Below the pieces are notes generated by a model, which did not search any database, was not told the DNA's origin, and worked only from the letters and a program-made list of their open reading frames with translations. The translations under genes were made by a program, and so were the position numbers. This document shows, one piece after another, positions 1-64,000 of a stretch of 64,000 nucleotides of DNA; position 1 is the first letter of the stretch, and each line of letters opens with the position of its first letter. Source of the DNA: Thermoanaerobacter ethanolicus JW 200 (GTDB lineage: Bacteria; Bacillota; Thermoanaerobacteria; Thermoanaerobacterales; Thermoanaerobacteraceae); the NCBI RefSeq assembly GCF_003722315.1, contig NZ_CP033580.1, positions 124,001 to 188,000 of the forward strand. The letters run 5' to 3'.

Positions 1-775
1 GGCCAAATTTCATCTTTACTGTATTACATCCAAGAGCAAGGGCTATTATTTGATGCCCTAAGCATATTCCAAGCACAGGTTTTATACCTATAAATTGTTT
101 AGTAAGTTCTATTGCATAAACTGCATCTTTAGGGTCTCCTGGTCCATTTGAAAGAAATATTGCATCGGGATTTATTTGCATAACATCATCATAACTTGTA
201 TTATAAGGAAACACATAAATATCAAACCCAACAGAATTTAGCATCTTTAAAATACTTTTTTTTGTGCCAAGGTCAATAAAAGCAAGTTTTGGGCCAATAC
301 CCGCTATACGATATGACCTTTTTGTAGAAACTTCTTCTAAAAGATTTGTTTGGTCAAATTCTATGTCGTCGTCAGGGTTACAAGTTATAATTCCTCTCAT
401 AGTTCCATTTTCTCTAAGCTTTTTTGTCAAAGCCCTTGTATCAATTCCCGATAATACTGGTATGTTGTGCTTATCAAGATAGCTTAAAAGCGACTCCTCA
501 CTTTGAAAATTACTAGGCTTATCGCAATATTCCCGTACCACAAATCCTCTTATATAAGGCTTTTCTGATTGAAAGTCGTATTTGTTAATGCCGTAATTTC
601 CTATTAAAGGATATGTCATGACAACTATTTGACCTGCATAAGATGGATCTGTTATGGCTTCTTGATAGCCTGTCATACCTGTGGTAAAAACAACCTCTCC
701 ATATCCTTTTTTGTTTTTGCTTATTAACTCACCTTCAAATATGCTTCCATCCTCAAGTTTTAAATAACCTTTCAT
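1..775 (-). CDS. carA: Carbamoyl-phosphate synthase small subunit, partial (3' end outside window)
   Basis: Glutaminase subunit that hydrolyses glutamine and passes ammonia to the large subunit for carbamoyl phosphate synthesis, here for arginine. The first 258 codons are present and the frame runs off the left edge, so roughly the last 100 residues are missing from view. The N-terminal CarA domain shows SGIDTRALTKKLRENG and MRGIIT. The class I amidotransferase nucleophile is the Cys of GICLGHQ, encoded at 62-64; the His-Glu part of the triad lies beyond the edge. The ATG at 775 follows the argD stop by one base, so it is the promoter-distal gene seen of the arg operon. carB would be expected next. 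Confidence 0.95.
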   Translation of the reverse strand, partial: MKGYLKLEDGSIFEGELISKNKKGYGEVVFTTGMTGYQEAITDPSYAGQIVVMTYPLIGNYGINKYDFQSEKPYIRGFVVREYCDKPSNFQSEESLLSYLDKHNIPVLSGIDTRALTKKLRENGTMRGIITCNPDDDIEFDQTNLLEEVSTKRSYRIAGIGPKLAFIDLGTKKSILKMLNSVGFDIYVFPYNTSYDDVMQINPDAIFLSNGPGDPKDAVYAIELTKQFIGIKPVLGICLGHQIIALALGCNTVKMKFG

Positions 776-776
776 G

Positions 777-1961
777 CTAAAACCCCATTTCACAAAGTAC
801 ATCCTCCAGTATTATTAACGCCGTATCTATTTCCTCTTCTGTCACAGTAAGAGGAGGAACAAATCTTAAAACATTGTGGCTGATACAATTTATAAGTAAG
901 CCTTTTCCCATTGCCTTTGTCACAATATCCGAAGCTTCTTCCATATCCATTTCGCAGCCTATCATAAGGCCCTTTCCTCTCACCTCTTTTATGACACTGT
1001 ATTTCTCCTTTAAATTTTTAAGTTTTCTCCTAAAATACTCGCCTTTTTGAGCCACACTATCTAAAAAGCCTTCCTTTGTTATTTCATTCATCACTGCAAT
1101 TCCTGCGGCGCAAGCTAAAGGACTCCCGCCAAATGTGGAGGCATGGTCTCCCGGTTGAAAAACAGCTTTATCCTCTTTTGCGACAATAGCTCCTATTGGG
1201 AAGCCTCCTCCCAATCCCTTTGCTAAAGTCATAATGTCAGGAGTTATGCCGTAATGTTCATATCCAAAAAGTTTTCCCGTCCTTCCTATACCTGTCTGAA
1301 CTTCGTCTATTATAAAGAGAATGTCATTTTCATCACATATTTCTCTTGCTGCCTTTATATACTCCGGTGTAGCTTCATGGATACCACCTTCGCCTTGCAC
1401 TACTTCCAGCATAATTGCACACACTTCATCATCAATTGCTTCATAAAGAGCGTCAATATCATTAAAAGGTACATATTTAAAACCAGAAAGAAGTGGGCCA
1501 AAACCTTTGTGATATTTCTCTTGACCTGTCGCAGTAAGTGCCCCAAAAGTTCTACCGTGAAAAGAATTTTTGGCAGATATAACTTTGTACCTTTTACTAC
1601 CGTATTTTAATGAGGCATATTTTCTGGCAAGTTTTATTGCGCCTTCATTTGCTTCTGCACCACTATTTACAAAAAATACCTTGTCCCCAAAGGAGTTTTC
1701 CGCGATTGTCTTTGCAAGTTGTATCTGATTCTCATTCCAATAAAGATTAGAACAGTGTATAAGTTTTTCGGATTGGTTCTTTATAGCATCAACTAATGCC
1801 GGATGACAATGCCCCAGTGAATTTACTGCAATGCCTGCAACAAAATCGAGATAAACATTCCCTTTGTCATCCCACACTTTTGTCCCTTTTCCCTCTACCA
1901 GGGTAATAGGGTATCTGCTGTAAGTATTCATTAGATATTTCTTATCCTCAGAGGTTATCAT
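777..1961 (-). CDS. argD: Acetylornithine aminotransferase
   Basis: PLP-dependent class III aminotransferase that makes N-acetylornithine from the semialdehyde, using glutamate. The protein is about 394 residues, normal for the family. Visible motifs are FVNSGAEANEGAIKLAR, the Asp of FIIDEVQTGIGRTG, and the PLP lysine in TLAKGLGGG. It overlaps the end of argB by 14 bases. The frame stays open to a TTG at 1967, but the ATG at 1961 is the better start; an ATG at 1931 (MNTYSRYP) is also possible and would fit the usual family N-terminus. Fourth gene of the arg operon. Confidence 0.94.
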   Translation of the reverse strand: MITSEDKKYLMNTYSRYPITLVEGKGTKVWDDKGNVYLDFVAGIAVNSLGHCHPALVDAIKNQSEKLIHCSNLYWNENQIQLAKTIAENSFGDKVFFVNSGAEANEGAIKLARKYASLKYGSKRYKVISAKNSFHGRTFGALTATGQEKYHKGFGPLLSGFKYVPFNDIDALYEAIDDEVCAIMLEVVQGEGGIHEATPEYIKAAREICDENDILFIIDEVQTGIGRTGKLFGYEHYGITPDIMTLAKGLGGGFPIGAIVAKEDKAVFQPGDHASTFGGSPLACAAGIAVMNEITKEGFLDSVAQKGEYFRRKLKNLKEKYSVIKEVRGKGLMIGCEMDMEEASDIVTKAMGKGLLINCISHNVLRFVPPLTVTEEEIDTALIILEDVLCEMGF

Positions 1962-2847
1962 CGTCAAAACATTCCTTTCCTATCATAGTACCTATTCCTT
2001 CATCAGTAAAAATTTCAAGAAGCAATGAATGTGTAAGCCTTCCGTCAATGATGTGAGCTCTTTTCACGCCATTTTCAACAGCTTTTATGCAACATTCAAG
2101 TTTTGGTATCATTCCACCGTTTATGCGTCCCGAATTCATAAATTCTTTTGCATGCTCTAAGTCCATTCGGGATATTAGGCTACTTTTATCATTTATATTT
2201 GATAGAATTCCTTCGACATCTGTAAGTAAAATTAGTTTTTCAGCCTTTAATGCTTCTGCGATTTTTCCTGCTGCAGTATCCGCATTTACATTGTATGTTT
2301 TGCCGTCATCTCCGAAAGATGTCGGTGCAATAACAGGTATATAGCCTTTTTCCAGCATCATCGTTATTACATCTATGTTTACATCTACAATTTTTCCTAC
2401 GTATCCTATGTCGCCGTTTGAGGTATCTTTTTCCGCCTTTAAAAGTCTCCCATCTTTCCCGCTTACGCCAATCGCCTGGCCCCCTAGTTCATTGATCAAG
2501 GATACAATTTCTTTGTTGATACGACCTGTCAGCACCATTTCAACAATTTCCATAGTGGCTTCGTCAGTAACCCGCAGTCCATTTACAAATTTTGACTCTA
2601 TCCCTAACTTTTCTAGCATCTTATTTATTTCTGGTCCACCGCCATGTACAACTACGGGGTTTAATCCTACAAATTTCATCAATACAATGTCCTGCATTAC
2701 CATTCTTTTTAAATTGCAGTCTAACATTGCACTTCCACCGTATTTTATTACAACTGTCTTGCCGGAGAACTTTTTAATATAAGGGAGTGCTTCTATTAAA
2801 ACATGGGCTTTTGCGATTTCGTCACCATATTTTTGCTTTCTAATCAT
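1948..2847 (-). CDS. argB: Acetylglutamate kinase
   Basis: Phosphorylates N-acetylglutamate, the second step of the acetylated arginine pathway. The 299-residue protein belongs to the amino acid kinase family: the glycine-rich VIKYGGSAM near residue 35, VVVHGGGPEI near residue 70 and NVNADTAAG near residue 190 are the ATP and substrate binding segments. Its ATG overlaps the argJ stop codon in an ATGA arrangement, so translation is probably coupled. A GGGAG ribosome site lies just upstream inside argJ. The enzyme is usually the arginine-inhibited step when ArgJ recycles acetyl groups, as here. Confidence 0.95.
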   Translation of the reverse strand: MIRKQKYGDEIAKAHVLIEALPYIKKFSGKTVVIKYGGSAMLDCNLKRMVMQDIVLMKFVGLNPVVVHGGGPEINKMLEKLGIESKFVNGLRVTDEATMEIVEMVLTGRINKEIVSLINELGGQAIGVSGKDGRLLKAEKDTSNGDIGYVGKIVDVNIDVITMMLEKGYIPVIAPTSFGDDGKTYNVNADTAAGKIAEALKAEKLILLTDVEGILSNINDKSSLISRMDLEHAKEFMNSGRINGGMIPKLECCIKAVENGVKRAHIIDGRLTHSLLLEIFTDEGIGTMIGKECFDDDNL

Positions 2848-4064
2848 GTTCTATAACTCCCGTTAATTTTTACATAGTCATAGCTTAAGTCGCACCCCCA
2901 AGAAGTCGCACTATATTCCCCGGCCTTCATATCTACGGTTACAGTAATCTCTTTTTCTTTTAAAATTTCTTTGGCTAAAGCCTCATCAAAAAAGATGTAA
3001 CCTCCGTTTTCACAAACTTTAATTTCTCCTTTCATGCTTTTTAAATATATGTCAACTCTACTTGCGTCAAAATCTGCTCCTGAATATCCCACTGCCGCGA
3101 GAATCCTTCCCCAGTTGGCATCTTCACCGAATATAGCTGTCTTTACAAGATTTGAGTTTACGATAGACTTTGCAGCTAATCTTGCATCTTTTTCAGTTTT
3201 TGCATTTATTACATTTACTTCCATGAACTTAGTTGCTCCTTCCCCATCCTTCACAATAAGTTTTGCAAGAGTTTTATTCACATACTCTAAGGCTTTATAA
3301 AACACATCAAACTCATGAGTCCCTTCTTCTATTATTTTGTTTTGCGCTTCCCCATTTGCAAGTATTACCGCTGTATCATTTGTGCTCATATCTCCATCAA
3401 CAGAAATCATGTTATAAGTTTTGTCTACAGTTTCTTTAAAAGCTTTGTTTAATGCAACTTTAGTTATACTCGCATCTGTAAGTATAAAAGAAAGCATTGT
3501 CGCCATATTTGGATGTATCATACCTGACCCTTTTGCAAACCCTGTCATTGTAACAATTTTACCTTCTATTACAAACTTGGCTGTCACACCTTTTAAAAAA
3601 GTATCTGTTGTCATTATAGCTTCAGCCGCTTGGTACCCACCCTCTGTTGAAAGATTTTCTGCCGCAGCCTCAATCCCTTTTAAAACTTTTTCCATAGGAA
3701 GAGGTGCACCAATAACCCCTGTAGAACATACCAGCACATTTTCTTCATCTATTTTAAGAAGTTGTGACACTTTTTTGGCCATGTTAACAGCATCCTCAAA
3801 ACCTTTTTCTCCTGTGCAGGCATTGGCATTGCCACTGTTTATAATGATCGCCTGTGCTATACCTTTTTCTATTCTTTTCATATCAAGAAGGACTGGCGCT
3901 GCTTTAACCTTATTCGTTGTAAATACAGCCGCTGCATTTGCCACTTTTTCTGAATATATGAGTGCGACATCTTTTTTGCTTTTTTTAATTCCTGCAAAGA
4001 TACCCGAAGCCAAAAAGCCTTTCGGCAGTTCAATACTTCCTTCTAAAATCTCCAACTCTTCCAT
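2844..4064 (-). CDS. argJ: Glutamate N-acetyltransferase / amino-acid acetyltransferase
   Basis: Transfers the acetyl group from acetylornithine to glutamate, and in bifunctional forms also from acetyl-CoA. The protein is about 406 residues. The self-cleavage site is MIHPNMATMLSF, where the Thr of ATM becomes the N-terminal nucleophile of the beta chain; GNANACTG and the C-terminal WGCDLSYDYVKIN are also typical. I chose the ATG at 4064 because a GGAGG ribosome site sits 8 bases upstream; the frame stays open to a TTG at 4079, which would place the start inside that site. It follows argC by 41 bases and overlaps argB by four. Confidence 0.95.
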   Translation of the reverse strand: MEELEILEGSIELPKGFLASGIFAGIKKSKKDVALIYSEKVANAAAVFTTNKVKAAPVLLDMKRIEKGIAQAIIINSGNANACTGEKGFEDAVNMAKKVSQLLKIDEENVLVCSTGVIGAPLPMEKVLKGIEAAAENLSTEGGYQAAEAIMTTDTFLKGVTAKFVIEGKIVTMTGFAKGSGMIHPNMATMLSFILTDASITKVALNKAFKETVDKTYNMISVDGDMSTNDTAVILANGEAQNKIIEEGTHEFDVFYKALEYVNKTLAKLIVKDGEGATKFMEVNVINAKTEKDARLAAKSIVNSNLVKTAIFGEDANWGRILAAVGYSGADFDASRVDIYLKSMKGEIKVCENGGYIFFDEALAKEILKEKEITVTVDMKAGEYSATSWGCDLSYDYVKINGSYRT

Positions 4065-4105
4065 TATCAAATCCTCCAAATCCCTTTTTTTGTTTGTGTT
4101 TTTAT

Positions 4106-5140
4106 CTACGGATATATTGGAACTATATCAAGTCCAGTATTTTCATCTATTCCAAACATAATATTCATATTTTGCACTGCCTGGCCTGACGCCCCTTTAA
4201 CGAGATTATCAATTGCAGACATCACTATTAAAGTATTAGTATGTTTATCAACTTCAAACCCTATGTGACAAAAATTCGACCCATAAACATTTTTTGTTGC
4301 AGGGTAATCGCCAGGTTGTAACACTTTTACAAAATACTCATTTTTATAAAAATCGGTGTAAATATTATAAACAGTGTTTACATCCATATCTTTTTTTAGT
4401 TTGCAGTACATAGTACTTAAAATTCCTCTTGTCATTGGCGTAAGGTGGGGAGTAAACACAACAGACACTTTTTCACCAAAAACTTTTGAAAGCTCTTGCT
4501 CCATCTCTGGGATATGTCTATGCTTTGCAACATTATACGCTTTTATGTTTTCATTGCATTCTGCATACATATTGTTATGGGAGGGATTGTGACCTGCCCC
4601 TGATACGCCTGACTTTGAATCAACAATTACATTCCCCTCTATTATGCCATTTTTCAAAAGAGGCATAAGCCCTAATATAACGCTTGTAGGATAACATCCA
4701 GGATTTCCTACAACTTGAGCCTCTTTTATAGTATCTCTGTAAACTTCCGGAAGACCATATACCCTTTTAATACCTTCATAATTTTCATAATCTCCACCAT
4801 ACCATTCTTTATAGACAGAGTAATCGTCAAATCTAAAGTCAGCTCCTAAGTCAATCACCTTTACTCCTTTTTTTACAGCTTCTCTGGCGATTTTTGAAGC
4901 ATGACCTGAAGGCAAAGCCGTAAATATGACATCGCATTCTGACATTGCCTTTTCTAGGCTTAACTCTTCCAACTCTTTGTCGCAAAAACCAATGAGGGAT
5001 GAATAAACATCCGAAATTGCTTTGGTATTATAACTTTGAGAAGAAAGATATTTTATCTCTACTTTTTCATGCTTTGAGAGAATTCTTATAAGTTCGACTC
5101 CTGTATAACCCGTTGCCCCAAATATTCCTACTCTCACCAT
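4106..5140 (-). CDS. argC: N-acetyl-gamma-glutamyl-phosphate reductase
   Basis: NADPH-dependent reduction of acetylglutamyl phosphate to the semialdehyde, third step of arginine synthesis. The 344-residue protein has the N-terminal Rossmann motif [15 protein letters not shown] and the active-site Cys in [11 protein letters not shown]; a His in [12 protein letters not shown] completes the site. It is the first gene of the arg operon, with a GGGAGG ribosome site before the ATG. ArgR-type boxes lie 60-110 bases upstream of the start, so repression by arginine is likely. Confidence 0.95.
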
Positions 5141-5203
5141 TTAAAGTGCCTCCCTCTTTTACATCCCCTGTCATTTATTAATATATATACGCTTTGATTT
5201 ATA

Positions 5204-5247
5204 TTTATGCATAAAGTGTTAAAAAAATATTTTTTAATGCATAAATA
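5204..5247 (-). promoter_or_regulatory. Two ArgR-type boxes upstream of argC
   Basis: A perfect palindrome TTTATGCATAAA (5204-5215) and a second TTAATGCATAAATA (5234-5247) share the ATGCAT core seen in ARG boxes of Gram-positive thermophiles, spaced about three helical turns apart. They lie 64-107 bases upstream of the argC start. ArgR binding is inferred; the argR gene itself is not in the window. Confidence 0.5.
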
Positions 5248-5366
5248 CAATATTTAATTTATAATTATACAACTTTTATTTTACATTATACCACCATAAA
5301 AAATTTTTTCAAGAGTTTTTCATAAAAAATTTCGTTAAATTATTTCGCAAAAATAAAAAATAATGA

Positions 5367-5395
5367 TTGACAAATTCCTAACGATGTGTTATATT
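5367..5395 (+). promoter_or_regulatory. SigA-type promoter of adhB
   Basis: TTGACA (5367-5372), a 17-base spacer and TATATT (5390-5395). Transcription should start near 5402, giving a leader of about 100 bases before the adhB ATG. It is among the strongest promoter matches in the window, fitting the high expression known for AdhB in this group. Confidence 0.75.
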
Positions 5396-5398
5396 ATA

Positions 5399-5419
5399 AA
5401 TTGTATACTGTATACAATT
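5399..5419. promoter_or_regulatory. 21-bp perfect palindrome over the adhB transcription start
   Basis: Two 10-base arms, AATTGTATAC and GTATACAATT, flank a single central T. The palindrome begins three bases after the -10 box and covers the predicted start site, the classic position for a repressor operator. The GTATAC half-site resembles GntR-family operators, but the cognate protein is unknown; this is inference from symmetry and position. Confidence 0.6.
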
Positions 5420-5501
5420 ATAAAATAAATTATTAATAATTAACGGGTTAGCTAGTATTCACATTAATAACTTTCCCAGTATTTCAGGAGGTGTCTTAAT
5501 A

Positions 5502-6560
5502 ATGAAAGGTTTTGCAATGCTCAGTATCGGTAAAGTCGGTTGGATTGAAAAAGAAAAGCCTACTCCCGGCCCTTTTGACGCTATCGTAAGACCTCTAGCT
5601 GTGGCCCCTTGCACTTCGGACGTTCATACCGTTTTTGAAGGTGCTATTGGCGAAAGACATAACATGATACTCGGTCACGAAGCTGTAGGTGAAGTAGTTG
5701 AAGTAGGTAGTGAGGTAAAAGATTTTAAACCTGGTGATCGCGTTGTTGTACCAGCTATTACCCCTGATTGGCGAACCTCTGAAGTACAAAGAGGATATCA
5801 CCAACACTCTGGTGGAATGCTGGCAGGCTGGAAATTTTCGAATATAAAAGATGGTGTTTTTGGTGAATTTTTTCATGTGAACGATGCTGATATGAATTTA
5901 GCACATCTGCCTAAGGAAATTCCATTGGAAGCTGCAGTTATGATTCCCGATATGATGACTACTGGCTTTCACGGAGCCGAACTGGCAGAAATAGAATTAG
6001 GTGCAACGGTAGCGGTTTTGGGTATTGGTCCAGTAGGTCTTATGGCAGTCGCTGGTGCCAAATTGCGGGGTGCTGGAAGAATTATTGCAGTAGGCAGTAG
6101 ACCTGTTTGTGTAGATGCTGCAAAATACTATGGAGCTACTGATATTGTAAACTATAAAAATGGTCCTATCGAAAGCCAGATTATGGATTTAACGGAAGGC
6201 AAAGGTGTTGATGCTGCCATCATCGCTGGAGGAAATGCTGACATTATGGCTACAGCAGTTAAGATTGTTAAACCAGGCGGCACCATCGCTAATGTAAATT
6301 ATTTTGGCGAAGGAGATGTTCTGCCTGTTCCTCGTCTTGAATGGGGTTGCGGCATGGCTCATAAAGCTATAAAAGGCGGTTTATGCCCTGGTGGACGTCT
6401 AAGAATGGAAAGACTGATTGACCTTGTTTTTTATAAGCGTGTCGATCCTTCCAAACTCGTCACTCATGTTTTTCAAGGATTTGATAATATTGAAAAAGCT
6501 CTAATGCTGATGAAAGATAAACCAAAAGACCTAATCAAACCTGTTGTGATATTAACATAA
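5502..6560 (+). CDS. adhB: NADP-dependent zinc secondary alcohol dehydrogenase
   Basis: Medium-chain dehydrogenase that interconverts secondary or primary alcohols with ketones or aldehydes using NADP(H), and in Thermoanaerobacter takes part in ethanol formation from acetyl-CoA and acetaldehyde. The 352-residue length equals the T. brockii enzyme. Zinc ligands Cys37 (APCTSD), His59 (GHEAVGE) and Asp150 (PDMM) are present, as is the NADP Rossmann loop GIGPVGLMAVAG followed by VGSRP, whose Gly and Ser-Arg accept the 2'-phosphate. AGGAGGTG precedes the ATG. It is monocistronic, with its own promoter and terminator, and diverges from the arg operon. The sequence differs from T. brockii ADH at scattered positions, for example KPTPGP and TSDVHT. 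Confidence 0.97.
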   Translation: MKGFAMLSIGKVGWIEKEKPTPGPFDAIVRPLAVAPCTSDVHTVFEGAIGERHNMILGHEAVGEVVEVGSEVKDFKPGDRVVVPAITPDWRTSEVQRGYHQHSGGMLAGWKFSNIKDGVFGEFFHVNDADMNLAHLPKEIPLEAAVMIPDMMTTGFHGAELAEIELGATVAVLGIGPVGLMAVAGAKLRGAGRIIAVGSRPVCVDAAKYYGATDIVNYKNGPIESQIMDLTEGKGVDAAIIAGGNADIMATAVKIVKPGGTIANVNYFGEGDVLPVPRLEWGCGMAHKAIKGGLCPGGRLRMERLIDLVFYKRVDPSKLVTHVFQGFDNIEKALMLMKDKPKDLIKPVVILT

Positions 6561-6591
6561 AAATGGGGACTTAAACCCCCATTTTTATGTT
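6554..6591 (+). terminator. Terminator after adhB
   Basis: Perfect 15-bp stem: AACATAAAAATGGGG (6554-6568) pairs with CCCCATTTTTATGTT (6577-6591) around an 8-base loop. The 3' arm itself holds five T residues. The stem overlaps the adhB stop codon. Confidence 0.8.
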
Positions 6592-6636
6592 GATAAAGCT
6601 AAATACAACGGTTTTTTTTTGTGACACATCGGCCTT

Positions 6637-6675
6637 TTGTTAAAAAATAACAATAAATAGTTATTTTCGTAACAT
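6637..6675 (+). promoter_or_regulatory. Two Rex-like sites upstream of nfnAB
   Basis: TTGTTAAAAAATAACAA (6637-6653) has perfect Rex half-sites TTGTTA and TAACAA but a 5-base centre instead of 6. TAGTTA-N6-TAACAT (6658-6675) has the right spacing and 10 of 12 consensus half-site bases. Rex senses the NADH/NAD ratio and often controls alcohol and ferredoxin genes in this group. Binding here is inferred; I found no clear SigA promoter in the same gap. Confidence 0.45.
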
Positions 6676-6754
6676 TTTTATTGTCATTAATACTAATAAT
6701 ATCTTCGAAAGTGATAAAATATTGCTGAAATCTTAATAGAAGAGGAGGATTATC

Positions 6755-9020
<2,266 letters not shown>

Positions 9021-9036
9021 ACATCTTTCGGTAAAC

Positions 9037-9094
9037 TAAAGAGACGATAGCAAGTCGGTGCTGTGGAAGGACATACATCCAGCTATCGTCTCTT
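9037..9094 (+). terminator. Long-loop hairpin after nfnB
   Basis: AAAGAGACGATAGC (9037-9050) pairs perfectly with GCTATCGTCTCTTT (9081-9094), followed by TTATTTATG. The 30-base loop could hold a small inner stem (TGGA/TCCA). Position and the T-rich tail support termination of nfnAB; the large loop is unusual. Confidence 0.55.
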
Positions 9095-9270
9095 TTATTT
9101 ATGAATTTATCGTTTTGCCTGCTCATTTATTTCCTGTTCAGCAATCGTTTTTAAAATTTTGTTGCTTGCATCTATTAATAAAAACTACCTTCTATTTTGC
9201 ATCTTTCAAAAGCAAAAAGCCGCCTTTAGGCTAACTCATTATTCCTTTACTACCCATTGATTTATTCATC
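9095..9270. other. Intergenic stretch with probable gene debris
   Basis: No intact gene. On the minus strand a 25-codon open stretch ending at 9106 (FLLIDASNKILKTIAEQ...) reads like the tail of a lost protein, but has no start codon. A weak hairpin AGCC-TAAA-GGC at about 9216-9234, followed by T residues on the minus strand, may terminate the truncated polX copy. Confidence 0.25.
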
Positions 9271-10181
9271 TCACTTCAATTGGAATAATTTGTAGATTTC
9301 ATGAACTTCATAAGTGTTTATTACATCTTTTGCCTACCGTATTCGTTCATTTTGATACCCATTTGCTTCGCCCTATGCCTCATTGCAGTATTGTGCTCTT
9401 TGCTGCCTGTAAAGTGGTGAAGTGCATAAGGGAATTCTTTTTCCGTTACAACTCTTAAATCTGCATTTATACCTGACTTTAAAATGACACTGGTTTTTGT
9501 ATCTCCTTTTGCTATAACTTCCTTTACCCCTGGATAATTTACAAAGGCTTCCATAACTTTTGAGGAATCTGATGCCGCAGCCAAAATATCAATATCTTTT
9601 ACTATCTCTTTTTTCCTTCGTAAACTACCTGCAATTTTCGTCACTAATGCAGTTTTAGTCATATCTAAATATTCCTTTAATTTAAGCGCTTCTGTGTAAG
9701 CTTCTGGATATAAATGCTGACCGCTGAATTGCTTTACAAACTGTATCCCTTCCAAAATTTTCTTTTGAGTTTTTTCCCCAAAACCCGCAAGATCTATCAA
9801 TCTATTTTCTATACAAGCATATTCCAACTCTCTAATTGTGGTAATATTTAATTTTTCGTATATAGTCTTTATCTTTTTTGGACCAAGACCGGGAATTTTA
9901 AGCATTTCAACAAGCCCTTCAGGAATAGAGGCTTTTAAATCCTCATAATATTTCATTTTACCTGTTAAAACTAGCTCCGTAATCTTTTTATTAATTGCCT
10001 CCCCTATCCCTTTTATGTCTTTTAATCTATCCTCTTTAACAAGGATTTCTATATCTTCATCTAATAATTCTATTGTCCTCGCAGCATTATAATAAGCTCT
10101 CGACTTAAAAGGATTTTCCCCTTTAAGCTCCAGCAATAACCCTATATCGTTTAAAATATTCGCAATCTCCTTTTTATCCAT
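9271..10181 (-). pseudogene. Truncated family X DNA polymerase paralogue lacking its PHP domain
   Basis: An open frame from ATG 10181 to a stop at 9321 gives 286 residues closely matching residues 1-285 of the intact PolX at 26904-28616: the helix-hairpin-helix region (IPGLGPKKIKTIYEKL, DLAGFGEKTQKK) and the nucleotidyltransferase core with catalytic Asp pair in KDIDIL and TGSKEHNTAM. Immediately after NEYG the homology jumps to the last 20 codons of PolX (KDVINTYEV..., 9271-9335), which are now out of frame, so a clean internal deletion of about 268 codons removed the PHP nuclease domain. The shortened frame could still be translated; AAGGGAAG precedes the ATG. Called a pseudogene because a fixed domain was lost. 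Confidence 0.75.
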
Positions 10182-10274
10182 TTTATACTTCCCTTTAGCA
10201 CACAAAATCTTTAGTACATTATACCACAGAAAAAATAAAAAAGAGAGGATTAAATATAGCCTCTCTTTATAAAA

Positions 10275-10334
10275 GACAAGGGGACGGTTCTTTTGTCTTA
10301 TTTCAATATGAAACAAAAAAACCGTCTCCTTGTT
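10275..10334. repeat. REP-like palindromic repeat, inverted pair
   Basis: Two copies of the dispersed repeat in inverted orientation (10275-10298 and 10311-10334, a few mismatches) separated by 12 bases, with the core GGGACGGTTC and its complement. It sits between the truncated polX and the SigY-like operon and could fold as a 24-bp hairpin, so it may also terminate the operon. Confidence 0.75.
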
Positions 10335-10344
10335 CGGGAAAAAG

Positions 10345-11100
10345 TTATATTATTTCAATTTTGTTCATTATTTTCATTGTAAATATGGACAATATTATGC
10401 AATATAGTATTGCCGATATAATTGTAGTTAAAATATTTTCTGTACTAAAGGAATTCGCAAGTGAAATTAAGTTGTAGGGAATAAATTTAGCTATTTTATC
10501 AATATTTACTAATATTGATGAGACTATATGAAGTATTAATACTAATAATGCAGCTATTATACCTTTTTTCAAAATGCTACTCAAAAATATAAGCAATGTT
10601 ATTATGAAAATATAATAAATTGACATTAAGATAGATGATATTAATATTTTATTGAAAGCTATGACGTTGTTATGGAAAAGTGTTGTTGCGTAATAGTAAT
10701 TAATAGCAAATCCAGTTATTATGAAAATTGACAAAGTAACGGAATAATGAAGTATTTTTGATATGACAATAGCTGAAAGGTTAGCACCTTTAGAATAAGG
10801 GAATACTAATTTTTGTGAAGACACTTCTTCTCTTAGGGTTCCCATGAGTGTTAAAAGCACTATCAGTAATGATATTTGATTTAAATCCTTTATATAATTT
10901 TGTACTGCAGATTTCATATCAATTTGTATTAAAGAAGCTAAATCACCATTTATTTCATTTTTAAGCATTTCTGGAAGCAATTTAAGGATTATAGGATCAA
11001 GTATAGCAAATAGAACAATGCCAATTAGAAGTATTAGATATTTGTAATGCCTCCACGATTCTATTATTTCCTTTTTCAGATATGCTTTAAAGGTGTTCAT
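10345..11100 (-). CDS. ABC-2 type transporter permease (YxlG-like)
   Basis: Integral membrane protein of 251 residues with six likely transmembrane segments, starting LILLIGIVLFAILDPIILKL and ending ILYCIILSIFTMKIM. It overlaps the upstream ATPase gene by 14 bases, so the two should form one transporter. It is the last gene of the sigma-factor operon and takes the place of YxlG in the B. subtilis sigY operon. Substrate is unknown; in B. subtilis the corresponding genes are linked to toxic-peptide maintenance, which I only infer here. Confidence 0.8.
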   Translation of the reverse strand: MNTFKAYLKKEIIESWRHYKYLILLIGIVLFAILDPIILKLLPEMLKNEINGDLASLIQIDMKSAVQNYIKDLNQISLLIVLLTLMGTLREEVSSQKLVFPYSKGANLSAIVISKILHYSVTLSIFIITGFAINYYYATTLFHNNVIAFNKILISSILMSIYYIFIITLLIFLSSILKKGIIAALLVLILHIVSSILVNIDKIAKFIPYNLISLANSFSTENILTTIISAILYCIILSIFTMKIMNKIEII

Positions 11101-12013
11101 TTTGCTTCACCATCCTTATAAATATGTCCTCTAGAGTATTTTCTCTTCTTTGCAGTGATATAACAGGTATACTAAGTTTTGATATTTCATTGAGGATATT
11201 CTTTTTTGCTGCTTCAATGTCATTTACGTAAATACTTATAATATCATTCTCTATTTTAATATCATCAATCCATTTTACATTATTAAGTTTTTCTTCAGCA
11301 TTGGTAGGTAAATTTTCAAAGACAATATCATACACAGGCTGAATATATTTTTGCTTTAATTCTTTTAATCTTCCTGAAAAGATAATTTTACCTTTATCAA
11401 GTATGCCAACATAGTCGCAAACTCTCTCAGCATCACTTAATATATGGGTAGATAAGAATATGGTTTTTCCATTTTTCTTCATTTCCAAGATTTGATTAAG
11501 TATATCATATCTGCTTTCTGGATCTAAGGCAGATGTAGGTTCATCTAAAAAAATTATTTCAGGGTTATCTAAAAGAGCCACCGCCAGTCCTAATTTTTGC
11601 TTCATTCCTCTTGAATAACCTTGTATTTTTTTGTTGGCGGCTTCTTTTAATTTAACTGTATTAAGGAGTTCTTCCACTTCTGTTCTAACTTTTTGATGAG
11701 GAATACCTCTTATTTTACTTATAAAATACAGGTATTCGCTACCAGTCATGTAGTTATAAAAAGTAGGATTTTCAGGAAGGTATCCTATTTCGTTAATTAG
11801 TTTCCTATTATTTCTATTTAACATTTTACCATTGATATATATTTCTCCCTCATCATAATCAATAAGCCCTGTTAAAATATTCATTGTGGTAGTTTTGCCA
11901 GCACCATTTCGCCCTAATAAGCCGTAAATATTTCCTTTTTCAACTTCAAAACTTATCCCTTTTAAAACTTCATATTTACCGTATTTTTTTGTTAGATTAA
12001 AAGCTTTTATCAT
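11087..12013 (-). CDS. ABC transporter ATP-binding protein (YxlF-like)
   Basis: Cytoplasmic ATPase of 308 residues with Walker A GRNGAGKTT, signature YSRGMKQKLG, Walker B IIFLDEPTSALD and switch His in LSTHIL, followed by the C-terminal extension typical of CcmA/NatA-type exporters. It partners the overlapping downstream permease. Position after the sigma, anti-sigma and PLDc_N genes parallels YxlF in the sigY operon. ATG start with the upstream stop two bases away implies tight coupling. Confidence 0.88.
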   Translation of the reverse strand: MIKAFNLTKKYGKYEVLKGISFEVEKGNIYGLLGRNGAGKTTTMNILTGLIDYDEGEIYINGKMLNRNNRKLINEIGYLPENPTFYNYMTGSEYLYFISKIRGIPHQKVRTEVEELLNTVKLKEAANKKIQGYSRGMKQKLGLAVALLDNPEIIFLDEPTSALDPESRYDILNQILEMKKNGKTIFLSTHILSDAERVCDYVGILDKGKIIFSGRLKELKQKYIQPVYDIVFENLPTNAEEKLNNVKWIDDIKIENDIISIYVNDIEAAKKNILNEISKLSIPVISLQRRENTLEDIFIRMVKQNEHL

Positions 12014-12014
12014 G

Positions 12015-12221
12015 TTATTCTCTCTCCCTGCCTATAGTTAAAAATATCAAGCAACCTAATATTTCTCCAAAGATTATAATTAAAAACCATGCCCATTTTG
12101 GAAGATATTTAACTTTGTCTTTTGAAAGTCTGTAAATTGAAAATACAGTAAGTCCTAACTGGATTATAGCTAAAGGAAGAAGTAGTTTTATTAATTCAGG
12201 ATTGCTTAATTTATCAATCAT
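12015..12221 (-). CDS. PLDc_N-domain small membrane protein (YxlE-like)
   Basis: A 68-residue protein with two hydrophobic helices (LIKLLLPLAIIQLGLTVFSI and WAWFLIIIFGEILGCLIFL) and the GxxxxxxxFxxxGR ending characteristic of the phospholipase-D nuclease N-terminal (PLDc_N) family. Such peptides sit in Firmicutes sigma-factor or ABC operons; YxlE of B. subtilis is a negative regulator of SigY. A GAGGAGG site precedes the ATG. Function here is inferred from order and fold only. Confidence 0.75.
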   Translation of the reverse strand: MIDKLSNPELIKLLLPLAIIQLGLTVFSIYRLSKDKVKYLPKWAWFLIIIFGEILGCLIFLTIGRERE

Positions 12222-12240
12222 TAATTTAGACCTCCTCAGA

Positions 12241-12573
12241 TTATTTTAATTTTGTTGAACATTCAGGACAGTATTTCCAATCATCTTTTATTTCAGCTCC
12301 ACATTTTGGACATGTTTTCTTTAAAGAAGTACCACAATAAGGACAGAATTTGTAATCATTTCTTACTGTTTTCCCACAATTAGGACATTTAAGATATCCA
12401 TACCTTGTTACAAAAAGGTATATGATTAAAGAGGTAGGTATATTTAGGAGTCCAAAAATCCCCCATGCCCAGTAGTATTTTTCACCACGTTTTTTTGCAT
12501 CCATAAAAATCCATAAAGCTTGAAGAAATAATAGGGGTATTACAATTATTAAAATTAATGTGTTTTTGGACAT
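12241..12573 (-). CDS. Zinc-ribbon membrane protein
   Basis: A 110-residue protein with two N-terminal hydrophobic segments (TLILIIVIPLLFLQALWIF, WGIFGLLNIPTSLIIYLF) and two C-terminal zinc ribbons: CPNCGKT...CPYCGTS and CPKCGAE...CPECSTK. It lies between the anti-sigma and PLDc_N genes, where YxlD lies in B. subtilis, although the sequence is not obviously YxlD. It may sense metal or redox state or bind a partner; that is speculation. Confidence 0.7.
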   Translation of the reverse strand: MSKNTLILIIVIPLLFLQALWIFMDAKKRGEKYYWAWGIFGLLNIPTSLIIYLFVTRYGYLKCPNCGKTVRNDYKFCPYCGTSLKKTCPKCGAEIKDDWKYCPECSTKLK

Positions 12574-12577
12574 TTTA

Positions 12578-12988
12578 TCATCTCCTTGAAGTCTTTAATT
12601 TGTAAAAGGGTATTAAGATTAATGGCAGATTGAAATAAAGGAAAATTTGCGTGTATAGGAGCAACCTAACATCCAAATTTGCCATAAATAATACTGATGA
12701 TATTAAGAAAATTATTGATGTGGTTATAAAAATAAGCAATTCAAGTCTATCTTTTCGTTTATTTCTTATTTGCTCTGCCTTTTCTATAATTTCTGCGATA
12801 TTTACTTGCAAGTCTGACATATCAATATCTAAGGTATCCATGTAATTTAATGTTAGTTTTAAATTTTTTTTGAATGTATAACAGTCACTGCAATTTTCAA
12901 TATGTGAAATTACTTCTGTATTGTCACTAAGTTCATTGTAGTGAATATCAATTATTTTGTCTTGTATTTTTTTACATTCTCTTTTCAC
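12578..12988 (-). CDS. Zinc-finger anti-sigma factor
   Basis: A 136-residue protein whose N-terminal cytoplasmic part contains the ZAS motif H-x3-C-x2-C (HIENCSDC, about residues 29-36) that holds ECF sigma factors inactive, followed by two transmembrane helices (LLIFITTSIIFLISSVLFM and LLYTQIFLYFNLPLILIPF). It overlaps the sigma gene by four bases in an ATGA arrangement, the standard sigma/anti-sigma layout. It corresponds to YxlC in the sigY operon. Confidence 0.8.
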   Translation of the reverse strand: MKRECKKIQDKIIDIHYNELSDNTEVISHIENCSDCYTFKKNLKLTLNYMDTLDIDMSDLQVNIAEIIEKAEQIRNKRKDRLELLIFITTSIIFLISSVLFMANLDVRLLLYTQIFLYFNLPLILIPFYKLKTSRR

Positions 12989-13515
12989 AATATACCCCTT
13001 CTTCCCATTTCTGACATTATTTCTTTTATAGCATTGTGTAAACGTGACCGTACTGTGCCAACAGGGCAGTCCATTATTTTCGCAATTTCTTGGTATTTAT
13101 ATCCATAATAGTGTTTTAAAATGAATACTGCTCTTTTCTCATAAGGCAGTTTCATTAAAATATTCATTAGTTCGCTGTATTGAATATTTGTCATAGCGGT
13201 CTCTTCTACATCTTCTTCAGTATTTGAAAATATTTCTTCTACAAGTTCAATATTTTTGTGTTTTCTTAAATAATCTTTAAATGTATTAGTTGCGATTTTT
13301 AAAAGCCATGTTGAGAACTTGACTTCAGGAGTAAAATTTTTAATATTTAAAATAGCTTTGAGCATTGTTTCCTGTACTATATCCTGGGCAAGCATCGGAT
13401 TACCTGTCATTTTAATGCAATATCCTAATAAAGTATTATAGTTTTGGGAGAGTAACTCATTTAGAGCATATTTATTACCATTTTTTGCTTTATATATTAG
13501 TTCTTTCTCTTCCAT
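12985..13515 (-). CDS. ECF RNA polymerase sigma factor (SigY-like)
   Basis: A 176-residue sigma-70 family protein with region 2 (LLGYCIKMTGNPMLAQDIVQET, then FSTWLLKIATNTFKDYLRK) and region 4 (MKLPYEKRAVFILKHYYGY, then EIAKIMDCPVGTVRSRLH). The frame also has GTG one codon earlier; I prefer the ATG at 13515, spaced better from GGGTGGG. It heads a six-gene operon whose order (sigma, anti-sigma, zinc ribbon, PLDc_N peptide, ABC ATPase, permease) mirrors B. subtilis sigY-yxlCDEFG. A TGAAC-type promoter upstream suggests autoregulation. Confidence 0.88.
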   Translation of the reverse strand: MEEKELIYKAKNGNKYALNELLSQNYNTLLGYCIKMTGNPMLAQDIVQETMLKAILNIKNFTPEVKFSTWLLKIATNTFKDYLRKHKNIELVEEIFSNTEEDVEETAMTNIQYSELMNILMKLPYEKRAVFILKHYYGYKYQEIAKIMDCPVGTVRSRLHNAIKEIMSEMGRRGIL

Positions 13516-13540
13516 CACCTGCCCACCCTTCTACAAATTA

Positions 13541-13565
13541 AACGCGTGACTAAGTAAAAAGTTCA
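13541..13565 (-). promoter_or_regulatory. ECF-type autoregulatory promoter of the sigma operon
   Basis: On the minus strand TGAAC (13565-13561), 16 bases, then CGTT (13544-13541), matching the SigY consensus TGAAC-N16-CGTC in all but one base. The -10 element ends about 25 bases before the sigma start codon. Recognition by the encoded sigma factor is inferred. Confidence 0.6.
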
Positions 13566-13690
13566 TAATTTTATTTTATCAAAAACTGGTTATTTATAAG
13601 TGTATTGTGAAGAATTGTTTTAGTAATAGGATATATGTTGTATAATGATATAAAGGGTTTTATTATAATAATTTTCTGGAGGAAAGTTTA

Positions 13691-14269
13691 ATGAAATTAT
13701 TATTGAGGTTTATAGGGATTTTAATAGTAATTTTTGTTACAGTGGTAATAACATTAGAATATCAGATAATTTCTTTTGCACTTTATGAAAAACCAAAAAA
13801 ATCTGATGTGATAATAGTTTTAGGCTGTGCAGTATATGGAAAGACGCCAAGTCCTTTTTTCAAAGAAAGGCTTGATGAGGCTTTGAGACTTTATAAAGAA
13901 GGGTATGGTAAGTATATAATAGTATCTGGAGGGAAAGGTCCTGGAGAGAATATTTCGGAAGCTGAGGCAGGGAAAGAATATCTTTTAAAAAATGGCATAC
14001 CTGAAAAGATTATTTTAACTGATGATAAATCTTTTTCTACATATGAGAATTTACTTTTTTCCAAGGAAATTATGGATAAAAATTCATTAAAAACAGCAAT
14101 AATTATTTCAAATAAATTTCATTTAAAAAGGGCAAGTGTAATAGCAAAGCGTATTGATATAAATGCGAGTTTTTCAGGAGTTTTTATAAAAAGATATATG
14201 TTAAGTGATGAAGCTTATGGTTTTTTACGTGAAATACCTGCACTTTTATATACATATTTAAAGGAATGA
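13691..14269 (+). CDS. DUF218 / YdcF-SanA family membrane-anchored protein
   Basis: A 192-residue protein with an N-terminal transmembrane anchor (LLLRFIGILIVIFVTVVITL) and a DUF218 domain: DVIIVLGCAVYGKTPSPFF, IIVSGGKGPGENISEAEAG, then ENLLFSKEIM and the basic ISNKFHLKRA. In Gram-negatives SanA and ElyC affect envelope integrity and lipid-carrier use; the biochemical activity of Gram-positive members is not established. It is transcribed divergently from the sigma operon with a GGAGGAAAG site. Confidence 0.85.
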   Translation: MKLLLRFIGILIVIFVTVVITLEYQIISFALYEKPKKSDVIIVLGCAVYGKTPSPFFKERLDEALRLYKEGYGKYIIVSGGKGPGENISEAEAGKEYLLKNGIPEKIILTDDKSFSTYENLLFSKEIMDKNSLKTAIIISNKFHLKRASVIAKRIDINASFSGVFIKRYMLSDEAYGFLREIPALLYTYLKE

Positions 14270-14356
14270 GGAATATGGTTGTCTCTTATTGCAAATACTA
14301 TGCAAGCAAAATTAACCGCAATAGCGGCGTAAAAACAGGGCTTTTTCATCAATTTC

Positions 14357-14392
14357 GGACGGTTCTTTTGTCTGCAGACAAAAGAACCGTCC
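14357..14392. repeat. REP-like repeat, fused perfect 36-bp palindrome
   Basis: Two repeat halves abut with no loop: 14357-14374 (starts GGACGGTTC) and 14375-14392 (ends GAACCGTCC) are perfect reverse complements, meeting at CTGCAG. It lies between the convergent DUF218 and SecB-like genes and is followed by several TTGTCT/TGTCTA motifs up to 14424. Confidence 0.85.
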
Positions 14393-14431
14393 CCTTGTCT
14401 GTTGTCTATTGTCTACTTGTCTATAACATTT

Positions 14432-14836
14432 TTATTCTTTCAACTCGACTATTGGAGGGAAAATATATGGCTTACCAAACATTTTATCAGTAATAAAACT
14501 AACAATAAAGCTCATTTCACTAGCCATAAAATTCAAAAGGTCTGAAATATTTTCTTTAATTTTGTCTTCTGTAATTACTTCACTAAAATGAAAAGTACCA
14601 ATCAATTCGATCTTAATATTAAATATCTTTTGTGGATCAAATCCTATTTCTGCACTCAACTTGATTTCAGCTTCATTGTTGTTAATACCTATAATTTCAT
14701 AATCAAATTTTTCTTTTAATTTTACGCCTTTTCCATCTGATATCATAGTATATGGCAGACTTTCAGCTATAATTCTATTAAGTTTAATGTTGCTTTTTTC
14801 TATCTTTTTAATAATATTTGTTCTCTTTTTAGGCAT
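14432..14836 (-). CDS. SecB-like protein, candidate toxin-antitoxin-associated chaperone
   Basis: A 134-residue protein I match to the SecB fold by layout: a beta-rich first two thirds (KFDYEIIGINNNEAEIKLSA, IFNIKIELIGTFHFSE) followed by a helix and the proline-rich end ISFIVSFITD...KPYIFPPIVEL, which parallels the SecB C-terminal helix and its L-x-L-x-P-V-N-F ending. It begins 16 bases after hicB and is the third gene of the hicA-hicB operon. SecB-like chaperones are known third partners of TAC toxin-antitoxin systems, where they fold the antitoxin. Similarity is weak and would need profile comparison. Confidence 0.55.
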   Translation of the reverse strand: MPKKRTNIIKKIEKSNIKLNRIIAESLPYTMISDGKGVKLKEKFDYEIIGINNNEAEIKLSAEIGFDPQKIFNIKIELIGTFHFSEVITEDKIKENISDLLNFMASEMSFIVSFITDKMFGKPYIFPPIVELKE

Positions 14837-14852
14837 GATACCACCTTCATTA

Positions 14853-15317
14853 TTAATTTACCAATTCTACATTATCTACCTTTTTCCATTTTCCTATTAA
14901 CGACTCAATTATTATGTCATTAAATGCTGGTCTATAATCACTGCTTATATCTTTTTTTGCTCTTTTATAACCAATGGCAAATGAGAGTAGATTTTGAATT
15001 AAATTATTTAAACTTACCCCTTCCTCTTCAGCCATTTCTGAAAGTGTTTTGTGCATGCTCTTAGGAATTCTTAAAAGAAGTTTACCACTATGTTCGCTTT
15101 CTTCCCTATACTCTTCTTCTGGAGGAATTTTCTTTCCCTTTTCTTTGGCTGTTTTAATCCAACATTTTATTGCATCCTGAACATTTTTTAATGCGTCTTC
15201 TGGGGTTTCTCCATCACTTATACAACCATGCAATCTTGGTACAATAGCCAAATAACCACCTCCATCTTCTTCAGAAAGCTTAACAATTTCAACTCTGTAG
15301 TTTAACTCATTTGGCAT
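14853..15317 (-). CDS. hicB: HicB-family antitoxin with C-terminal extension
   Basis: A 154-residue protein with the partial RNase H fold of HicB (YLAIVPRLHGCISDGETPEDALKNVQDAI, residues about 22-50) and a ribbon-helix-helix DNA-binding domain (KLLLRIPKSMHKTLSEMAEEEG, about 75-115). It should neutralise HicA and repress the operon. Beyond the RHH domain lie some 38 extra residues (YKRAKKDISSDY... to VELVN), a possible chaperone-addiction tail given the SecB-like gene downstream. It starts two bases after the hicA stop. Confidence 0.85.
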   Translation of the reverse strand: MPNELNYRVEIVKLSEEDGGGYLAIVPRLHGCISDGETPEDALKNVQDAIKCWIKTAKEKGKKIPPEEEYREESEHSGKLLLRIPKSMHKTLSEMAEEEGVSLNNLIQNLLSFAIGYKRAKKDISSDYRPAFNDIIIESLIGKWKKVDNVELVN

Positions 15318-15319
15318 TA

Positions 15320-15586
15320 TTATTCCTCCTCATCTTCAAATTTAACATCAAGCAATTCAATAAGCTTCAAAGCCTTTTTTACATAAACCGCCTTAATGTG
15401 AGGCCTTCCTTTTGGAATAGTTAATATGTCTTCTAGGTCAGCATGAGAATAAGTTATATGACTTGAACCACTTCCTGGCTCTCGAGCTTCAAATCCAAAA
15501 TATTTTAAAATTTTATCTATTTCTTCGAATCTAACATTTTTAGGATTTTCTTTTATTTTTTTATACAGTTTTTTAATCTGGCTCAT
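15320..15586 (-). CDS. hicA: HicA-family toxin (mRNA interferase)
   Basis: An 88-residue HicA protein with the dsRNA-binding-like fold and the catalytic His in GSGSSHITYSH (about residue 42), which in the family cleaves mRNA. It is slightly longer than typical 60-85-residue HicA because of an N-terminal helix with VRFEEIDKILKYFGFE. It is the first gene of the operon, toxin first, with GGAGG before the ATG and a good promoter at 15644-15672. Confidence 0.85.
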   Translation of the reverse strand: MSQIKKLYKKIKENPKNVRFEEIDKILKYFGFEAREPGSGSSHITYSHADLEDILTIPKGRPHIKAVYVKKALKLIELLDVKFEDEEE

Positions 15587-15643
15587 GAAAATCCTCCGTA
15601 ATATTAAATATAGCCATAATAAATTGCTTTATTCATTTAGTAC

Positions 15644-15672
15644 TATATATGATATCATTTTTTATGTATCAA
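15644..15672 (-). promoter_or_regulatory. Promoter of the hicA-hicB-secB-like operon
   Basis: On the minus strand TTGATA (15672-15667), a 17-base spacer and TATATA (15649-15644). The spacer and -10 region include TGATATCA, a perfect 8-bp palindrome (15650-15657) that could be part of the HicB operator. The leader is about 50 bases. Confidence 0.6.
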
Positions 15673-15973
15673 TTCAATAACCTTAAACACTTTTGGTAAT
15701 ATAAAGTTTTTGTAGCAGATATAGTTTTAGATAAACTTACCATTGAAAAATTTTAACATCATTTTCCTAATGGTTAAGAGTTTCATTACCGAACGGTAAG
15801 CATCTAATATTTCCCCTTTTTTAATTTTATTGATAAGCTTTTGTTAAGTAGCATTGTCTATTCCTAATAGTGGCCAATATTTTTTTGCAAATTCCTCTGA
15901 GGGCTTTCTTTTATTAAAAAAGCCCTCACTTGTTCTATATACCACAATAGAATAGGGAGTAAAGTCATATTTT
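15673..15973. other. Intergenic stretch with hairpin
   Basis: No gene seen. A hairpin GAGGGCTTT (15899-15907)/AAAGCCCTC (15919-15927) with an 11-base loop lies downstream of the next minus-strand gene and may stop its transcript, although no long T-run follows the stem. A small palindrome TTACCG-AA-CGGTAA lies near 15789-15802; its role is unknown. Confidence 0.4.
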
Positions 15974-16603
15974 TTAATACAAACTATAACGATACCCCAA
16001 ATCAATATTTTTTCTTATAAATTCATAGTTTTTTTTCAAAAAAAGCGAATTTATATCTCTATATACCCTATTTTTAACAATAGTAACTGTGCCACCCGTT
16101 TCTATTTCTGTAGTAGGAAAATTCCCCGTTGTAGAAATAGTAACTACATGCTGATTTTCTATATACCAACCACTTCGCGACATTATATCCCAATACTTAC
16201 CTACTACTTTGCCAATTTCTTTATTCCCATTTTCTTCTTGGGTTTCAAAAATTGTATACAATCGCAGAATTCCAAAATCATTTTCTTTTTCACGATATAC
16301 TATATATTGGCTCCTACCATTATCCAAAGATTTGATTTCTTCACCATAGGCATCTAATAGCTTTCCTGTTTTTTTATCTATAACTTCAATTCTATCATCA
16401 CCTATTTTTAACATCTTCACTTGAGAAAAGTCGTAAGATAAGCCTATATACCCGCCATTCAATTTCACTCTTCCAAATATGTCTGGAGTTACAACTATTT
16501 TTTCTCTACTAGATTTTTCGGATAATGAAAATTTTGCAAAAAGGATCATAGCCGAAGCTAAAATGGCAACCAAGACCAATAAAAATATTACTCTTTTTTT
16601 CAT
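15974..16603 (-). CDS. Hypothetical membrane-anchored protein
   Basis: I do not recognise this 209-residue protein. It starts with a transmembrane segment or uncleaved signal (VIFLLVLVAILASAMILFA), then a probably extracellular, beta-rich region (YIGLSYDFSQVKMLKIGDD, QHVVTISTTGNFPTTEI). No lipobox or catalytic motif is apparent. It stands alone between the HicAB operon and mgtA, downstream of nothing obvious. Confidence 0.65.
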   Translation of the reverse strand: MKKRVIFLLVLVAILASAMILFAKFSLSEKSSREKIVVTPDIFGRVKLNGGYIGLSYDFSQVKMLKIGDDRIEVIDKKTGKLLDAYGEEIKSLDNGRSQYIVYREKENDFGILRLYTIFETQEENGNKEIGKVVGKYWDIMSRSGWYIENQHVVTISTTGNFPTTEIETGGTVTIVKNRVYRDINSLFLKKNYEFIRKNIDLGYRYSLY

Positions 16604-16810
16604 CTAATTCCCCCTTTGATTAGATCCTTTAAAAGAAGGCAAATACTCAGTAAATTACAGGTATCTATTAGCTCTTATAATTCCACTGGTAGTTATAATG
16701 ATTTTGTATCCCATGGCACCATTTTACTTTAATTCTATTATTATGTCAAATTACTTCCTTAATTTAATTTCCATCTCAGTAGGATATTCTCTTGTTTTCA
16801 CAAATTTGTA

Positions 16811-16846
16811 AAAAAGCCCAGACAGTGCTTTCTGTCCAGGCTTTTT
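16811..16846 (-). terminator. Terminator after mgtA
   Basis: AAAAAGCC (16811-16818)/GGCTTTTT (16839-16846) with an inner stem GACAG/CTGTC. On the minus strand the stem ends in a T-run, and it lies 60 bases past the mgtA stop. Confidence 0.75.
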
Positions 16847-16852
16847 AAATTT

Positions 16853-16881
16853 CAGACAAAGGGAACCGTCCCCTTTGTCTG
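16853..16881. repeat. REP-like palindromic repeat, single copy
   Basis: A 29-bp imperfect palindrome with ends CAGACAAAG and CTTTGTCTG and core GGAACCGTCCC. It lies between the mgtA stop and its terminator. Confidence 0.85.
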
Positions 16882-16905
16882 ACTTGGCTAATCTATTGTC
16901 CAAAA

Positions 16906-19593
16906 TTACAGCAAACTTCCAAATCTTTTTACAAATCTCGTTTTAACGTATTGCGCCAAAGTCAAGTATGCAAGGAGGGTAGCTGCTAAGAATAAGAAGT
17001 ATATTCCTGGCAATGGCATCATTCCAAGGTCTTTTCCAAAGGAGGTAAATGGAACAATCGTTCCTACTGTAACAGCTGTAGATGTAAAAAGTAATAGCGG
17101 CCATGAAGCAATGCTTTGTATAAAAGGAATCTTCTCGGTTCTAAGCATATGAACTACCATTGTTTGTGTCCATAAGCTTTCTACAAACCAGCCTGTTTGG
17201 AAAAGTGAAACAAATTGGAGTTTAAGTGCTTCAGGCAACAAGAAGTAAGAGCCACCTATAACCAACGGACCAATTACAAAAAACATCAAAGCATAAGTGG
17301 TTATATCAAAAATTGAACTAGTAGGTCCAAACCATACCATGAAATTGCCTATATTTGCAGCATCCCATTTTCTTGGCTTTTGTATATACTCTTTATCCAT
17401 TGTATCCCAAGGCACTGATGTCATTGACAAATCATAAGTTAAATTAAGGAAAAGAAGTTGCAATGGCTGCATTGGCAAAAAAGGCAAAAATGCACTTGCT
17501 ACTAAAACTGAAAATACATTACCAAAATTAGAACTCGATGTAATTGCAATGTATTTCATAATATTTCCAAAAATTCTGCGTCCTTCTACAACTCCCTCTT
17601 CTAATACCGTAAGACTTTTTTCTAAAAGTATTATATCTGCTGATTCTTTTGCAATATCTACTGCAGAGTCAACAGAAATTCCAACATCGGCTTCTCTTAG
17701 TGCAGACGCATCATTGATACCGTCCCCCATATATCCAACAATGTGGCCTTTGCTTTGTAAAGCCTTTATTATTCTCGATTTTTGCATAGGAGAAAGTTTT
17801 GCAAAAATTGTCGTCTTTTCTGCTACTTCTGCTAATTCTTCATCTGTCATATTCTCTATTTCATTTCCTAATAGAATATTCTCTACAGCAATCCCCACTT
17901 CTTTACAGATTTTCTTTGTCACTATTTCATTGTCACCAGTAAGAATTTTTACATCTACTCCATGTTCTTTTAAGGCTTTTATCGCATAAGGTGCAGATTC
18001 TTTTGGCGGGTCTAGAAAACCTATATAACCCATGAGAACCATCTTACTTTCATCCGCCACACTGAAAACTCCCTCTGGTGGAACATCATTTTTTTGAGCT
18101 ACGGCAAGCACCCTCATTCCGTCTTCATTTAATTTTCTTACCATTTCTCTTACTTCTTGGCGTATTTCATCTGTCAAAGGAACAACTTCACCTTTGTACT
18201 CAGCGTATTCGCAGATGGAAAGCACTTCTTCAACGGCGCCTTTCGTTACAAGCTGCCTTTTCCCACCTTCGCTCTCTAAAACTACAGACATTCTTCGCCT
18301 TACAAAATCAAAGGGTATCTCATCAACTTTTTTGTATATTTTATCTAAACCATTAAAGCCCTTTTCAACTCCATACTCTAAAATAGCTACATCCATCAAG
18401 TTCCTTAGACCTGTTTGATAATAACTGTTAAGATATGCATGTCTTAAAACTCTGTCATCTTCATTTCCATGTATATCAAGATGTTTTTCTACAACTATTT
18501 TGTTTAATGTCAAAGTGCCAGTCTTATCAGTACAAAGTATATCCATTGCTCCGAAATTTTGAATAGCATCTAATCTCTTGACAATTGTCTTATGTTTTGC
18601 CATTGTCACAGCACCTTTAGCAAGGTTTGTAGTGACTATCATTGGAAGCATTTCGGGAGTAAGTCCAACAGCTACAGCCAAGGCAAAAAGCAATGCATCC
18701 AACCAATTACCCTTTGTAAGGCCATTTATCACAAAAACAATTGGAAACATAACTGCCATAAACTTGATAAGCACTTTGCTGACATTGTTAATACCCTTTT
18801 CAAAACTTGTCATTGCCCTATGCCCTACAAGGGACTTTGCCATTGAACCAAAATAAGTACGGTCACCTGTTGAAAGAACTACAGCAATAGCAGAGCCACT
18901 TACTACATTGGTACCCATAAAGCATATATTTTCTAAGTCTGAGAGGTTTAAATCCTTAGCTTTCCTTTTTTCTTCTTTTAAATCCGGATATTTCTCAACT
19001 GGTTCAGATTCTCCTGACAAGGTCGCTTGGTTTATGAATAAGTCCTTGGAAGTAATAACCCTAACATCTGCAGGTACCATATCTCCTGCTGCCAAATGTA
19101 TTATATCACCAGGTACTATTTCTTCCATTTTTATTTCTCTCTCACCTGTATCTTTGCGAATAACTGCAGCAGTCGTGTGAACAAGGGCTTTCAATTTTTC
19201 CGCTTCTATATTGGAGCGGTACTCTTGAACAAAGCGAAGCAGTCCACTAACCGTTACCATTATAGAGATAATAATTATGGTGCTCCAATCTCTGTCTTGA
19301 GGTGCAGTAAAAAGTACATCAGTTATATATGACACAATTGCCAAAAATACCAATATACCTATGAAGGGATTAATAAAAGCTTTAATCAATTGAATATACC
19401 AAGGAGCTGGTTTTTCATGGGCTACTTCATTTAAACCATACATTTCAAGTCTATCTTCTGCTTCCTCAGAAGTCAAACCTTCTCTATCTGTGCCTAATTG
19501 TGCCAAAACTTCATCTACATCTTTTTTCGCAAACTCAATTAATTGGGTAAGTATCGTATCTGTGAATCCATTTTTCTTTGCGATTTTGATCAT
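16906..19593 (-). CDS. mgtA: Magnesium-importing P-type ATPase
   Basis: P3B-type ATPase of about 895 residues that imports Mg2+ at the expense of ATP. The phosphorylation motif is DKTGTLT, with TLSGES in the actuator domain, KILTGDNE and MGDGINDASALREADVG in the P domain, and about ten membrane segments. The frame extends to GTG 19614, but GGAGGT then lies inside it; the ATG at 19593 has that site at 8-base spacing. The long leader carries an M-box Mg2+ riboswitch and further attenuator structures, so expression should rise only when Mg2+ is scarce. Confidence 0.95.
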   Translation of the reverse strand: MIKIAKKNGFTDTILTQLIEFAKKDVDEVLAQLGTDREGLTSEEAEDRLEMYGLNEVAHEKPAPWYIQLIKAFINPFIGILVFLAIVSYITDVLFTAPQDRDWSTIIIISIMVTVSGLLRFVQEYRSNIEAEKLKALVHTTAAVIRKDTGEREIKMEEIVPGDIIHLAAGDMVPADVRVITSKDLFINQATLSGESEPVEKYPDLKEEKRKAKDLNLSDLENICFMGTNVVSGSAIAVVLSTGDRTYFGSMAKSLVGHRAMTSFEKGINNVSKVLIKFMAVMFPIVFVINGLTKGNWLDALLFALAVAVGLTPEMLPMIVTTNLAKGAVTMAKHKTIVKRLDAIQNFGAMDILCTDKTGTLTLNKIVVEKHLDIHGNEDDRVLRHAYLNSYYQTGLRNLMDVAILEYGVEKGFNGLDKIYKKVDEIPFDFVRRRMSVVLESEGGKRQLVTKGAVEEVLSICEYAEYKGEVVPLTDEIRQEVREMVRKLNEDGMRVLAVAQKNDVPPEGVFSVADESKMVLMGYIGFLDPPKESAPYAIKALKEHGVDVKILTGDNEIVTKKICKEVGIAVENILLGNEIENMTDEELAEVAEKTTIFAKLSPMQKSRIIKALQSKGHIVGYMGDGINDASALREADVGISVDSAVDIAKESADIILLEKSLTVLEEGVVEGRRIFGNIMKYIAITSSSNFGNVFSVLVASAFLPFLPMQPLQLLFLNLTYDLSMTSVPWDTMDKEYIQKPRKWDAANIGNFMVWFGPTSSIFDITTYALMFFVIGPLVIGGSYFLLPEALKLQFVSLFQTGWFVESLWTQTMVVHMLRTEKIPFIQSIASWPLLLFTSTAVTVGTIVPFTSFGKDLGMMPLPGIYFLFLAATLLAYLTLAQYVKTRFVKRFGSLL

Positions 19594-19596
19594 TTC

Positions 19597-19732
19597 CATA
19601 CACCTCCAAAACACAATAATAGACTAAGGCTGCTGAGTCTTTTGCAACCTTACAGTTACAGTATTTGTTTTTTTGTGAAAAACTTTCGCACTTAGACGAT
19701 GGAATTAAAAGGAATTGTTTTGGAGGTATATG
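19597..19732 (-). promoter_or_regulatory. Long-range hairpin over the mgtA ribosome-binding site
   Basis: The mgtA ribosome site region (19597-19612, minus strand GTTTTGGAGGTGTATG) is complementary over 16 bases, with one G-U pair, to CATATACCTCCAAAAC at 19732-19717, about 105 bases upstream in the transcript. Pairing would hide GGAGGT. Whether it forms, and what opens it, is inference. Confidence 0.55.
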
Positions 19733-19767
19733 TAATAGGACATCAAAAGAAGGGATAAATAGGCATT

Positions 19768-19899
19768 TTAAGAAATAGCAAAATTTATTGAAAAGGCCAC
19801 GTGTGAGAAGAATGGACGTGGCCTCAAACTATGCCCATCCTTCTTCAATGTCATATTACATATACCTTTATAGCTTTTACTACTACCTCCACCGTCCAT
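19768..19899 (-). CDS. Small leader ORF between the M-box terminator and mgtA
   Basis: A 43-codon ORF, beginning MDGGGSSKSYKGICNM, with an excellent ribosome site GGAGGTG six bases before the ATG at 19899. It matches no family I know. Its start region (19893-19908) and a later segment (19803-19818) are a 16-bp perfect inverted repeat, and its last third spans a second terminator-like hairpin, so it looks like a leader peptide whose translation decides attenuation of mgtA, as mgtL does in enterics by another mechanism. Peptide expression is not proven. Confidence 0.5.
   Translation of the reverse strand: MDGGGSSKSYKGICNMTLKKDGHSLRPRPFFSHVAFSINFAIS
19794..19824 (-). terminator. Second attenuator hairpin in the mgtA leader
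   Basis: On the minus strand AGGCCACGT (19824-19816) pairs with ACGTGGCCT (19802-19794), 13-base loop, followed by TTT. The loop and 5' arm are also complementary (19803-19818) to the start region of the leader ORF (19893-19908), so a mutually exclusive antiterminator is possible. Confidence 0.6.
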
Positions 19900-19927
19900 T
19901 CTTCTCACCTCCGTTTTTTCGCAAATT

Positions 19928-19960
19928 AAAAAACCTCTCAACGAATGAAAGAGGTTTTTT
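19928..19960 (-). terminator. M-box riboswitch terminator
   Basis: AAAAAACCTC (19960-19951 on the minus strand)/GAGGTTTTTT (19937-19928), ending in a T-run. Its loop contains TTCGTTGAG, which is complementary to CTCAACGAA at the 3' end of the M-box P1 helix, giving the expected antiterminator for low Mg2+. Confidence 0.85.
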
Positions 19961-19968
19961 AACATTTC

Positions 19969-20120
19969 AATTCGTTGAGCTTTGGCACTATACAGCTTTG
20001 GAGCATCCTCCAGCTGCATTAAGTAAAACCTTAATTCGGTAATACTTGTTGACCCGTTAGCATCTCTCGATGTTTCCGGGCAGCAGCGTATATCTGTATA
20101 GGAGCCTCACCTAACGATTG
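19969..20120 (-). ncRNA. M-box (ykoK leader) Mg2+ riboswitch
   Basis: The minus strand matches the M-box consensus: CGTTAGGTGAGGCTCCTATA near the 5' end, then ACGCTGCTGCCCGGAAA, ATGCTAACGGGTCAACAAG, GGATGCTCCAAAGCTGTATA and AGTGCCAAAGCTCAACG closing P1. M-box RNAs fold when Mg2+ is plentiful and terminate transcription of Mg2+ transporters. It is followed directly by the terminator at 19928-19960 and then mgtA. Confidence 0.93.
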
Positions 20121-20141
20121 TATTAACTTGTGCCCTTCTAC

Positions 20142-20170
20142 ATTATATTCTTCTATTTACAATCTGTCAA
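20142..20170 (-). promoter_or_regulatory. Consensus promoter of the M-box/mgtA transcript
   Basis: On the minus strand TTGACA (20170-20165), 17 bases, TATAAT (20147-20142): a perfect SigA promoter. The start site would be near 20135, about 15 bases before the M-box, giving a leader of about 540 nt. Confidence 0.85.
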
Positions 20171-20188
20171 TCTATTTTGAAAAATTTT

Positions 20189-20731
20189 TTACAAAAACAA
20201 CTTTGTAGCTATAAAATGGGTTAGATAAGAAAAAGTAATACCTATCGTTGAGCCCATTAATACATCTGAAGGATAATGCAGTCCAATGTATATCCTTGAA
20301 ATCCCTACAAGTACTGCCAGCGAAATAAAGAACAGTGCAAGGCTTGGAAAAAACATTGAAAAAGTCATAGCAAGTGAAAAACTGGCAGTAGCGTGACCTG
20401 AAGGAAAAGAATAATCTTTTAAAAGATGTTTAAAAGTATTTGTATTAGCTAATACCATATAAGGCCTTGGTCTTGTATATTTTCTTTTTAAGAGCTGAAC
20501 AAACAAATGGCTGCTTACAAGAGCAGTTAAAGCTTCTAAAGCAGAGGCTTTCACATTGTTTTTTCCGAAAAATATTAAAGATAAGCAAGAAAATATTGTA
20601 AAAAAAGGACCTCCTATATGAGTTATTTTAGGCATTATTTTGTCCAATATATTACATTTTATTCTTTTGTTTATATAGAAAAAAATGTTTTTGTCTTTGT
20701 CAAGAAGCACTCTTTTTATTTGCATCAGCAA
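20189..20731 (-). CDS. PAP2-family phosphatase
   Basis: A 180-residue membrane phosphatase with all three PAP2 signatures: KRKYTRPRP, FPSGHATASF and SRIYIGLHYPSDVLMG, supplying the catalytic His pair and Arg. Members dephosphorylate lipid phosphates; small Firmicutes homologues such as BcrC act on undecaprenyl pyrophosphate. Several hydrophobic helices are visible. The upstream stretch contains what looks like a decayed glycolipid glycosyltransferase, so it may once have been part of a lipid gene pair. Substrate is unknown. Confidence 0.85.
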   Translation of the reverse strand: MLMQIKRVLLDKDKNIFFYINKRIKCNILDKIMPKITHIGGPFFTIFSCLSLIFFGKNNVKASALEALTALVSSHLFVQLLKRKYTRPRPYMVLANTNTFKHLLKDYSFPSGHATASFSLAMTFSMFFPSLALFFISLAVLVGISRIYIGLHYPSDVLMGSTIGITFSYLTHFIATKLFL

Positions 20732-20744
20732 AATCCCCTCCCTA

Positions 20745-20990
20745 TAATCTCATTTCACTAATGCTTTCATCGAAATTTTTCAGCACAATTTCACACACTC
20801 TATCAGCGGAATTTTTATAAACCAATTCTTCCATTCTTTTTTCATATACTTAAGTTTATCAAGGTTTTCAAACAACAATTCTCTTAACTTTCAAAAGGAT
20901 TTTATATTCTTTATATCTACAATTATATATACATTATCGTACTTTTCAAAAGCTTTTTCAACAGCCTTTGCTACTCTTTTATGGCCTGTT
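20745..20990 (-). pseudogene. Remnant of a glycosyltransferase-like gene
   Basis: Minus-strand reading gives IGTGHKRVAKAVEKAFEKYD near 20990-20930, like the N-terminal segment of MGDG-synthase/diacylglycerol glucosyltransferases (usually GSGHxxAAxAL), interrupted by stop codons, then KNSADRVCEIVLKNFDES near 20830-20765. The pieces are too short for an intact gene and most of the protein is missing. The family assignment rests on one short motif. Confidence 0.35.
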
Positions 20991-21156
20991 CCTATTTATC
21001 CATGGGCTTTCCCATAACCTTTGATTAAATTATCTTATGATAACATTAAAAAAACATTATAGGGATGTTAATTTTATGTTAAATTTTTTCTTACAAAATA
21101 TTATACCATTATTTTGGCTATCCATTGAAAAAAAATAAAAAAGGGGAAATACCCCT

Positions 21157-21795
21157 TTAAGCAATTGCTTTCTTTTTAATTTCCTCGATAGCATTTCTAA
21201 CTTGAGGAATTAGTGAAACTGCAAAACATATTGCCACTTCTACACCTATTATGCTTCCATTAACTAAAAGTGAATAAACTATAGGACTCATTCCTTTTGG
21301 CGCATAGCTTGCAAAAAAGAATACTCCGGATAAAAAGTGAGAGAAAAATCGTCCAAATCCGCCGACTAAAATTCCCAAACTCAGGTTTTTTCTAAAAAAG
21401 CCAGCAAGTCCTAATGCACCAAAAGCCAAAGGATAGTCGAGAAGTACTTGCACCCATTGGACTATAAAGGGGTCTTGAATAAGTTGCAAAAGTCCATATG
21501 CCATGCCAACAATCACACCAGGACCTGGTCCATAATAATACGCAAATATAAAAAGTGGAAGCATGCTGGCAGGCGTTATGGAACCACCCTGTGGCCAATG
21601 GTAAAACCTTATATATGACAGCACAAAAGAAATAGCGATTGAAAGTGCTCCGTAGACAAGCATCTTTGTGTCAAATTTGACACTTCTTCGCATCAGATAT
21701 AAAAGAAAAGCTGCCAATAAAATTGCCAATATAACTGATAAGGTCACTGGTTTTATTTTGGCAAAATCAGAAAATATACTTATAATGTAGGACAT
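21157..21795 (-). CDS. thiT: ECF transporter S component for thiamine
   Basis: Substrate-binding membrane subunit of an energy-coupling-factor thiamine transporter. The 212-residue protein has about six transmembrane helices; ISFVLSYIRFYHWPQGGSIT and MLPLFIFAYYYGPGPGVIVG are hallmark ThiT segments, including the residues that bind the thiazole and pyrimidine rings. I chose the ATG at 21795, nine bases after GGAGGTG; the upstream ATG at 21813 would place that site within the gene. A TPP riboswitch precedes it. The shared ECF module genes are not in the window. Confidence 0.93.
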   Translation of the reverse strand: MSYIISIFSDFAKIKPVTLSVILAILLAAFLLYLMRRSVKFDTKMLVYGALSIAISFVLSYIRFYHWPQGGSITPASMLPLFIFAYYYGPGPGVIVGMAYGLLQLIQDPFIVQWVQVLLDYPLAFGALGLAGFFRKNLSLGILVGGFGRFFSHFLSGVFFFASYAPKGMSPIVYSLLVNGSIIGVEVAICFAVSLIPQVRNAIEEIKKKAIA

Positions 21796-21839
21796 AATAA
21801 AAAACACCTCCATGATATTTAGAGGCTATGTTCGCTGAA

Positions 21840-21866
21840 AAAAATACCGCGAAATGCGGTATTTTT
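21840..21866 (-). terminator. TPP riboswitch terminator
   Basis: AAAAATACCGC (21866-21856 on the minus strand)/GCGGTATTTTT (21850-21840) with a 5-base loop, ending in a T-run. It lies directly after the TPP aptamer and before thiT. Confidence 0.88.
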
Positions 21867-21867
21867 G

Positions 21868-21956
21868 AGCCGCATTCCCTACGGAGGCATTACCCTCATC
21901 AGGTTCCAAGGGTTTGGCATCAATGCCATCTCAGCCATTAAGGCTCCCCCAGCGGA
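21868..21956 (-). ncRNA. TPP (THI-box) riboswitch
   Basis: On the minus strand the conserved elements appear in order: GGGGGAGCC, GGCTGAGATGG, ACCCTTGGAACCTGAT, GGTAATGCC and GTAGGGAATG. Thiamine pyrophosphate binding should favour the adjacent terminator and switch off thiT. Confidence 0.95.
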
Positions 21957-22082
21957 CATAACCACCTATTTTGTTTTCACCTTTAATTTATCATTTTCTG
22001 TAGTCTGTGTCAAGAATAATTATCAAATGCGGATGGCCAAGCTTTGTAGGTTGCTGACGTTTTGCACACACATCAAATGGTA

Positions 22083-23966
22083 TTAACTTGCCATCTCTTC
22101 CTCTTTTTCAAACTGACTGTTATAGAGACTTGCATAAAAACCGCCTTTTTTAAGAAGCTCTTCGTGGGTACCTTGCTCTATAATATCTCCATGGTTCATG
22201 ACAAGTATCAAGTCAGCATCCCTTATCGTAGAAAGCCTATGAGCGATTATAAAGCTTGTGCGTCCTTTCATAAGGTAATCCATCGCTTTTTGTATTTGTA
22301 TTTCTGTAAGGGTATCTACAGAGCTTGTAGCCTCATCGAGTATGAGAATTTTGGGATCTTTCAAAATAGCTCTTGCTATAGTTAGTAACTGCTTTTGCCC
22401 TTGAGAAATATTTGTGGTCTCTTCATTTAATACCATGTTATAGCCCCCTGGCAATGTCCTTACAAAACTGTCAACATGAGCTGCCTTAGCAGCTTTTATA
22501 ACTTCCTCATCAGTAGCATCGAGACGGCCATATCTTATATTGTCCATAATAGTACCATTGTAAAGCCAAGTATCCTGAAGCACCATGCCAAAAAGTGAAC
22601 GCAAATCTTCTCTCGTAAAATCTCTTATATCATGCCCGTCAATCAAAATAGCTCCTTCATTCACATCGTAAAAGCGCATTAAAAGTTTCACTATAGTAGT
22701 CTTTCCTGCACCAGTAGGACCGACAATTGCAACTTTTTGTCCTGCCTTAATAGAAGCAGAAAAGTTATTTATCACCATTTTATCAGGTCTATATCCAAAA
22801 CGAACATTTCTAAACTCCACATTCCCTTTTATATCTTCAATTTTTACAGGCTGTGGATTATCTGGAACTTCCTCTTCTTCCTCCAAAAACTCAAATACTC
22901 TTTCTGCACAGGCAGCAGTTTGTTGCAGTATATTGGAAATATTTGCAATCTGAGCAATAGGCTGTGTAAAAGATCGGATGTACTGTATAAACGCCTGAAT
23001 ATCCCCCACTTCTATTGCATTTTTTATGACCAACCAACTACCCAAAACTGTAACCGCCACATAACCCAAGTTTCCTATTACATTCATAAGTGGCATCATA
23101 ATACCTGTCAAAAACTGTGACTTCCAAGCTGCTCCGTACAAAGTGTTATTTAATACATCAAACTTTTCAATGCTCTTTTTCTCTCCATTAAAAGCCTTTA
23201 CTATATTATGGCCTCCATATACTTCCTCCACATGACCATTTACATGCCCTAAATAATCCTGCTGCTCTCTAAAATACATTTGTGAATGTTTGACAATAAA
23301 GGCAATTACCAAAGAAGACAAAGGAATTATCAAAAGCGCCACTAAAGTCATAAGCCAGTTTATGGTAAACATCATAATCAAAACGCCTACTACTGTCGTC
23401 ACAGAAGTGATTATCTGAGTCAAGCTTTGATTGAGAGTCTGAGTAATTGTATCCACGTCATTTGTAATACGTGACAATATTTCCCCTTGATTTGTGCTTT
23501 CAAAATATTTCAAAGGCAGGCGGTTAATTTTTTCAGAAATTTCTTTTCTAAATCTATAGGTAACTTTCATCGCAACCCCAGACATTATCCATCCTTGCAG
23601 GTATCCGAATAAAGCACTTAAACCATATAAGCCTATGAGAATTAGAATTATCTTTCCTACATATTCAAAGTCTATGCCACTGCCTTGCCCTGTTATTTTA
23701 TTCATTACACCTTCAAAAATTTTGGTTATGGCTTTACTGAGTATTTTAGGACCCGCAATGGAGAAGGAAGCACTAAGAGCTGCTAATATAAATACACTTA
23801 TTATAGAAATTTTATAAGCTGATAAATATTTTATCAACTTTTTCATTGTGCCTTTAAAATCTCGCGCTTTTTCTCCACCGCGAACCATGCCATGGGGACC
23901 GCCTCCCATTCCTGGCCCGCGAAGTCTGGGCATCTGTTTGGGGTCTATTCTTCTATTTTCACTCAT
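22083..23966 (-). CDS. Heterodimeric ABC exporter, subunit 2
   Basis: Fused permease-ATPase of 627 residues: a Gly/Arg/Met-rich N-terminus (RLRGPGMGGGPHGMVRGG), six transmembrane helices, then an ATPase with Walker A GPTGAGKTT, signature NISQGQKQLL (Gln replaces the first Gly of LSGGQ, common in this subfamily) and Walker B ILILDEATSS. It overlaps the larger partner gene by four bases. Together with the MarR gene upstream it forms a probable drug or lipid export operon. Substrate is unknown. Confidence 0.9.
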   Translation of the reverse strand: MSENRRIDPKQMPRLRGPGMGGGPHGMVRGGEKARDFKGTMKKLIKYLSAYKISIISVFILAALSASFSIAGPKILSKAITKIFEGVMNKITGQGSGIDFEYVGKIILILIGLYGLSALFGYLQGWIMSGVAMKVTYRFRKEISEKINRLPLKYFESTNQGEILSRITNDVDTITQTLNQSLTQIITSVTTVVGVLIMMFTINWLMTLVALLIIPLSSLVIAFIVKHSQMYFREQQDYLGHVNGHVEEVYGGHNIVKAFNGEKKSIEKFDVLNNTLYGAAWKSQFLTGIMMPLMNVIGNLGYVAVTVLGSWLVIKNAIEVGDIQAFIQYIRSFTQPIAQIANISNILQQTAACAERVFEFLEEEEEVPDNPQPVKIEDIKGNVEFRNVRFGYRPDKMVINNFSASIKAGQKVAIVGPTGAGKTTIVKLLMRFYDVNEGAILIDGHDIRDFTREDLRSLFGMVLQDTWLYNGTIMDNIRYGRLDATDEEVIKAAKAAHVDSFVRTLPGGYNMVLNEETTNISQGQKQLLTIARAILKDPKILILDEATSSVDTLTEIQIQKAMDYLMKGRTSFIIAHRLSTIRDADLILVMNHGDIIEQGTHEELLKKGGFYASLYNSQFEKEEEMAS

Positions 23967-26188
23967 GCCAATTCCTCCTCCGACAGCTGTGATAAAGCTA
24001 TTTCTCTGTAAGTTTGACAGTTTTTAAGTAGGTCTTTGTGTTTCCCTATGCCCACAATTTTACCTTCTTCAAGCACTATTATTTGGTCTGCATGCAAAAG
24101 AGTTGACACCCTTTGTGACACCATTATAACAGTGCTTGATTTTAGCCTTTCTCTTAAGGCTTTCCTTAAAGCTGACTCTGTTTTGAAGTCAAGAGCTGAA
24201 AAACTTTCATCAAAAATGTATATTTCAGGCTTTTTAACAAGAGCACGAGCAATGGAAAGCCTCTGCTTTTGCCCTCCTGAAACGTTTGTTCCTCCTTGTG
24301 CAATCTCTGAATCAAATTTCTTGGTCTTTTCATTTATAAATTCCATTGCTTGTGCAATTTCTGCTGCTTCTTTTACTTCCTCGTCCGTAGCCTGGTCATT
24401 TCCGTATTTCAAATTTGATTTAATTGTACCACTGAAAAGCCAACTTTTTTGGGGTACATATCCTATTCTGCTGCGTAAATCTTCCTGCCTTACCTCTCTT
24501 ACATCTACACCATCAACCAAAACCTGTCCTTCTGTCACATCGTAAAATCTCAAGATCAAATTCACTAAGGTACTCTTTCCAGAACCTGTTCTTCCTATTA
24601 TGCCTACTGTCTGCCCTGGCAAAACCTTGAAGTTTATATCCTTTAAAGCGTATTCTTCAGCACCTGGATATTTAAAAGATACATTCCTAAATTCTACAGT
24701 TCCAGCCATATTTTCATTAAATTGTTTTGGATTTTCTGGGTCTTTTATAGAAGGCTCTGTAGCCAAAACCTCAGCAATACGCTCTGCCGATACTGATGCT
24801 CTTGGTATCATTATAAACAGCATTGAGAACATCAAAAATGCAAAGATAATCTGTATAGCGTATTGCATAAATGCCATCATGTCTCCAACTTGCATGCTGG
24901 AATTTTGGATTTGGTGAGCTCCTACCCATACTATCAAAAGAGTAATTCCATTCATCACAAGCATCATAGATGGAAATATAAATGCCATAGCACGATTTAC
25001 AAAAAGCCCTACTTTTGTAATATCTTGATTAGCTTTGTCAAAGCGCTCTTCTTCAAATTTTTGATTATTAAAAGCTCTTACCACCATTATTCCTGACAAA
25101 TTTTCACGAGTAACTAAGTTTAATCTATCAATCAATTTTTGCATTAGCATAAACTTGGGCATCGCAATGGAGTACAATGCTGATATTATACCTAAAAGTA
25201 CTATTACTGCTAAAGCTATAATCCAAGACATTGAAACACTTTTGCTAAGTGCTCTAAATACACCACCTATACCCATTATAGGCGCATAAAACACCATTCT
25301 TATCATAATTACAAGAAGCATTTGTATTTGTGTAATATCATTTGTAGTTCTTGTTATCAAAGAAGCCGTAGAAAATTTGTCAAATTCAGCATTAGAGAAG
25401 CTCTCTACTCTTGCAAATAAATCTCTTCTCAAATCTCTCGCTACTCCAGCTGCCACTTTTGATGCAAAAAATGCTACCATAATAGTGCTTAATGCACTCA
25501 GTCCAGTTATCAATAGCATTATAAGGCCAGTATGAAGAATGTAATCAGTTTGAATTTTGTCTGTATTTATGCCAATTGCCTTGTATTCTTCTTTTACAGC
25601 CATTGTTGCAGCTTGTATAACCATATTGTCACCTAAAGAAGCAAACTTTTTGTTCATTTCATCTCTTATTTGAATAAGTTGCTCTTCTGGCAGTTGAGAC
25701 ATCATAGCAAAGAGGTCTACATTTGCCGGTATTTTCTTTCCATTAAATTCTATACTTCCGTTTTTTGCACTGGCTTTAGCTTTTTCCACACCTGTAACAG
25801 CTAAAAAGGCTTTCCCCATAGGTAAATTTATTTTGTCAATTTCTGATTTATCTACGCTTTTAAGGACATATACAGGCTCTTTTGAAAGAATAGGATATTT
25901 TTTTACATATTTATCATAATCAGGACTGGATTTGTCTACTAATGTATAATCTTTTAAAATCTCTTCCTTTTCTTCAGGTGTAACAAATAGCAAAAGTTTA
26001 TCCATTTCGCTTTTCCTTATAGCCTCAGGAACTGCATTTACTATGCCACCTTGCTGTATTCCATTGTTAACTATCTTGGACATATAGTCAGGCAATGACA
26101 AATCACTCATTGCTTGAACAAATATAAAGAACACTGCTAAAAAAATCAACAGAATATAGGGTTTTAAATATTTCGCCAGTTTTACCAT
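23963..26188 (-). CDS. Heterodimeric ABC exporter, subunit 1, with extra domain
   Basis: Fused permease-ATPase of 741 residues. After the first helix (LLIFLAVFFIFVQAMSDLSL) there is an insertion of about 170 residues, rich in Lys/Asp, before the second helix (GLIMLLITGLSALSTIMVAF); it probably faces outside. The ATPase has Walker A GRTGSGKST, canonical signature NVSGGQKQRLS and Walker B IYIFDES. It pairs with the overlapping 627-residue subunit. The insertion is seen in some clostridial exporters of this type and accounts for the length. Confidence 0.9.
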   Translation of the reverse strand: MVKLAKYLKPYILLIFLAVFFIFVQAMSDLSLPDYMSKIVNNGIQQGGIVNAVPEAIRKSEMDKLLLFVTPEEKEEILKDYTLVDKSSPDYDKYVKKYPILSKEPVYVLKSVDKSEIDKINLPMGKAFLAVTGVEKAKASAKNGSIEFNGKKIPANVDLFAMMSQLPEEQLIQIRDEMNKKFASLGDNMVIQAATMAVKEEYKAIGINTDKIQTDYILHTGLIMLLITGLSALSTIMVAFFASKVAAGVARDLRRDLFARVESFSNAEFDKFSTASLITRTTNDITQIQMLLVIMIRMVFYAPIMGIGGVFRALSKSVSMSWIIALAVIVLLGIISALYSIAMPKFMLMQKLIDRLNLVTRENLSGIMVVRAFNNQKFEEERFDKANQDITKVGLFVNRAMAFIFPSMMLVMNGITLLIVWVGAHQIQNSSMQVGDMMAFMQYAIQIIFAFLMFSMLFIMIPRASVSAERIAEVLATEPSIKDPENPKQFNENMAGTVEFRNVSFKYPGAEEYALKDINFKVLPGQTVGIIGRTGSGKSTLVNLILRFYDVTEGQVLVDGVDVREVRQEDLRSRIGYVPQKSWLFSGTIKSNLKYGNDQATDEEVKEAAEIAQAMEFINEKTKKFDSEIAQGGTNVSGGQKQRLSIARALVKKPEIYIFDESFSALDFKTESALRKALRERLKSSTVIMVSQRVSTLLHADQIIVLEEGKIVGIGKHKDLLKNCQTYREIALSQLSEEELA

Positions 26189-26298
26189 ACCAACACCTTC
26201 TCCTCCTAAAAATTTGCCTCGATTTCTTTTGTGAGAACTACTTCTTTTTAAATTTCTACTTCCTCAACTTATTTACTTAATTTTGTTATACTTCCTCA

Positions 26299-26742
26299 CT
26301 ATAAATCATGTTGTTTTTCCAATATTTTTTTCAGTGCTTCTAATCCTTCAATTATTTTATTAAGGTCTTGTGGGCTTGCTCTACTTATTAATTTTTCAAA
26401 CTTCTCTTCAGCTTCTTTGAAATGTTTTTGAAAAGTATCTTTAAACTTAGGAGTCACACTGACATAAACAACTCTTCTATCTTCAGTGCTTCTCGTCCTC
26501 TCTACCAAGCCTTGCTTTTCTAACCTGTCAATAATGCCAGAAACAGTGCTATTGGAAAGCCCTAATCTCTGACTTAAGTCACTTACTTTCATTTCACCAT
26601 AACGGGCTAAAATGCCCATAAGCATTCCTTGTGGTCCTGTAATGTCAAAATCTTTGCACTCGTATTTCATAGAATGCTTTATAATATTCATTATTTGTTT
26701 TAAAAGCTTAAGTATTTTCAATCCACTGTTTATCTCTTCCAT
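26299..26742 (-). CDS. MarR-family transcriptional regulator
   Basis: A 147-residue winged-helix protein: MKVSDLSQRLGLSNSTVSGIIDRLEKQGLVERTRS is the DNA-binding helix pair and wing, followed by DRRVVYVSVTP. It is the first gene of the operon with the two ABC exporter genes, 110 bases upstream of them, and most likely represses them and itself. Start ATG 26742 follows GGTGG; a GTG three codons earlier is possible. Palindromes lie between its promoter and start. Confidence 0.88.
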   Translation of the reverse strand: MEEINSGLKILKLLKQIMNIIKHSMKYECKDFDITGPQGMLMGILARYGEMKVSDLSQRLGLSNSTVSGIIDRLEKQGLVERTRSTEDRRVVYVSVTPKFKDTFQKHFKEAEEKFEKLISRASPQDLNKIIEGLEALKKILEKQHDL

Positions 26743-26766
26743 TTTCACCACCGCATTTTAAATTAT

Positions 26767-26812
26767 TTCGCATGCGAATATTTTGTATTCAAATATTTCT
26801 GATACAAAATAT
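26767..26812. promoter_or_regulatory. Palindromic operators upstream of marR
   Basis: A perfect 12-bp palindrome TTCGCATGCGAA (26767-26778) and an inverted pair ATATTTTGTAT (26778-26788)/ATACAAAATAT (26802-26812) lie just downstream of the -10 box. Such symmetric sites are usual MarR operators; autorepression is inferred. Confidence 0.55.
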
Positions 26813-26841
26813 ATTGTACTCTTCTCATAATAGTATGTCAA
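26813..26841 (-). promoter_or_regulatory. Promoter of the marR-ABC operon
   Basis: On the minus strand TTGACA (26841-26836), 17 bases, TACAAT (26818-26813), five of six consensus bases at -10. Confidence 0.78.
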
Positions 26842-26875
26842 GATTTCTTAAAGCTTTTCAAAAAAATAAAATAAA

Positions 26876-26905
26876 AAAACCGCTAATAAAATTAAAAGCG
26901 GTTTT
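26876..26905 (-). terminator. Terminator after polX
   Basis: AAAACCGCT/AGCGGTTTT, 12-base loop, ending in a T-run on the minus strand and overlapping the polX stop codon. Confidence 0.75.
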
Positions 26906-28616
26906 ACATATTAGAAAAAATCTCTAACACTGCCTCCAGTTCATAAGTATTTACAACATCTTTTGCTTCAAGCCACCCCTTTCTTGCAATACCAATGCCA
27001 TACTTTACATCTTCCAACCCTTCTACACTGTGGGCATCCGGACATATGGCAAATTTTACACCTTTATCTTTTGCATATTTTATATATCTCCAGTCAAGGT
27101 CTAATCTATAGGGGCTGGCATTTATCTCAATTATTTTGCCGTATTCTTTTGCCGCGTCAATTACTTGATAGACGTCAATTTCATAGCTGTCTCTTGCCAG
27201 TAAAAGCCTTCCAGTCAAATGGCCTATTATCTTTGTGTATTTATTTTTAATGGCGTTTATCACTCTTTTTGTCATCTCTTCTTTAGTCATTCTAAAATGA
27301 GAATGTATAGAAGCTATAACCAAATCGAATCTTTTTAAAATTTCTTCGTCGTAGTCTAATGACCCATCCGGCAAAATATCCGATTCAATACCTTTAAATA
27401 TGACTATATCATCGTATTTTTTGTTTAACTCTTCTATTTCTTCCCACTGTTTTAATAGCATTTCCTCTGCCAATCCACCGGCATAAAAAGCAGATTTACT
27501 GTGGTCAGTAATTGCTATGTATTTATATCCTAGCTTTCTCGCTCTCTCTACCATATCAACAAGAGAATTTCTACCGTCGCTATAAGTAGTGTGTACATGA
27601 AATACGCCTTTTAAATCTTTTTCTTCTATCAAGGCAGGTATTTCTCCTCTTTCTGCCGCCTCAATTTCTCCCATGTTCTCTCTAAGCTCTGGAGGAATAT
27701 AAGACAAATTAAGTTTATTAAAAATTTCCTCTTCAGAGCTGCATTTAATAAGGACATCCCCTTTAAAAAGCCCGTATTCGTTCATTTTTATGCCCATCTC
27801 TTTTGCTCTATGCCTCATAGCTGTGTTGTGTTCTTTACTTCCTGTAAAATGGTGAAGAGCATAAGGGAATTCCTCATCTTTTACTACTCTTAAATCTGCA
27901 TTTATTCCTGAGTTTAGTGTTACGCTTGTCTTTGTATCCCCTTTTGCTATCACATCCCGTACCTCTTCATAGGAAGCAAACAAGTCCATAAGTTTTTCGG
28001 GATTATCAGAAGTAGCCAGTATGTCAATGTCTTTTACGATTTCCTTTTTGCGCATTAGACTTCCCGCAATCTCACATCTTATAGTAAGCCCTGTCCCTTC
28101 CAAATACTCTTTAAGCTTGACTGCTTCTTGATAGGCTTCAAAATATAGGTGCTGTCCTGTAAACTGCTTTATAAACTGTATTCCTTCAAAAATCTTCTTC
28201 TGTGTTTTTTCACCAAAACCAGGAAGGTCCACAAGCCTATTTTCAACACAGGCGTATTCTAATTCGCCAATTGTCGTAATCCCCAGTTTTTCATGCAATG
28301 TCTTTATCTTTTTAGGGCCTAATCCCGGGATTTTTAACATCTCTATGAGGCCCGGAGGCACTGATTCCTTTAATTTTTCGTAATACTCAAGCCTTCCTGT
28401 TGTTATAAGCTCTGTCAGCTTTTTATTTAACGCTTCTCCTATGCCTTTTACATCTTTTAACCTATCTTCTTTCACAAGGGTCTCTATATCTTCATCAAGA
28501 ACTTCTATAGTGCGAGCCGCATTGTAATAAGCCCTTGCCTTAAAGGGATTTTCTCCTTTCAACTCGAGTAAAAGCCCAATCTCATTCAATATATCCACAA
28601 CAGTTTTTTTATCCAT
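26904..28616 (-). CDS. polX: Family X DNA polymerase with C-terminal PHP domain
   Basis: Bacterial PolX of 570 residues: helix-hairpin-helix motifs (IPGLGPKKIKTLHEKL, DLPGFGEKTQKK), polymerase core with Asp pair in KDIDIL and TGSKEHNTAMRHRAK, then a PHP metal-dependent nuclease domain from about residue 335 (GVFHVHTTYSDGRNS, AITDHSK, SIHSHF, INASPYRLD, CPDAHS). It fills short gaps and trims 3' ends in base-excision repair. Full length for the family. A second copy lacking the PHP domain is at 9271-10181. Confidence 0.93.
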   Translation of the reverse strand: MDKKTVVDILNEIGLLLELKGENPFKARAYYNAARTIEVLDEDIETLVKEDRLKDVKGIGEALNKKLTELITTGRLEYYEKLKESVPPGLIEMLKIPGLGPKKIKTLHEKLGITTIGELEYACVENRLVDLPGFGEKTQKKIFEGIQFIKQFTGQHLYFEAYQEAVKLKEYLEGTGLTIRCEIAGSLMRKKEIVKDIDILATSDNPEKLMDLFASYEEVRDVIAKGDTKTSVTLNSGINADLRVVKDEEFPYALHHFTGSKEHNTAMRHRAKEMGIKMNEYGLFKGDVLIKCSSEEEIFNKLNLSYIPPELRENMGEIEAAERGEIPALIEEKDLKGVFHVHTTYSDGRNSLVDMVERARKLGYKYIAITDHSKSAFYAGGLAEEMLLKQWEEIEELNKKYDDIVIFKGIESDILPDGSLDYDEEILKRFDLVIASIHSHFRMTKEEMTKRVINAIKNKYTKIIGHLTGRLLLARDSYEIDVYQVIDAAKEYGKIIEINASPYRLDLDWRYIKYAKDKGVKFAICPDAHSVEGLEDVKYGIGIARKGWLEAKDVVNTYELEAVLEIFSNM

Positions 28617-28633
28617 AATTCACCACTTCTTTT

Positions 28634-29062
28634 TTAATTATTTATATATAACTCAATGGTCCTCAAAAATTCATAAACATCGTCAATTTTCTTTGTCAAA
28701 AAATTTCTTATATAACTCCACTTTATATCAAGATATTGATGGGCAAGGACATTTCTAAGTCTTGCTATTTCTGCTATGGATTTGGCAAGCTCTATATCTA
28801 TTACTTTTATTTCCCCTAATTTTAATATTATCTCTCTATAAGAATCGGGTATTTCAACATTTTCATTGGCAATCAAAATTTTTGAAATGTCAATAAGTGC
28901 ATTGGCTATATTTTCAATCATCCTTTCAACATTTCTTCTAACTATCCTATTGGCATTGTATTCTTGAAAGCTCAACTCTTTATGCGCTTTTAAATCTTCC
29001 AATTCAATTTGTATAAATTCAATCCTTTTTATCACATTAATTTTATCAGAATCTTTAAGCAT
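28634..29062 (-). CDS. hepT: HEPN-domain toxin (HepT-like, DUF86)
   Basis: A 142-residue all-helical HEPN protein with the RNase motif R-x4-H-x-Y (RNVLAHQY, about residue 113), typical of HepT toxins that cleave RNA. It overlaps the MNT nucleotidyltransferase gene by eight bases, the standard HEPN-MNT pair. I start it at ATG 29062, preceded by AAGGGAG; the frame is open further upstream but without a better site. In studied pairs MntA adds AMP to the Tyr of this motif to neutralise the toxin. Confidence 0.85.
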   Translation of the reverse strand: MLKDSDKINVIKRIEFIQIELEDLKAHKELSFQEYNANRIVRRNVERMIENIANALIDISKILIANENVEIPDSYREIILKLGEIKVIDIELAKSIAEIARLRNVLAHQYLDIKWSYIRNFLTKKIDDVYEFLRTIELYINN

Positions 29063-29444
29063 TTTTCTCCCTTCTTTCCTGTCTGTATCTATATATATCA
29101 AGAACAGTTTTTCTAAAATCTTCTGCCTCCATAGACACTTCAAGCATGTAGTTTATATAAAAATCATGGTCATTTATTATAATCTTTTTTCCTCTCAAAG
29201 CTTCCCAAGCAACAGTAGCATTGGCTATATTCAAAACAATAAGGTCAACATCCCTTTTAAGCAAATCCTCCAATTCATTCCATAAACCATAGACAAATTT
29301 CTCATCATATTCTTTAAGGTAAACTGCTATGTCAATGTCTGATTCCTTTGTAGCTTTTCCTTTGGCAACAGAGCCAAACAAAAAAGCCATAACTATATTC
29401 TCTTTATTTTTAAAAAACTCTTTTAAAGTTTCCAAATAATCCAT
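29055..29444 (-). CDS. mntA: Minimal nucleotidyltransferase antitoxin (MntA-like)
   Basis: A 129-residue protein of the pol-beta-like MNT family with the catalytic motif GS-x10-D-x-D (GSVAKGKATKESDID, about residues 24-38) and a third acidic residue in DLIVLN. It is the antitoxin partner of the overlapping HEPN gene. Its length and C-terminal Tyr-rich helix (FRKTVLDIYRYRQERRE) are usual. A GGTG-containing site lies upstream of the ATG. Confidence 0.85.
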   Translation of the reverse strand: MDYLETLKEFFKNKENIVMAFLFGSVAKGKATKESDIDIAVYLKEYDEKFVYGLWNELEDLLKRDVDLIVLNIANATVAWEALRGKKIIINDHDFYINYMLEVSMEAEDFRKTVLDIYRYRQERREKNA

Positions 29445-29540
29445 TCTATCACCTGCTCTTTATCTCCATTATACCATAAAAAAGTTAAAAAATAATGTCA
29501 CAATTGACAAAATTACTACCAATTGCACCATTGTAGATAG

Positions 29541-30008
29541 TTAAATCTTTACCCCCTCAAGACTTAATAAAAACTTTTTTATCTCAATCCCCCCTCCAAA
29601 GCCTGTCAAATTGCCATCCTTTCCTATAACTCTGTGACAAGGAATTATAATAGGAATAGGATTTTTATTAAGAGCCTGTCCTACCGCTCTTGCTGCCTTT
29701 GGCTTGCCAATCAATTTAGCAATTTCTCCATATGTTTTAACTTTCCCATAGGGAATTTTTGAAATTTCACGCCACACAGCTTTTTGAAAATCTGTACCTT
29801 GCAAATCCAACCGCACATCAAAATTTTTTAATTTCTTTTGAAAATATAGGTCAAGTTGACGTATACACTCTTCAATATAAAAATCGCTGCCTTCTTTAAA
29901 GCCTTCTAATGAAGATTTCTCATTTTCAAAGTCAATACGACATATGCCTTTACCCGAAGAAAATATTGTAAGCATGCCAATAGGCGATAAGAATTTTTTA
30001 TACAGCAC
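29541..30008 (-). CDS. ogt: Methylated-DNA--protein-cysteine methyltransferase
   Basis: A 155-residue suicide repair protein that removes alkyl groups from O6 of guanine. The acceptor Cys is in IPCHRVIGKDG (about residue 123); the DNA-binding helix-turn-helix contains YGEIAKLIGKPKAARAVGQAL. No Ada-type N-terminal domain. It stands alone, divergent from adhE, with AAGGAGATGAG upstream of its ATG. Confidence 0.93.
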   Translation of the reverse strand: MLYKKFLSPIGMLTIFSSGKGICRIDFENEKSSLEGFKEGSDFYIEECIRQLDLYFQKKLKNFDVRLDLQGTDFQKAVWREISKIPYGKVKTYGEIAKLIGKPKAARAVGQALNKNPIPIIIPCHRVIGKDGNLTGFGGGIEIKKFLLSLEGVKI

Positions 30009-30121
30009 CTTCTCATCTCCTTAAAAATTTAAAAACTGGTAATTTGATTATATCACAATATAATCTGCAAAAACATAATGTAAAATTTTTTGAGTAATCG
30101 TTTCATATCGATTTATCACTA

Positions 30122-30150
30122 TTGACATCATTTTAAACCTGTTTTATTAT
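30122..30150 (+). promoter_or_regulatory. SigA-type promoter of adhE
   Basis: TTGACA (30122-30127), 17-base spacer, TATTAT (30145-30150). The start site would be near 30157, leaving a leader of about 160 nt. Confidence 0.75.
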
Positions 30151-30165
30151 AAAAGTGTAAAGAGA

Positions 30166-30183
30166 TTGTTAAATGAATAACAA
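30166..30183 (+). promoter_or_regulatory. Rex operator of adhE
   Basis: TTGTTAAATGAATAACAA matches the Rex consensus TTGTTAA-N4-TTAACAA at 13 of 14 positions and sits about 10 bases after the predicted start site. A further half-site TTGTTAA is at 30204-30210. A 12-bp inverted repeat TAAAGAGATTGT (30158-30169)/ACAATCTCTTTA (30259-30270) brackets this leader. Confidence 0.7.
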
Positions 30184-30318
30184 TTAAAATATAGAGCAAA
30201 CTATTGTTAACTTCTAATTTTTATAGAAAAATACTTAAATTTTTCGAAGTACACTTTGACAATCTCTTTATTTAAATAAAATATTTTGTTAAATTATTAT
30301 CAATATGGAGGTGTTCTT

Positions 30319-32935
30319 ATGCCTAACTTATTACAAGAAAGAAGAGAAGTAAAAGAAAAAACAGAAGTGAAAGAAACGCTGGATGTTAAAAGACAAATAG
30401 ACCAATTAGTAGAAAAAGCACAAAGAGCACAAGAAAAATTCATGTCTTATACCCAAGAACAAATAGATAAAATAGTTAAAGCTATGGCTTTGGCTGGTAT
30501 TGAAAATCATGTGAGATTGGCAAAATTAGCCCATGAAGAAACAAAAATGGGTGTTTATGAAGACAAAATAACGAAAAATCTTTTTGCAGTAGAATATGTG
30601 TACAATTATATAAAAGACAAAAAGACTGTCGGCGTCCTTAGTGAAAACTTAGAAGAAAATTATATGGAAGTGGCAGAACCTGTAGGAGTTATAGCCGGCG
30701 TAACACCCGTTACAAACCCTACTTCTACAACAATGTTCAAAAGCTTAATCGCTATTAAAACAAGAAATCCAATAATTTTTAGCTTTCACCCAAAAGCATT
30801 AAAATGTAGTATAGAAACAGCAAAGACCATGTACGAGGCAGCATTAAAAGCTGGTGCACCAGAAGGATGCATAGGTTGGATTGAAACGCCTTCAATTGAA
30901 GCAACGCAACTTCTCATGACACATCCCGGCGTCTCCCTTATCCTCGCAACAGGCGGCGCTGGAATGGTAAAAGCCGCTTACAGCTCAGGAAAACCCGCCC
31001 TTGGCGTAGGTCCTGGCAATGTCCCCTGCTACATTGAAAAAACTGCAAATATTAAAAGAGCAGTCTCAGACCTAATACTTAGCAAAACTTTTGACAATGG
31101 CACAGTATGCGCATCAGAACAAGCTGTGATAATAGACGAAGAAATAGCAGATGAAGTGAAAAAATATGAAAGAATATGGTTGCTATTTTCTCAATAAAGA
31201 AGAGACTAAAATGCTAGAAGAATTCGCTATAGACAAAAACACCGGTTTAATGAATCCAGCAGTTGTAGGTCAACCGGCAACAAAAATTGCTGAAATGGCT
31301 GGATTTAAAGTACCTGAAAACACAAAAATACTTGTAGCTGAATATCCTGCTGTAGGACCAGAATATCCTCTCTCCAGAGAAAAGCTAAGTCCAATACTTG
31401 CTTTATACACAGTCAAAGATTACAACGAAGGCATAAAAAGATGTGAAGAAATGACAGAATTCGGCGGACTTGGTCACTCTGCAGTAATACATTCTGAAAA
31501 CCAACAAATTATTAATGAATTTGCAAAAAGAGTACGAGCAGGAAGAATTCTTGTAAACGCCCCTGCTTCTCAAGGAGCTATTGGAGATATTTATAACACG
31601 GCTATCCCATCTTTGACTTTGGGTTGCGGTACAATGGGTAGAAATTCAACAACAGATAATGTAAGTGTTTATAACCTTATAAACATAAAACGAGTTTTTA
31701 TAAGAAAAGAGAGAATGAAATGGTTCAGAGTTCCACCACAAATTTATTTTGAAAGAGGGTCATTACAATATCTGTCACAAGTAAAAGGCAAAAAAGCCTT
31801 TATTGTAACAGACCCTGTGATGGTTAAATTAGGTTTTGTAGATAAAGTAACGTATCAATTAGATAAGGCAAATATTAAATATGAAATATTCTCTGAAGTT
31901 GAACCAGATCCTTCAGTTGACACTGTAGAAAAAGGGGTAAAAATAATGAGAGGGTTTGAGCCTGACTTACTAATAGCTGTAGGTGGTGGTTCTGCAATAG
32001 ATGCAGCGAAGGGAATGTGGCTTTTCTACGAATACCCTGATACAAAATTCGAAGACTTAAGGTTAAAATTTATGGACATAAGAAAAAGAACTTATAGATT
32101 TCCTGAACTGGGGAAAAAAGCTTTATTTATCGCAATACCAACCACCAGCGGTACAGGTTCTGAAGTTACTGCCTTTGCAGTTATAACAGACAAAAAGAAA
32201 AATATAAAGTACCCTCTCACAGATTACGAATTAACACCAGATATCGCTATAATAGACCCTGACCTCACAATGACAATACCACCCTCTGTCACAGCAGACA
32301 CTGGTATGGACGCTTTAACCCATGCTATTGAAGCCTATGTATCTGTAATGGCATCAGACTATACAGACGCTCTCGCAGAAAAAGCTATAAAATTGATATT
32401 TGAATATCTACCTAAAGCATACAAAAACGGGCAAGATAAAGTCGCCCGCGAAAAGATGCACAATGCTTCATGCATAGCTGGAATGGCCTTCACAAATGCA
32501 TTTTTAGGAATAAACCATAGTATGGCTCATATACTTGGTGCTAAATTCCATCTTCCACACGGAAGAGCAAATGCAATACTTCTGCCCTATGTCATAGAAT
32601 ACAATGCTGAGTTACCTAAAAAATTTGCTTCATTCCCACAATATGAATATCCCAAAGCAGCCGAGAAATATGCAGAAATTGCAAAATTCTTGGGACTTCC
32701 TGCATCAACCATTGAAGAAGGAGTAAAAAGCCTCATTGAAGCAATAAAAAATCTTATGAAAGAGCTTAATCTTCCTTTGACACTTAAAGAAGCAGGCATA
32801 AATAAAGAAGAATTCGAAAAACAAATAATGGAAATGTCTGATATAGCCTTTAATGACCAGTGCACCGGTTCAAACCCAAGAATGCCATTGGTATCCGAAA
32901 TTGCAGAAATATATAGAAAAGCCTATGGAGAATAA
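30319..32935 (+). pseudogene. adhE: Bifunctional aldehyde/alcohol dehydrogenase, frameshifted
   Basis: AdhE reduces acetyl-CoA to acetaldehyde and then ethanol with NADH. The first frame (ATG 30319, after GGAGGTG) encodes the aldehyde dehydrogenase half with catalytic Cys264 in GTVCASEQ, but after Lys282 it shifts and stops at 31195-31197. The remainder continues in another frame from 31166: linker MKEYGCYFLNKEETKM, then the iron alcohol dehydrogenase half with GGGSAIDAAKGMW, DALTHAIEAY and the metal His residues of INHSMAHILGAKFHLPHGR, ending at 32935. Homologues read KKLMKEYGC here; the window has AAAAAATATG, which fits loss of two bases from a Leu codon. Repaired length would be 872 residues, normal for AdhE. 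Sequencing error or real mutation cannot be told apart. Confidence 0.88.
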
Positions 32936-32961
32936 GGGTAAATTTTTAGTTTACCCTTATT
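32931..32961. terminator. Bidirectional terminator between adhE and the NlpC/P60 gene
   Basis: Perfect 12-bp stem AATAAGGGTAAA (32931-32942)/TTTACCCTTATT (32950-32961) with a 7-base loop; it overlaps the stop codons of both convergent genes. Confidence 0.8.
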
Positions 32962-34240
32962 CTATTTCCAAAACAGAAGTGAATTTTTCTATAAAAGATA
33001 CTCCTGAAGTTGTCGGCAGAAAAGTAGAGGTTACCATAACTTCATTTACAGGAACAAATTCATATTTATCTTCCTTTTTCTCTCCATACCCATGAAAATT
33101 ATGTATTATATAAGGAATGCCTTTTTCTTTTCCAATGTAAATCATAGCATGCCCTGGCATATAGACTAATGCTCCTGGCTTTACACTGTCGAACACTTTT
33201 ATTCTTTCTTCATTTGACATTCCCTCAATAAATTTATAGGATTTGTCCGCTACTGCTTCTTGCTCATTAGCATTCCTAGGAAGCCTTATGCCAAAAGTTT
33301 TAAAAACATACATTATATAGCTTGAACAATCTCTTCCCCCAAAACTATCTCCCCACCCATACCTATCACCTAAAAGTTTAAAAGCTTGCTTTAGAATATT
33401 TTCTCTTGTATATGGAAGGTATCCTAAATTTATATCTTCTTTTTTGGAAATCAAAGAATACTTAAATTGAAGATTTCCATTACTATCTCTTACAGGTATT
33501 TTAATTACATAATTGCCTTCTACGGATTGATTGCCTATATGCCTTGGAACTTTGTTTGTTTCGAGAGGTATCTTAGTACCCATTGTAAATTCCAGTTTAG
33601 AAATGCTTATATCAAAAGGATTACTCCGAGTTTTTGTGTAGTTTCCTGTGACCACTAAAAATTTATAGGAATTTACATAATCAAATAACTCTTTTTTGTC
33701 CTTTGAAATTGCAATATCCTCTGCTTTAATCCATCCTCTGTAATTGTACATCTGTATAAAAAACCATTTTCTATCTTTACTTTTGTGTAAAATAACTAAA
33801 GGTTCAAAAGCTTGACATCCCGTCTCTTGAAACCTGTCAAATTCAATATCTCCCTGCTTGTCAAAAACAGCTTCCTCCGTGGGAAAACTTCTAATAGAAG
33901 TATTTCGAATTGCTATACCGTATTTTACTGGATTTACATCCTCAATTTTTTCTAAATTTGTATTTTCTATTACATCGTCATAAAAGTCTTCTTCTATGAG
34001 GTTGCCGTACCTATTGTACATAGACTTTTTGGGTATCTCATAACTTTTGATTAACTTAATAAGCTCATCTTTTTTTAAACTCTCTTTATATGTCTCAATG
34101 TCACATACCATACCTACTTTATTTATTATCTTTCTGTTAAAGTTTTCAATCTCTTGTGGTGTCATAATAACTTTGTCGGCATTGTCTATTTTCCTAATCC
34201 AATATTCTGGACTTAACATATCTTCAATAACCTCAAACAT
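32957..34240 (-). CDS. SH3-domain NlpC/P60 family peptidase
   Basis: A 427-residue protein with an N-terminal region (about 1-100) of unknown fold, bacterial SH3-like segments (about 110-190, SFPTEEAVFDKQGDIEFDR and GWIKAEDIAIS) and a C-terminal NlpC/P60 domain: the nucleophile Cys in GGRDCSSYIMYVF and the His in PGHAMIYIG. Such enzymes cut gamma-D-Glu-diamino acid links in peptidoglycan peptides. I see no signal peptide at the N-terminus, which starts MFEVIEDMLSPEYW, so export is uncertain. Possible role in muropeptide recycling. Confidence 0.85.
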   Translation of the reverse strand: MFEVIEDMLSPEYWIRKIDNADKVIMTPQEIENFNRKIINKVGMVCDIETYKESLKKDELIKLIKSYEIPKKSMYNRYGNLIEEDFYDDVIENTNLEKIEDVNPVKYGIAIRNTSIRSFPTEEAVFDKQGDIEFDRFQETGCQAFEPLVILHKSKDRKWFFIQMYNYRGWIKAEDIAISKDKKELFDYVNSYKFLVVTGNYTKTRSNPFDISISKLEFTMGTKIPLETNKVPRHIGNQSVEGNYVIKIPVRDSNGNLQFKYSLISKKEDINLGYLPYTRENILKQAFKLLGDRYGWGDSFGGRDCSSYIMYVFKTFGIRLPRNANEQEAVADKSYKFIEGMSNEERIKVFDSVKPGALVYMPGHAMIYIGKEKGIPYIIHNFHGYGEKKEDKYEFVPVNEVMVTSTFLPTTSGVSFIEKFTSVLEIE

Positions 34241-34369
34241 ACAAACTCTCCTCTCATATATGCAAATTTATACACGCCTATTATAGAAAAATTTTAAAAA
34301 AATGAAACTAAAAGCGAACTTTTTCGTCTATATTATAGAGATATGTTTTACAAAGGGGCGGTATACTAA

Positions 34370-34471
34370 ATGGAGAAAAAATTTTATTTAGCCATTTTTT
34401 TAATACTGAGTATATTATGTCTTCTTCTTGGGATAACAATATTTTTAACTGCTTTTCATCATGGCATCTAG
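34370..34471 (+). CDS. Small hydrophobic peptide of 33 residues
   Basis: A 33-codon ORF, starting MEKKFYLAIFL, forms one transmembrane helix with a positively charged N-terminus and the tail FHHGI. A GGGGCGG site precedes the ATG by eight bases, and a strong terminator follows at 34495. The isolated position, ribosome site and terminator support a real small gene; I know no family. Confidence 0.5.
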   Translation: MEKKFYLAIFLILSILCLLLGITIFLTAFHHGI

Positions 34472-34494
34472 ATTTTTAATACATAAAAGAAAGC

Positions 34495-34536
34495 GAGAAG
34501 GAGTGACAAAGTTTGTCAATCTCCTTCTCCTATTTT
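34495..34536 (+). terminator. Terminator after the small ORF
   Basis: GAGAAGGAG (34495-34503)/CTCCTTCTC (34521-34529) with an inner TGACAAA/TTTGTCA stem, followed by CTATTTTTT. It may serve both the small ORF and the convergent aldo-keto reductase gene. Confidence 0.8.
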
Positions 34537-34540
34537 TTCG

Positions 34541-35674
34541 TTATGCTCTTTCAAAATAATTTGCAACTTCTTTAAGGTAGTCAATTATTGTAAGATGTTG
34601 TGGACATACGCTCTCACAGGTACCACATTCAATGCAGGAACTCGCTTTTGCATCTCCCAAATCTTTATAAGCCTTACGGTTAGCCTCATAAATGTTATAC
34701 ATATGAGCTTCGTTGTAAAGTTCAAAGTTCCTTGGTATATTTACACCATTTGGACAAGGCATACAGTAGTTACACCCTGTACAGGCAATTGGTGAAAGCT
34801 CTTTGTATTTGTTTCTAACTTTACTCACAATCTCAAGTTCTTCTTTTGTTAAGGTATTTATTCCTGACCTTTTTGCGCTTTCAATATTTTCTTTTAGTTG
34901 CTCAAACGTGCTCATGCCACTTAACACAACCGAAACCTCCGGCTGATTCCATAACCATTGAAGTGCCCACTCTGCAGGGGTACGCTTAACCTTTGCAGTA
35001 TCCCAAATGTCTTGCACTGCTTTTGGAGGGTTGGCAAGCCTTCCTCCTCTTATAGGCTCCATTATTACAACACCTAAGCCTTTTGAAGCAGCATGTTTTA
35101 ATCCCTTCTCTCCAGCCTGCACATCTATGTCCATATAGTTGTACTGTATTTGACAGAAATCCCATTTGTCATAATAATCTACAATCTCTTGGAATACAGG
35201 ATACTCATCATGGAAGGAAAACCCTATGTATCTTATCTTCCCTTCTTGCTTTTTCTTTTCAGCCCAGCTTAAAGCATCAACTTTTTTCATGTTCTCCCAT
35301 TTATTTTTATCTAAAGCATGCAAAAGATAAAAATCTATGTGGTCTGTCTGAAGTTTCTTGAGCTGTTCATTTAAATATTTGTCCATATCTTCTTCCTCGT
35401 TAATTAGCCAGGTGGGAAGTTTCGTAGCAAGAAAAGTTTTTTCTCGGTAACCATCTTTTAAAGCTTTACCTGCAACTATTTCGCTGTTACCTCCATGATA
35501 CGGCCATGCTGTATCAATATAATTCACGCCATTGTCAATGGCATACCTTATCATCTTTATCGCTTCAGCCTCATCTATTTTGCTGTTATCATTATCAATT
35601 ACAGGAAGCCTCATTAAACCAAATCCTAATGCAGATACTGCTATATTTAGTTTGCCAAATTGTCTGTATTGCAT
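34541..35674 (-). CDS. Aldo-keto reductase with C-terminal 4Fe-4S domain
   Basis: A 377-residue oxidoreductase. Residues about 1-280 form the AKR barrel: the catalytic Tyr in YIDTAWPYHGGNSE, Lys in FLATKLP and His in YLLHALD. The C-terminal 90 residues bind iron-sulfur clusters through CTGCNYCMPCPNG and CIECGTCESVCPQ. Enzymes of this type occur widely in anaerobes; electron donor and substrate are not known, though ferredoxin coupling is plausible. Single gene with its own terminator. Confidence 0.9.
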   Translation of the reverse strand: MQYRQFGKLNIAVSALGFGLMRLPVIDNDNSKIDEAEAIKMIRYAIDNGVNYIDTAWPYHGGNSEIVAGKALKDGYREKTFLATKLPTWLINEEEDMDKYLNEQLKKLQTDHIDFYLLHALDKNKWENMKKVDALSWAEKKKQEGKIRYIGFSFHDEYPVFQEIVDYYDKWDFCQIQYNYMDIDVQAGEKGLKHAASKGLGVVIMEPIRGGRLANPPKAVQDIWDTAKVKRTPAEWALQWLWNQPEVSVVLSGMSTFEQLKENIESAKRSGINTLTKEELEIVSKVRNKYKELSPIACTGCNYCMPCPNGVNIPRNFELYNEAHMYNIYEANRKAYKDLGDAKASSCIECGTCESVCPQHLTIIDYLKEVANYFERA

Positions 35675-35752
35675 CTCATCCTCTCCCCTTTGTAAATATG
35701 TTTTAAGTTAATTATAACATAGCGAATTGCATAAACAAAAATCTCTTTAATA

Positions 35753-35781
35753 TTGACATTTAGAAAATATTAGTGTATTAT
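35753..35781 (+). promoter_or_regulatory. Promoter of the gntR-ABC operon
   Basis: TTGACA (35753-35758), 17 bases, TATTAT (35776-35781). The start site falls in TAGTTCACTAGTACA (35787-35801), a partly symmetric sequence that may be the operator of the GntR protein. Confidence 0.7.
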
Positions 35782-35817
35782 ATAATTAGTTCACTAGTAC
35801 AATATGGAGGTGTTGTA

Positions 35818-36189
35818 TTGAAAATTGAGTTTGATGAAAAAATACCCATTTACCTTCAAATAATGAAGGCAATAAAACAAGAGATAGCTACAGCAAATTT
35901 AAAAGCAGGTGATAAATTGCCTTCTGTCAGAGAAATGGCAGAAATTTTAAAAGTAAATCCCAATACTGTCCAAAGAGCATATCAGGAACTTGAAAGAGAA
36001 CAAATCACCTATACACAAAGAGGAATGGGAACCTTTATTACAAACGATGTACAAAAACTAAAATCATTAAAAAAAGAAATGGCAATGGAATTAGTCACAT
36101 CCTTTGTAAATGAAATCAAAAATTTAGGTTTTAACATGGATGAAATAATAGAAATTGTAAAAGAATCCTTAGAAAGGGAGGTTAAGTAA
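35818..36189 (+). CDS. GntR-family regulator, YtrA subfamily
   Basis: A 123-residue regulator: an N-terminal winged helix (IPIYLQIMKAIKQEIATANL, then LPSVREMAEILKVNPNTVQRAYQELE) and a short C-terminal dimerisation helix pair, as in YtrA. The start is TTG at 35818, six bases after GGAGGT; the frame extends upstream but past the promoter. It controls the downstream ABC genes in one operon and probably itself. Confidence 0.88.
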   Translation: MKIEFDEKIPIYLQIMKAIKQEIATANLKAGDKLPSVREMAEILKVNPNTVQRAYQELEREQITYTQRGMGTFITNDVQKLKSLKKEMAMELVTSFVNEIKNLGFNMDEIIEIVKESLEREVK

Positions 36190-36891
36190 TTGGACACAAT
36201 TTTAAAAATCTCTAATTTAACAAAAAATTATTACAATACCCAAGCCTTGAAAGGCATAGACTTAGAAGTTGAAAGAGGAAAAATCTTAGGGCTTTTAGGT
36301 CCTAATGGCAGTGGTAAAACTACATTAATGAAAATTATAGCTGGCATACTAAAGCCTACTTCAGGAGAAGTGCTAATTGAAGGTAAAAAGCCGGGAATTT
36401 ATAAGAAGCAAATTGTATCTTATTTACCTGATGTAAATCCTCTTTATAAGTGGATGAGGGTGAAAGATGCTGTAAATTTTTTCAAAGATTTTTACAATGA
36501 TTTTGATGAAGAAAAGGCTAAATCAAATTTAGACTTTATGGAGCTTAAAGAAAACCAAAAAGTCTCTTCCCTTTCAAAAGGCATGTTAGAAAGGCTTCTT
36601 TTAGCACTTTTCTTGTCAAGAAATGCTAAACTTTATATTTTAGACGAACCTTTAGGCGGCGTAGACCCCCGTGCAAGAGACAAAATAATAGATACCATAA
36701 TAAAAAACATTAATGAAGATAGCTCAATGGTTATTTCTACTCATATTATAAGAGACATAGAAAAAGTTTTTGATGAAGTAGCCTTTCTCTCTGAAGGAAC
36801 AATAATTTTAAAAGAAGAAACAGAAGATTTAAGGAGAAAAAAAGGAAAATCAATTGATGAAATTTTTAGGGAGGTATATGCTAATGTTTAA
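36190..36891 (+). CDS. ABC transporter ATP-binding protein (YtrB-like)
   Basis: Cytoplasmic ATPase of 233 residues with Walker A GPNGSGKTT, signature LSKGMLERL, Walker B LYILDEPLGGVD and switch His in ISTHII. It begins with TTG directly after the GntR stop, preceded by GGGAGGT, and overlaps the permease gene by eight bases. YtrA-linked transporters respond to cell-wall antibiotics in B. subtilis; a similar role here is inferred from context. Confidence 0.88.
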   Translation: MDTILKISNLTKNYYNTQALKGIDLEVERGKILGLLGPNGSGKTTLMKIIAGILKPTSGEVLIEGKKPGIYKKQIVSYLPDVNPLYKWMRVKDAVNFFKDFYNDFDEEKAKSNLDFMELKENQKVSSLSKGMLERLLLALFLSRNAKLYILDEPLGGVDPRARDKIIDTIIKNINEDSSMVISTHIIRDIEKVFDEVAFLSEGTIILKEETEDLRRKKGKSIDEIFREVYANV

Positions 36892-37651
36892 ACTTATAAA
36901 ATATGAATTGCAGGGAAGATCCAAATATTACATTGCAGCTTTAATAGGGATGTTTTTTATGTTTTTTTATATAAATATGAGACTTACTTCCAAGGATTTT
37001 ACAGTTTCGCTAGCTTTTTCATTTTTAGCAATTTACTTAGTCTACATTGTTCTTGTAATATCAGGTATAATACTCTATGCAAAAGATGTCTTTGGAAACT
37101 CTGGATATTTGATTTTTACAATTCCCAAAAGAGGAGAAACAATATTGGGGGCAAAATTAATAGTTGCTATTGCTGAATTTCTAATATTTATGTTTACTGT
37201 TGTTTTGCTATCCTATTTGAATCTATCAATAAATTACCCTGTGGAAATAGTAAACAATTTTATTTTAGAATATAAAAATACTCTAATACCTGCTTCTACA
37301 CTTATAACACTTTTCTTTATCTTTTTAATTCTTCTGTCATATTTTAGCATAACTCTTGCAAAAACAATTTTTTACTCAAACAAATACGCCATATGGATTT
37401 CTCTCATGTTGATGTGGTTAATTTATTTTATAATAAACAAACTTATTACCCTTATATCAAAATTATTCCCTTATTCCATTCATATTGGAACTGGCAGTAT
37501 AATCGCAAAAGCCGTTAACACTAACTCTAATATAACAATGTATCTTACACCATTAGATTTAAATATCGCCGCTCTAACTTTTGAAACATTTACACTTTTT
37601 ATTCTCTTTATCGCAACCTCATATTTAATTGACAGCAAAATGAACTTATAA
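36884..37651 (+). CDS. ABC transporter permease
   Basis: A 255-residue membrane protein with six likely helices (from YYIAALIGMFFMFFYINM to FTLFILFIATSYLI), the partner of the overlapping ATPase. I start it at the ATG at 36884, eight bases after AGGGAGGT; the frame is open ten codons further up inside the ATPase gene. No family-specific motif beyond ABC-2 topology. Last gene of the GntR operon, ended by a terminator. Confidence 0.82.
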   Translation: MFKLIKYELQGRSKYYIAALIGMFFMFFYINMRLTSKDFTVSLAFSFLAIYLVYIVLVISGIILYAKDVFGNSGYLIFTIPKRGETILGAKLIVAIAEFLIFMFTVVLLSYLNLSINYPVEIVNNFILEYKNTLIPASTLITLFFIFLILLSYFSITLAKTIFYSNKYAIWISLMLMWLIYFIINKLITLISKLFPYSIHIGTGSIIAKAVNTNSNITMYLTPLDLNIAALTFETFTLFILFIATSYLIDSKMNL

Positions 37652-37683
37652 TAACTAAAAGGGCCAAAAAGCCCTTTTAGTTA
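37652..37683. terminator. Bidirectional terminator
   Basis: Perfect 13-bp stem TAACTAAAAGGGC (37652-37664)/GCCCTTTTAGTTA (37671-37683), 6-base loop, between convergent genes and overlapping the stop codon of the minus-strand gene. Confidence 0.85.
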
Positions 37684-38355
37684 CTCCCTTTCCTTTCTGT
37701 ATTTGTCCATTATCTCTGAGAAAATCTCTGCATTTGTAGGAGGCGTATAGGATATAGCATTAGCGCCTGCTTCTATCGTCTTTAAAATGGTTTCCTCAGT
37801 AGGACCTCCTGTTGCAATAATGGGTATGTCGGGACAAATATCTTTTACACGTTTTACTAAATCAGGTGTCTTTTGTGCACCAGATATGTTAAGTATTGTA
37901 GCGCCAGCTTCTACTCTCCCTTTTATGTCCTCTTTCTCCGACACTATAGTTACAACAATAGGTATATCTATTGTCGCTCTAATTTTTTTGATTATATCAT
38001 TGGCAGTAGGAGCATTTACAACAACTCCCATTGCTCCAGAAAATTCCGCGTCAAGAGCCAAGTTAACAACTCTTTTGCCCTGTGTAAGTCCTCCACCCAC
38101 CCCACAAAATACCGGTATATCCGCTGCCATCATAAGAGCGTGAGTAATAACTGGCTGAGGAGTAAACGGATATACTGCTAAAACAGCATGAGCATTAGTA
38201 TTTCTAATCAAAGCAATATCTGTTGTAAAAACAAGGGATTTTATTAATTTACCATAGACCTTTATTCCCGAAGCTTTTTGATGAATAACTTCAGGAACTA
38301 AAACCATCTTTTGCCTTAAAGGTGAAGTTATCTCGGGAACAAAATTATCAGACAT
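37681..38355 (-). CDS. TIM-barrel protein of unknown function
   Basis: A 224-residue protein with beta-alpha-barrel repeats: ADIPVFCGVGGGLTQGKR, ATIDIPIVVTIVSEKED, GATILNISGAQKTPDLVK and IPIIATGGPTEETILKTIEAGANAIS; the last is a typical phosphate-binding Gly loop. It resembles NanE- or KDPG-aldolase-like barrels but I cannot assign a reaction. Single gene, convergent with the GntR operon. GGTGAT precedes the ATG. Confidence 0.7.
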   Translation of the reverse strand: MSDNFVPEITSPLRQKMVLVPEVIHQKASGIKVYGKLIKSLVFTTDIALIRNTNAHAVLAVYPFTPQPVITHALMMAADIPVFCGVGGGLTQGKRVVNLALDAEFSGAMGVVVNAPTANDIIKKIRATIDIPIVVTIVSEKEDIKGRVEAGATILNISGAQKTPDLVKRVKDICPDIPIIATGGPTEETILKTIEAGANAISYTPPTNAEIFSEIMDKYRKERE

Positions 38356-38872
38356 TTTATCACCATCTTTTGCTCTTATTTTATAAAAATATTATACCAA
38401 TAATTGTTTATAAATCAATGCCTTTTAAGAATTAATTCCATATTTTTCAAAGATCCATTTCTTACCGTATAAAGTCCATACAAAGCAAGAAAACACTATT
38501 AAAATTATCTTATTATTTCTTTACTTTTTAGTGTTTGAAAACAATTTTAGTTTAAAAATAATATTAAATTTTAAATTGTATTGTGTTTTTGCCACTTTTT
38601 TGAAGGCTTATTAAATTTTTGTGAAAAAATTTCACAAAATATGTACAAAAATCATCTTTGTTTGCATAAAATTTAAATAGGAATTTAAAAGTTAATAATT
38701 TTTATCTTCACATTTTAATAGATTTTAAAAATATATATACAAAATTAAAAAAAGCCCGCAAAAGATTTACACTTTTAATGGGTATGTTGTCAATATGTAT
38801 TAAATATGCTATAATAGTAATTGTGTACAAAATAAATATAATTTAAAATAAAATGTAAGGGGGATTTAAAAA
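38356..38872. other. AT-rich intergenic region with oppA promoter
   Basis: 517 bases. A SigA promoter TTGTCA (38787-38792), 17 bases, TATAAT (38810-38815) reads toward oppA on the plus strand. On the minus strand, 38510-38425 encodes an open stretch (ILIVFSCFVWTLYGKKW...) ending in a stop, which resembles a small membrane peptide but lacks a start codon or ribosome site; possibly debris. Nothing else recognised. Confidence 0.6.
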
Positions 38873-40615
38873 ATGCTAAGAAAAAAGTGGCTTCCTCTAG
38901 TTGTGACCCTAATTTTTATCCTATCTGTTTTTTTGACCTCCTGTGGTAAGACAGAAACTCAAACGCCACAACAATCTCAAGAACAAAAAACAACACCTAC
39001 AGCTTCAGTTCAAGATAGCGACAACTGGACTAAAGCAAAAGACACTTCAAAAATACCAGAAGCATCAAAGGCTCGTACCGACACACTTATAATAGGTCTT
39101 CATGAGCCAAAAGGAGTTTTCAATCCTCTCTATTCTGAAACATCATATGACAATTATGTAAACAGCGCTATTTTTGATAGTTTACTAGAGGTAGACTTCG
39201 ATGGAACATACATTCCATCTCTTGCAAAGAGTTGGGATATAGACAAAGATAACAATACTATCACCTTCCATTTACGAGATGACGTAAAATTTAGTGATGG
39301 AACACCTTTGACAGCTAAGGACGTAGAATTTTCTTATTATGTACTAGCTGATCCTACTTATGATGGGCCAATTGCTTTATCTGCAGCAGGAATCAAAGGG
39401 TTTAAAGAATATAATGAAGGAAATGCAGACAAAATTGAAGGAATAAAAGTAATAGATGACCATACAATACAGATTCAATTAGAAAAAGTTCTCGGAACAT
39501 CTTTGTCAGACCTTAATATCCCAGTTATCCCACAACATTATTATGGAAAAGACTTTGCTAAAGGCAAATTAGACGGAGTAAAGGCTTTAGAACAGCAGCC
39601 ACTCGGCTCAGGTCCCTATGTATTTGAAAAATTTGTTCCTGGTCAAGAAGTTCGCTTAGTAGCAAATGAGAATTACTGGAAAGGTGCTCCAAAAATTAAA
39701 CACTTAATTTACAAAACTACAACAGAGGAAACAGCTGTTCAAATGTTACAAACCGGTGAAACAGACTATGAGACCTCAAACATCACAGCAAAGAAAGATA
39801 ACGTAGAGTTGCTAGAAAGCCTTGGATTTGTTGATTATAGCTTACTTCCAACTAATGGTTATGGTTATATAGCTTTCAATCACAAATTGCCAAAATTCCA
39901 GGATGTAAGAGTGCGTAAAGCATTAGCTTATGGTCTTAACCGCAAAGCTATAGTTGATGCTGTATATCAGGGCTTAGCAGAAGTAAGAGATGTGCCACAG
40001 TCTAAAGTATCATGGGCATATCCTGATGAAAAAGACATAATACATTATGACTATAACCCAGAAAAAGCAAAGCAGCTTTTAGATGAAGCTGGTTGGAAAT
40101 TAGGACCAGATGGTTATCGTTATAAAGATGGTCAGAAATTTACAATACACTTCTTAGCTTCATCACCTAATCCAGTAAATGATGCTTTAGTGCCAATGGC
40201 AGTAGAAAATTATAAAGAATTGGGTATAGAATTTGTGGCAGAACCTCTTGAATTCAACGCCATAATTGACAAGGTCAATAAAGGCGATTTTGAAATGTAC
40301 TTCATGGCTTGGGGCTTAACTCCTGAACCAGATCCTTATACTATATTCTTCTCAAAAGGGTCTCAGAATAAAATAGGGTATGCAAATCCAAAAGTTGATG
40401 AACTCATACTAAAGGGCCGTGAAGAAACAGATATTAATAAACGCAAGGAAATTTACCATGAACTTTACAAAGTATTAAACGATGACTTGCCATACATCTT
40501 CCTGTATCAGAGAAATGACCTCAATGCAAAGAACAGCAGAGTAGTAGGATTCCAGATCTCATCTTTCAGAGATTTTACTTATTCACTGTATCAAGCAGAA
40601 ATTCTTCAGTACTAA
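38873..40615 (+). CDS. oppA: Oligopeptide ABC transporter substrate-binding lipoprotein
   Basis: A 580-residue family 5 solute-binding protein. The N-terminus is a lipoprotein signal with lipobox LTSC (Cys near residue 24) and a Gln/Thr-rich linker. The mature part has SBP_bac_5 features: SLAKSWDIDKDNNTITFHLRD with FSDGTPLTAKDVEFS, then QPLGSGPYVFEKF and VRKALAYGLNRKAI. It delivers peptides to the OppBCDF transporter encoded next. GGGGG upstream of the ATG serves as ribosome site. A hairpin after the gene probably lowers expression of the downstream genes. Confidence 0.92.
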   Translation: MLRKKWLPLVVTLIFILSVFLTSCGKTETQTPQQSQEQKTTPTASVQDSDNWTKAKDTSKIPEASKARTDTLIIGLHEPKGVFNPLYSETSYDNYVNSAIFDSLLEVDFDGTYIPSLAKSWDIDKDNNTITFHLRDDVKFSDGTPLTAKDVEFSYYVLADPTYDGPIALSAAGIKGFKEYNEGNADKIEGIKVIDDHTIQIQLEKVLGTSLSDLNIPVIPQHYYGKDFAKGKLDGVKALEQQPLGSGPYVFEKFVPGQEVRLVANENYWKGAPKIKHLIYKTTTEETAVQMLQTGETDYETSNITAKKDNVELLESLGFVDYSLLPTNGYGYIAFNHKLPKFQDVRVRKALAYGLNRKAIVDAVYQGLAEVRDVPQSKVSWAYPDEKDIIHYDYNPEKAKQLLDEAGWKLGPDGYRYKDGQKFTIHFLASSPNPVNDALVPMAVENYKELGIEFVAEPLEFNAIIDKVNKGDFEMYFMAWGLTPEPDPYTIFFSKGSQNKIGYANPKVDELILKGREETDINKRKEIYHELYKVLNDDLPYIFLYQRNDLNAKNSRVVGFQISSFRDFTYSLYQAEILQY

Positions 40616-40625
40616 TTTAAATTTA

Positions 40626-40656
40626 AAAAGCCCGGGCTGTTAAGGGCCGGGCTTTT
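40626..40656 (+). terminator. Attenuating hairpin between oppA and oppB
   Basis: AAAAGCCCGG/CCGGGCTTTT with an 11-base loop, ending in T residues, 20 bases before oppB. Such partial terminators keep binding-protein mRNA in excess over permease mRNA. Confidence 0.75.
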
Positions 40657-40676
40657 CATCTATTAGGAGGGATAGA

Positions 40677-41642
40677 ATGACACAGTTTATTATACGCAGA
40701 CTACTACAGAGTATTCCTACATTAATTGGAGCTTCTATAATAATATTTTTAATTTTTGCAATGGCACCTGGTGACTACGTCACCTCTCAACTTCAAAATC
40801 CTAAGATGACTGAGGAAAGGGCTGCACAATTAAGGGCCCTTTATGGATTGGACAAACCACTCCCTCAAAGATATATATCTTGGGCAAGCGGTGTCTTAAA
40901 AGGTGATTTGGGCGACTCTTTATTGTTTAAAAAACCTGTAGTACGAGTAATAAATGATTTTATATGGAATTCCTTTATATTGGGAGTAGCTATAATGTTT
41001 TTTGAATGGTTAATTGCCTCTATAATAGGTATCTATTCTGCTATACGGCAGTATTCTGTATTTGACACTATAGCTACCTTGCTTGTATTTATCCTTTACT
41101 CTTTACCCTCTTTCTTCTTAGGTCTTGTTATGCTTAAAGTTTTTGCAGTAGACCTCAAATGGTTCCCCTTAGGTGGAATGATAACAACAGGATCCAATTA
41201 TACTGGTTGGGCCCATATAGTTGATGTTGCAAAGCACATGGTGCTTCCTGTTGCTACTCTAACTTTAATAAGTGTAGGGGGCTTAAGCCGCTATTTTAGG
41301 GCAAATATGCTAGAAGTCATAAAGCAAGATTATATAAGGACTGCCAGAGCTAAAGGCTTAAAGGAAAGAACTGTTATTTTTAAACATGCTTTAAGAAATG
41401 CTCTTCTACCTTTGATCACTTTGTTTACTTTAGAATTACCTAGCTTATTTGCAGGTGCAATGATAACTGAGAGGATATTCAACTGGCCCGGCATTGGTAA
41501 AGTCGTTCTAGAAGGAATTTATATAAGGGATTATCCATTGTTTTTGGGATACACAATGCTCATAACCGTTCTTACAATTTTAGCAAATATTTTAGCTGAC
41601 GTTTTGTATGGCGTTGCTGATCCACGTGTAAGACTTAAATAG
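40677..41642 (+). CDS. oppB: Oligopeptide ABC transporter permease
   Basis: A 321-residue inner-membrane permease of the OppB/DppB type: N-terminus FIIRRLLQSIPTLIGASIIIFL, six helices, and the EAA loop (ADYIRTARAKGL-like segment DYIRTARAKGLKERTV) that contacts the ATPase. GGAGGG precedes the ATG. It forms the channel with OppC, 12 bases downstream. Confidence 0.93.
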   Translation: MTQFIIRRLLQSIPTLIGASIIIFLIFAMAPGDYVTSQLQNPKMTEERAAQLRALYGLDKPLPQRYISWASGVLKGDLGDSLLFKKPVVRVINDFIWNSFILGVAIMFFEWLIASIIGIYSAIRQYSVFDTIATLLVFILYSLPSFFLGLVMLKVFAVDLKWFPLGGMITTGSNYTGWAHIVDVAKHMVLPVATLTLISVGGLSRYFRANMLEVIKQDYIRTARAKGLKERTVIFKHALRNALLPLITLFTLELPSLFAGAMITERIFNWPGIGKVVLEGIYIRDYPLFLGYTMLITVLTILANILADVLYGVADPRVRLK

Positions 41643-41654
41643 GGGGGATAAAGC

Positions 41655-42584
41655 TTGGATCAAGTCAATGTAAATCAACCTCTTGATTATAAAAAGAAAA
41701 ATAATCTGAAAAAAGCACCTTCGATTTGGAGAGACGCTTTCCATAGATTTTTAAAAAATAAATACGCCATATTGGGACTGGTAATTTTGACTTTTATGTT
41801 CCTTTTCTCTTTTGTAGGGCCTTATTTTTCGCCTTATCTGGATGCAAAAATAGATGTATCAAAAGGGAATCAACCACCAAGTGCGGAACATTGGCTTGGT
41901 ACAGATAATCTAGGAAGAGATGTGCTTTTAAGGCTTATGCTTGCAGGTAGAATTTCCCTTACAATAGGGATTGCAGCTACTTTGATAATCGTTTTAATCG
42001 GTGGAATGTTAGGCTCTATCGCAGGATATTACGGAGGCTGGTTAGATGTCATAATAATGAGGTTGGCAGATATCATTTACGCTATGCCTGGTCTTCCCAT
42101 TTTAATCATGTTAGGTGCTATAATGTCCGACTTAAAAATTCCGCCACCTCAAAGGATATACTATGTCATGTTTATCTTAGGATTTATATCTTGGGTAGGT
42201 CTTGCAAGGCTTATACGAAGCCAAATTTTGAGTTTAAAAGAGCAGGAATTCATGCTGGCAACAGAAGTTTTAGGTTTAAGAGATAGTAAAAAAATAATAA
42301 AACACCTTTTCCCCAATGTATTACCTACTGTTATAGTTTCTGCAACATTGGGAGTAGCTGGCGCAATATTATCAGAATCTGCTTTAAGTTTCTTAGGACT
42401 AGGTGTCATCCCTCCAACACCTTCTTGGGGATATATGCTGTCTGCCGCAAACAACATGATCGATTTTGTAAAGCGTCCTTGGCTTTGGATTCCACCGGGT
42501 GTCGCCATAATGCTGTCTGTTGTAGCTATAAACTTTATTGGCGATGCCTTAAGAGACGCTTTTGATCCCAGACAAAAAATTTAG
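41655..42584 (+). CDS. oppC: Oligopeptide ABC transporter permease
   Basis: A 309-residue permease of the OppC/DppC type with an N-terminal cytoplasmic region, the family signature HWLGTDNLGRDVLLRLMLAGRISL (residues about 75-98) and the EAA-type loop EFMLATEVLGLRDSKK. The start is TTG at 41655 after GGGGGG. Partner of OppB. Confidence 0.93.
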   Translation: MDQVNVNQPLDYKKKNNLKKAPSIWRDAFHRFLKNKYAILGLVILTFMFLFSFVGPYFSPYLDAKIDVSKGNQPPSAEHWLGTDNLGRDVLLRLMLAGRISLTIGIAATLIIVLIGGMLGSIAGYYGGWLDVIIMRLADIIYAMPGLPILIMLGAIMSDLKIPPPQRIYYVMFILGFISWVGLARLIRSQILSLKEQEFMLATEVLGLRDSKKIIKHLFPNVLPTVIVSATLGVAGAILSESALSFLGLGVIPPTPSWGYMLSAANNMIDFVKRPWLWIPPGVAIMLSVVAINFIGDALRDAFDPRQKI

Positions 42585-42595
42585 GAGGAATCAAA

Positions 42596-43579
42596 ATGGC
42601 AAAAAACCTAGTGGAATTTCGTAACCTCAAAACTTTTTTCTACACTGAAGAAGGTGTTGTAAAAGCAGTAAATGACGTTAGTTTTTCTATACGAGAAGGG
42701 GAAACGGTGTGTATAGTTGGTGAATCTGGCTGTGGAAAAAGTGTAACTGCTTTGTCTTTAATGAGGTTAATTCAATCACCTCCGGGAAAAATTGAAGGGG
42801 GAGAAATAATCTTTGACGGGCGGGATGTGCTTAAATTAAATGAAACAGAAATGAGAAGAATACGCGGTAATGAAATAGGCATGGTATTTCAAGAACCCAT
42901 GACTTCTTTAAACCCTGTTTTAACAATTGGAGAACAAATAATGGAGCCTTTGATGGTGCATAAACTCATGACCAAAAAAGAGGCCTGGAATAAGGCTGTT
43001 GAACTTATAAAACAAGTTGGAATCCCAAGAGCTGAACAGATAATGACAAGTTATCCTCATGAGTTAAGTGGTGGTATGAGACAGCGTATAATGATTGCAA
43101 TCGCTTTAAGTTGTGACCCAAAACTCCTCATAGCTGACGAACCAACCACCGCTCTTGATGTTACAATTCAAGCCCAAATTCTTGACCTTTTGAGAAAAAT
43201 AAAGCAGGAAAGAAATATGGCTTTAATGCTTATAACCCATGACCTTGGAATTGTTGCTGAAATAGCTGACTACGTAGTAGTTATGTATGCTGGAAAAGTT
43301 ATTGAAGAAGCTCCTGTAAGAGAACTTTTCAAAAACCCTAAACACCCATATACAAGAGGTCTTTTAAAAGCAAAACCAATAATTGGTCAAAGGCAAGAAA
43401 GACTATACACAATCCCAGGGCAAGTGCCTAACCCTATTGGTTTGGGAGACTATTGTTATTTTAGCGATAGGTGCGAATATGCAATGGACATTTGCCGCCA
43501 AAAGATACCTCAACTTGCAGCTGACGAAAATGGGCACAAAGTCGCCTGCTGGCTCTATGAAGGAGAGTGGAAAAAATGA
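42596..43579 (+). CDS. oppD: Oligopeptide ABC transporter ATPase
   Basis: A 327-residue ATPase: Walker A GESGCGKS, signature [12 protein letters not shown], Walker [13 protein letters not shown], and the C-terminal oligopeptide-transporter domain with cysteines ([19 protein letters not shown]) that in this family can carry an iron-sulfur cluster. AGGAGG precedes the ATG. It overlaps oppF by four bases. Confidence 0.93.
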
Positions 43580-44541
43580 GTGAACCTTTAATAGAAGTAA
43601 AAAACCTTAAAAAATACTTCCCAATACGAGGCGGTATTTTACAAAGGACGATAGGATATGTAAAAGCAGTAGATGGAGTGACATTCACTATAAATAAAGG
43701 TGAAACTTTAAGTCTTGTTGGCGAATCTGGTTGTGGTAAAAGCACAGTCGGGCGTACTATAATAAGGTTGTATGATAAAACTGACGGAGAAGTTTTTTAC
43801 AAATCTATTCCTATTCACAGTCTCAAAAAAAGCGAGCTTAGAAAACTAAGACCTAAAATGCAATTGGTTTTCCAAGACCCCTTTAGCTCTTTAAACCCAC
43901 GCCTTAGAGTAGGAGATGCCATAGGAGAAGCTCTTTTAGACCATGGCCTTATTTCTAAAAATGAATTGCGGGATAAAGTCATAGAAACAATGGAGATATG
44001 CGGATTAGCTCCGTACCATATAGACCGCTATCCTCACGAATTTTCTGGTGGTCAGCGTCAGAGAATAGGAATAGCTCGTGCACTCATTTTAGATCCTGAA
44101 TTTATTGTGTTAGACGAACCTGTATCTTCTCTTGACGTCTCAATACAAGCCCAAATAATCAACCTACTTATGGATTTGCAAGAGCAAAAAGGGTTAACTT
44201 ATTTGTTTATTTCTCACGATTTGAGTGTAGTAGAGCATATAAGCACAAGAGTTGCAGTAATGTATCTTGGGTCTATAGTTGAAATGGCAGCACGAGACGA
44301 ACTTTTTGCCCATCCACTTCACCCCTATACACAAGCCCTTTTGTCTGCCGTTCCAATTCCAGACCCAGACTTAAAAAGAGAAAGAATAATCTTAGAAGGA
44401 GATATCCCGAGCCCTGCGAATCCACCAAAAGGATGCAAATTCCACACAAGATGCCCACTTGCTAAAGACATTTGTAGAGAGCAAGTACCAGAATACAAAG
44501 ATGTAGGAGGAGGGCATTTCGTAGCTTGCCATTTGGTATAG
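43576..44541 (+). CDS. oppF: Oligopeptide ABC transporter ATPase
   Basis: A 321-residue ATPase partner of OppD: Walker [10 protein letters not shown], signature [12 protein letters not shown], Walker [13 protein letters not shown] and the Cys-containing tail [12 protein letters not shown]. The ATG at 43576 overlaps the oppD stop and has AAGGAGA upstream. Its stop codon abuts that of the convergent MFS gene with no base between, and no terminator is visible. Confidence 0.93.
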
Positions 44542-45813
44542 CTAGATGCCTTCCACATCTTTTTGAATTTCTTCTTCAAAAGAAAAGTTACTATTGCTTA
44601 GCTTCTCAATAAAAATCGGTTTAATAAATATAGCAAAATACAAAAGACTTACTAATAGTATTACAAACGTAATTAGAAAGGGATAAGTATAATTTTGATT
44701 TTCTAGGATATAGCCAGCTAAATAGCTGGCTATTGCTGATCCTATACTCCTTAAAAGTGATTTTACTCCAGCAAAAAAATCCCTTTTTTCTTCCTCTACA
44801 ACAGACATTGTTTGACTTTCTATCATATTATTCAAAAGCGTAAAACTACCACTTCTTAGTAAAAATATTGTTGAAAACATCATTACAGAAATATTATTAA
44901 AGGCTAATATAAGTGCAAACAATAAATTCATCCCATATACATAGTAATAAGCTTTAATGGTTCCAAATTTATTTATTATCCATGGCATTATCATAGACGC
45001 AAAAAACAAAATTAGCCCATTTATTGTAAGCAAATAGGAGACATATTCATCGCTCCAACCCATCCGAAATTTCACAATCACGTTTTGGAAAGGAATTATC
45101 GTAGAAAAAGCCATACCCGCCAAAAAAAGATAAAAAATAATTAAAAGAATTTTTTTATCAAAAACTTGGTAAATTCTAATATTTGACAATAACAACTTAC
45201 TCTTACCTTTATCAAAACTATTGTTTACGCATGGCAACAAAATCCCTCTTAATAAAGCCGCCACTAAAATTAACACGGCTGATATATACACAGAACTTTG
45301 ATATTTTGTATTACCATATGGAAACCAATTGGGTATAAAGCCTCCCAAAAGCGTACCTACTCCACTAAATAGAGTAAAAACAGCAAATAAAAGGCTATAA
45401 CTTACAGTTTCCAATTCATTTGTCTCAGCATATGAAAATAAAAGCTGTATTTCTGTTGTAATCAAAAAGGAAATTCCTATAAATTGTATAATCTGTGCCA
45501 AATAAAAAACTCCTATAGATTCCCCTAATCCAAAAAGCCCATATCCTATCCCTGTAAGAGTTATTCCTGATATAAAAATTCGTTTTCTCCCAATATAATT
45601 AGCAAAAAAACCTGCTGGAATAGCAGCTGCCCCCATCACTAAAGTTCCTACAGAATTAAGAGCTCCTATTTGTTCAGGAGAAACGTTTAAAGCAAGCAAA
45701 TGCAAATTTAATACTAAACCAAAAATCCCCATTCCTATACCCAATAAGGCTTCAGTTGCTATAAAACGTTTTACTTCTTTGGGCAAAAATTTAACCTGGG
45801 CGATGAACGACAT
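44542..45813 (-). CDS. Major facilitator superfamily transporter
   Basis: A 423-residue membrane protein with about twelve helices; the MFS loop 2-3 motif appears as GFFANYIGRKRIF and a central loop of about 30 hydrophilic residues splits the two halves. It looks like a drug or sugar efflux protein, but no substrate motif is visible. AAAGGAG precedes the ATG. Single gene, tail-to-tail with oppF. Confidence 0.85.
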   Translation of the reverse strand: MSFIAQVKFLPKEVKRFIATEALLGIGMGIFGLVLNLHLLALNVSPEQIGALNSVGTLVMGAAAIPAGFFANYIGRKRIFISGITLTGIGYGLFGLGESIGVFYLAQIIQFIGISFLITTEIQLLFSYAETNELETVSYSLLFAVFTLFSGVGTLLGGFIPNWFPYGNTKYQSSVYISAVLILVAALLRGILLPCVNNSFDKGKSKLLLSNIRIYQVFDKKILLIIFYLFLAGMAFSTIIPFQNVIVKFRMGWSDEYVSYLLTINGLILFFASMIMPWIINKFGTIKAYYYVYGMNLLFALILAFNNISVMMFSTIFLLRSGSFTLLNNMIESQTMSVVEEEKRDFFAGVKSLLRSIGSAIASYLAGYILENQNYTYPFLITFVILLVSLLYFAIFIKPIFIEKLSNSNFSFEEEIQKDVEGI

Positions 45814-45848
45814 ATATGTTCTCCTTTCCTCCCGTATATATCCTCCAA

Positions 45849-45873
45849 AAAAGCCGCTTTAAAAGGCGGCTTT
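45849..45873 (-). terminator. Terminator upstream of the MFS gene
   Basis: AAAGCCGCC-TTTTAAA-GCGGCTTT on the minus strand followed by TTT, between the decayed small gene (45903-46066) and the MFS gene; it probably belonged to the former. Confidence 0.65.
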
Positions 45874-45902
45874 AGAAATACTCAAAAGTTATCCATGTCT
45901 TC

Positions 45903-46066
45903 TTAAAAAAGGTATTTCACAAAGTCATTGATTCCAAAGGAAAGCAAAACAGACAAACCAATTACTACCATTACCGTTGTTAACTTCAACTTTTAAATTG
46001 CGAATTACTTCATCAACACTCATTTTATGTAAAGCACTTTTTTACTTCAACACTTTTGTCTTCCAT
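45903..46066 (-). pseudogene. Frameshifted small membrane-protein gene
   Basis: A good ribosome site AAGGTGAT precedes ATG 46066 (MEDKSVEVKKC, then stop). Two other frames continue it: MSVDEVIRNLKVEVNN from 46023 and VMVVIGLSVLLSFGINDFVK, a transmembrane helix, ending at 45903. A terminator follows. This reads as a gene of about 50 codons broken by two small frameshifts. Family not recognised. Confidence 0.4.
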
Positions 46067-46101
46067 AAAATATCACCTTTTTACTTTTTCTTTCATTTTC
46101 A

Positions 46102-46215
46102 TTATACTCCTAATAACTGCAAATTGCAATCAGTCAAATTCTCTATTGCGGGAAAAGTAAAGAGCAATTTGAGTGCCTTTTCCTTGTCTTTTGAGAAAAT
46201 CCCCAAAATTAAGTC
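46102..46215 (-). pseudogene. Fragment of a second RAYT transposase copy
   Basis: The minus strand encodes DLILGIFSKDKEKALKLL, closely matching DLILGIFSDDKKKAIEQF of the intact RAYT at 46284-47087, then diverges to a stop. Only about 18 codons are recognisable. It directly abuts the REP-like repeat at 46227. Confidence 0.55.
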
Positions 46216-46226
46216 TGCAGACAAAG

Positions 46227-46255
46227 CAGACAAAGGGGACGGTTCCTCTTGTCTG
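46227..46255. repeat. REP-like repeat flanking the RAYT gene, 3' side
   Basis: A 29-bp copy with ends CAGACAAAG and CTTGTCTG and core GGGACGGTTCC, 28 bases past the RAYT stop and in inverted orientation to the copy at 47114. A partial copy GTCTGCAGACAAAG precedes it (46213-46226). Confidence 0.88.
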
Positions 46256-46283
46256 ATCTTTTAAATTTAATCAGCCTATATAG

Positions 46284-47087
46284 TCAGGCTTTGCCTTTTT
46301 CTTTCAAAATCTTATGTATACTATACCTAGTCACCCCAGCAATAGAAGCAATATCTTTAATTGAAAGTCCGGTTTTTTCTCTGTATTTTTTTATTAAGTC
46401 ATGCCATTCTTTACGTTTTTTAATTTCCAGATTTTCTATATCTTTAATCCCAAATTCCATCGCCATTTCTTTAAATAACTCTTTGGCTTCTTCCGTACTC
46501 ATTTTTTCTTCTTCAATGTCGATAAAAACTTCAGTGCCTTCTGTCTGCTCCATATATTTCTTAAACTGTTCTATAGCTTTCTTTTTATCATCAGAGAAAA
46601 TGCCTAAAATCAAGTCTAAATCTACAATTTGACACATTTTATCATTATCGTTAAGATAACAGCTATAACTGCTCCACTTATAATCAGAAACTTTTTTCAC
46701 TAGTCCCGCTTTTACCGGATTTTGATGAATGTATCTTACTAATGCTATAACGTAACTCTCATCTTCAACTGGCTCACTTCTAAACCTATCCTGAAATAAA
46801 TGCCCTGTCCTATCGTATTTTTTATTAAAATAAGAAGCATAAGTTCCTGCAATCCTCTTAATAGAACCTGATAAATCTTCATTGCCTTCCTTGATCATCA
46901 AATGAACATGGTTACTCATTAGACAAAAAGCAGTTAAATAAAACTTCCCGTCTAGCTTTTTCTCTGCCAATATTTCTATAAAGCGCTTTTTATCATCATC
47001 ATTGTTAAATATATTTTTCTTTTCATTTCCCCGCAACATCACATGATAATATCCACTCTTGCTTTTAACTCTTGACTTTCTAGGCAT
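46284..47087 (-). CDS. REP-associated tyrosine transposase (RAYT), Y1 family
   Basis: A 267-residue Y1-type single-strand nuclease related to IS200/IS605 TnpA. The metal-binding HUH motif is HVH (residues 60-62, SNHVHLMIKEG) and the nucleophile Tyr119 is in RYIHQNPVKAGL. A C-terminal extension of about 80 residues ends in a helix-turn-helix (SIKDIASIAGVTRYSIHKIL). There are no IS-type ends; instead REP-like palindromes of a family scattered through the window lie on each side in inverted orientation, as expected for a RAYT that mobilises such repeats. Confidence 0.88.
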   Translation of the reverse strand: MPRKSRVKSKSGYYHVMLRGNEKKNIFNNDDDKKRFIEILAEKKLDGKFYLTAFCLMSNHVHLMIKEGNEDLSGSIKRIAGTYASYFNKKYDRTGHLFQDRFRSEPVEDESYVIALVRYIHQNPVKAGLVKKVSDYKWSSYSCYLNDNDKMCQIVDLDLILGIFSDDKKKAIEQFKKYMEQTEGTEVFIDIEEEKMSTEEAKELFKEMAMEFGIKDIENLEIKKRKEWHDLIKKYREKTGLSIKDIASIAGVTRYSIHKILKEKGKA

Positions 47088-47113
47088 TTACATCCACTCC
47101 AAAAATAATAATT

Positions 47114-47142
47114 CAGACAAAAGGAACCGTCTCCCTTGTCTG
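47114..47142. repeat. REP-like repeat flanking the RAYT gene, 5' side
   Basis: A 29-bp copy with ends CAGACAAAA and CCTTGTCTG and core GGAACCGTCTCC, 26 bases upstream of the RAYT start codon; inverted relative to the copy at 46227. Confidence 0.88.
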
Positions 47143-47157
47143 ATTATAACATATAAA

Positions 47158-48297
47158 TTAGATAAAATCTCCCATTTTTTCAGAAGTTTTAATTTTATAT
47201 ATTCCTAACAGGATAAAGGTTAATGCAAAAGCCAACAGTATGATTATATTCATATAAACATCGCTTAAACTACCACCCATTTGAATTTTTTCTATAGCGT
47301 CTATTGCCCATTTCTGTGGTATAAAATCAGAAAGCTTTTGAAATGATTTTGGCATTAAATATAATGGCCAGAAAGCTCCCCCTAACATACAAGTAGGTGT
47401 AATAATTAAAGTAGACAAGGTATTAGAATAACTTGTAGAGGGTGAAAAAGCAACTATCATTGAACTTAAACCAATAGAGGTTATTCCAAAAGAAACCAGT
47501 ACTAAAAAAACATCAAATGTCGCTTTTGTGAAGCCTAAGTTTAATATAAAGGTAATCAACGCAAGTATAAAAGCTATTTGAAAAACTGTCAAAATTAAAT
47601 TTACAAAGAAATTGCTCGCTAAATAAGTTCTTGGCTTTAAAGGAGAAGCAAAAATTCTGTAAAAAGTTTTATCTCTCTTCTCCACAAGTATAAAATTAGA
47701 AATATTAAAAGTGCTAAACATCAAAAACATTATAAAAAATCCTAAACTTCTTGTTGTTGCCACTGCCGTCTTCCCTATATCTTCAACAATATATGTTTTC
47801 AAGCTAAAAGGACTGTTCTTATAAAGGTCGTACATCTTATAAAAATTTTCTTTATTTCCTTCAGATGCCTTACTTAAATTGTAAAGAACATTTATCTTGC
47901 GGTCAAGATAACTTTTCAAAAATAAGGTGGTTTCTTCCCCTTTTATTGATACAATCTCTACATCCTTTGGATTTCCCTTCAAAATTTCTTCTTCAAATCT
48001 TTGAGGAATCACTATAGCGCTGTCAACTTCTCCTTTCGATACTTTATCATTTATCTCATTTTCTTTCAGAAAAACAACCTTGAATTTATCCGTTTTTTCC
48101 AATGAATTAATTAAATCTGTTGAAATCTGACTTTTATCCCTATTTACAACACCTATTCTAAGTTGCCCGCTGCCACCATAGGTAAAAAGCAAAAAGAAAA
48201 GTGGAATTATAATACCAGAAATCAATAAAATAATATTCCCTTTCCTTCTAAAAAACAACTTTACTGTATTCTTCATAACCAAAAATAGCTCTCTCAC
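47158..48297 (-). CDS. ABC-2 type exporter permease
   Basis: A 379-residue permease: one N-terminal helix (IILLISGIIIPLFFLLFTYG), a large extracytoplasmic domain of about 140 residues (LRIGVVNRDKSQISTDLINS...), then five helices, the YhfB/NatB-like architecture. The start is GTG at 48297, directly after the upstream stop, with AAGGGAGG eight bases before it. With the 371-residue permease and the ATPase it forms one three-gene exporter. Substrate unknown. Confidence 0.85.
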   Translation of the reverse strand: MRELFLVMKNTVKLFFRRKGNIILLISGIIIPLFFLLFTYGGSGQLRIGVVNRDKSQISTDLINSLEKTDKFKVVFLKENEINDKVSKGEVDSAIVIPQRFEEEILKGNPKDVEIVSIKGEETTLFLKSYLDRKINVLYNLSKASEGNKENFYKMYDLYKNSPFSLKTYIVEDIGKTAVATTRSLGFFIMFLMFSTFNISNFILVEKRDKTFYRIFASPLKPRTYLASNFFVNLILTVFQIAFILALITFILNLGFTKATFDVFLVLVSFGITSIGLSSMIVAFSPSTSYSNTLSTLIITPTCMLGGAFWPLYLMPKSFQKLSDFIPQKWAIDAIEKIQMGGSLSDVYMNIIILLAFALTFILLGIYKIKTSEKMGDFI

Positions 48298-49413
48298 TTA
48301 AAAAGCCTCCCTTCTGAATAAATAAGCTGACAACACTATGAAAAAAGCTGCAGGAATTAAATTTACCATGAGGGCTGTAGGTACATATTGATAATTGCCT
48401 CCCAATATCACATTAAATATGGCTGTATTTGTCCATGTAATTGGAGAAAAATTTGAAAGTTTCTCAATAAATTGACTTCCCATTTCTTTTACAGGAATAT
48501 AAGAACCACCTAAGAAGGCTATAAAAGGAATTATACCGTTTAGTAAACCTTGTGCCATTGCTCCATTTTTTATAATAAACCCCAAACTCACTCCCAAGCC
48601 CACCACAAAAATTATCTCACTAATTATAATCACAAAAACTGTTACAATATCCTTTCCCCAATTAGTTCCGAAGATGTATTTGCTAAAAAGAACAATAATC
48701 AAGGCCTGTATAAAAACAGAAAAAGTTACCCCTAACACCTTCCCCATCAATATTTCATATTTCTTAACAGGAGAAGCTAATATTCTGCGCCCTGTCTTTT
48801 TTGTCCTTTCCATATCTATTGAAAATACACCACTCATAGCACCGTATAAAATTATTAAAGTAAGCATCGTAACAGAATAATAATCGAATGATGTTTGTTT
48901 AACTTTTCTGTCAATAGAGGTTATTTTTATAAATTCTCTATTTAAATTTATATCGCCGCTATTTTTAAGAAAGGCAGGATTTTGTGAAGCTATAGCTGTC
49001 ATTCCTTTAAAAGTATCAGCAAAAGAGTCAATCATACTTGCTGCAATCTCCGTTTTTATATCTCCATGTGCATTCTTATAAAAAGTTATATCTTTACCTT
49101 TTAAAAAAACATAACCATCATATTTGCGTTTTTCTATTTCACTTATTCCTTTGCTGACATCTTTTATTTCTACAAATTTTACTCCCATTTTATCAGTTTC
49201 TTTAATGAAAATATCAAAACCCTGTGAAAGTATCGTATCTCCTTCATCTGTATATATGACTTTTATATCCCCTAATTTTATATCTGATGTTGACGAAAAC
49301 GCAAAACCTAAAATTCCAATAAGAACTATTGGCAATAGTATCATAATAGCCATTACCTTCTTGTCATAAAGAATTTCCTTTATTTCTTTAAGCATTATTG
49401 TAAGGATTCTCAT
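48298..49413 (-). CDS. ABC-2 type exporter permease
   Basis: A 371-residue paralogue of the next gene with the same architecture: helix 1 (VMAIMILLPIVLIGILGFAF), an extracytoplasmic domain (IKVIYTDEGDTILSQGFDIF...) and five C-terminal helices. Starts 10 bases after the ATPase stop. Two different permeases with one ATPase suggest a heterodimeric membrane part. Confidence 0.85.
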   Translation of the reverse strand: MRILTIMLKEIKEILYDKKVMAIMILLPIVLIGILGFAFSSTSDIKLGDIKVIYTDEGDTILSQGFDIFIKETDKMGVKFVEIKDVSKGISEIEKRKYDGYVFLKGKDITFYKNAHGDIKTEIAASMIDSFADTFKGMTAIASQNPAFLKNSGDINLNREFIKITSIDRKVKQTSFDYYSVTMLTLIILYGAMSGVFSIDMERTKKTGRRILASPVKKYEILMGKVLGVTFSVFIQALIIVLFSKYIFGTNWGKDIVTVFVIIISEIIFVVGLGVSLGFIIKNGAMAQGLLNGIIPFIAFLGGSYIPVKEMGSQFIEKLSNFSPITWTNTAIFNVILGGNYQYVPTALMVNLIPAAFFIVLSAYLFRREAF

Positions 49414-49423
49414 ATTTTCACCT

Positions 49424-50359
49424 CTAATCTCTCAATTTTCTTCCTGTCAGGGTAAGAAAAACTGTCTCCAAATCGGGAATTTCGTTTCTTAGGTTACGTA
49501 TTGGTATGTTTTTTGAAATAAAATAGTGGATTATATCATCAAAATTGCTCACATCTTTTAAGCTTGTTATCTTTATCGTGCTATCTCTTATCTCAACAGC
49601 TTTTACACCCTTTATTCCTTTCAATTCCTCCTCTTTTATTCCATCAATTGAGCCAATTTCAATATAAACTGTATTCACATCTGTAACCATTGAAGTGAGT
49701 TCTTCCTTTGTTCCTTCAGCTATAACCTTGCCATGGTCCATTATAGAAATCCGCGTGCAGATAGCCTCTACTTCCTCCATATAGTGACTTGTGTAAATAA
49801 TTGTACTACCCATTTCATTTAACTTTTTAACAGATTCCAAAATGTGATTCCTCGATTGAGGGTCTATACCTACTGTAGGTTCATCCATTATTATCAATTT
49901 AGGTCTATGGGCAATGGCACAGGCAATATTTAGCCTTCTTTTCATACCACCTGAAAATTTATTTGGTACTTCTTTCGCTTTATCTGAAAGACCTACAAAC
50001 TCTAATGCCATCTCTACACTTTCTTTTAGCTCTTTTCCCCTAAGTCCATAAAGACTTGCAAAAAATTGGACATTTTCATAGGCTGTTAAATCTCCGTAGA
50101 TAGCCACATCCTGAGGCACAATACCTATACTCTTCTTTATGAATTCCGGTTCTTTGCGTATATTTTTATCAAAAACATACACCTCTCCTCTATCAAAATT
50201 GAGCAAGCCGCAGATTATGCTTATAGCTGTCGTCTTCCCTGCTCCATTAGGACCCAATAGGCCGTAAATTTCTCCTTCTTCTATTTCTAAATTCATATTG
50301 TCTAAAGCTATAACATCACCAAACCTTTTTATTACATCCTTCATTCTAACTATCTTCAT
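49424..50359 (-). CDS. ABC transporter ATP-binding protein
   Basis: A 311-residue ATPase of the DrrA/NatA type: Walker A GPNGAGKTT, signature FSGGMKRRLNIA, Walker B LIIMDEPTVGID, switch His in YTSHYMEEVE, and a C-terminal domain of about 80 residues. First gene of the three-gene exporter operon; GGAGAGGG upstream of the ATG. It closely matches exporters for antibiotics or lipids, but nothing here defines the cargo. Confidence 0.9.
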   Translation of the reverse strand: MKIVRMKDVIKRFGDVIALDNMNLEIEEGEIYGLLGPNGAGKTTAISIICGLLNFDRGEVYVFDKNIRKEPEFIKKSIGIVPQDVAIYGDLTAYENVQFFASLYGLRGKELKESVEMALEFVGLSDKAKEVPNKFSGGMKRRLNIACAIAHRPKLIIMDEPTVGIDPQSRNHILESVKKLNEMGSTIIYTSHYMEEVEAICTRISIMDHGKVIAEGTKEELTSMVTDVNTVYIEIGSIDGIKEEELKGIKGVKAVEIRDSTIKITSLKDVSNFDDIIHYFISKNIPIRNLRNEIPDLETVFLTLTGRKLRD

Positions 50360-50389
50360 GAAACACCCTCTCCTTACAAAATAAATTTT

Positions 50390-50418
50390 CAGACGAAAGG
50401 AACCGTCCCCTTTGTTTG
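50390..50418. repeat. REP-like palindromic repeat, single copy
   Basis: A 29-bp copy with ends CAGACGAAAG and CTTTGTTTG and core GGAACCGTCCCC, between the ABC exporter operon and the lipoprotein gene. Confidence 0.85.
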
Positions 50419-50504
50419 AAATTGATTTGGTTTTCTAGGAATATAATAAAGGAAATGGTGAAAGTTTTGTAGTATACAAAGTCACCATTTACTCATGACT
50501 AAAG

Positions 50505-51962
50505 TCACATTGTATTTAAATTTTTCATCATGTATTCCATTATTCTTACAGCCTCATTTATAGTTTTTACATCATCCTTTAATGGTCCAAGCCATATGCA
50601 GTAAGCTAAATCATTGTCTGCAATTGGAATAATTCCAAAAATCTCAATATATGTTGTAGGGTCATTGGAAGCAGCAGGAGGGCTTCTCCTCAAAACGGCA
50701 ATTTTTCCTTCTCCGATAGGCGTTTTTATATTTTCTTCTTTTAAAAGTTCGCTGTGATTTGGAAGAAAACCTCCAAAATATTGGTCTTTGTAATAACTTA
50801 TAACATATATACCACCGTTAATTTCATCCTTTGAATTTAAGATATAAATTTCATTTCCGCCTGTAAATTTCTCCTTCCACCCATTTGGCAGAGCAATCTT
50901 GAGTTTTTTTAAATACCCAATCTCATTATTGCGGCAAAGTACCGTTTCCATATAGGGCATATCTTGAAAGCTATTTAAATCATAAAAGAGTACTTTCTCA
51001 GCTCGACTAACGCCAGCCAGTTTGCTTTCAGAAACAAATTTCACTGAATTCCATTCCAAATTATCGCTTTCCTTTAATTCCCTCACATTTCCATTTAAAT
51101 TAACATCTACTATAGGTGCACCTATAAAATTACCTTTATTGTCATATTTATAAATCTTGAATATAACATATTCACCATCCGGAAATGCCATACTGTCAAG
51201 CGAATAAAATCTGTATTTTAAAATGTTTTTGTACGTTTTTATTATTTTGAAGTTATTTCCATCCAAAACATCTAAGCAGTTTTTCTCATCGTTTAGCACA
51301 AATATAGTTCTACTTTTATCTAAACTCCCATACGTTACATTTTCGTTAAAACTGTAAACCGGCTTTACGACCTTGTTTTCAAAATTTAGATAGTTTATTT
51401 TGTTATCACAGATAAACAGCACCCCTTTATTGTCAAAATATGGCTTAATTTTGCCACAAGAATTTATTTCGCCTTCTAAAGGATATTTTTCGAATGTCCC
51501 TTTATTTACTTCATAAGAAAATATATACCCACTTTTAGCATTTAAAGAATCCGGTGAAATACCATAGATATACTCCCCATCATCACTCCACACTGGATAT
51601 ATTCCATCTCTTACAGGAAGAGTAAGTCTTTCTGGAGCGCTGCCATCAATGTTTATCACATAGTATTCAAATGAAGCAGCATCGTAATGGATTCCCACAA
51701 TAATTCTGTCTTGTCTTGGTGATAATTTATAATATCCAATGCGTTTATTTTTTAAAAATTCACTTGCTATTTTGTTAGAATTGTTGTCGTACAAAAGGCC
51801 GGTATAAAGGGTATTATCAAAATCTTCGCTTGAATTAGGAAGTGAAAATACCAACCTTATAGGTGGTTCTTCCCTGGTTGTAGACGATTCTTTAAGCTTT
51901 ACTACATCACAGGAAGTTAAAAAGAACATCACCACAGCAAGAAGTAAAAATAATTTTCTCAT
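50505..51962 (-). CDS. Lipoprotein with TolB/beta-propeller-like repeats
   Basis: A 485-residue protein with a lipoprotein signal (LFLLLAVVMFFLTSC, Cys near residue 18), then repeats such as LSPRQDRIIVGIHYD, DGIYPVWSDDGEYIYGISPD and SMAFPDGEYVIFKIY that resemble TolB/WD-type beta-propeller blades. It should be anchored on the outer face of the membrane. Function unknown. GGAGGGG lies farther upstream than usual. The tandem insertion sequences lie 51 bases upstream of its start, within its likely promoter region. Confidence 0.75.
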   Translation of the reverse strand: MRKLFLLLAVVMFFLTSCDVVKLKESSTTREEPPIRLVFSLPNSSEDFDNTLYTGLLYDNNSNKIASEFLKNKRIGYYKLSPRQDRIIVGIHYDAASFEYYVINIDGSAPERLTLPVRDGIYPVWSDDGEYIYGISPDSLNAKSGYIFSYEVNKGTFEKYPLEGEINSCGKIKPYFDNKGVLFICDNKINYLNFENKVVKPVYSFNENVTYGSLDKSRTIFVLNDEKNCLDVLDGNNFKIIKTYKNILKYRFYSLDSMAFPDGEYVIFKIYKYDNKGNFIGAPIVDVNLNGNVRELKESDNLEWNSVKFVSESKLAGVSRAEKVLFYDLNSFQDMPYMETVLCRNNEIGYLKKLKIALPNGWKEKFTGGNEIYILNSKDEINGGIYVISYYKDQYFGGFLPNHSELLKEENIKTPIGEGKIAVLRRSPPAASNDPTTYIEIFGIIPIADNDLAYCIWLGPLKDDVKTINEAVRIMEYMMKNLNTM

Positions 51963-52013
51963 TTGCTATCCCTCTAATCTTATAATTTTCCCCTCCTTTT
52001 TAAACCGATTATT

Positions 52014-53758
52014 AGGTCTTTGCAGAATCCCAAAATCCTTATGGATTAAAGGATTCTGCTGTATATTTTCAAAGGAATTCCTCCACTTTCGTCGAATTTA
52101 TATAGAGAACCAAATCCCAAAAAGAAATGGAGGAAATCCTATGAAAATCAAAGCTAAACAACTTTCTCTCTCAGATATTTACGATGATGTTCAATCCTTC
52201 TTTGAAGAAGATAAGCCCAAATTTATCAAACTCTTTGAATCTTTTGTTGATTTATCTGAACTTATTCCATCTTCTTTTTATGCCCACTATTATTCCCACT
52301 TTGGACGTCATAGAGATTTTTCTCTTGAGTCTATGCTCACTGCTTTGATTATCCAAAAAATTCTCTCTATCCCTACTGTTCAACTCCTTGTCCATGTTCT
52401 TAAGCTCTCTAAAGAATTAAGAGAGCTTTGTGGCTTTAAAAGAGTCCCTCATCCTTCTCAATTCTCTAGATTTAAATCCATTTTCCTCAAAGATTTGGAG
52501 AATTTCTTCAATAATCTTGTTAATTTAACTGAGCCTATTTGTCAGGCTATTAATCCTTCACTTTCTAATATCCTCATCGCTGATACTACTGGCTTTCAAC
52601 CTTATGTCAGAGAAAATAATCCTAAGTTCTTTGATTCCCTTTATAGAAATATTAAAAAGTTCTCTAAATCTAATCCTGATTTTGATGCCCACTCTTATGC
52701 TTGTTCTAAAATGCCTAAGTTCGCTCACTCTAATCCTGATGCTAAATTCTCTTATATTAATGGCCATTATTGTTACTCTATCAAAGCTACCATCCTCACT
52801 AATGGCTTAGGCATTATTCAGCATATTAGTTTCTATGACGATGATTCTTTAAATGTCAATACTGCTAAATCTGCTGCCGAGTCTAAAGATTTGTACGATT
52901 CTAAAACTTTAATCCCTTCTCTTAAGGAATTCTTTAATTTACATCCTAATTTCTCTTATAGATACTTCTTAGGTGACGCTGGGTTTGATTCTTTTGATAA
53001 TTACAAATACTTGTTCTCAGAGCATGGCATAATCCCTATTATCCCTATTAACCCTCGAAATTCTAAAAACTTACCTCAGCCTACTTTTAACTCTGATGGT
53101 ATCCCTACCTGCCCCCGTGACCCTTCTCTTAAAATGTCCTATGATGGCATCGTCCGGGAAAAAGGTAGAACTACCAGAATTAAATGGCTTTGCCCTATGT
53201 CCAAAAAAGTTAGACTAAACGGTAAAACTACTTATATCCTTCAATGTGATAACCCCTGTACCTCTTCTAAATGCGGCAGAATATTCTATACTACCCTTGA
53301 TATTGATTTTAGAAAAAACACTGTTGTCCCTCGTAACTCTAAAAAGTGGTCCAAACTTTATGAAAAACGCCCTATTATTGAAAAATCTATTTCTCTTTTA
53401 AAAAGTTCTATCGCTGTTGATAGCTTTAAACTCATAAATACCAGGTCAATCAAAGCTGATGTTTTTCTTGGGGCTATCACTCAACATATTGGTTTAATTA
53501 TTACTGCAAAACTTGGTACTTTTGAACATCCTTTATCTTTGAAAAAACTTTTGGCTTGATGACTTGTTCTTATGTTTTGATTCGTTTGTCACCTTTTTAC
53601 ATTAAAAAGGTGTGTTAAGTATTGTCTTTTTTGAATTTGTATCTTTCTTCCATTTCTCTTTTTCCGTCTTGAGCATGACTTTAAAATGTAATTTCTTTAT
53701 TTTGTTCCTGATAATGTAACTTTTTTACTTTAATATTTATCTCATTTTGCAATCACCT
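52014..53758 (+). mobile_element. Insertion sequence, copy 1 of a tandem pair
   Basis: 1745 bp bounded by imperfect terminal inverted repeats: AGGTCTTTGCAGAAT at the left and ATTTTGCAATCACCT at the right (11 of 15 positions match). The flanking sequence AAACCGATTAT occurs on both sides and again after copy 2, consistent with a target duplication of about 11 bp. Near the left end GCAGAATCC (52022-52030)/GGATTCTGC (52051-52059) forms a hairpin that could block incoming transcription. Confidence 0.85.
52141..53559 (+). CDS. DDE transposase, copy 1
   Basis: A 472-residue transposase of the IS4/IS5-like DDE group, not assigned further. The probable catalytic triad is Asp148 (IADTTGF), Asp279 (LGDAGFD) and Glu414 (RPIIEKSI); a cysteine cluster (CDNPCTSSKCG) precedes the last. 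Ribosome site GGAGG upstream of the ATG. The coding strand is unusually rich in C and T compared with the purine-rich host genes, a sign of foreign codon use. Confidence 0.9.
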   Translation: MKIKAKQLSLSDIYDDVQSFFEEDKPKFIKLFESFVDLSELIPSSFYAHYYSHFGRHRDFSLESMLTALIIQKILSIPTVQLLVHVLKLSKELRELCGFKRVPHPSQFSRFKSIFLKDLENFFNNLVNLTEPICQAINPSLSNILIADTTGFQPYVRENNPKFFDSLYRNIKKFSKSNPDFDAHSYACSKMPKFAHSNPDAKFSYINGHYCYSIKATILTNGLGIIQHISFYDDDSLNVNTAKSAAESKDLYDSKTLIPSLKEFFNLHPNFSYRYFLGDAGFDSFDNYKYLFSEHGIIPIIPINPRNSKNLPQPTFNSDGIPTCPRDPSLKMSYDGIVREKGRTTRIKWLCPMSKKVRLNGKTTYILQCDNPCTSSKCGRIFYTTLDIDFRKNTVVPRNSKKWSKLYEKRPIIEKSISLLKSSIAVDSFKLINTRSIKADVFLGAITQHIGLIITAKLGTFEHPLSLKKLLA

Positions 53759-53773
53759 AAAACCGATTATATT

Positions 53774-55518
53774 AGGTCTTTGCAGAATCCCAAAATCCTT
53801 ATGGATTAAGGGATTCTGCTATATATTTTCAAAGGAATTCCTCCACTTTCGTCGAATTTATATAGAGAACCAAATCCCAAAAAGAAATGGAGGAAATCCT
53901 ATGAAAATCAAAGCTAAACAACTTTCTCTCTCCGATATTTACGATGATGTTCAATCCTTCTTTGAAGAAGATAAACCCAAGTTTATTAAACTCTTTGATT
54001 CCTTTATTGATTTATCTGAACTTATTCCACCTTCTTTTTACGCCCATTATTATTCTCACTTCGGGCGTCATAGGGATTTTTCTCTTGAATCTATGCTCAC
54101 TTCTTTGATTATCCAAAAAATTCTCTCTATCCCTACTGTTCAACTCCTTGTCCATGTTCTTAAGCTCTCTAAAGAATTAAGAGAGCTTTGTGGCTTTAAA
54201 AGAGTCCCTCATCCTTCTCAATTCTCTAGATTTAAATCCATTTTCCTCAAAGATTTGGAGAATTTCTTCAATAATCTTGTTAATTTAACTGAGCCTATTT
54301 GTCAGGCTATTAATCCTTCACTTTCTAATATCCTCATCGCTGATACTACTGGCTTTCAACCTTATGTCAGAGAAAATAATCCTAAGTTCTTTGATTCCCT
54401 TTATAGAAATATTAAAAAGTTCTCTAAATCTAATCCTGATTTTGATGCCCACTCTTATGCTTGTTCTAAAATGCCTAAGTTCGCTCACTCTAATCCTGAT
54501 GCTAAATTCTCTTATATTAATGGCCATTATTGTTACTCTATCAAAGCTACCATCCTCACTAATGGCTTAGGCATTATTCAGCATATTAGTTTCTATGACG
54601 ATGATTCTTTAAATGTCAATACTGCTAAATCTGCTGCCGAGTCTAAAGATTTGTACGATTCTAAAACTTTAATCCCTTCTCTTAAGGAATTCTTTAATTT
54701 ACATCCTAATTTCTCTTATAGATACTTCTTAGGTGACGCTGGGTTTGATTCTTTTGATAATTACAAATACTTGTTCTCAGAGCATGGCATAATCCCTATT
54801 ATCCCTATTAACCCTCGAAATTCTAAAAACTTACCTCAGCCTACTTTTAACTCTGATGGTATCCCTACCTGCCCCCGTGACCCTTCTCTTAAAATGTCCT
54901 ATGATGGCATCGTCCGGGAAAAAGGTAGAACTACCAGAATTAAATGGCTTTGCCCTATGTCCAAAAAAGTTAGACTAAACGGTAAAACTACTTATATCCT
55001 TCAATGTGATAACCCCTGTACCTCTTCTAAATGCGGCAGAATATTCTATACTACCCTTGATATTGATTTTAGAAAAAACACTGTTGTCCCTCGTAACTCT
55101 AAAAAGTGGTCCAAACTTTATGAAAAACGCCCTATTATTGAAAAATCTATTTCTCTTTTAAAAAGTTCTATCGCTGTTGATAGCTTTAAACTCATAAATA
55201 CCAGGTCAATCAAAGCTGATGTTTTTCTTGGGGCTATCACTCAACATATTGGTTTAATTATTACTGCAAAACTTGGTACTTTTGAACATCCTTTATCTTT
55301 GAAAAAACTTTTGGCTTGATAACTTGTTCTTATGGTTTGATTCGTTTGTCACCTTTTTACATTAAAAAGGTGTGTTAGGTATTGTCTTTTTTGAATTTGT
55401 ATCTTTCTTCCATTTCTCTTTTCCCCTCTTGAGCGTGCCTTTAAAATGTAATTTCTTTATTTTGTTCCTTGTAATGTAACTTTTTTACTCTAATATTTAT
55501 CTCATTTTGCAATCACCT
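53774..55518 (+). mobile_element. Insertion sequence, copy 2 of a tandem pair
   Basis: 1745 bp with the same ends as copy 1, in direct orientation and separated from it by 15 bases containing AAACCGATTAT. From about 53999 to 54118 it differs from copy 1 at more than ten positions, whereas the following 1.2 kb looks identical. Confidence 0.85.
53901..55319 (+). CDS. DDE transposase, copy 2
   Basis: A 472-residue transposase identical to copy 1 except near the N-terminus (LFDSFIDLSELIPPSF against LFESFVDLSELIPSSF, and Ser for Ala at residue 68). Both copies are intact with all three acidic residues, so both could be active. Same ribosome site and same pyrimidine-rich coding strand. Confidence 0.9.
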   Translation: MKIKAKQLSLSDIYDDVQSFFEEDKPKFIKLFDSFIDLSELIPPSFYAHYYSHFGRHRDFSLESMLTSLIIQKILSIPTVQLLVHVLKLSKELRELCGFKRVPHPSQFSRFKSIFLKDLENFFNNLVNLTEPICQAINPSLSNILIADTTGFQPYVRENNPKFFDSLYRNIKKFSKSNPDFDAHSYACSKMPKFAHSNPDAKFSYINGHYCYSIKATILTNGLGIIQHISFYDDDSLNVNTAKSAAESKDLYDSKTLIPSLKEFFNLHPNFSYRYFLGDAGFDSFDNYKYLFSEHGIIPIIPINPRNSKNLPQPTFNSDGIPTCPRDPSLKMSYDGIVREKGRTTRIKWLCPMSKKVRLNGKTTYILQCDNPCTSSKCGRIFYTTLDIDFRKNTVVPRNSKKWSKLYEKRPIIEKSISLLKSSIAVDSFKLINTRSIKADVFLGAITQHIGLIITAKLGTFEHPLSLKKLLA

Positions 55519-55575
55519 AAAACCGATTATATCATAATAAAACAAAAATCTCCACATCATCTATTTTTAAAAATT

Positions 55576-55647
55576 CAGACAAAGGGGACGGTTCCTCTTG
55601 TCTGTTTATTTCGATTTTCAGACGAAAGGAACCGTCCCCGGTGTTTG
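55576..55647. repeat. REP-like repeat, inverted pair
   Basis: Two 29-bp copies, 55576-55604 (core GGGACGGTTCC) and 55619-55647 (core GGAACCGTCCCC), inverted and 14 bases apart; together a hairpin of the kind called REPIN in other bacteria. Confidence 0.88.
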
Positions 55648-55653
55648 AAAAAA

Positions 55654-56016
55654 GTAAGGCTCGTAATGGTCTTCGCTTCAGCCAGTACAAATCTCTTTAT
55701 ACCTCACTTAAAAGGCAAGGTATTGCAAAACCCATACTGACCTATGCTCGACTATTATAGATACCTTAGAAACCTTATGCACTTTGCATAAGACCTCCAG
55801 TCTAAGTACATGACGTACTTCGACCTGCGGCACCTATAATAGTCTTAGCTCGACTATAATACATCCTTTTTAGCCTTAAAATTAAGGCTCTACATGGACA
55901 TATTATAATCTGCCCGCCGACTAGCATCCGACCTTTTGATCGAATACCAATCTTTGGCCGACCATCACAGAACTTGCGTCCTGTGATGATCTTGGCTCAA
56001 CCATTACGAACCTTAC
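55654..56016. other. Block of nested inverted repeats, possible structured RNA
   Basis: A closing stem, 55654-55671 with 55999-56016 (16 of 18 pairs), encloses the hairpins 55750-55760/55834-55844 (11 of 11), 55852-55866/55896-55910 (12 of 15, with inner AGCCTTAA/TTAAGGCT at 55872-55889) and 55960-55970/55981-55991 (10 of 11). Small stems CTTATGC/GCATAAG and AAGTAC/GTACTT lie inside the first. Arms are bordered by related words such as GCTCGAC and GTCTTAGCTC. It has no convincing ORF and is richer in G+C than its surroundings. Type and strand unknown. Confidence 0.5.
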
Positions 56017-56149
56017 ACTATTATATTGCCCTTTTTGTCTTTTTATATTCATTTGTTTTTAAAAAAATTTAAAAAGAAATGAGATACCCACTTTTTTGGT
56101 TTAAGCTAAAGCTCTTAGTGAAAACAAAGGAACTCTACTTCATTTTAAT

Positions 56150-56794
56150 TTATACAGAATATTGATAATTTAAAGCAATTACTTTTGGTTCACTTTCTAG
56201 ATCTTTCTTAGTAATACCCATTTCTGTGGATAAAATCTTTTTGCCACCTGTCATATCCAAAAAGTTATCTACAGTATCAATAGGGAAATTAATAAACTCC
56301 GTTTTATAGTGCATTGGTATAGTTATTTTAGGCTTTAACTGGTTCATCACTTCTACCGCTTGTTTTGCATCAATTGTATAATAGCCTCCAACAGGAATTA
56401 GTAGAACATCAACTGGTCCTATTTCTTCAACTTGCTTTTCTGTTAAAACATGTCCCAAATCTCCCATGTGACAGACTCTGATTCCATCAATATCAAAAAC
56501 AAAAACTATATTTTTACCTCTTTTTGCACCATGCTCGTCATCGTGAAATGTATTTACACCTTTTATGTTGATACCTTTTATATTATGTTCTCCTACTGTG
56601 TCAACAATATCAAAGTTTCCCTTTACTGCCTTAAAATAATTGTGGTCAAAATGGGAATGAGAAGATGTCACAATGTCTGCCTTCACATTTGGCATAGGGT
56701 ACCCAACTGATTCATCAAAAGGGTCTGTGACAATGACCGTACCCTTCTCAGATGTCAACTTAAAGCAGGCATGTCCCAACCATTTTATATTCAT
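56150..56794 (-). CDS. MBL-fold metal-dependent hydrolase, UPF0173 family
   Basis: A 214-residue metallo-beta-lactamase-fold protein: N-terminal WLGHACFKL, metal site HSHFDHN (about residues 45-51), MGDLGH and the late His in IPMHYKT. Members are annotated UPF0173 or YtkL-like; their natural substrate is not established. TTAGGAGGTG precedes the ATG. It lies downstream of argS but has a terminator between. Confidence 0.88.
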   Translation of the reverse strand: MNIKWLGHACFKLTSEKGTVIVTDPFDESVGYPMPNVKADIVTSSHSHFDHNYFKAVKGNFDIVDTVGEHNIKGINIKGVNTFHDDEHGAKRGKNIVFVFDIDGIRVCHMGDLGHVLTEKQVEEIGPVDVLLIPVGGYYTIDAKQAVEVMNQLKPKITIPMHYKTEFINFPIDTVDNFLDMTGGKKILSTEMGITKKDLESEPKVIALNYQYSV

Positions 56795-56830
56795 AAATTA
56801 ACACCTCCTAACCATATTATACCACAAAAT

Positions 56831-56852
56831 AAAGGCGGAAAAACCGCCTTTT
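56831..56852 (-). terminator. Terminator after argS
   Basis: AAAGGCGG/CCGCCTTT with a 5-base loop, read on the minus strand with T residues at the 3' side, next to the argS stop codon. Confidence 0.75.
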
Positions 56853-58539
56853 ACATTCTCTCTGGTGCTGTTATTTTCAATATATCTAAAGCGTTCTTTA
56901 TAACAGTCTTTACTGCTAATATGAGCACAAACCTTGCTTTCATCAAATCCTCTTCTACGCCTTTTACTCTATGACTGTTATAAAAAGAATGGAAAAGCGA
57001 TGCTACATCAAGTACGTACCTCGTAATTCTGTGGGGTGCCAATGTCTTTGCAGCAATAGTAATTTCTTCAGGGAAATATGCCAATTTTTTAATTAATTCT
57101 TTTTCCTCTTCTTCTTTTAAAAGGCTTAAATCTACTTCATCTATATTATCTATCTTTACACCCTCTTCTTCTAACTGCCTTATTATGGAGCAAATCCTCG
57201 CATGGGCATACTGCACATAAAATACTGGATTTTCATTCGATTGCTCTTTAGCCAAGTCAAGGTCAAAATCAATGGGACTGTCTGCAGACCTTAAGTTGAA
57301 AAAGAATCTTGCTGCATCTTTTCCTACTTCATCTATCAGATCTCGTAGTGTCACCATTCTGCCTGTCCTTTTGGACATTTTAACAACTTGACCGCCTTCT
57401 ATGAGTTTCACAAGCTGCATTAAAACAACGTCAAGCCTGTCAGGGTCTATGCCAAGTGCCTGCATCGCTCCTTTCATAGGAGCAACATGGCCATGGTGAT
57501 CCGCACCCCAAACATTTATAACCCAATCAAATCCGCGAGTTATAAATTTATTTTTGTGATAGGCTATGTCAGAAGCCAAATAGGTAGGAAATCCATTAGA
57601 CCTAACTAATACATCGTCTTTTTCTGCGCCAAATAATGTCATTTTAAACCACAAAGCCCCGTCTTTTTCGTAAGTATACCCTTTTTGCTTAAGCTCTTCA
57701 ATTACTTTATACACTTCTCCGCTGTCATAAAGAGATTGCTCAGAAAACCACACGTCATATTCTATACCGTAAAGAGCTAAATCCTCTTTTATTTTTTCTA
57801 AATTCTTCTTAAGTCCATATTCTATGAGTGCCTTTCTTCTCTCTTCTGATGGCACATCTTTATATTTATCTCCATATATTTCTAAAAACTCTCTCGCTCT
57901 ATCTATTATGTCCTCTCCGTGGTAGCCCCCTTCAGGCACTTCAGCCGGTATACCCAATAATTGCAGGTATCTTGCCTCAAGTGAATATCCAAACTTCTCT
58001 ATCTGATTTCCAGCGTCGTTTATATAAAATTCCCTTGTAACATCGTATCCTGCATAGTCAAGTACTGACGCCAAGGCATCTCCCAAAGCACCGCCTCTTG
58101 CATTTCCCATATGCATAGGACCCGTCGGATTTGCCGATACAAATTCCACTTGTACTTTCTTGCCATTCCCAATGTTTACTCGTCCATAATCTTTCCCTCG
58201 TTCATAAACGAGCTTTAAAGTTTCTTCCAAAAATTTATCCTTCAAAAAGAAATTGATAAAGCCAGGTCCTGCGATTTCAATCCTTTCTATAAAAGTATTT
58301 GAAGGGTCCATTTTTGAAACAATGATTTCCGCAATTTTCTTAGGGGGCATTTTAGCCTGCTTTGCCATTACCATTGCTGTGTTTATTGCAAGGTCACCAT
58401 GTTGTTTTTCTTTTGGCTCCTCTATTTCTATCTCTGGAATAACCTCTATATTCATCAAACCTTCTTTTACAGAATTCTCTATAGCGGTAGTCACCATGTC
58501 TTTTATTTCATCTTTTACTTTTTGTATAATGTTTTCCAA
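56851..58539 (-). CDS. argS: Arginyl-tRNA synthetase
   Basis: Class I synthetase of 562 residues. N-terminal Arg_tRNA_synt_N domain, then the HIGH-like motif as SANPTGPMHMGNARGG (about residue 125-140) and the KMSKS equivalent KMSKRTG, with the anticodon-binding helical domain at the C-terminus (ITRYVLDVASLFHSFYNSHRV). Preceded closely by the DUF1934 gene, an association also seen as ywiB-argS in B. subtilis. Confidence 0.95.
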   Translation of the reverse strand: MENIIQKVKDEIKDMVTTAIENSVKEGLMNIEVIPEIEIEEPKEKQHGDLAINTAMVMAKQAKMPPKKIAEIIVSKMDPSNTFIERIEIAGPGFINFFLKDKFLEETLKLVYERGKDYGRVNIGNGKKVQVEFVSANPTGPMHMGNARGGALGDALASVLDYAGYDVTREFYINDAGNQIEKFGYSLEARYLQLLGIPAEVPEGGYHGEDIIDRAREFLEIYGDKYKDVPSEERRKALIEYGLKKNLEKIKEDLALYGIEYDVWFSEQSLYDSGEVYKVIEELKQKGYTYEKDGALWFKMTLFGAEKDDVLVRSNGFPTYLASDIAYHKNKFITRGFDWVINVWGADHHGHVAPMKGAMQALGIDPDRLDVVLMQLVKLIEGGQVVKMSKRTGRMVTLRDLIDEVGKDAARFFFNLRSADSPIDFDLDLAKEQSNENPVFYVQYAHARICSIIRQLEEEGVKIDNIDEVDLSLLKEEEEKELIKKLAYFPEEITIAAKTLAPHRITRYVLDVASLFHSFYNSHRVKGVEEDLMKARFVLILAVKTVIKNALDILKITAPERM

Positions 58540-58540
58540 A

Positions 58541-58963
58541 TCAGTTTACCTCCCACACTTTTAAGTATAGTTCATTATTGCTCACAGTCTTGTTATTAAG
58601 GTCAAGAGCATATTTTATAGTAATCTCACCGCCAGCTTCCGACATAGCCACTTTTACATCTGTTGGCAGTATTCCTAAAGGAATTTTCCCATAAGGAGTA
58701 TCATAGTCCGATTCGTATCTTTTGTTTTTCTCAAAAACCATTTTCGATTTGTTAGTGCCAAACCGCAATAATGTGACTTTGTCTTCTGTAATTTTTAAAG
58801 TAGTAGTAGTTCCATCCATTCCTGATAGTTCACTTTCTTCATATACTACATAAAAGATATTGCCTTTAATATAGAAACTACCCTCTGTAATAAGTTCTAT
58901 TGTATCAGATTCATTTTGATCGTTTTTTTGAGTACCTTTTACAGATATAATCGCTTTTTTCAA
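58541..58963 (-). CDS. DUF1934 beta-barrel protein (YwiB-like)
   Basis: A 140-residue lipocalin-like beta-barrel protein of the DUF1934 family: short strands such as TIELITEGSFYIKGNIFYVVYEE (about 22-44), GTTTTLKITEDKVTLLRFG and GGEITIKYALDLNN. Its stop lies one base before the argS start, as for ywiB-argS in B. subtilis. Its function is not established. Confidence 0.82.
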   Translation of the reverse strand: MKKAIISVKGTQKNDQNESDTIELITEGSFYIKGNIFYVVYEESELSGMDGTTTTLKITEDKVTLLRFGTNKSKMVFEKNKRYESDYDTPYGKIPLGILPTDVKVAMSEAGGEITIKYALDLNNKTVSNNELYLKVWEVN

Positions 58964-58990
58964 TTACCTCTCCCCTTCTTCCCTTATTTC

Positions 58991-60070
58991 TCACCATTCC
59001 CTACATTTTTCATTATAGCTCTCTATCGCTAAGTTTATAAGTTCGTCCAATAATATTGAATACGGCTTTCCACTTACTTCCCACAGTTTAGGATACATGC
59101 TTATTTTCGTAAACCCAGGAATGGTATTAACTTCATTTAGATAAAGGGTACCTGTGTTTCTATCCATCAAAAAGTCTACTCGCGCCATACCTCTCAAATC
59201 CAACGCCTTATATGCTTTTATAGCCAATTGTCTTACCTCTTCCATTTTTTCATCTGGAAGTGGTGCAGGTATTAAGAGAAGAGATTTACCCCCATCAAAA
59301 TATTTAGCATTATAATCATAGAATTCATTAGAAGGAACAATTTCTCCTGCAATAGAGGCTTGCGGATTTTCGTTACCTAGCACGGAACATTCAATTTCCC
59401 TAGCATCTATTCCTCTTTCTATCAACAATTTTCTATCATATTTTGCAGCTAATTTCAAGGCCCCAGGAAGTTCTTCCTCATTGTGGACTTTGGTAATACC
59501 AACACTAGAACCTAAATTAGCAGGTTTTACAAAGCACGGATATCCCAAGTGTTCAACTTTTTTCTTTATAGCTTCTAAGTCTTCAATCTCTTTTCTATAT
59601 ACTACTACAAAATCAGGTGTAGGTAGCCCCGCTTCCTTAAAAATCCTTTTTGTAAAAACTTTATCCATGCATAAAGCAGAAGAAAGCACATTAGCTCCTA
59701 CATAAGGTATATCTAATAATTCTAAAAGCCCTTGTATAGTCCCATCTTCTCCATTAGGTCCATGCAAAACAGGAAATACCACGTCTATAGGATAAAAACC
59801 ATTTTTTCCGTCTTCGAAAGTTATTATTCCTCTATACTTCGTAGAAGCTCCCATAGTTGCAGGAATTCCTTCTTTTTCCCATTCTCCGGTTTCTATTTTT
59901 TCTACATCTCCTCTATATAAATACCATTCTCCTTTTTTTGCAATACCTATCATGTAAATCTCGTATTTATCTTTATCAAGGTTGTTTATTATAGACTTTG
60001 CAGACATTAAAGAGACTTCATGTTCTCCCGATTGTCCACCAAATAAAACAGCTATTTTCTTCTTCGCCAT
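58991..60070 (-). CDS. ddl: D-alanine--D-alanine ligase
   Basis: ATP-grasp ligase of about 359 residues joining two D-Ala for peptidoglycan. Signatures: AVLFGGQSGEHEVSLMSA at the N-terminus, HGPNGEDGTIQGLLELLDIPYVG, ATP-binding VKPANLGSSVGITKV and the metal site LYLNEVNTIPGFT. The ATG at 60070 has GGAG nine bases upstream; the frame is open five codons further to a GTG. VanA/B-type changes are not obvious: the subsite Ser of LGSSVG is present. Confidence 0.93.
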   Translation of the reverse strand: MAKKKIAVLFGGQSGEHEVSLMSAKSIINNLDKDKYEIYMIGIAKKGEWYLYRGDVEKIETGEWEKEGIPATMGASTKYRGIITFEDGKNGFYPIDVVFPVLHGPNGEDGTIQGLLELLDIPYVGANVLSSALCMDKVFTKRIFKEAGLPTPDFVVVYRKEIEDLEAIKKKVEHLGYPCFVKPANLGSSVGITKVHNEEELPGALKLAAKYDRKLLIERGIDAREIECSVLGNENPQASIAGEIVPSNEFYDYNAKYFDGGKSLLLIPAPLPDEKMEEVRQLAIKAYKALDLRGMARVDFLMDRNTGTLYLNEVNTIPGFTKISMYPKLWEVSGKPYSILLDELINLAIESYNEKCREW

Positions 60071-60160
60071 TCTCTCACACTCCACTAATTTTTCTTACAT
60101 TATCTTTATTCTACTCTTTTAAGAATATGTATTCAAGAAAAATTTTATTTTATAAATTTA

Positions 60161-60195
60161 AAGCCGGGAAAGAAGAAGTTTTTCTTCCCCGGCTT
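60161..60195 (-). terminator. Terminator after the SASP gene
   Basis: AAGCCGGG (60161-60168)/CCCGGCTT (60188-60195) extended by AAGAA/TTCTT, 10 bases past the SASP stop on the minus strand. Confidence 0.7.
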
Positions 60196-60204
60196 GGTGG
60201 GCAT

Positions 60205-60402
60205 TTAGAAGGTGGTATTTCCGTTGTTATAATTTTCTACAAGCATTTTTTCTGCTTTTTCGATTGCAAGTTTTACAAGATTACCGCAATTTCTAGAAGA
60301 AACACTTCCCCAACCTTCCTTCATTACTGTGTCGTAAACGCCGAGTTCTTTAGCCAACTCATATTTAAGTTGGTCAGACATTAAGCCTCTGCGTCTACCC
60401 AT
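60205..60402 (-). CDS. Small acid-soluble spore protein, alpha/beta type
   Basis: A 65-residue SASP that coats spore DNA. Conserved parts are [12 protein letters not shown], containing the site cut by the germination protease, and [15 protein letters not shown], the clostridial version of the second motif. GAAGGAGGGG precedes the ATG. Expected to be made in the forespore under SigG, although I cannot define that promoter. Confidence 0.9.
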
Positions 60403-60468
60403 TTTTATCCCCTCCTTCTTTTGCCCTACACTTATTTTGCGCCTTTAAAAGCACTTTTATGTTATGGA

Positions 60469-61803
60469 CTACATGGTCAAATCTCCATGTTCTGTTTTTA
60501 TAACCTTTAAAATTTTTTCTTCATTTCCATTTAATGCATTTATATACACGTAAAATGTATCACCTTTGTATGTTCCTTTAAATTCGTAAGCCAATACTTC
60601 TTTTCCGCCCTCCAAAGGAATGAGTGTTAATTTTGTTCCTTCTATTTTTAAGTTTTTATTTACTTTTTGCTCCGCTTCTTTTTCCGTAAGTTTTGGCTTT
60701 TCTAATTTTCTCTCCGTATGATTCATGTAGTAAGCTGTAGCGTCAAATCCGATTATGTCACCATTGTCAAGTACCACTTTCACTTTGACAATGTCTGGAT
60801 ACAAATATACCTCATCTTGTACAGGAACAAAATTAAACTGTACACTACCATCCGCCTTCATAGAATAAGTACTTTCCACGTTTTTGAAACCGTGTTTTTC
60901 TAAAAATTTTTTAGCATACTGCAAAGCTTGTGATTGAGAAATATTTATTTTATTCACACTTCTCTGGTCCATCATCCATACAACATATCCACCTTTTTGA
61001 CTGACATTTATATAAACAGGCAATTTACCTGGAGATTTTAATTCTATCCCATAAGCTTTTATTTTTCCATTGTTAGGACTATACTTGTTTTGTGATTCTA
61101 CAGGCTTTCCATAAAAATCTTTTGCTATTTGTAAAGCTCTATCGTAAGAAACTTCTTTCCCAACTAAACCTTTAGGTGTAGTTTTTGCTAAACTTTCAGA
61201 AAAAGGGCCGTCATATATCAAAGTAGGGTAATTTGTCATAGTCTGATTGACACTACTCATTTTTACATTTAAAATTTTACTATCAATCTCACCCATTTTT
61301 TGTGTACCTTTTTGACGTAAGTTTCCAAGTTCATATCCACCTTGAATTTTTTTTCTTAAGTCTTGTAAGTTTTTACCTAAAAATACCGCATAATTCTGTA
61401 ATTTCGTAAGGGTTGCTAAATCTTGTTGTGATAATTTTTGCCCTGAAGCAACTTTTTTTGTAAGACTGTAAGCGTAATCGCCAATTTGTGTCAAAAACTT
61501 TGAAGTATTATCTATTTCAGGCTGCCCTATAGGAAGTTGATTTAAGTGCTCTTGCCCTGAAAAAGCTTCCCTCCATATTTCATCTAAAATAGGAATAGTG
61601 GTTTTATCTGAAGAAGCTACCATTAGTTTTCCCATAGAAGTTTCGATGTTCTCCACGTTAGACACCAATTGATAAAAAGACCTATCATATTGTGCTTGTA
61701 AATACCTGTGATAAGAAATTTTCTCAATATATTGTCTATATCCCCATGCTCCGAGGATTAATATTAAAATTAAAGCAAAAGCCGTCAAGCCTCGTTTTAA
61801 CAT
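60469..61803 (-). CDS. ypeB: Germination protein YpeB
   Basis: A 444-residue spore protein needed for stability and localisation of the cortex hydrolase SleB. It has an N-terminal transmembrane segment (GLTAFALILILILGAWGY), a helical N-terminal domain, and three C-terminal PepSY-like repeats (for example ALQIAKDFYGKP, ALQYAKKFLEKHGF and KEAEQKVNKNLKI). It follows sleB by nine bases, the standard bicistron. Confidence 0.93.
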   Translation of the reverse strand: MLKRGLTAFALILILILGAWGYRQYIEKISYHRYLQAQYDRSFYQLVSNVENIETSMGKLMVASSDKTTIPILDEIWREAFSGQEHLNQLPIGQPEIDNTSKFLTQIGDYAYSLTKKVASGQKLSQQDLATLTKLQNYAVFLGKNLQDLRKKIQGGYELGNLRQKGTQKMGEIDSKILNVKMSSVNQTMTNYPTLIYDGPFSESLAKTTPKGLVGKEVSYDRALQIAKDFYGKPVESQNKYSPNNGKIKAYGIELKSPGKLPVYINVSQKGGYVVWMMDQRSVNKINISQSQALQYAKKFLEKHGFKNVESTYSMKADGSVQFNFVPVQDEVYLYPDIVKVKVVLDNGDIIGFDATAYYMNHTERKLEKPKLTEKEAEQKVNKNLKIEGTKLTLIPLEGGKEVLAYEFKGTYKGDTFYVYINALNGNEEKILKVIKTEHGDLTM

Positions 61804-61812
61804 TTTTTCACC

Positions 61813-62523
61813 TCACCTTGCAAAGATATGGCTGCCTATTTGGGTTATAATTGGCCTGTTAAATATCCAATAACTTGTCACTCTCGCAGCGTTGTAATAA
61901 TACAAGGCACCACCAGTAGGGTCCCATCCAGCAATTGCATCTCTTGCCGCCCTTATGCTGTCATTTGTAGGAGGTAGCCACATTTGACCATCATCTACTG
62001 CAGAAAAAGCCCCAGGTTGAAATATAACACCTGCTATAGTTTTTGGAAACCTCGGGTCTCTTACTCTATTCATCACCACAGCTCCAACTGCAACTTTTCC
62101 AATATAAGGTTCCCCTCTCGCTTCTCCATTTATAAGCATTGCTAAAAGGTAAACATCGTCATTTGTGGTGACAGAGGAAGAAGCCTGATAAGCCGCTAAA
62201 TCTTGAGCAGTAGTTGTAAAACCTAAAGCTACTTTTGTATCGTCATCTACAATTCCAGTAACTCTGAGTCCATTATATGCTTGAAATTTCCGAACTGCCA
62301 GCCACGTTCTAACCCCAAAAAATCCATCTACAGCTCCCGTATAATATCCCCAGTCTTTAAGCCGTGCTTGCACTTTTGCAACATCACTACCTGTATTTCC
62401 CCAATAAAGGTTAGACATAGCTGTTTTGGTCAAATCATAAGCCGCATACTCAAAAACTGCTGTTATAAAAATAGCCAAAACTGTTATTATAATCTTTATG
62501 CGGAGAATAAAATCTATTTTCAT
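61813..62523 (-). CDS. sleB: Spore cortex-lytic enzyme SleB
   Basis: A 236-residue lytic transglycosylase that degrades spore cortex during germination. N-terminal signal/anchor (IIITVLAIFITAVFEYAA), a peptidoglycan-binding domain (GSDVAKVQARLKDWGYYTGAVDG, about 44-100) and the C-terminal hydrolase domain with catalytic Glu in LAMLINGEARGE and GAVVMNRVRDPRFP. AAGGAGG precedes the ATG. Cotranscribed with ypeB. Confidence 0.94.
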   Translation of the reverse strand: MKIDFILRIKIIITVLAIFITAVFEYAAYDLTKTAMSNLYWGNTGSDVAKVQARLKDWGYYTGAVDGFFGVRTWLAVRKFQAYNGLRVTGIVDDDTKVALGFTTTAQDLAAYQASSSVTTNDDVYLLAMLINGEARGEPYIGKVAVGAVVMNRVRDPRFPKTIAGVIFQPGAFSAVDDGQMWLPPTNDSIRAARDAIAGWDPTGGALYYYNAARVTSYWIFNRPIITQIGSHIFAR

Positions 62524-62615
62524 TTTGAACCTCCTTTTCTTTGGTGTTTGTAAATATTTTTTGTAGTAGTAAAAGTATTATACGCTGTTTTTAATTTAAA
62601 AAATTAAAGCGCCCT

Positions 62616-63251
62616 TTAAGGCGCCTTCCATGCCACTTTAAATTTATTGTAATATTCCTCTATAATTTCAACTATTTTAAATTTAACTTTAGGTTTTTCT
62701 TTCTCAATAAGTTTCATTTCATCTTGAGAAAGATATTTAGCCACTTCCTCTGCAGTTTGTGTATCTGTAAACCCGTGGGTAACATCAATAAAACAAAGGG
62801 GAGGAAATATTACACACCACCAATTTTTACCTTCTCCGTTTCCGATAACTACTTTAAGCGCATTATAATTCCCCGCAGGAAGAGTAATAGTTCCATAATA
62901 CCGTGTAGGAAAATCAAAGGTGCCATAGGCAACTTTCACATCATAATTCTTACCCTCTCTACGAATTACTTCCTCTGCAACCTTTTTAATCTCCTCAATA
63001 CTTTGCTTTATAATCCTTTCCGAATCTTTTACATCTTTTACTTTTTCAAATTTAGGCGTTAAATCAACAAGTATAGCATCTCTAACCTTAAGTTTTAATT
63101 CCTGGTCTTCTTCGGAATCGCTGTTGGCAATCACATGAAACCTTATTAATTTGCGGGATAGGTCTTCTCTTTGCAAATTAGAAGCTTTAGCTCCATAAAA
63201 ATTTGCTGCTATAATAATTGCTAATACCATCAATGCAATTAACCTTTTCAT
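62616..63251 (-). CDS. spoIIR: Stage II sporulation protein R
   Basis: A 211-residue secreted signal protein that the forespore uses to trigger SpoIIGA cleavage of pro-SigE in the mother cell. Signal sequence LIALMVLAIIIAANFYG, then the family core KLIRFHVIANSDSEEDQELK, TRYYGTITLPAGNYNALKVVIG and NWWCVIFPPLCF. I start it at ATG 63251, after GGAGG; the frame is open to a GTG six codons earlier. A SigF-type promoter lies 37 bases upstream. Confidence 0.93.
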   Translation of the reverse strand: MKRLIALMVLAIIIAANFYGAKASNLQREDLSRKLIRFHVIANSDSEEDQELKLKVRDAILVDLTPKFEKVKDVKDSERIIKQSIEEIKKVAEEVIRREGKNYDVKVAYGTFDFPTRYYGTITLPAGNYNALKVVIGNGEGKNWWCVIFPPLCFIDVTHGFTDTQTAEEVAKYLSQDEMKLIEKEKPKVKFKIVEIIEEYYNKFKVAWKAP

Positions 63252-63287
63252 AATTTTATCCTCCATCACAAATCTTTAGTTTAACTA

Positions 63288-63317
63288 AAGTATTACCAAA
63301 TATATTAAAAAATATAC
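63288..63317 (-). promoter_or_regulatory. SigF-type promoter of spoIIR
   Basis: On the minus strand GTATA (63317-63313), 15 bases, GGTAATACTT (63297-63288), matching the SigF consensus GYATA-N15-GGNNANANT. spoIIR is a known SigF target. Confidence 0.65.
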
Positions 63318-63321
63318 CCTT

Positions 63322-64000
63322 CTACCTGAAAAGCCCTATCCTTCGGACATGAGAAGTAACATCTACTTTTATCTCTACCTCCGGAAAAATTTTATCCCAA
63401 TCTTTCCCCACCTTTTCCCATAAACTTGGATGATATTTTTCAATATAATCTCCTATACCTAGCATGTCTACTTTTAATTCTTTTTGAAATCTATTTATAG
63501 CTTTTTGTGTCATCTTCTTTATTTCGTCACTAGTTTTTCTTTCTATGACGTTTAACAAGTCACCTTTCATCATTTCTCCGTGCTTTTCAAAAGTATATTC
63601 CGTTATATCTCCTTCCACCTCCAGTTTAACTCTATAAATAATTTTCCCATTTTCTTCTTTAACATCTCGCCTTCTAATAACATTTGAAATATTAAAAGGA
63701 ACCTTTATTTCTTCTCCATCTCCTGGCATATTTATAGAAATATCTCCTCCCTTCACAAGACCAGTCAGCCACATATATCCCATGTTTTCATCATCTTCCA
63801 TCCAACCTACTAATTTATAATTTTTAATAATAGCAGAACCTGCTATTTTAATTTCATCTTTTCCTGCAATTATTTTTGGGATTATCGCATTGCCGTTCGT
63901 CTCATGAAGAGACTTAGTAATTTTATTATAGTCAATTGTTGGAAATTTTGATGTCAAGTTGTAATGTTTGAATATATCTCTAATATAAGCTCCTGTATTT
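63322..64000 (-). CDS. Ger(x)C family germinant-receptor lipoprotein, partial (5' end outside window)
   Basis: The last 225 codons of a GerAC-type protein, the lipoprotein subunit of nutrient germinant receptors. The visible part is the C-terminal domain: IIKNYKLVGWMEDDENMGYMWLTG is the typical strand-turn (usually KLVGxLxxxExxGxxWL), and KAINRFQKELKVDMLGIGDYIEKYHPSLWEKV the typical helix. The frame is open to the right edge, so the true start lies beyond. Companion GerA/GerB genes would be expected further right. Confidence 0.88.
   Translation of the reverse strand, partial: NTGAYIRDIFKHYNLTSKFPTIDYNKITKSLHETNGNAIIPKIIAGKDEIKIAGSAIIKNYKLVGWMEDDENMGYMWLTGLVKGGDISINMPGDGEEIKVPFNISNVIRRRDVKEENGKIIYRVKLEVEGDITEYTFEKHGEMMKGDLLNVIERKTSDEIKKMTQKAINRFQKELKVDMLGIGDYIEKYHPSLWEKVGKDWDKIFPEVEIKVDVTSHVRRIGLFR

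Follow-up and report, generated by a model that had tools for sequence, protein, structure and literature searches.

The mgtA leader of Thermoanaerobacter ethanolicus JW 200 carries a short open reading frame (ORF) between an M-box riboswitch and the Mg2+ transporter gene, which raises the question of whether this ORF adds a second layer of control. M-boxes are usually regarded as sensors that act alone. To address this question, we analyzed the leader in its window, i.e., the whole stretch of 64,000 nucleotides under study (contig NZ_CP033580.1, positions 124,001 to 188,000), and compared it to M-box leaders of relatives. All coordinates below refer to positions in the window.

Elements and pairings of the mgtA leader

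A sequence-only reading of this DNA had described a consensus promoter, an M-box with its own terminator, a 43-codon leader ORF (uORF) with a strong ribosome site, and a 16-bp perfect inverted repeat linking the start of this ORF to a downstream segment. All of these were recovered (Table 1). The M-box scores above the RF00380 threshold, and its intrinsic terminator precedes a Mg2+ transporter gene. Like peptides of the MgtL/MgtQ type, the uORF is a short ORF led by a Shine-Dalgarno (SD) sequence in front of such a gene.

Table 1. Features of the mgtA leader in the window
Feature	Position	Strand	Evidence
Promoter TTGACA-17-TATAAT	20142..20170	-	perfect -35/-10, 12/12 matches, 17-nt spacer
M-box (ykoK) Mg riboswitch aptamer	19958..20125	-	RF00380, 151.2 bits (gathering score 44)
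Intrinsic terminator of the M-box platform	19926..19962	-	arms 19962-19950 and 19938-19926, 13 bp perfect; T run in 3' arm
SD of the leader ORF, GGAGGTG	19906..19912	-	duplex energy -15.4
Leader ORF, 43 codons, MDGGGSSKSYKGICNMTLKKDGHSLRPRPFFSHVAFSINFAIS	19768..19899	-	ATG 19899, stop 19768; related uORFs in relatives
Segment A, SD/start of the leader ORF, partner of C	19893..19908	-	inverted repeat, 16/16
Segment C, complement of A, within the leader ORF and hairpin 19824-19794	19803..19818	-	inverted repeat, 16/16
Terminator-like hairpin with short U-tract, rival of A:C	19794..19824	-	10 bp in fold
Segment B in the leader ORF (codons 12-23), partner of D	19831..19866	-	fold and inverted repeats
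Segment D, partner of B; 3' part is the mgtA anti-SD	19725..19765	-	fold and inverted repeats
Anti-SD arm (3' part of D), partner of E	19716..19735	-	90% ungapped inverted repeat; P = 0.005 against shuffles
Segment E, SD/start region of mgtA	19594..19613	-	90% ungapped inverted repeat with 19735-19716
mgtA, Mg-translocating P-type ATPase, 895 aa	16906..19593	-	TIGR01524, 1,237.8 bits (cut-off 610.75)

Folding of the 331-nt leader gave -95.8 kcal/mol (z = -5.12), and none of 100 shuffles was as low. The hairpin at 19824-19794, proposed by the sequence-only reading as a second terminator, forms in this fold, but its U-tract is short (UUUUC), and a strict scan allowing loops of up to 8 nt listed no intrinsic terminator between 19300 and 20500. 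The start region of the ORF (A) pairs with the downstream RNA better than expected by chance, since none of 200 shuffles of that RNA paired as well (P = 0.005). We also considered a repeated element as the origin of the inverted repeats, but the leader element occurs at a single place in the genome, and this origin is unsupported.

Besides A:C, the leader holds pairings that reach mgtA itself. Segment B and the SD region of mgtA (E) compete for one anti-SD, D. As D is unable to hold both at the same time, B represents an anti-anti-SD located inside the leader ORF. This switch on mgtA (B:D versus D:E) had been missed by the sequence-only reading.

Leader peptides behind the M-boxes of relatives

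The second layer is not unique to the window, and many relatives carry a uORF behind their M-box. M-boxes were found in 133 of the 398 genomes of a sample of the phylum. After five matches had been dropped, 159 M-box leaders from the source genome and its relatives were read. uORFs were called by SD strength and start codon only and had to lie at least 20 nt past the M-box. A strong-SD uORF was present in 120 of the 159 leaders. Shuffles that kept dinucleotides (20 rounds on the 153 shufflable leaders) yielded a mean of 24.1 uORFs compared to 117 in the real leaders, and the 30 TPP-riboswitch leaders examined in these and related genomes contained only 4.

The encoded peptides resemble each other at their N termini. 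At least two D, E, or P residues were present at positions 2 to 6 in 90 of the 120 uORFs (e.g., MDSGP, MDPDP, MDADP, and MEESP), as expected for MgtL/MgtQ-type peptides, and in 71 of 91 once repeats of the first 8 residues had been removed. The N termini of the main genes reached this number in 17 of 117 cases, the shuffled leaders in a mean of 3.8 compared to 89 in the real ones, and the TPP leaders in none. Residue 2 was D or E in 94 of 120 uORFs, and residue 5 was proline in 61. The window's own class had at least two such residues in 23 of 36 strong uORFs and the other classes in 67 of 84, while D or E at residue 2 was found in 36/36 and 58/84, respectively. Over the 91 distinct uORFs, residues 2 to 6 comprised 33% D/E, 16% P, 31% G/S/A/T, 5% K/R/H, and 13% bulky residues, compared to 8%, 2%, 21%, 21%, and 34%, respectively, at residues 13 to 20. 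The codons vary beneath the peptide: MDPDP is written in five different spellings in five leaders, and the serine of MDSGP is encoded by TCT (22), AGT (1), or AGC (1). The acidic/Pro/small N terminus is the most conserved part across the set. The sequence-only reading had not remarked on the sequence of the peptide.

With a wider rule for an acidic uORF (at least two D/E/P residues or D/E at residue 2), such a uORF ranked first in 106 of the 159 leaders, in 57 of the 86 genera, and in 38 of the 54 families. Among the 53 leaders where it did not, 7 contained a frame beginning with MD at another strong-SD start. No leader of family f13 had an acidic uORF, and neither did those of family f17 with one exception, a 9-codon frame that is probably due to chance. 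Among the 77 distinct main genes behind acidic uORFs, Pfam identified 43 encoding MgtE_N, 21 encoding CorA, 5 encoding E1-E2 ATPase, and 2 encoding Nramp proteins.

We then looked at mgtA and at leaders lacking an M-box. Of 582 named mgtA homologues, the best 80 were examined, and an M-box sought with an nhmmer model was present upstream of 20, including genes of Caldanaerobacter, Clostridium, Niameybacter, Tissierella, Paenibacillus, and a Fusobacteriales genome. In all 20 of these leaders, 19 of which reach the SD threshold of -9, residue 2 or 3 of the best uORF was D or E. Among the remaining 60 homologues, 7 had a strong-SD first-choice uORF with an acidic residue at position 2 or 3. The four most similar ones, from Clostridium gallinarum (MEEGSSK), two Treponema (MDDDGGS), and a Clostridia genome (MDGDSGG), precede genes for P-type ATPases; a third Treponema (L234) had no such uORF.

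A search of the 398 genomes for the pattern SD-ATG-MDx[DEG]P, irrespective of M-boxes, gave 57 matches, while a reversed control pattern gave about 80 by hand count. The number of matches is therefore no higher than in the control, and only their tie to Mg2+ transporters counts. Eleven matches lie in known M-box leaders and four before other Mg2+ transporter genes, namely, MDSGPSN, MDGDPSK, and MDGDPGS before corA and MDAEPGG before mgtE. The three CorA proteins fall below the TIGR00383 cut-off but score 191 to 204 bits with Pfam (cut-off 27), and the MgtE passes TIGR00400. Most of the other matches that were read proved to be long genes or chance ORFs. At the eight uORF loci before mgtA, corA, or mgtE, cmscan found neither an M-box nor any other family at E ≤ 0.1. 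Since similar uORFs precede transporter genes without an M-box, the peptide seems to be tied to Mg2+ transport and not just to the M-box.

The peptide of the window starts with MDGGGSS. Its first seven residues include one acidic residue (D2) and no proline, so that the peptide fits the known destabilizing motif weakly. Some mgtA-type relatives are richer in acidic residues and prolines (MDDGG, MEPESS, and MDPDGS). The mgtA-type uORFs tend to M[DE]xGSS rather than MDxDP. Perhaps M[DE]xGSS is a variant in which small residues matter and would themselves destabilize the ribosome. Four genomes with both leaders harbor a GGS-like peptide before mgtA and an SGP- or PDG-type peptide before mgtE. In the genome of the window, no MgtE was found at E ≤ 0.001, and no short acidic uORF was found within the 330 nt preceding corA.

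Recurrence of the pairings and direction of control

A second layer linked to translation, as suggested by the sequence-only reading, is supported, and the A:C pairing at the start site recurs. Of 103 leaders, 63 showed A:C-type pairing above shuffles at P ≤ 0.05, and 42 did so at P ≤ 0.01. In 62 of these 63, the partner of A began within the uORF, and in 44 the uORF contained it completely. The 63 comprise 58 of 85 leaders with non-overlapping uORFs and 5 of 18 with overlapping ones. Against a control built from downstream regions taken from other leaders (86 distinct leaders, of which 79 had sufficient comparators), P ≤ 0.05 was reached by 24 of 62 and 2 of 17, respectively. D:E-type masking of the main gene by an anti-SD was significant in 26 of 104 leaders, of which 21 belong to the window's own class, being either of the mgtA type of Thermoanaerobacteraceae or of the Caldicellulosiruptor-like mgtE type (MDSGPV). 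Alternative pairings linking translation of the ORF to the downstream gene are thus found as pairing potential and as its recurrence.

In an alignment of ten related leaders (A1), the two helices of B:D were paired in 98.9% and 88.0% of cells, A:C in 97.5%, and D:E in 94.7%. B:D together with inner hairpins contained 6 pairs with two-sided changes compared to 1.3 in shuffles and 3 to 5 in slid controls, while A:C and D:E showed no two-sided changes within A1. Because the slid controls come close and only 4 of the 6 pairs belong to B:D itself, this covariation is weak evidence.

A lenient scan found the intrinsic terminator of the M-box in 94 of 105 leaders and a second terminator-like hairpin in only 31 of 105. 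A second intrinsic terminator as the conserved output is therefore not borne out, and we rejected the hairpin at 19824-19794 as the main output. The uORF stop lay at or beyond the main start in 19 of 105 leaders and no more than 50 nt upstream of it in 53. A ribosome that has translated the whole uORF would hence often sit on or near the main ribosome-binding site (RBS).

We also folded leaders with a blocked ribosome. Compared to no ribosome, a block at codon 5 opened the main SD in 28 of 81 leaders and closed it in 15. Compared to a block at the uORF stop, opening of the main SD was increased in 14 of the 81 leaders and decreased in 41; the stop state is biased because its block often touches the main SD. 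In the window leader (G000), the codon-5 block lowered the opening of the main SD from 0.60 to 0.40, contrary to the model proposed below. These predicted folds give no uniform sign of control.

A candidate magnesium sensor in the ribosome

Abortion of translation in low Mg2+, as it occurs on peptides of the MgtL/MgtQ type, is counteracted by bL31. E. coli MgtL begins with MEPDP, with acidic residues and prolines at positions 2 to 5 and basic residues after them, and many of the uORFs identified here share this order (e.g., MDPDPGSKYKKYIIIKRKR). Ribosomes translating MgtL are reported to drop off at EPDP under low Mg2+ (PMC11282234). Like the leader in the window, the mgtA leaders of E. coli and Salmonella carry a short ORF with early acidic/Pro and then basic residues before a Mg2+ transporter gene, and they adopt alternative RNA folds (PMC11552253). 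They differ in using Rho (PMC11552253), whereas the leader in the window has an M-box with its own intrinsic terminator in front and apparently acts through SD masking or uORF overlap. The M-box search gave no match in the E. coli control genome.

MgtQ, encoded between mgtC and mgtB of Salmonella, harbors Asp2 and Glu5 and frees the mgtB RBS through alternative pairings, 1:2 and 3:4 versus 2:3, which are close to A:C, D:E, and B:D, respectively (PMC8092293). As described there, it is intergenic, has 8 codons and no riboswitch in front, and frees the RBS with region 2 itself, whereas the leader in the window uses a separate segment B inside the ORF. CorL similarly precedes corA of E. coli and Salmonella, and its translation lowers corA expression; it is Rho dependent, has fewer acidic/Pro residues, and appears without mention of an M-box in the part of the paper available (PMC11552253).

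In mycobacteria, a uORF also lies between the M-box and the target genes, with anti-SD and anti-anti-SD structures, but the M-box is translational and Rho dependent (PMC12810186 and PMC4974804). For M. tuberculosis uORF2 (Rv1805A), the authors report a conserved N terminus with a conserved proline, call the peptide specific to mycobacteria, and leave its role unclear (PMC12810186); an M-box/uORF is likewise reported for mgtE of M. abscessus (PMC4974804). The M-box before Nramp-related Mg2+ transporters of Clostridia is, as here, a transcriptional off-switch; the main text on C. acetobutylicum contains neither "uORF" nor "leader peptide," and its "small ORF" is an MgtE-like fragment (PMC4072509). 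The sequence-only reading had known of no M-box leader with a second layer. This holds for Bacillota, where we recognized no report of acidic leader peptides behind M-boxes in the open-licence literature, from which subscription papers are mostly missing, while the mycobacterial cases precede it. The arrangement proposed below would combine control of the MgtL/MgtQ kind with an M-box, in a different phylum and wired in its own way.

Given the elements described above, with their pairing potential, their recurrence, the constraint on the N terminus across the set, and their link to Mg2+ transporters, the best explanation, to which we assign a probability of about 0.6, is an M-box followed by an MgtL/MgtQ-like leader peptide on which ribosome abortion at low Mg2+ would switch the RNA. 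The mgtA leader would then hold two magnesium sensors in series. The M-box would set whether transcription gets past its terminator, and the leader peptide would presumably be translated from the transcripts that did. By analogy with EPDP in MgtL, the early codons (here MDGGGSS) would slow or destabilize the elongating ribosome at low Mg2+, leading to a pause or drop-off at about codons 2 to 7. B would be left free to pair with D, and the RBS of mgtA (E) would be released. After drop-off, A:C may close as a latch, blocking further loading of the leader ORF and also breaking the hairpin at 19824-19794. At high Mg2+, ribosomes would traverse the 43 codons and cover B and C, D:E would form, and mgtA would be little translated; the hairpin, if really used as a terminator, may then also terminate transcription. 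We infer this direction of control by analogy.

The sequence-only reading had proposed a more general checkpoint, in which the peptide sequence is irrelevant: an initiating ribosome would cover A and free C, so that the hairpin terminates, while an idle start site would pair with C and antiterminate. A:C is indeed perfect and recurrent, C overlaps the hairpin in the window, and 10 of 11 MDGGG-type leaders have a terminator-like hairpin at C. We nevertheless consider this explanation unlikely, because residues 2 to 6 are constrained as a peptide whose codons change synonymously, the second hairpin is infrequent and absent from C in leaders G003 and G019 by the lenient scan, and uORFs overlapping the main gene show less A:C yet keep the acidic start. 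The conserved acidic/Pro/small N terminus suggests a ribosomal sensor of Mg2+ rather than of translation in general. A related possibility, that the peptide senses another elongation signal (charged tRNA-Pro or tRNA-Gly, supply of EF-P or ABC-F, or polyamines), would fit the frequent Pro5 and the response of Salmonella mgtP to charged tRNA-Pro (PMC8092293). It is rather unlikely in view of the many mgtA-type uORFs without proline in the first residues and of a tie to Mg2+ transporters that holds with and without an M-box and across four transporter families.

A small protein acting on the transporter or the membrane would have a precedent in M. tuberculosis, where the conserved M-box uORF2 (Rv1805A) is proposed to be a regulatory peptide (PMC12810186). 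We regard such a product as improbable here, since the likeness across families is limited to the first 5 to 7 residues, lengths vary widely, the C-terminal sequences differ, and some uORFs extend into the main gene in a different frame. Least of all do we expect the acidic/Pro codons to be side effects of RNA pairing or of the sequence around the start codon (ATGGA following GGAGGTG). ATGGAC does sit in A, and in 13 of 79 leaders codons 1 to 7, with the SD excluded, pair better than expected by chance, but this account is at odds with the synonymous and Ser-codon switches, with Pro5 and a scarcity of basic residues that extend beyond the A:C helix, with overlapping leaders that mostly lack A:C, and with the failure of dinucleotide-keeping shuffles to reproduce the signal.

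Beyond the leader-peptide model for mgtA, we give even odds to a wider proposal, an as yet unnamed, widespread class of ribosome-based Mg2+ sensors outside Proteobacteria. It would comprise leader peptides with an acidic/Pro/small N terminus before mgtE, corA, mgtA, or nramp, usually in series behind an M-box and M-box free in some lineages (a Clostridium and two Treponema). The A:C latch would keep the uORF open only if a ribosome reaches its 3' half, providing a bistable read-out of elongation stability. Different peptides before mgtA and mgtE in one genome could set different Mg2+ thresholds.

If this is true, Mg2+ control in about two thirds of the phylum's M-box leaders (106 of the 159 read) would combine ion binding by RNA with a read-out of ribosome function, the ribosome being a main consumer of Mg2+. 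M-box reporter constructs ending at the terminator may then have missed a layer, and dozens of natural peptide variants would be at hand to define which early residues destabilize the ribosome. Ribosome destabilization as a sensor would have arisen, or been kept, far beyond enterobacteria, and the bacteria concerned may check magnesium twice, first with an RNA and then with the ribosome.

Genomes with two M-box leaders

Four of the relatives' genomes carry two M-box leaders each, L015 and L160 (G010), L002 and L112 (G011), L004 and L083 (G019), and L016 and L144 (G028). In all four, the peptides encoded by the uORFs, the short leader ORFs upstream of the Mg2+ transporter genes, differ between the mgtA and mgtE leaders, with a GGS-like peptide preceding mgtA and an SGP- or PDG-type peptide preceding mgtE. 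G028 belongs to a Caldicellulosiruptor-like group, and its mgtA leader L016 is nearly identical to that of the window and is present in addition to the genome's own mgtE leader. L016 in G028 reflects either transfer or contamination.

Leader variants in other genomes

Two Paenibacillus M-boxes (L208 and L212) lie on opposite strands and point apart, both within about 1 kb. In several other M-box leaders (L067, L073, L074, L081, L082, L088, L093, L097, L101, and L115), an acidic uORF is absent and the gap that precedes a conserved membrane-like protein (e.g., MNRVTNLALTM...AFAYFAY) is very short. The Treponema mgtA leaders L244 and L269 have no M-box and harbor the uORFs MDDDGGSL and MDDDGGSS, an occurrence outside Bacillota.

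A TPP riboswitch near the M-box

The TPP riboswitch/M-box neighborhood is conserved, since both matches lie at most about 2 kb apart in several Thermoanaerobacter genomes.

Coordinates of the features discussed
Feature	Location	Strand	Score	Remark
L016	G028:C1:697701-700868			Thermoanaerobacter-type mgtA leader
TPP riboswitch	window 21858-21960	-	81.3 bits	
Hydrophobic ORF	window 21157-21813			preceded by the TPP riboswitch
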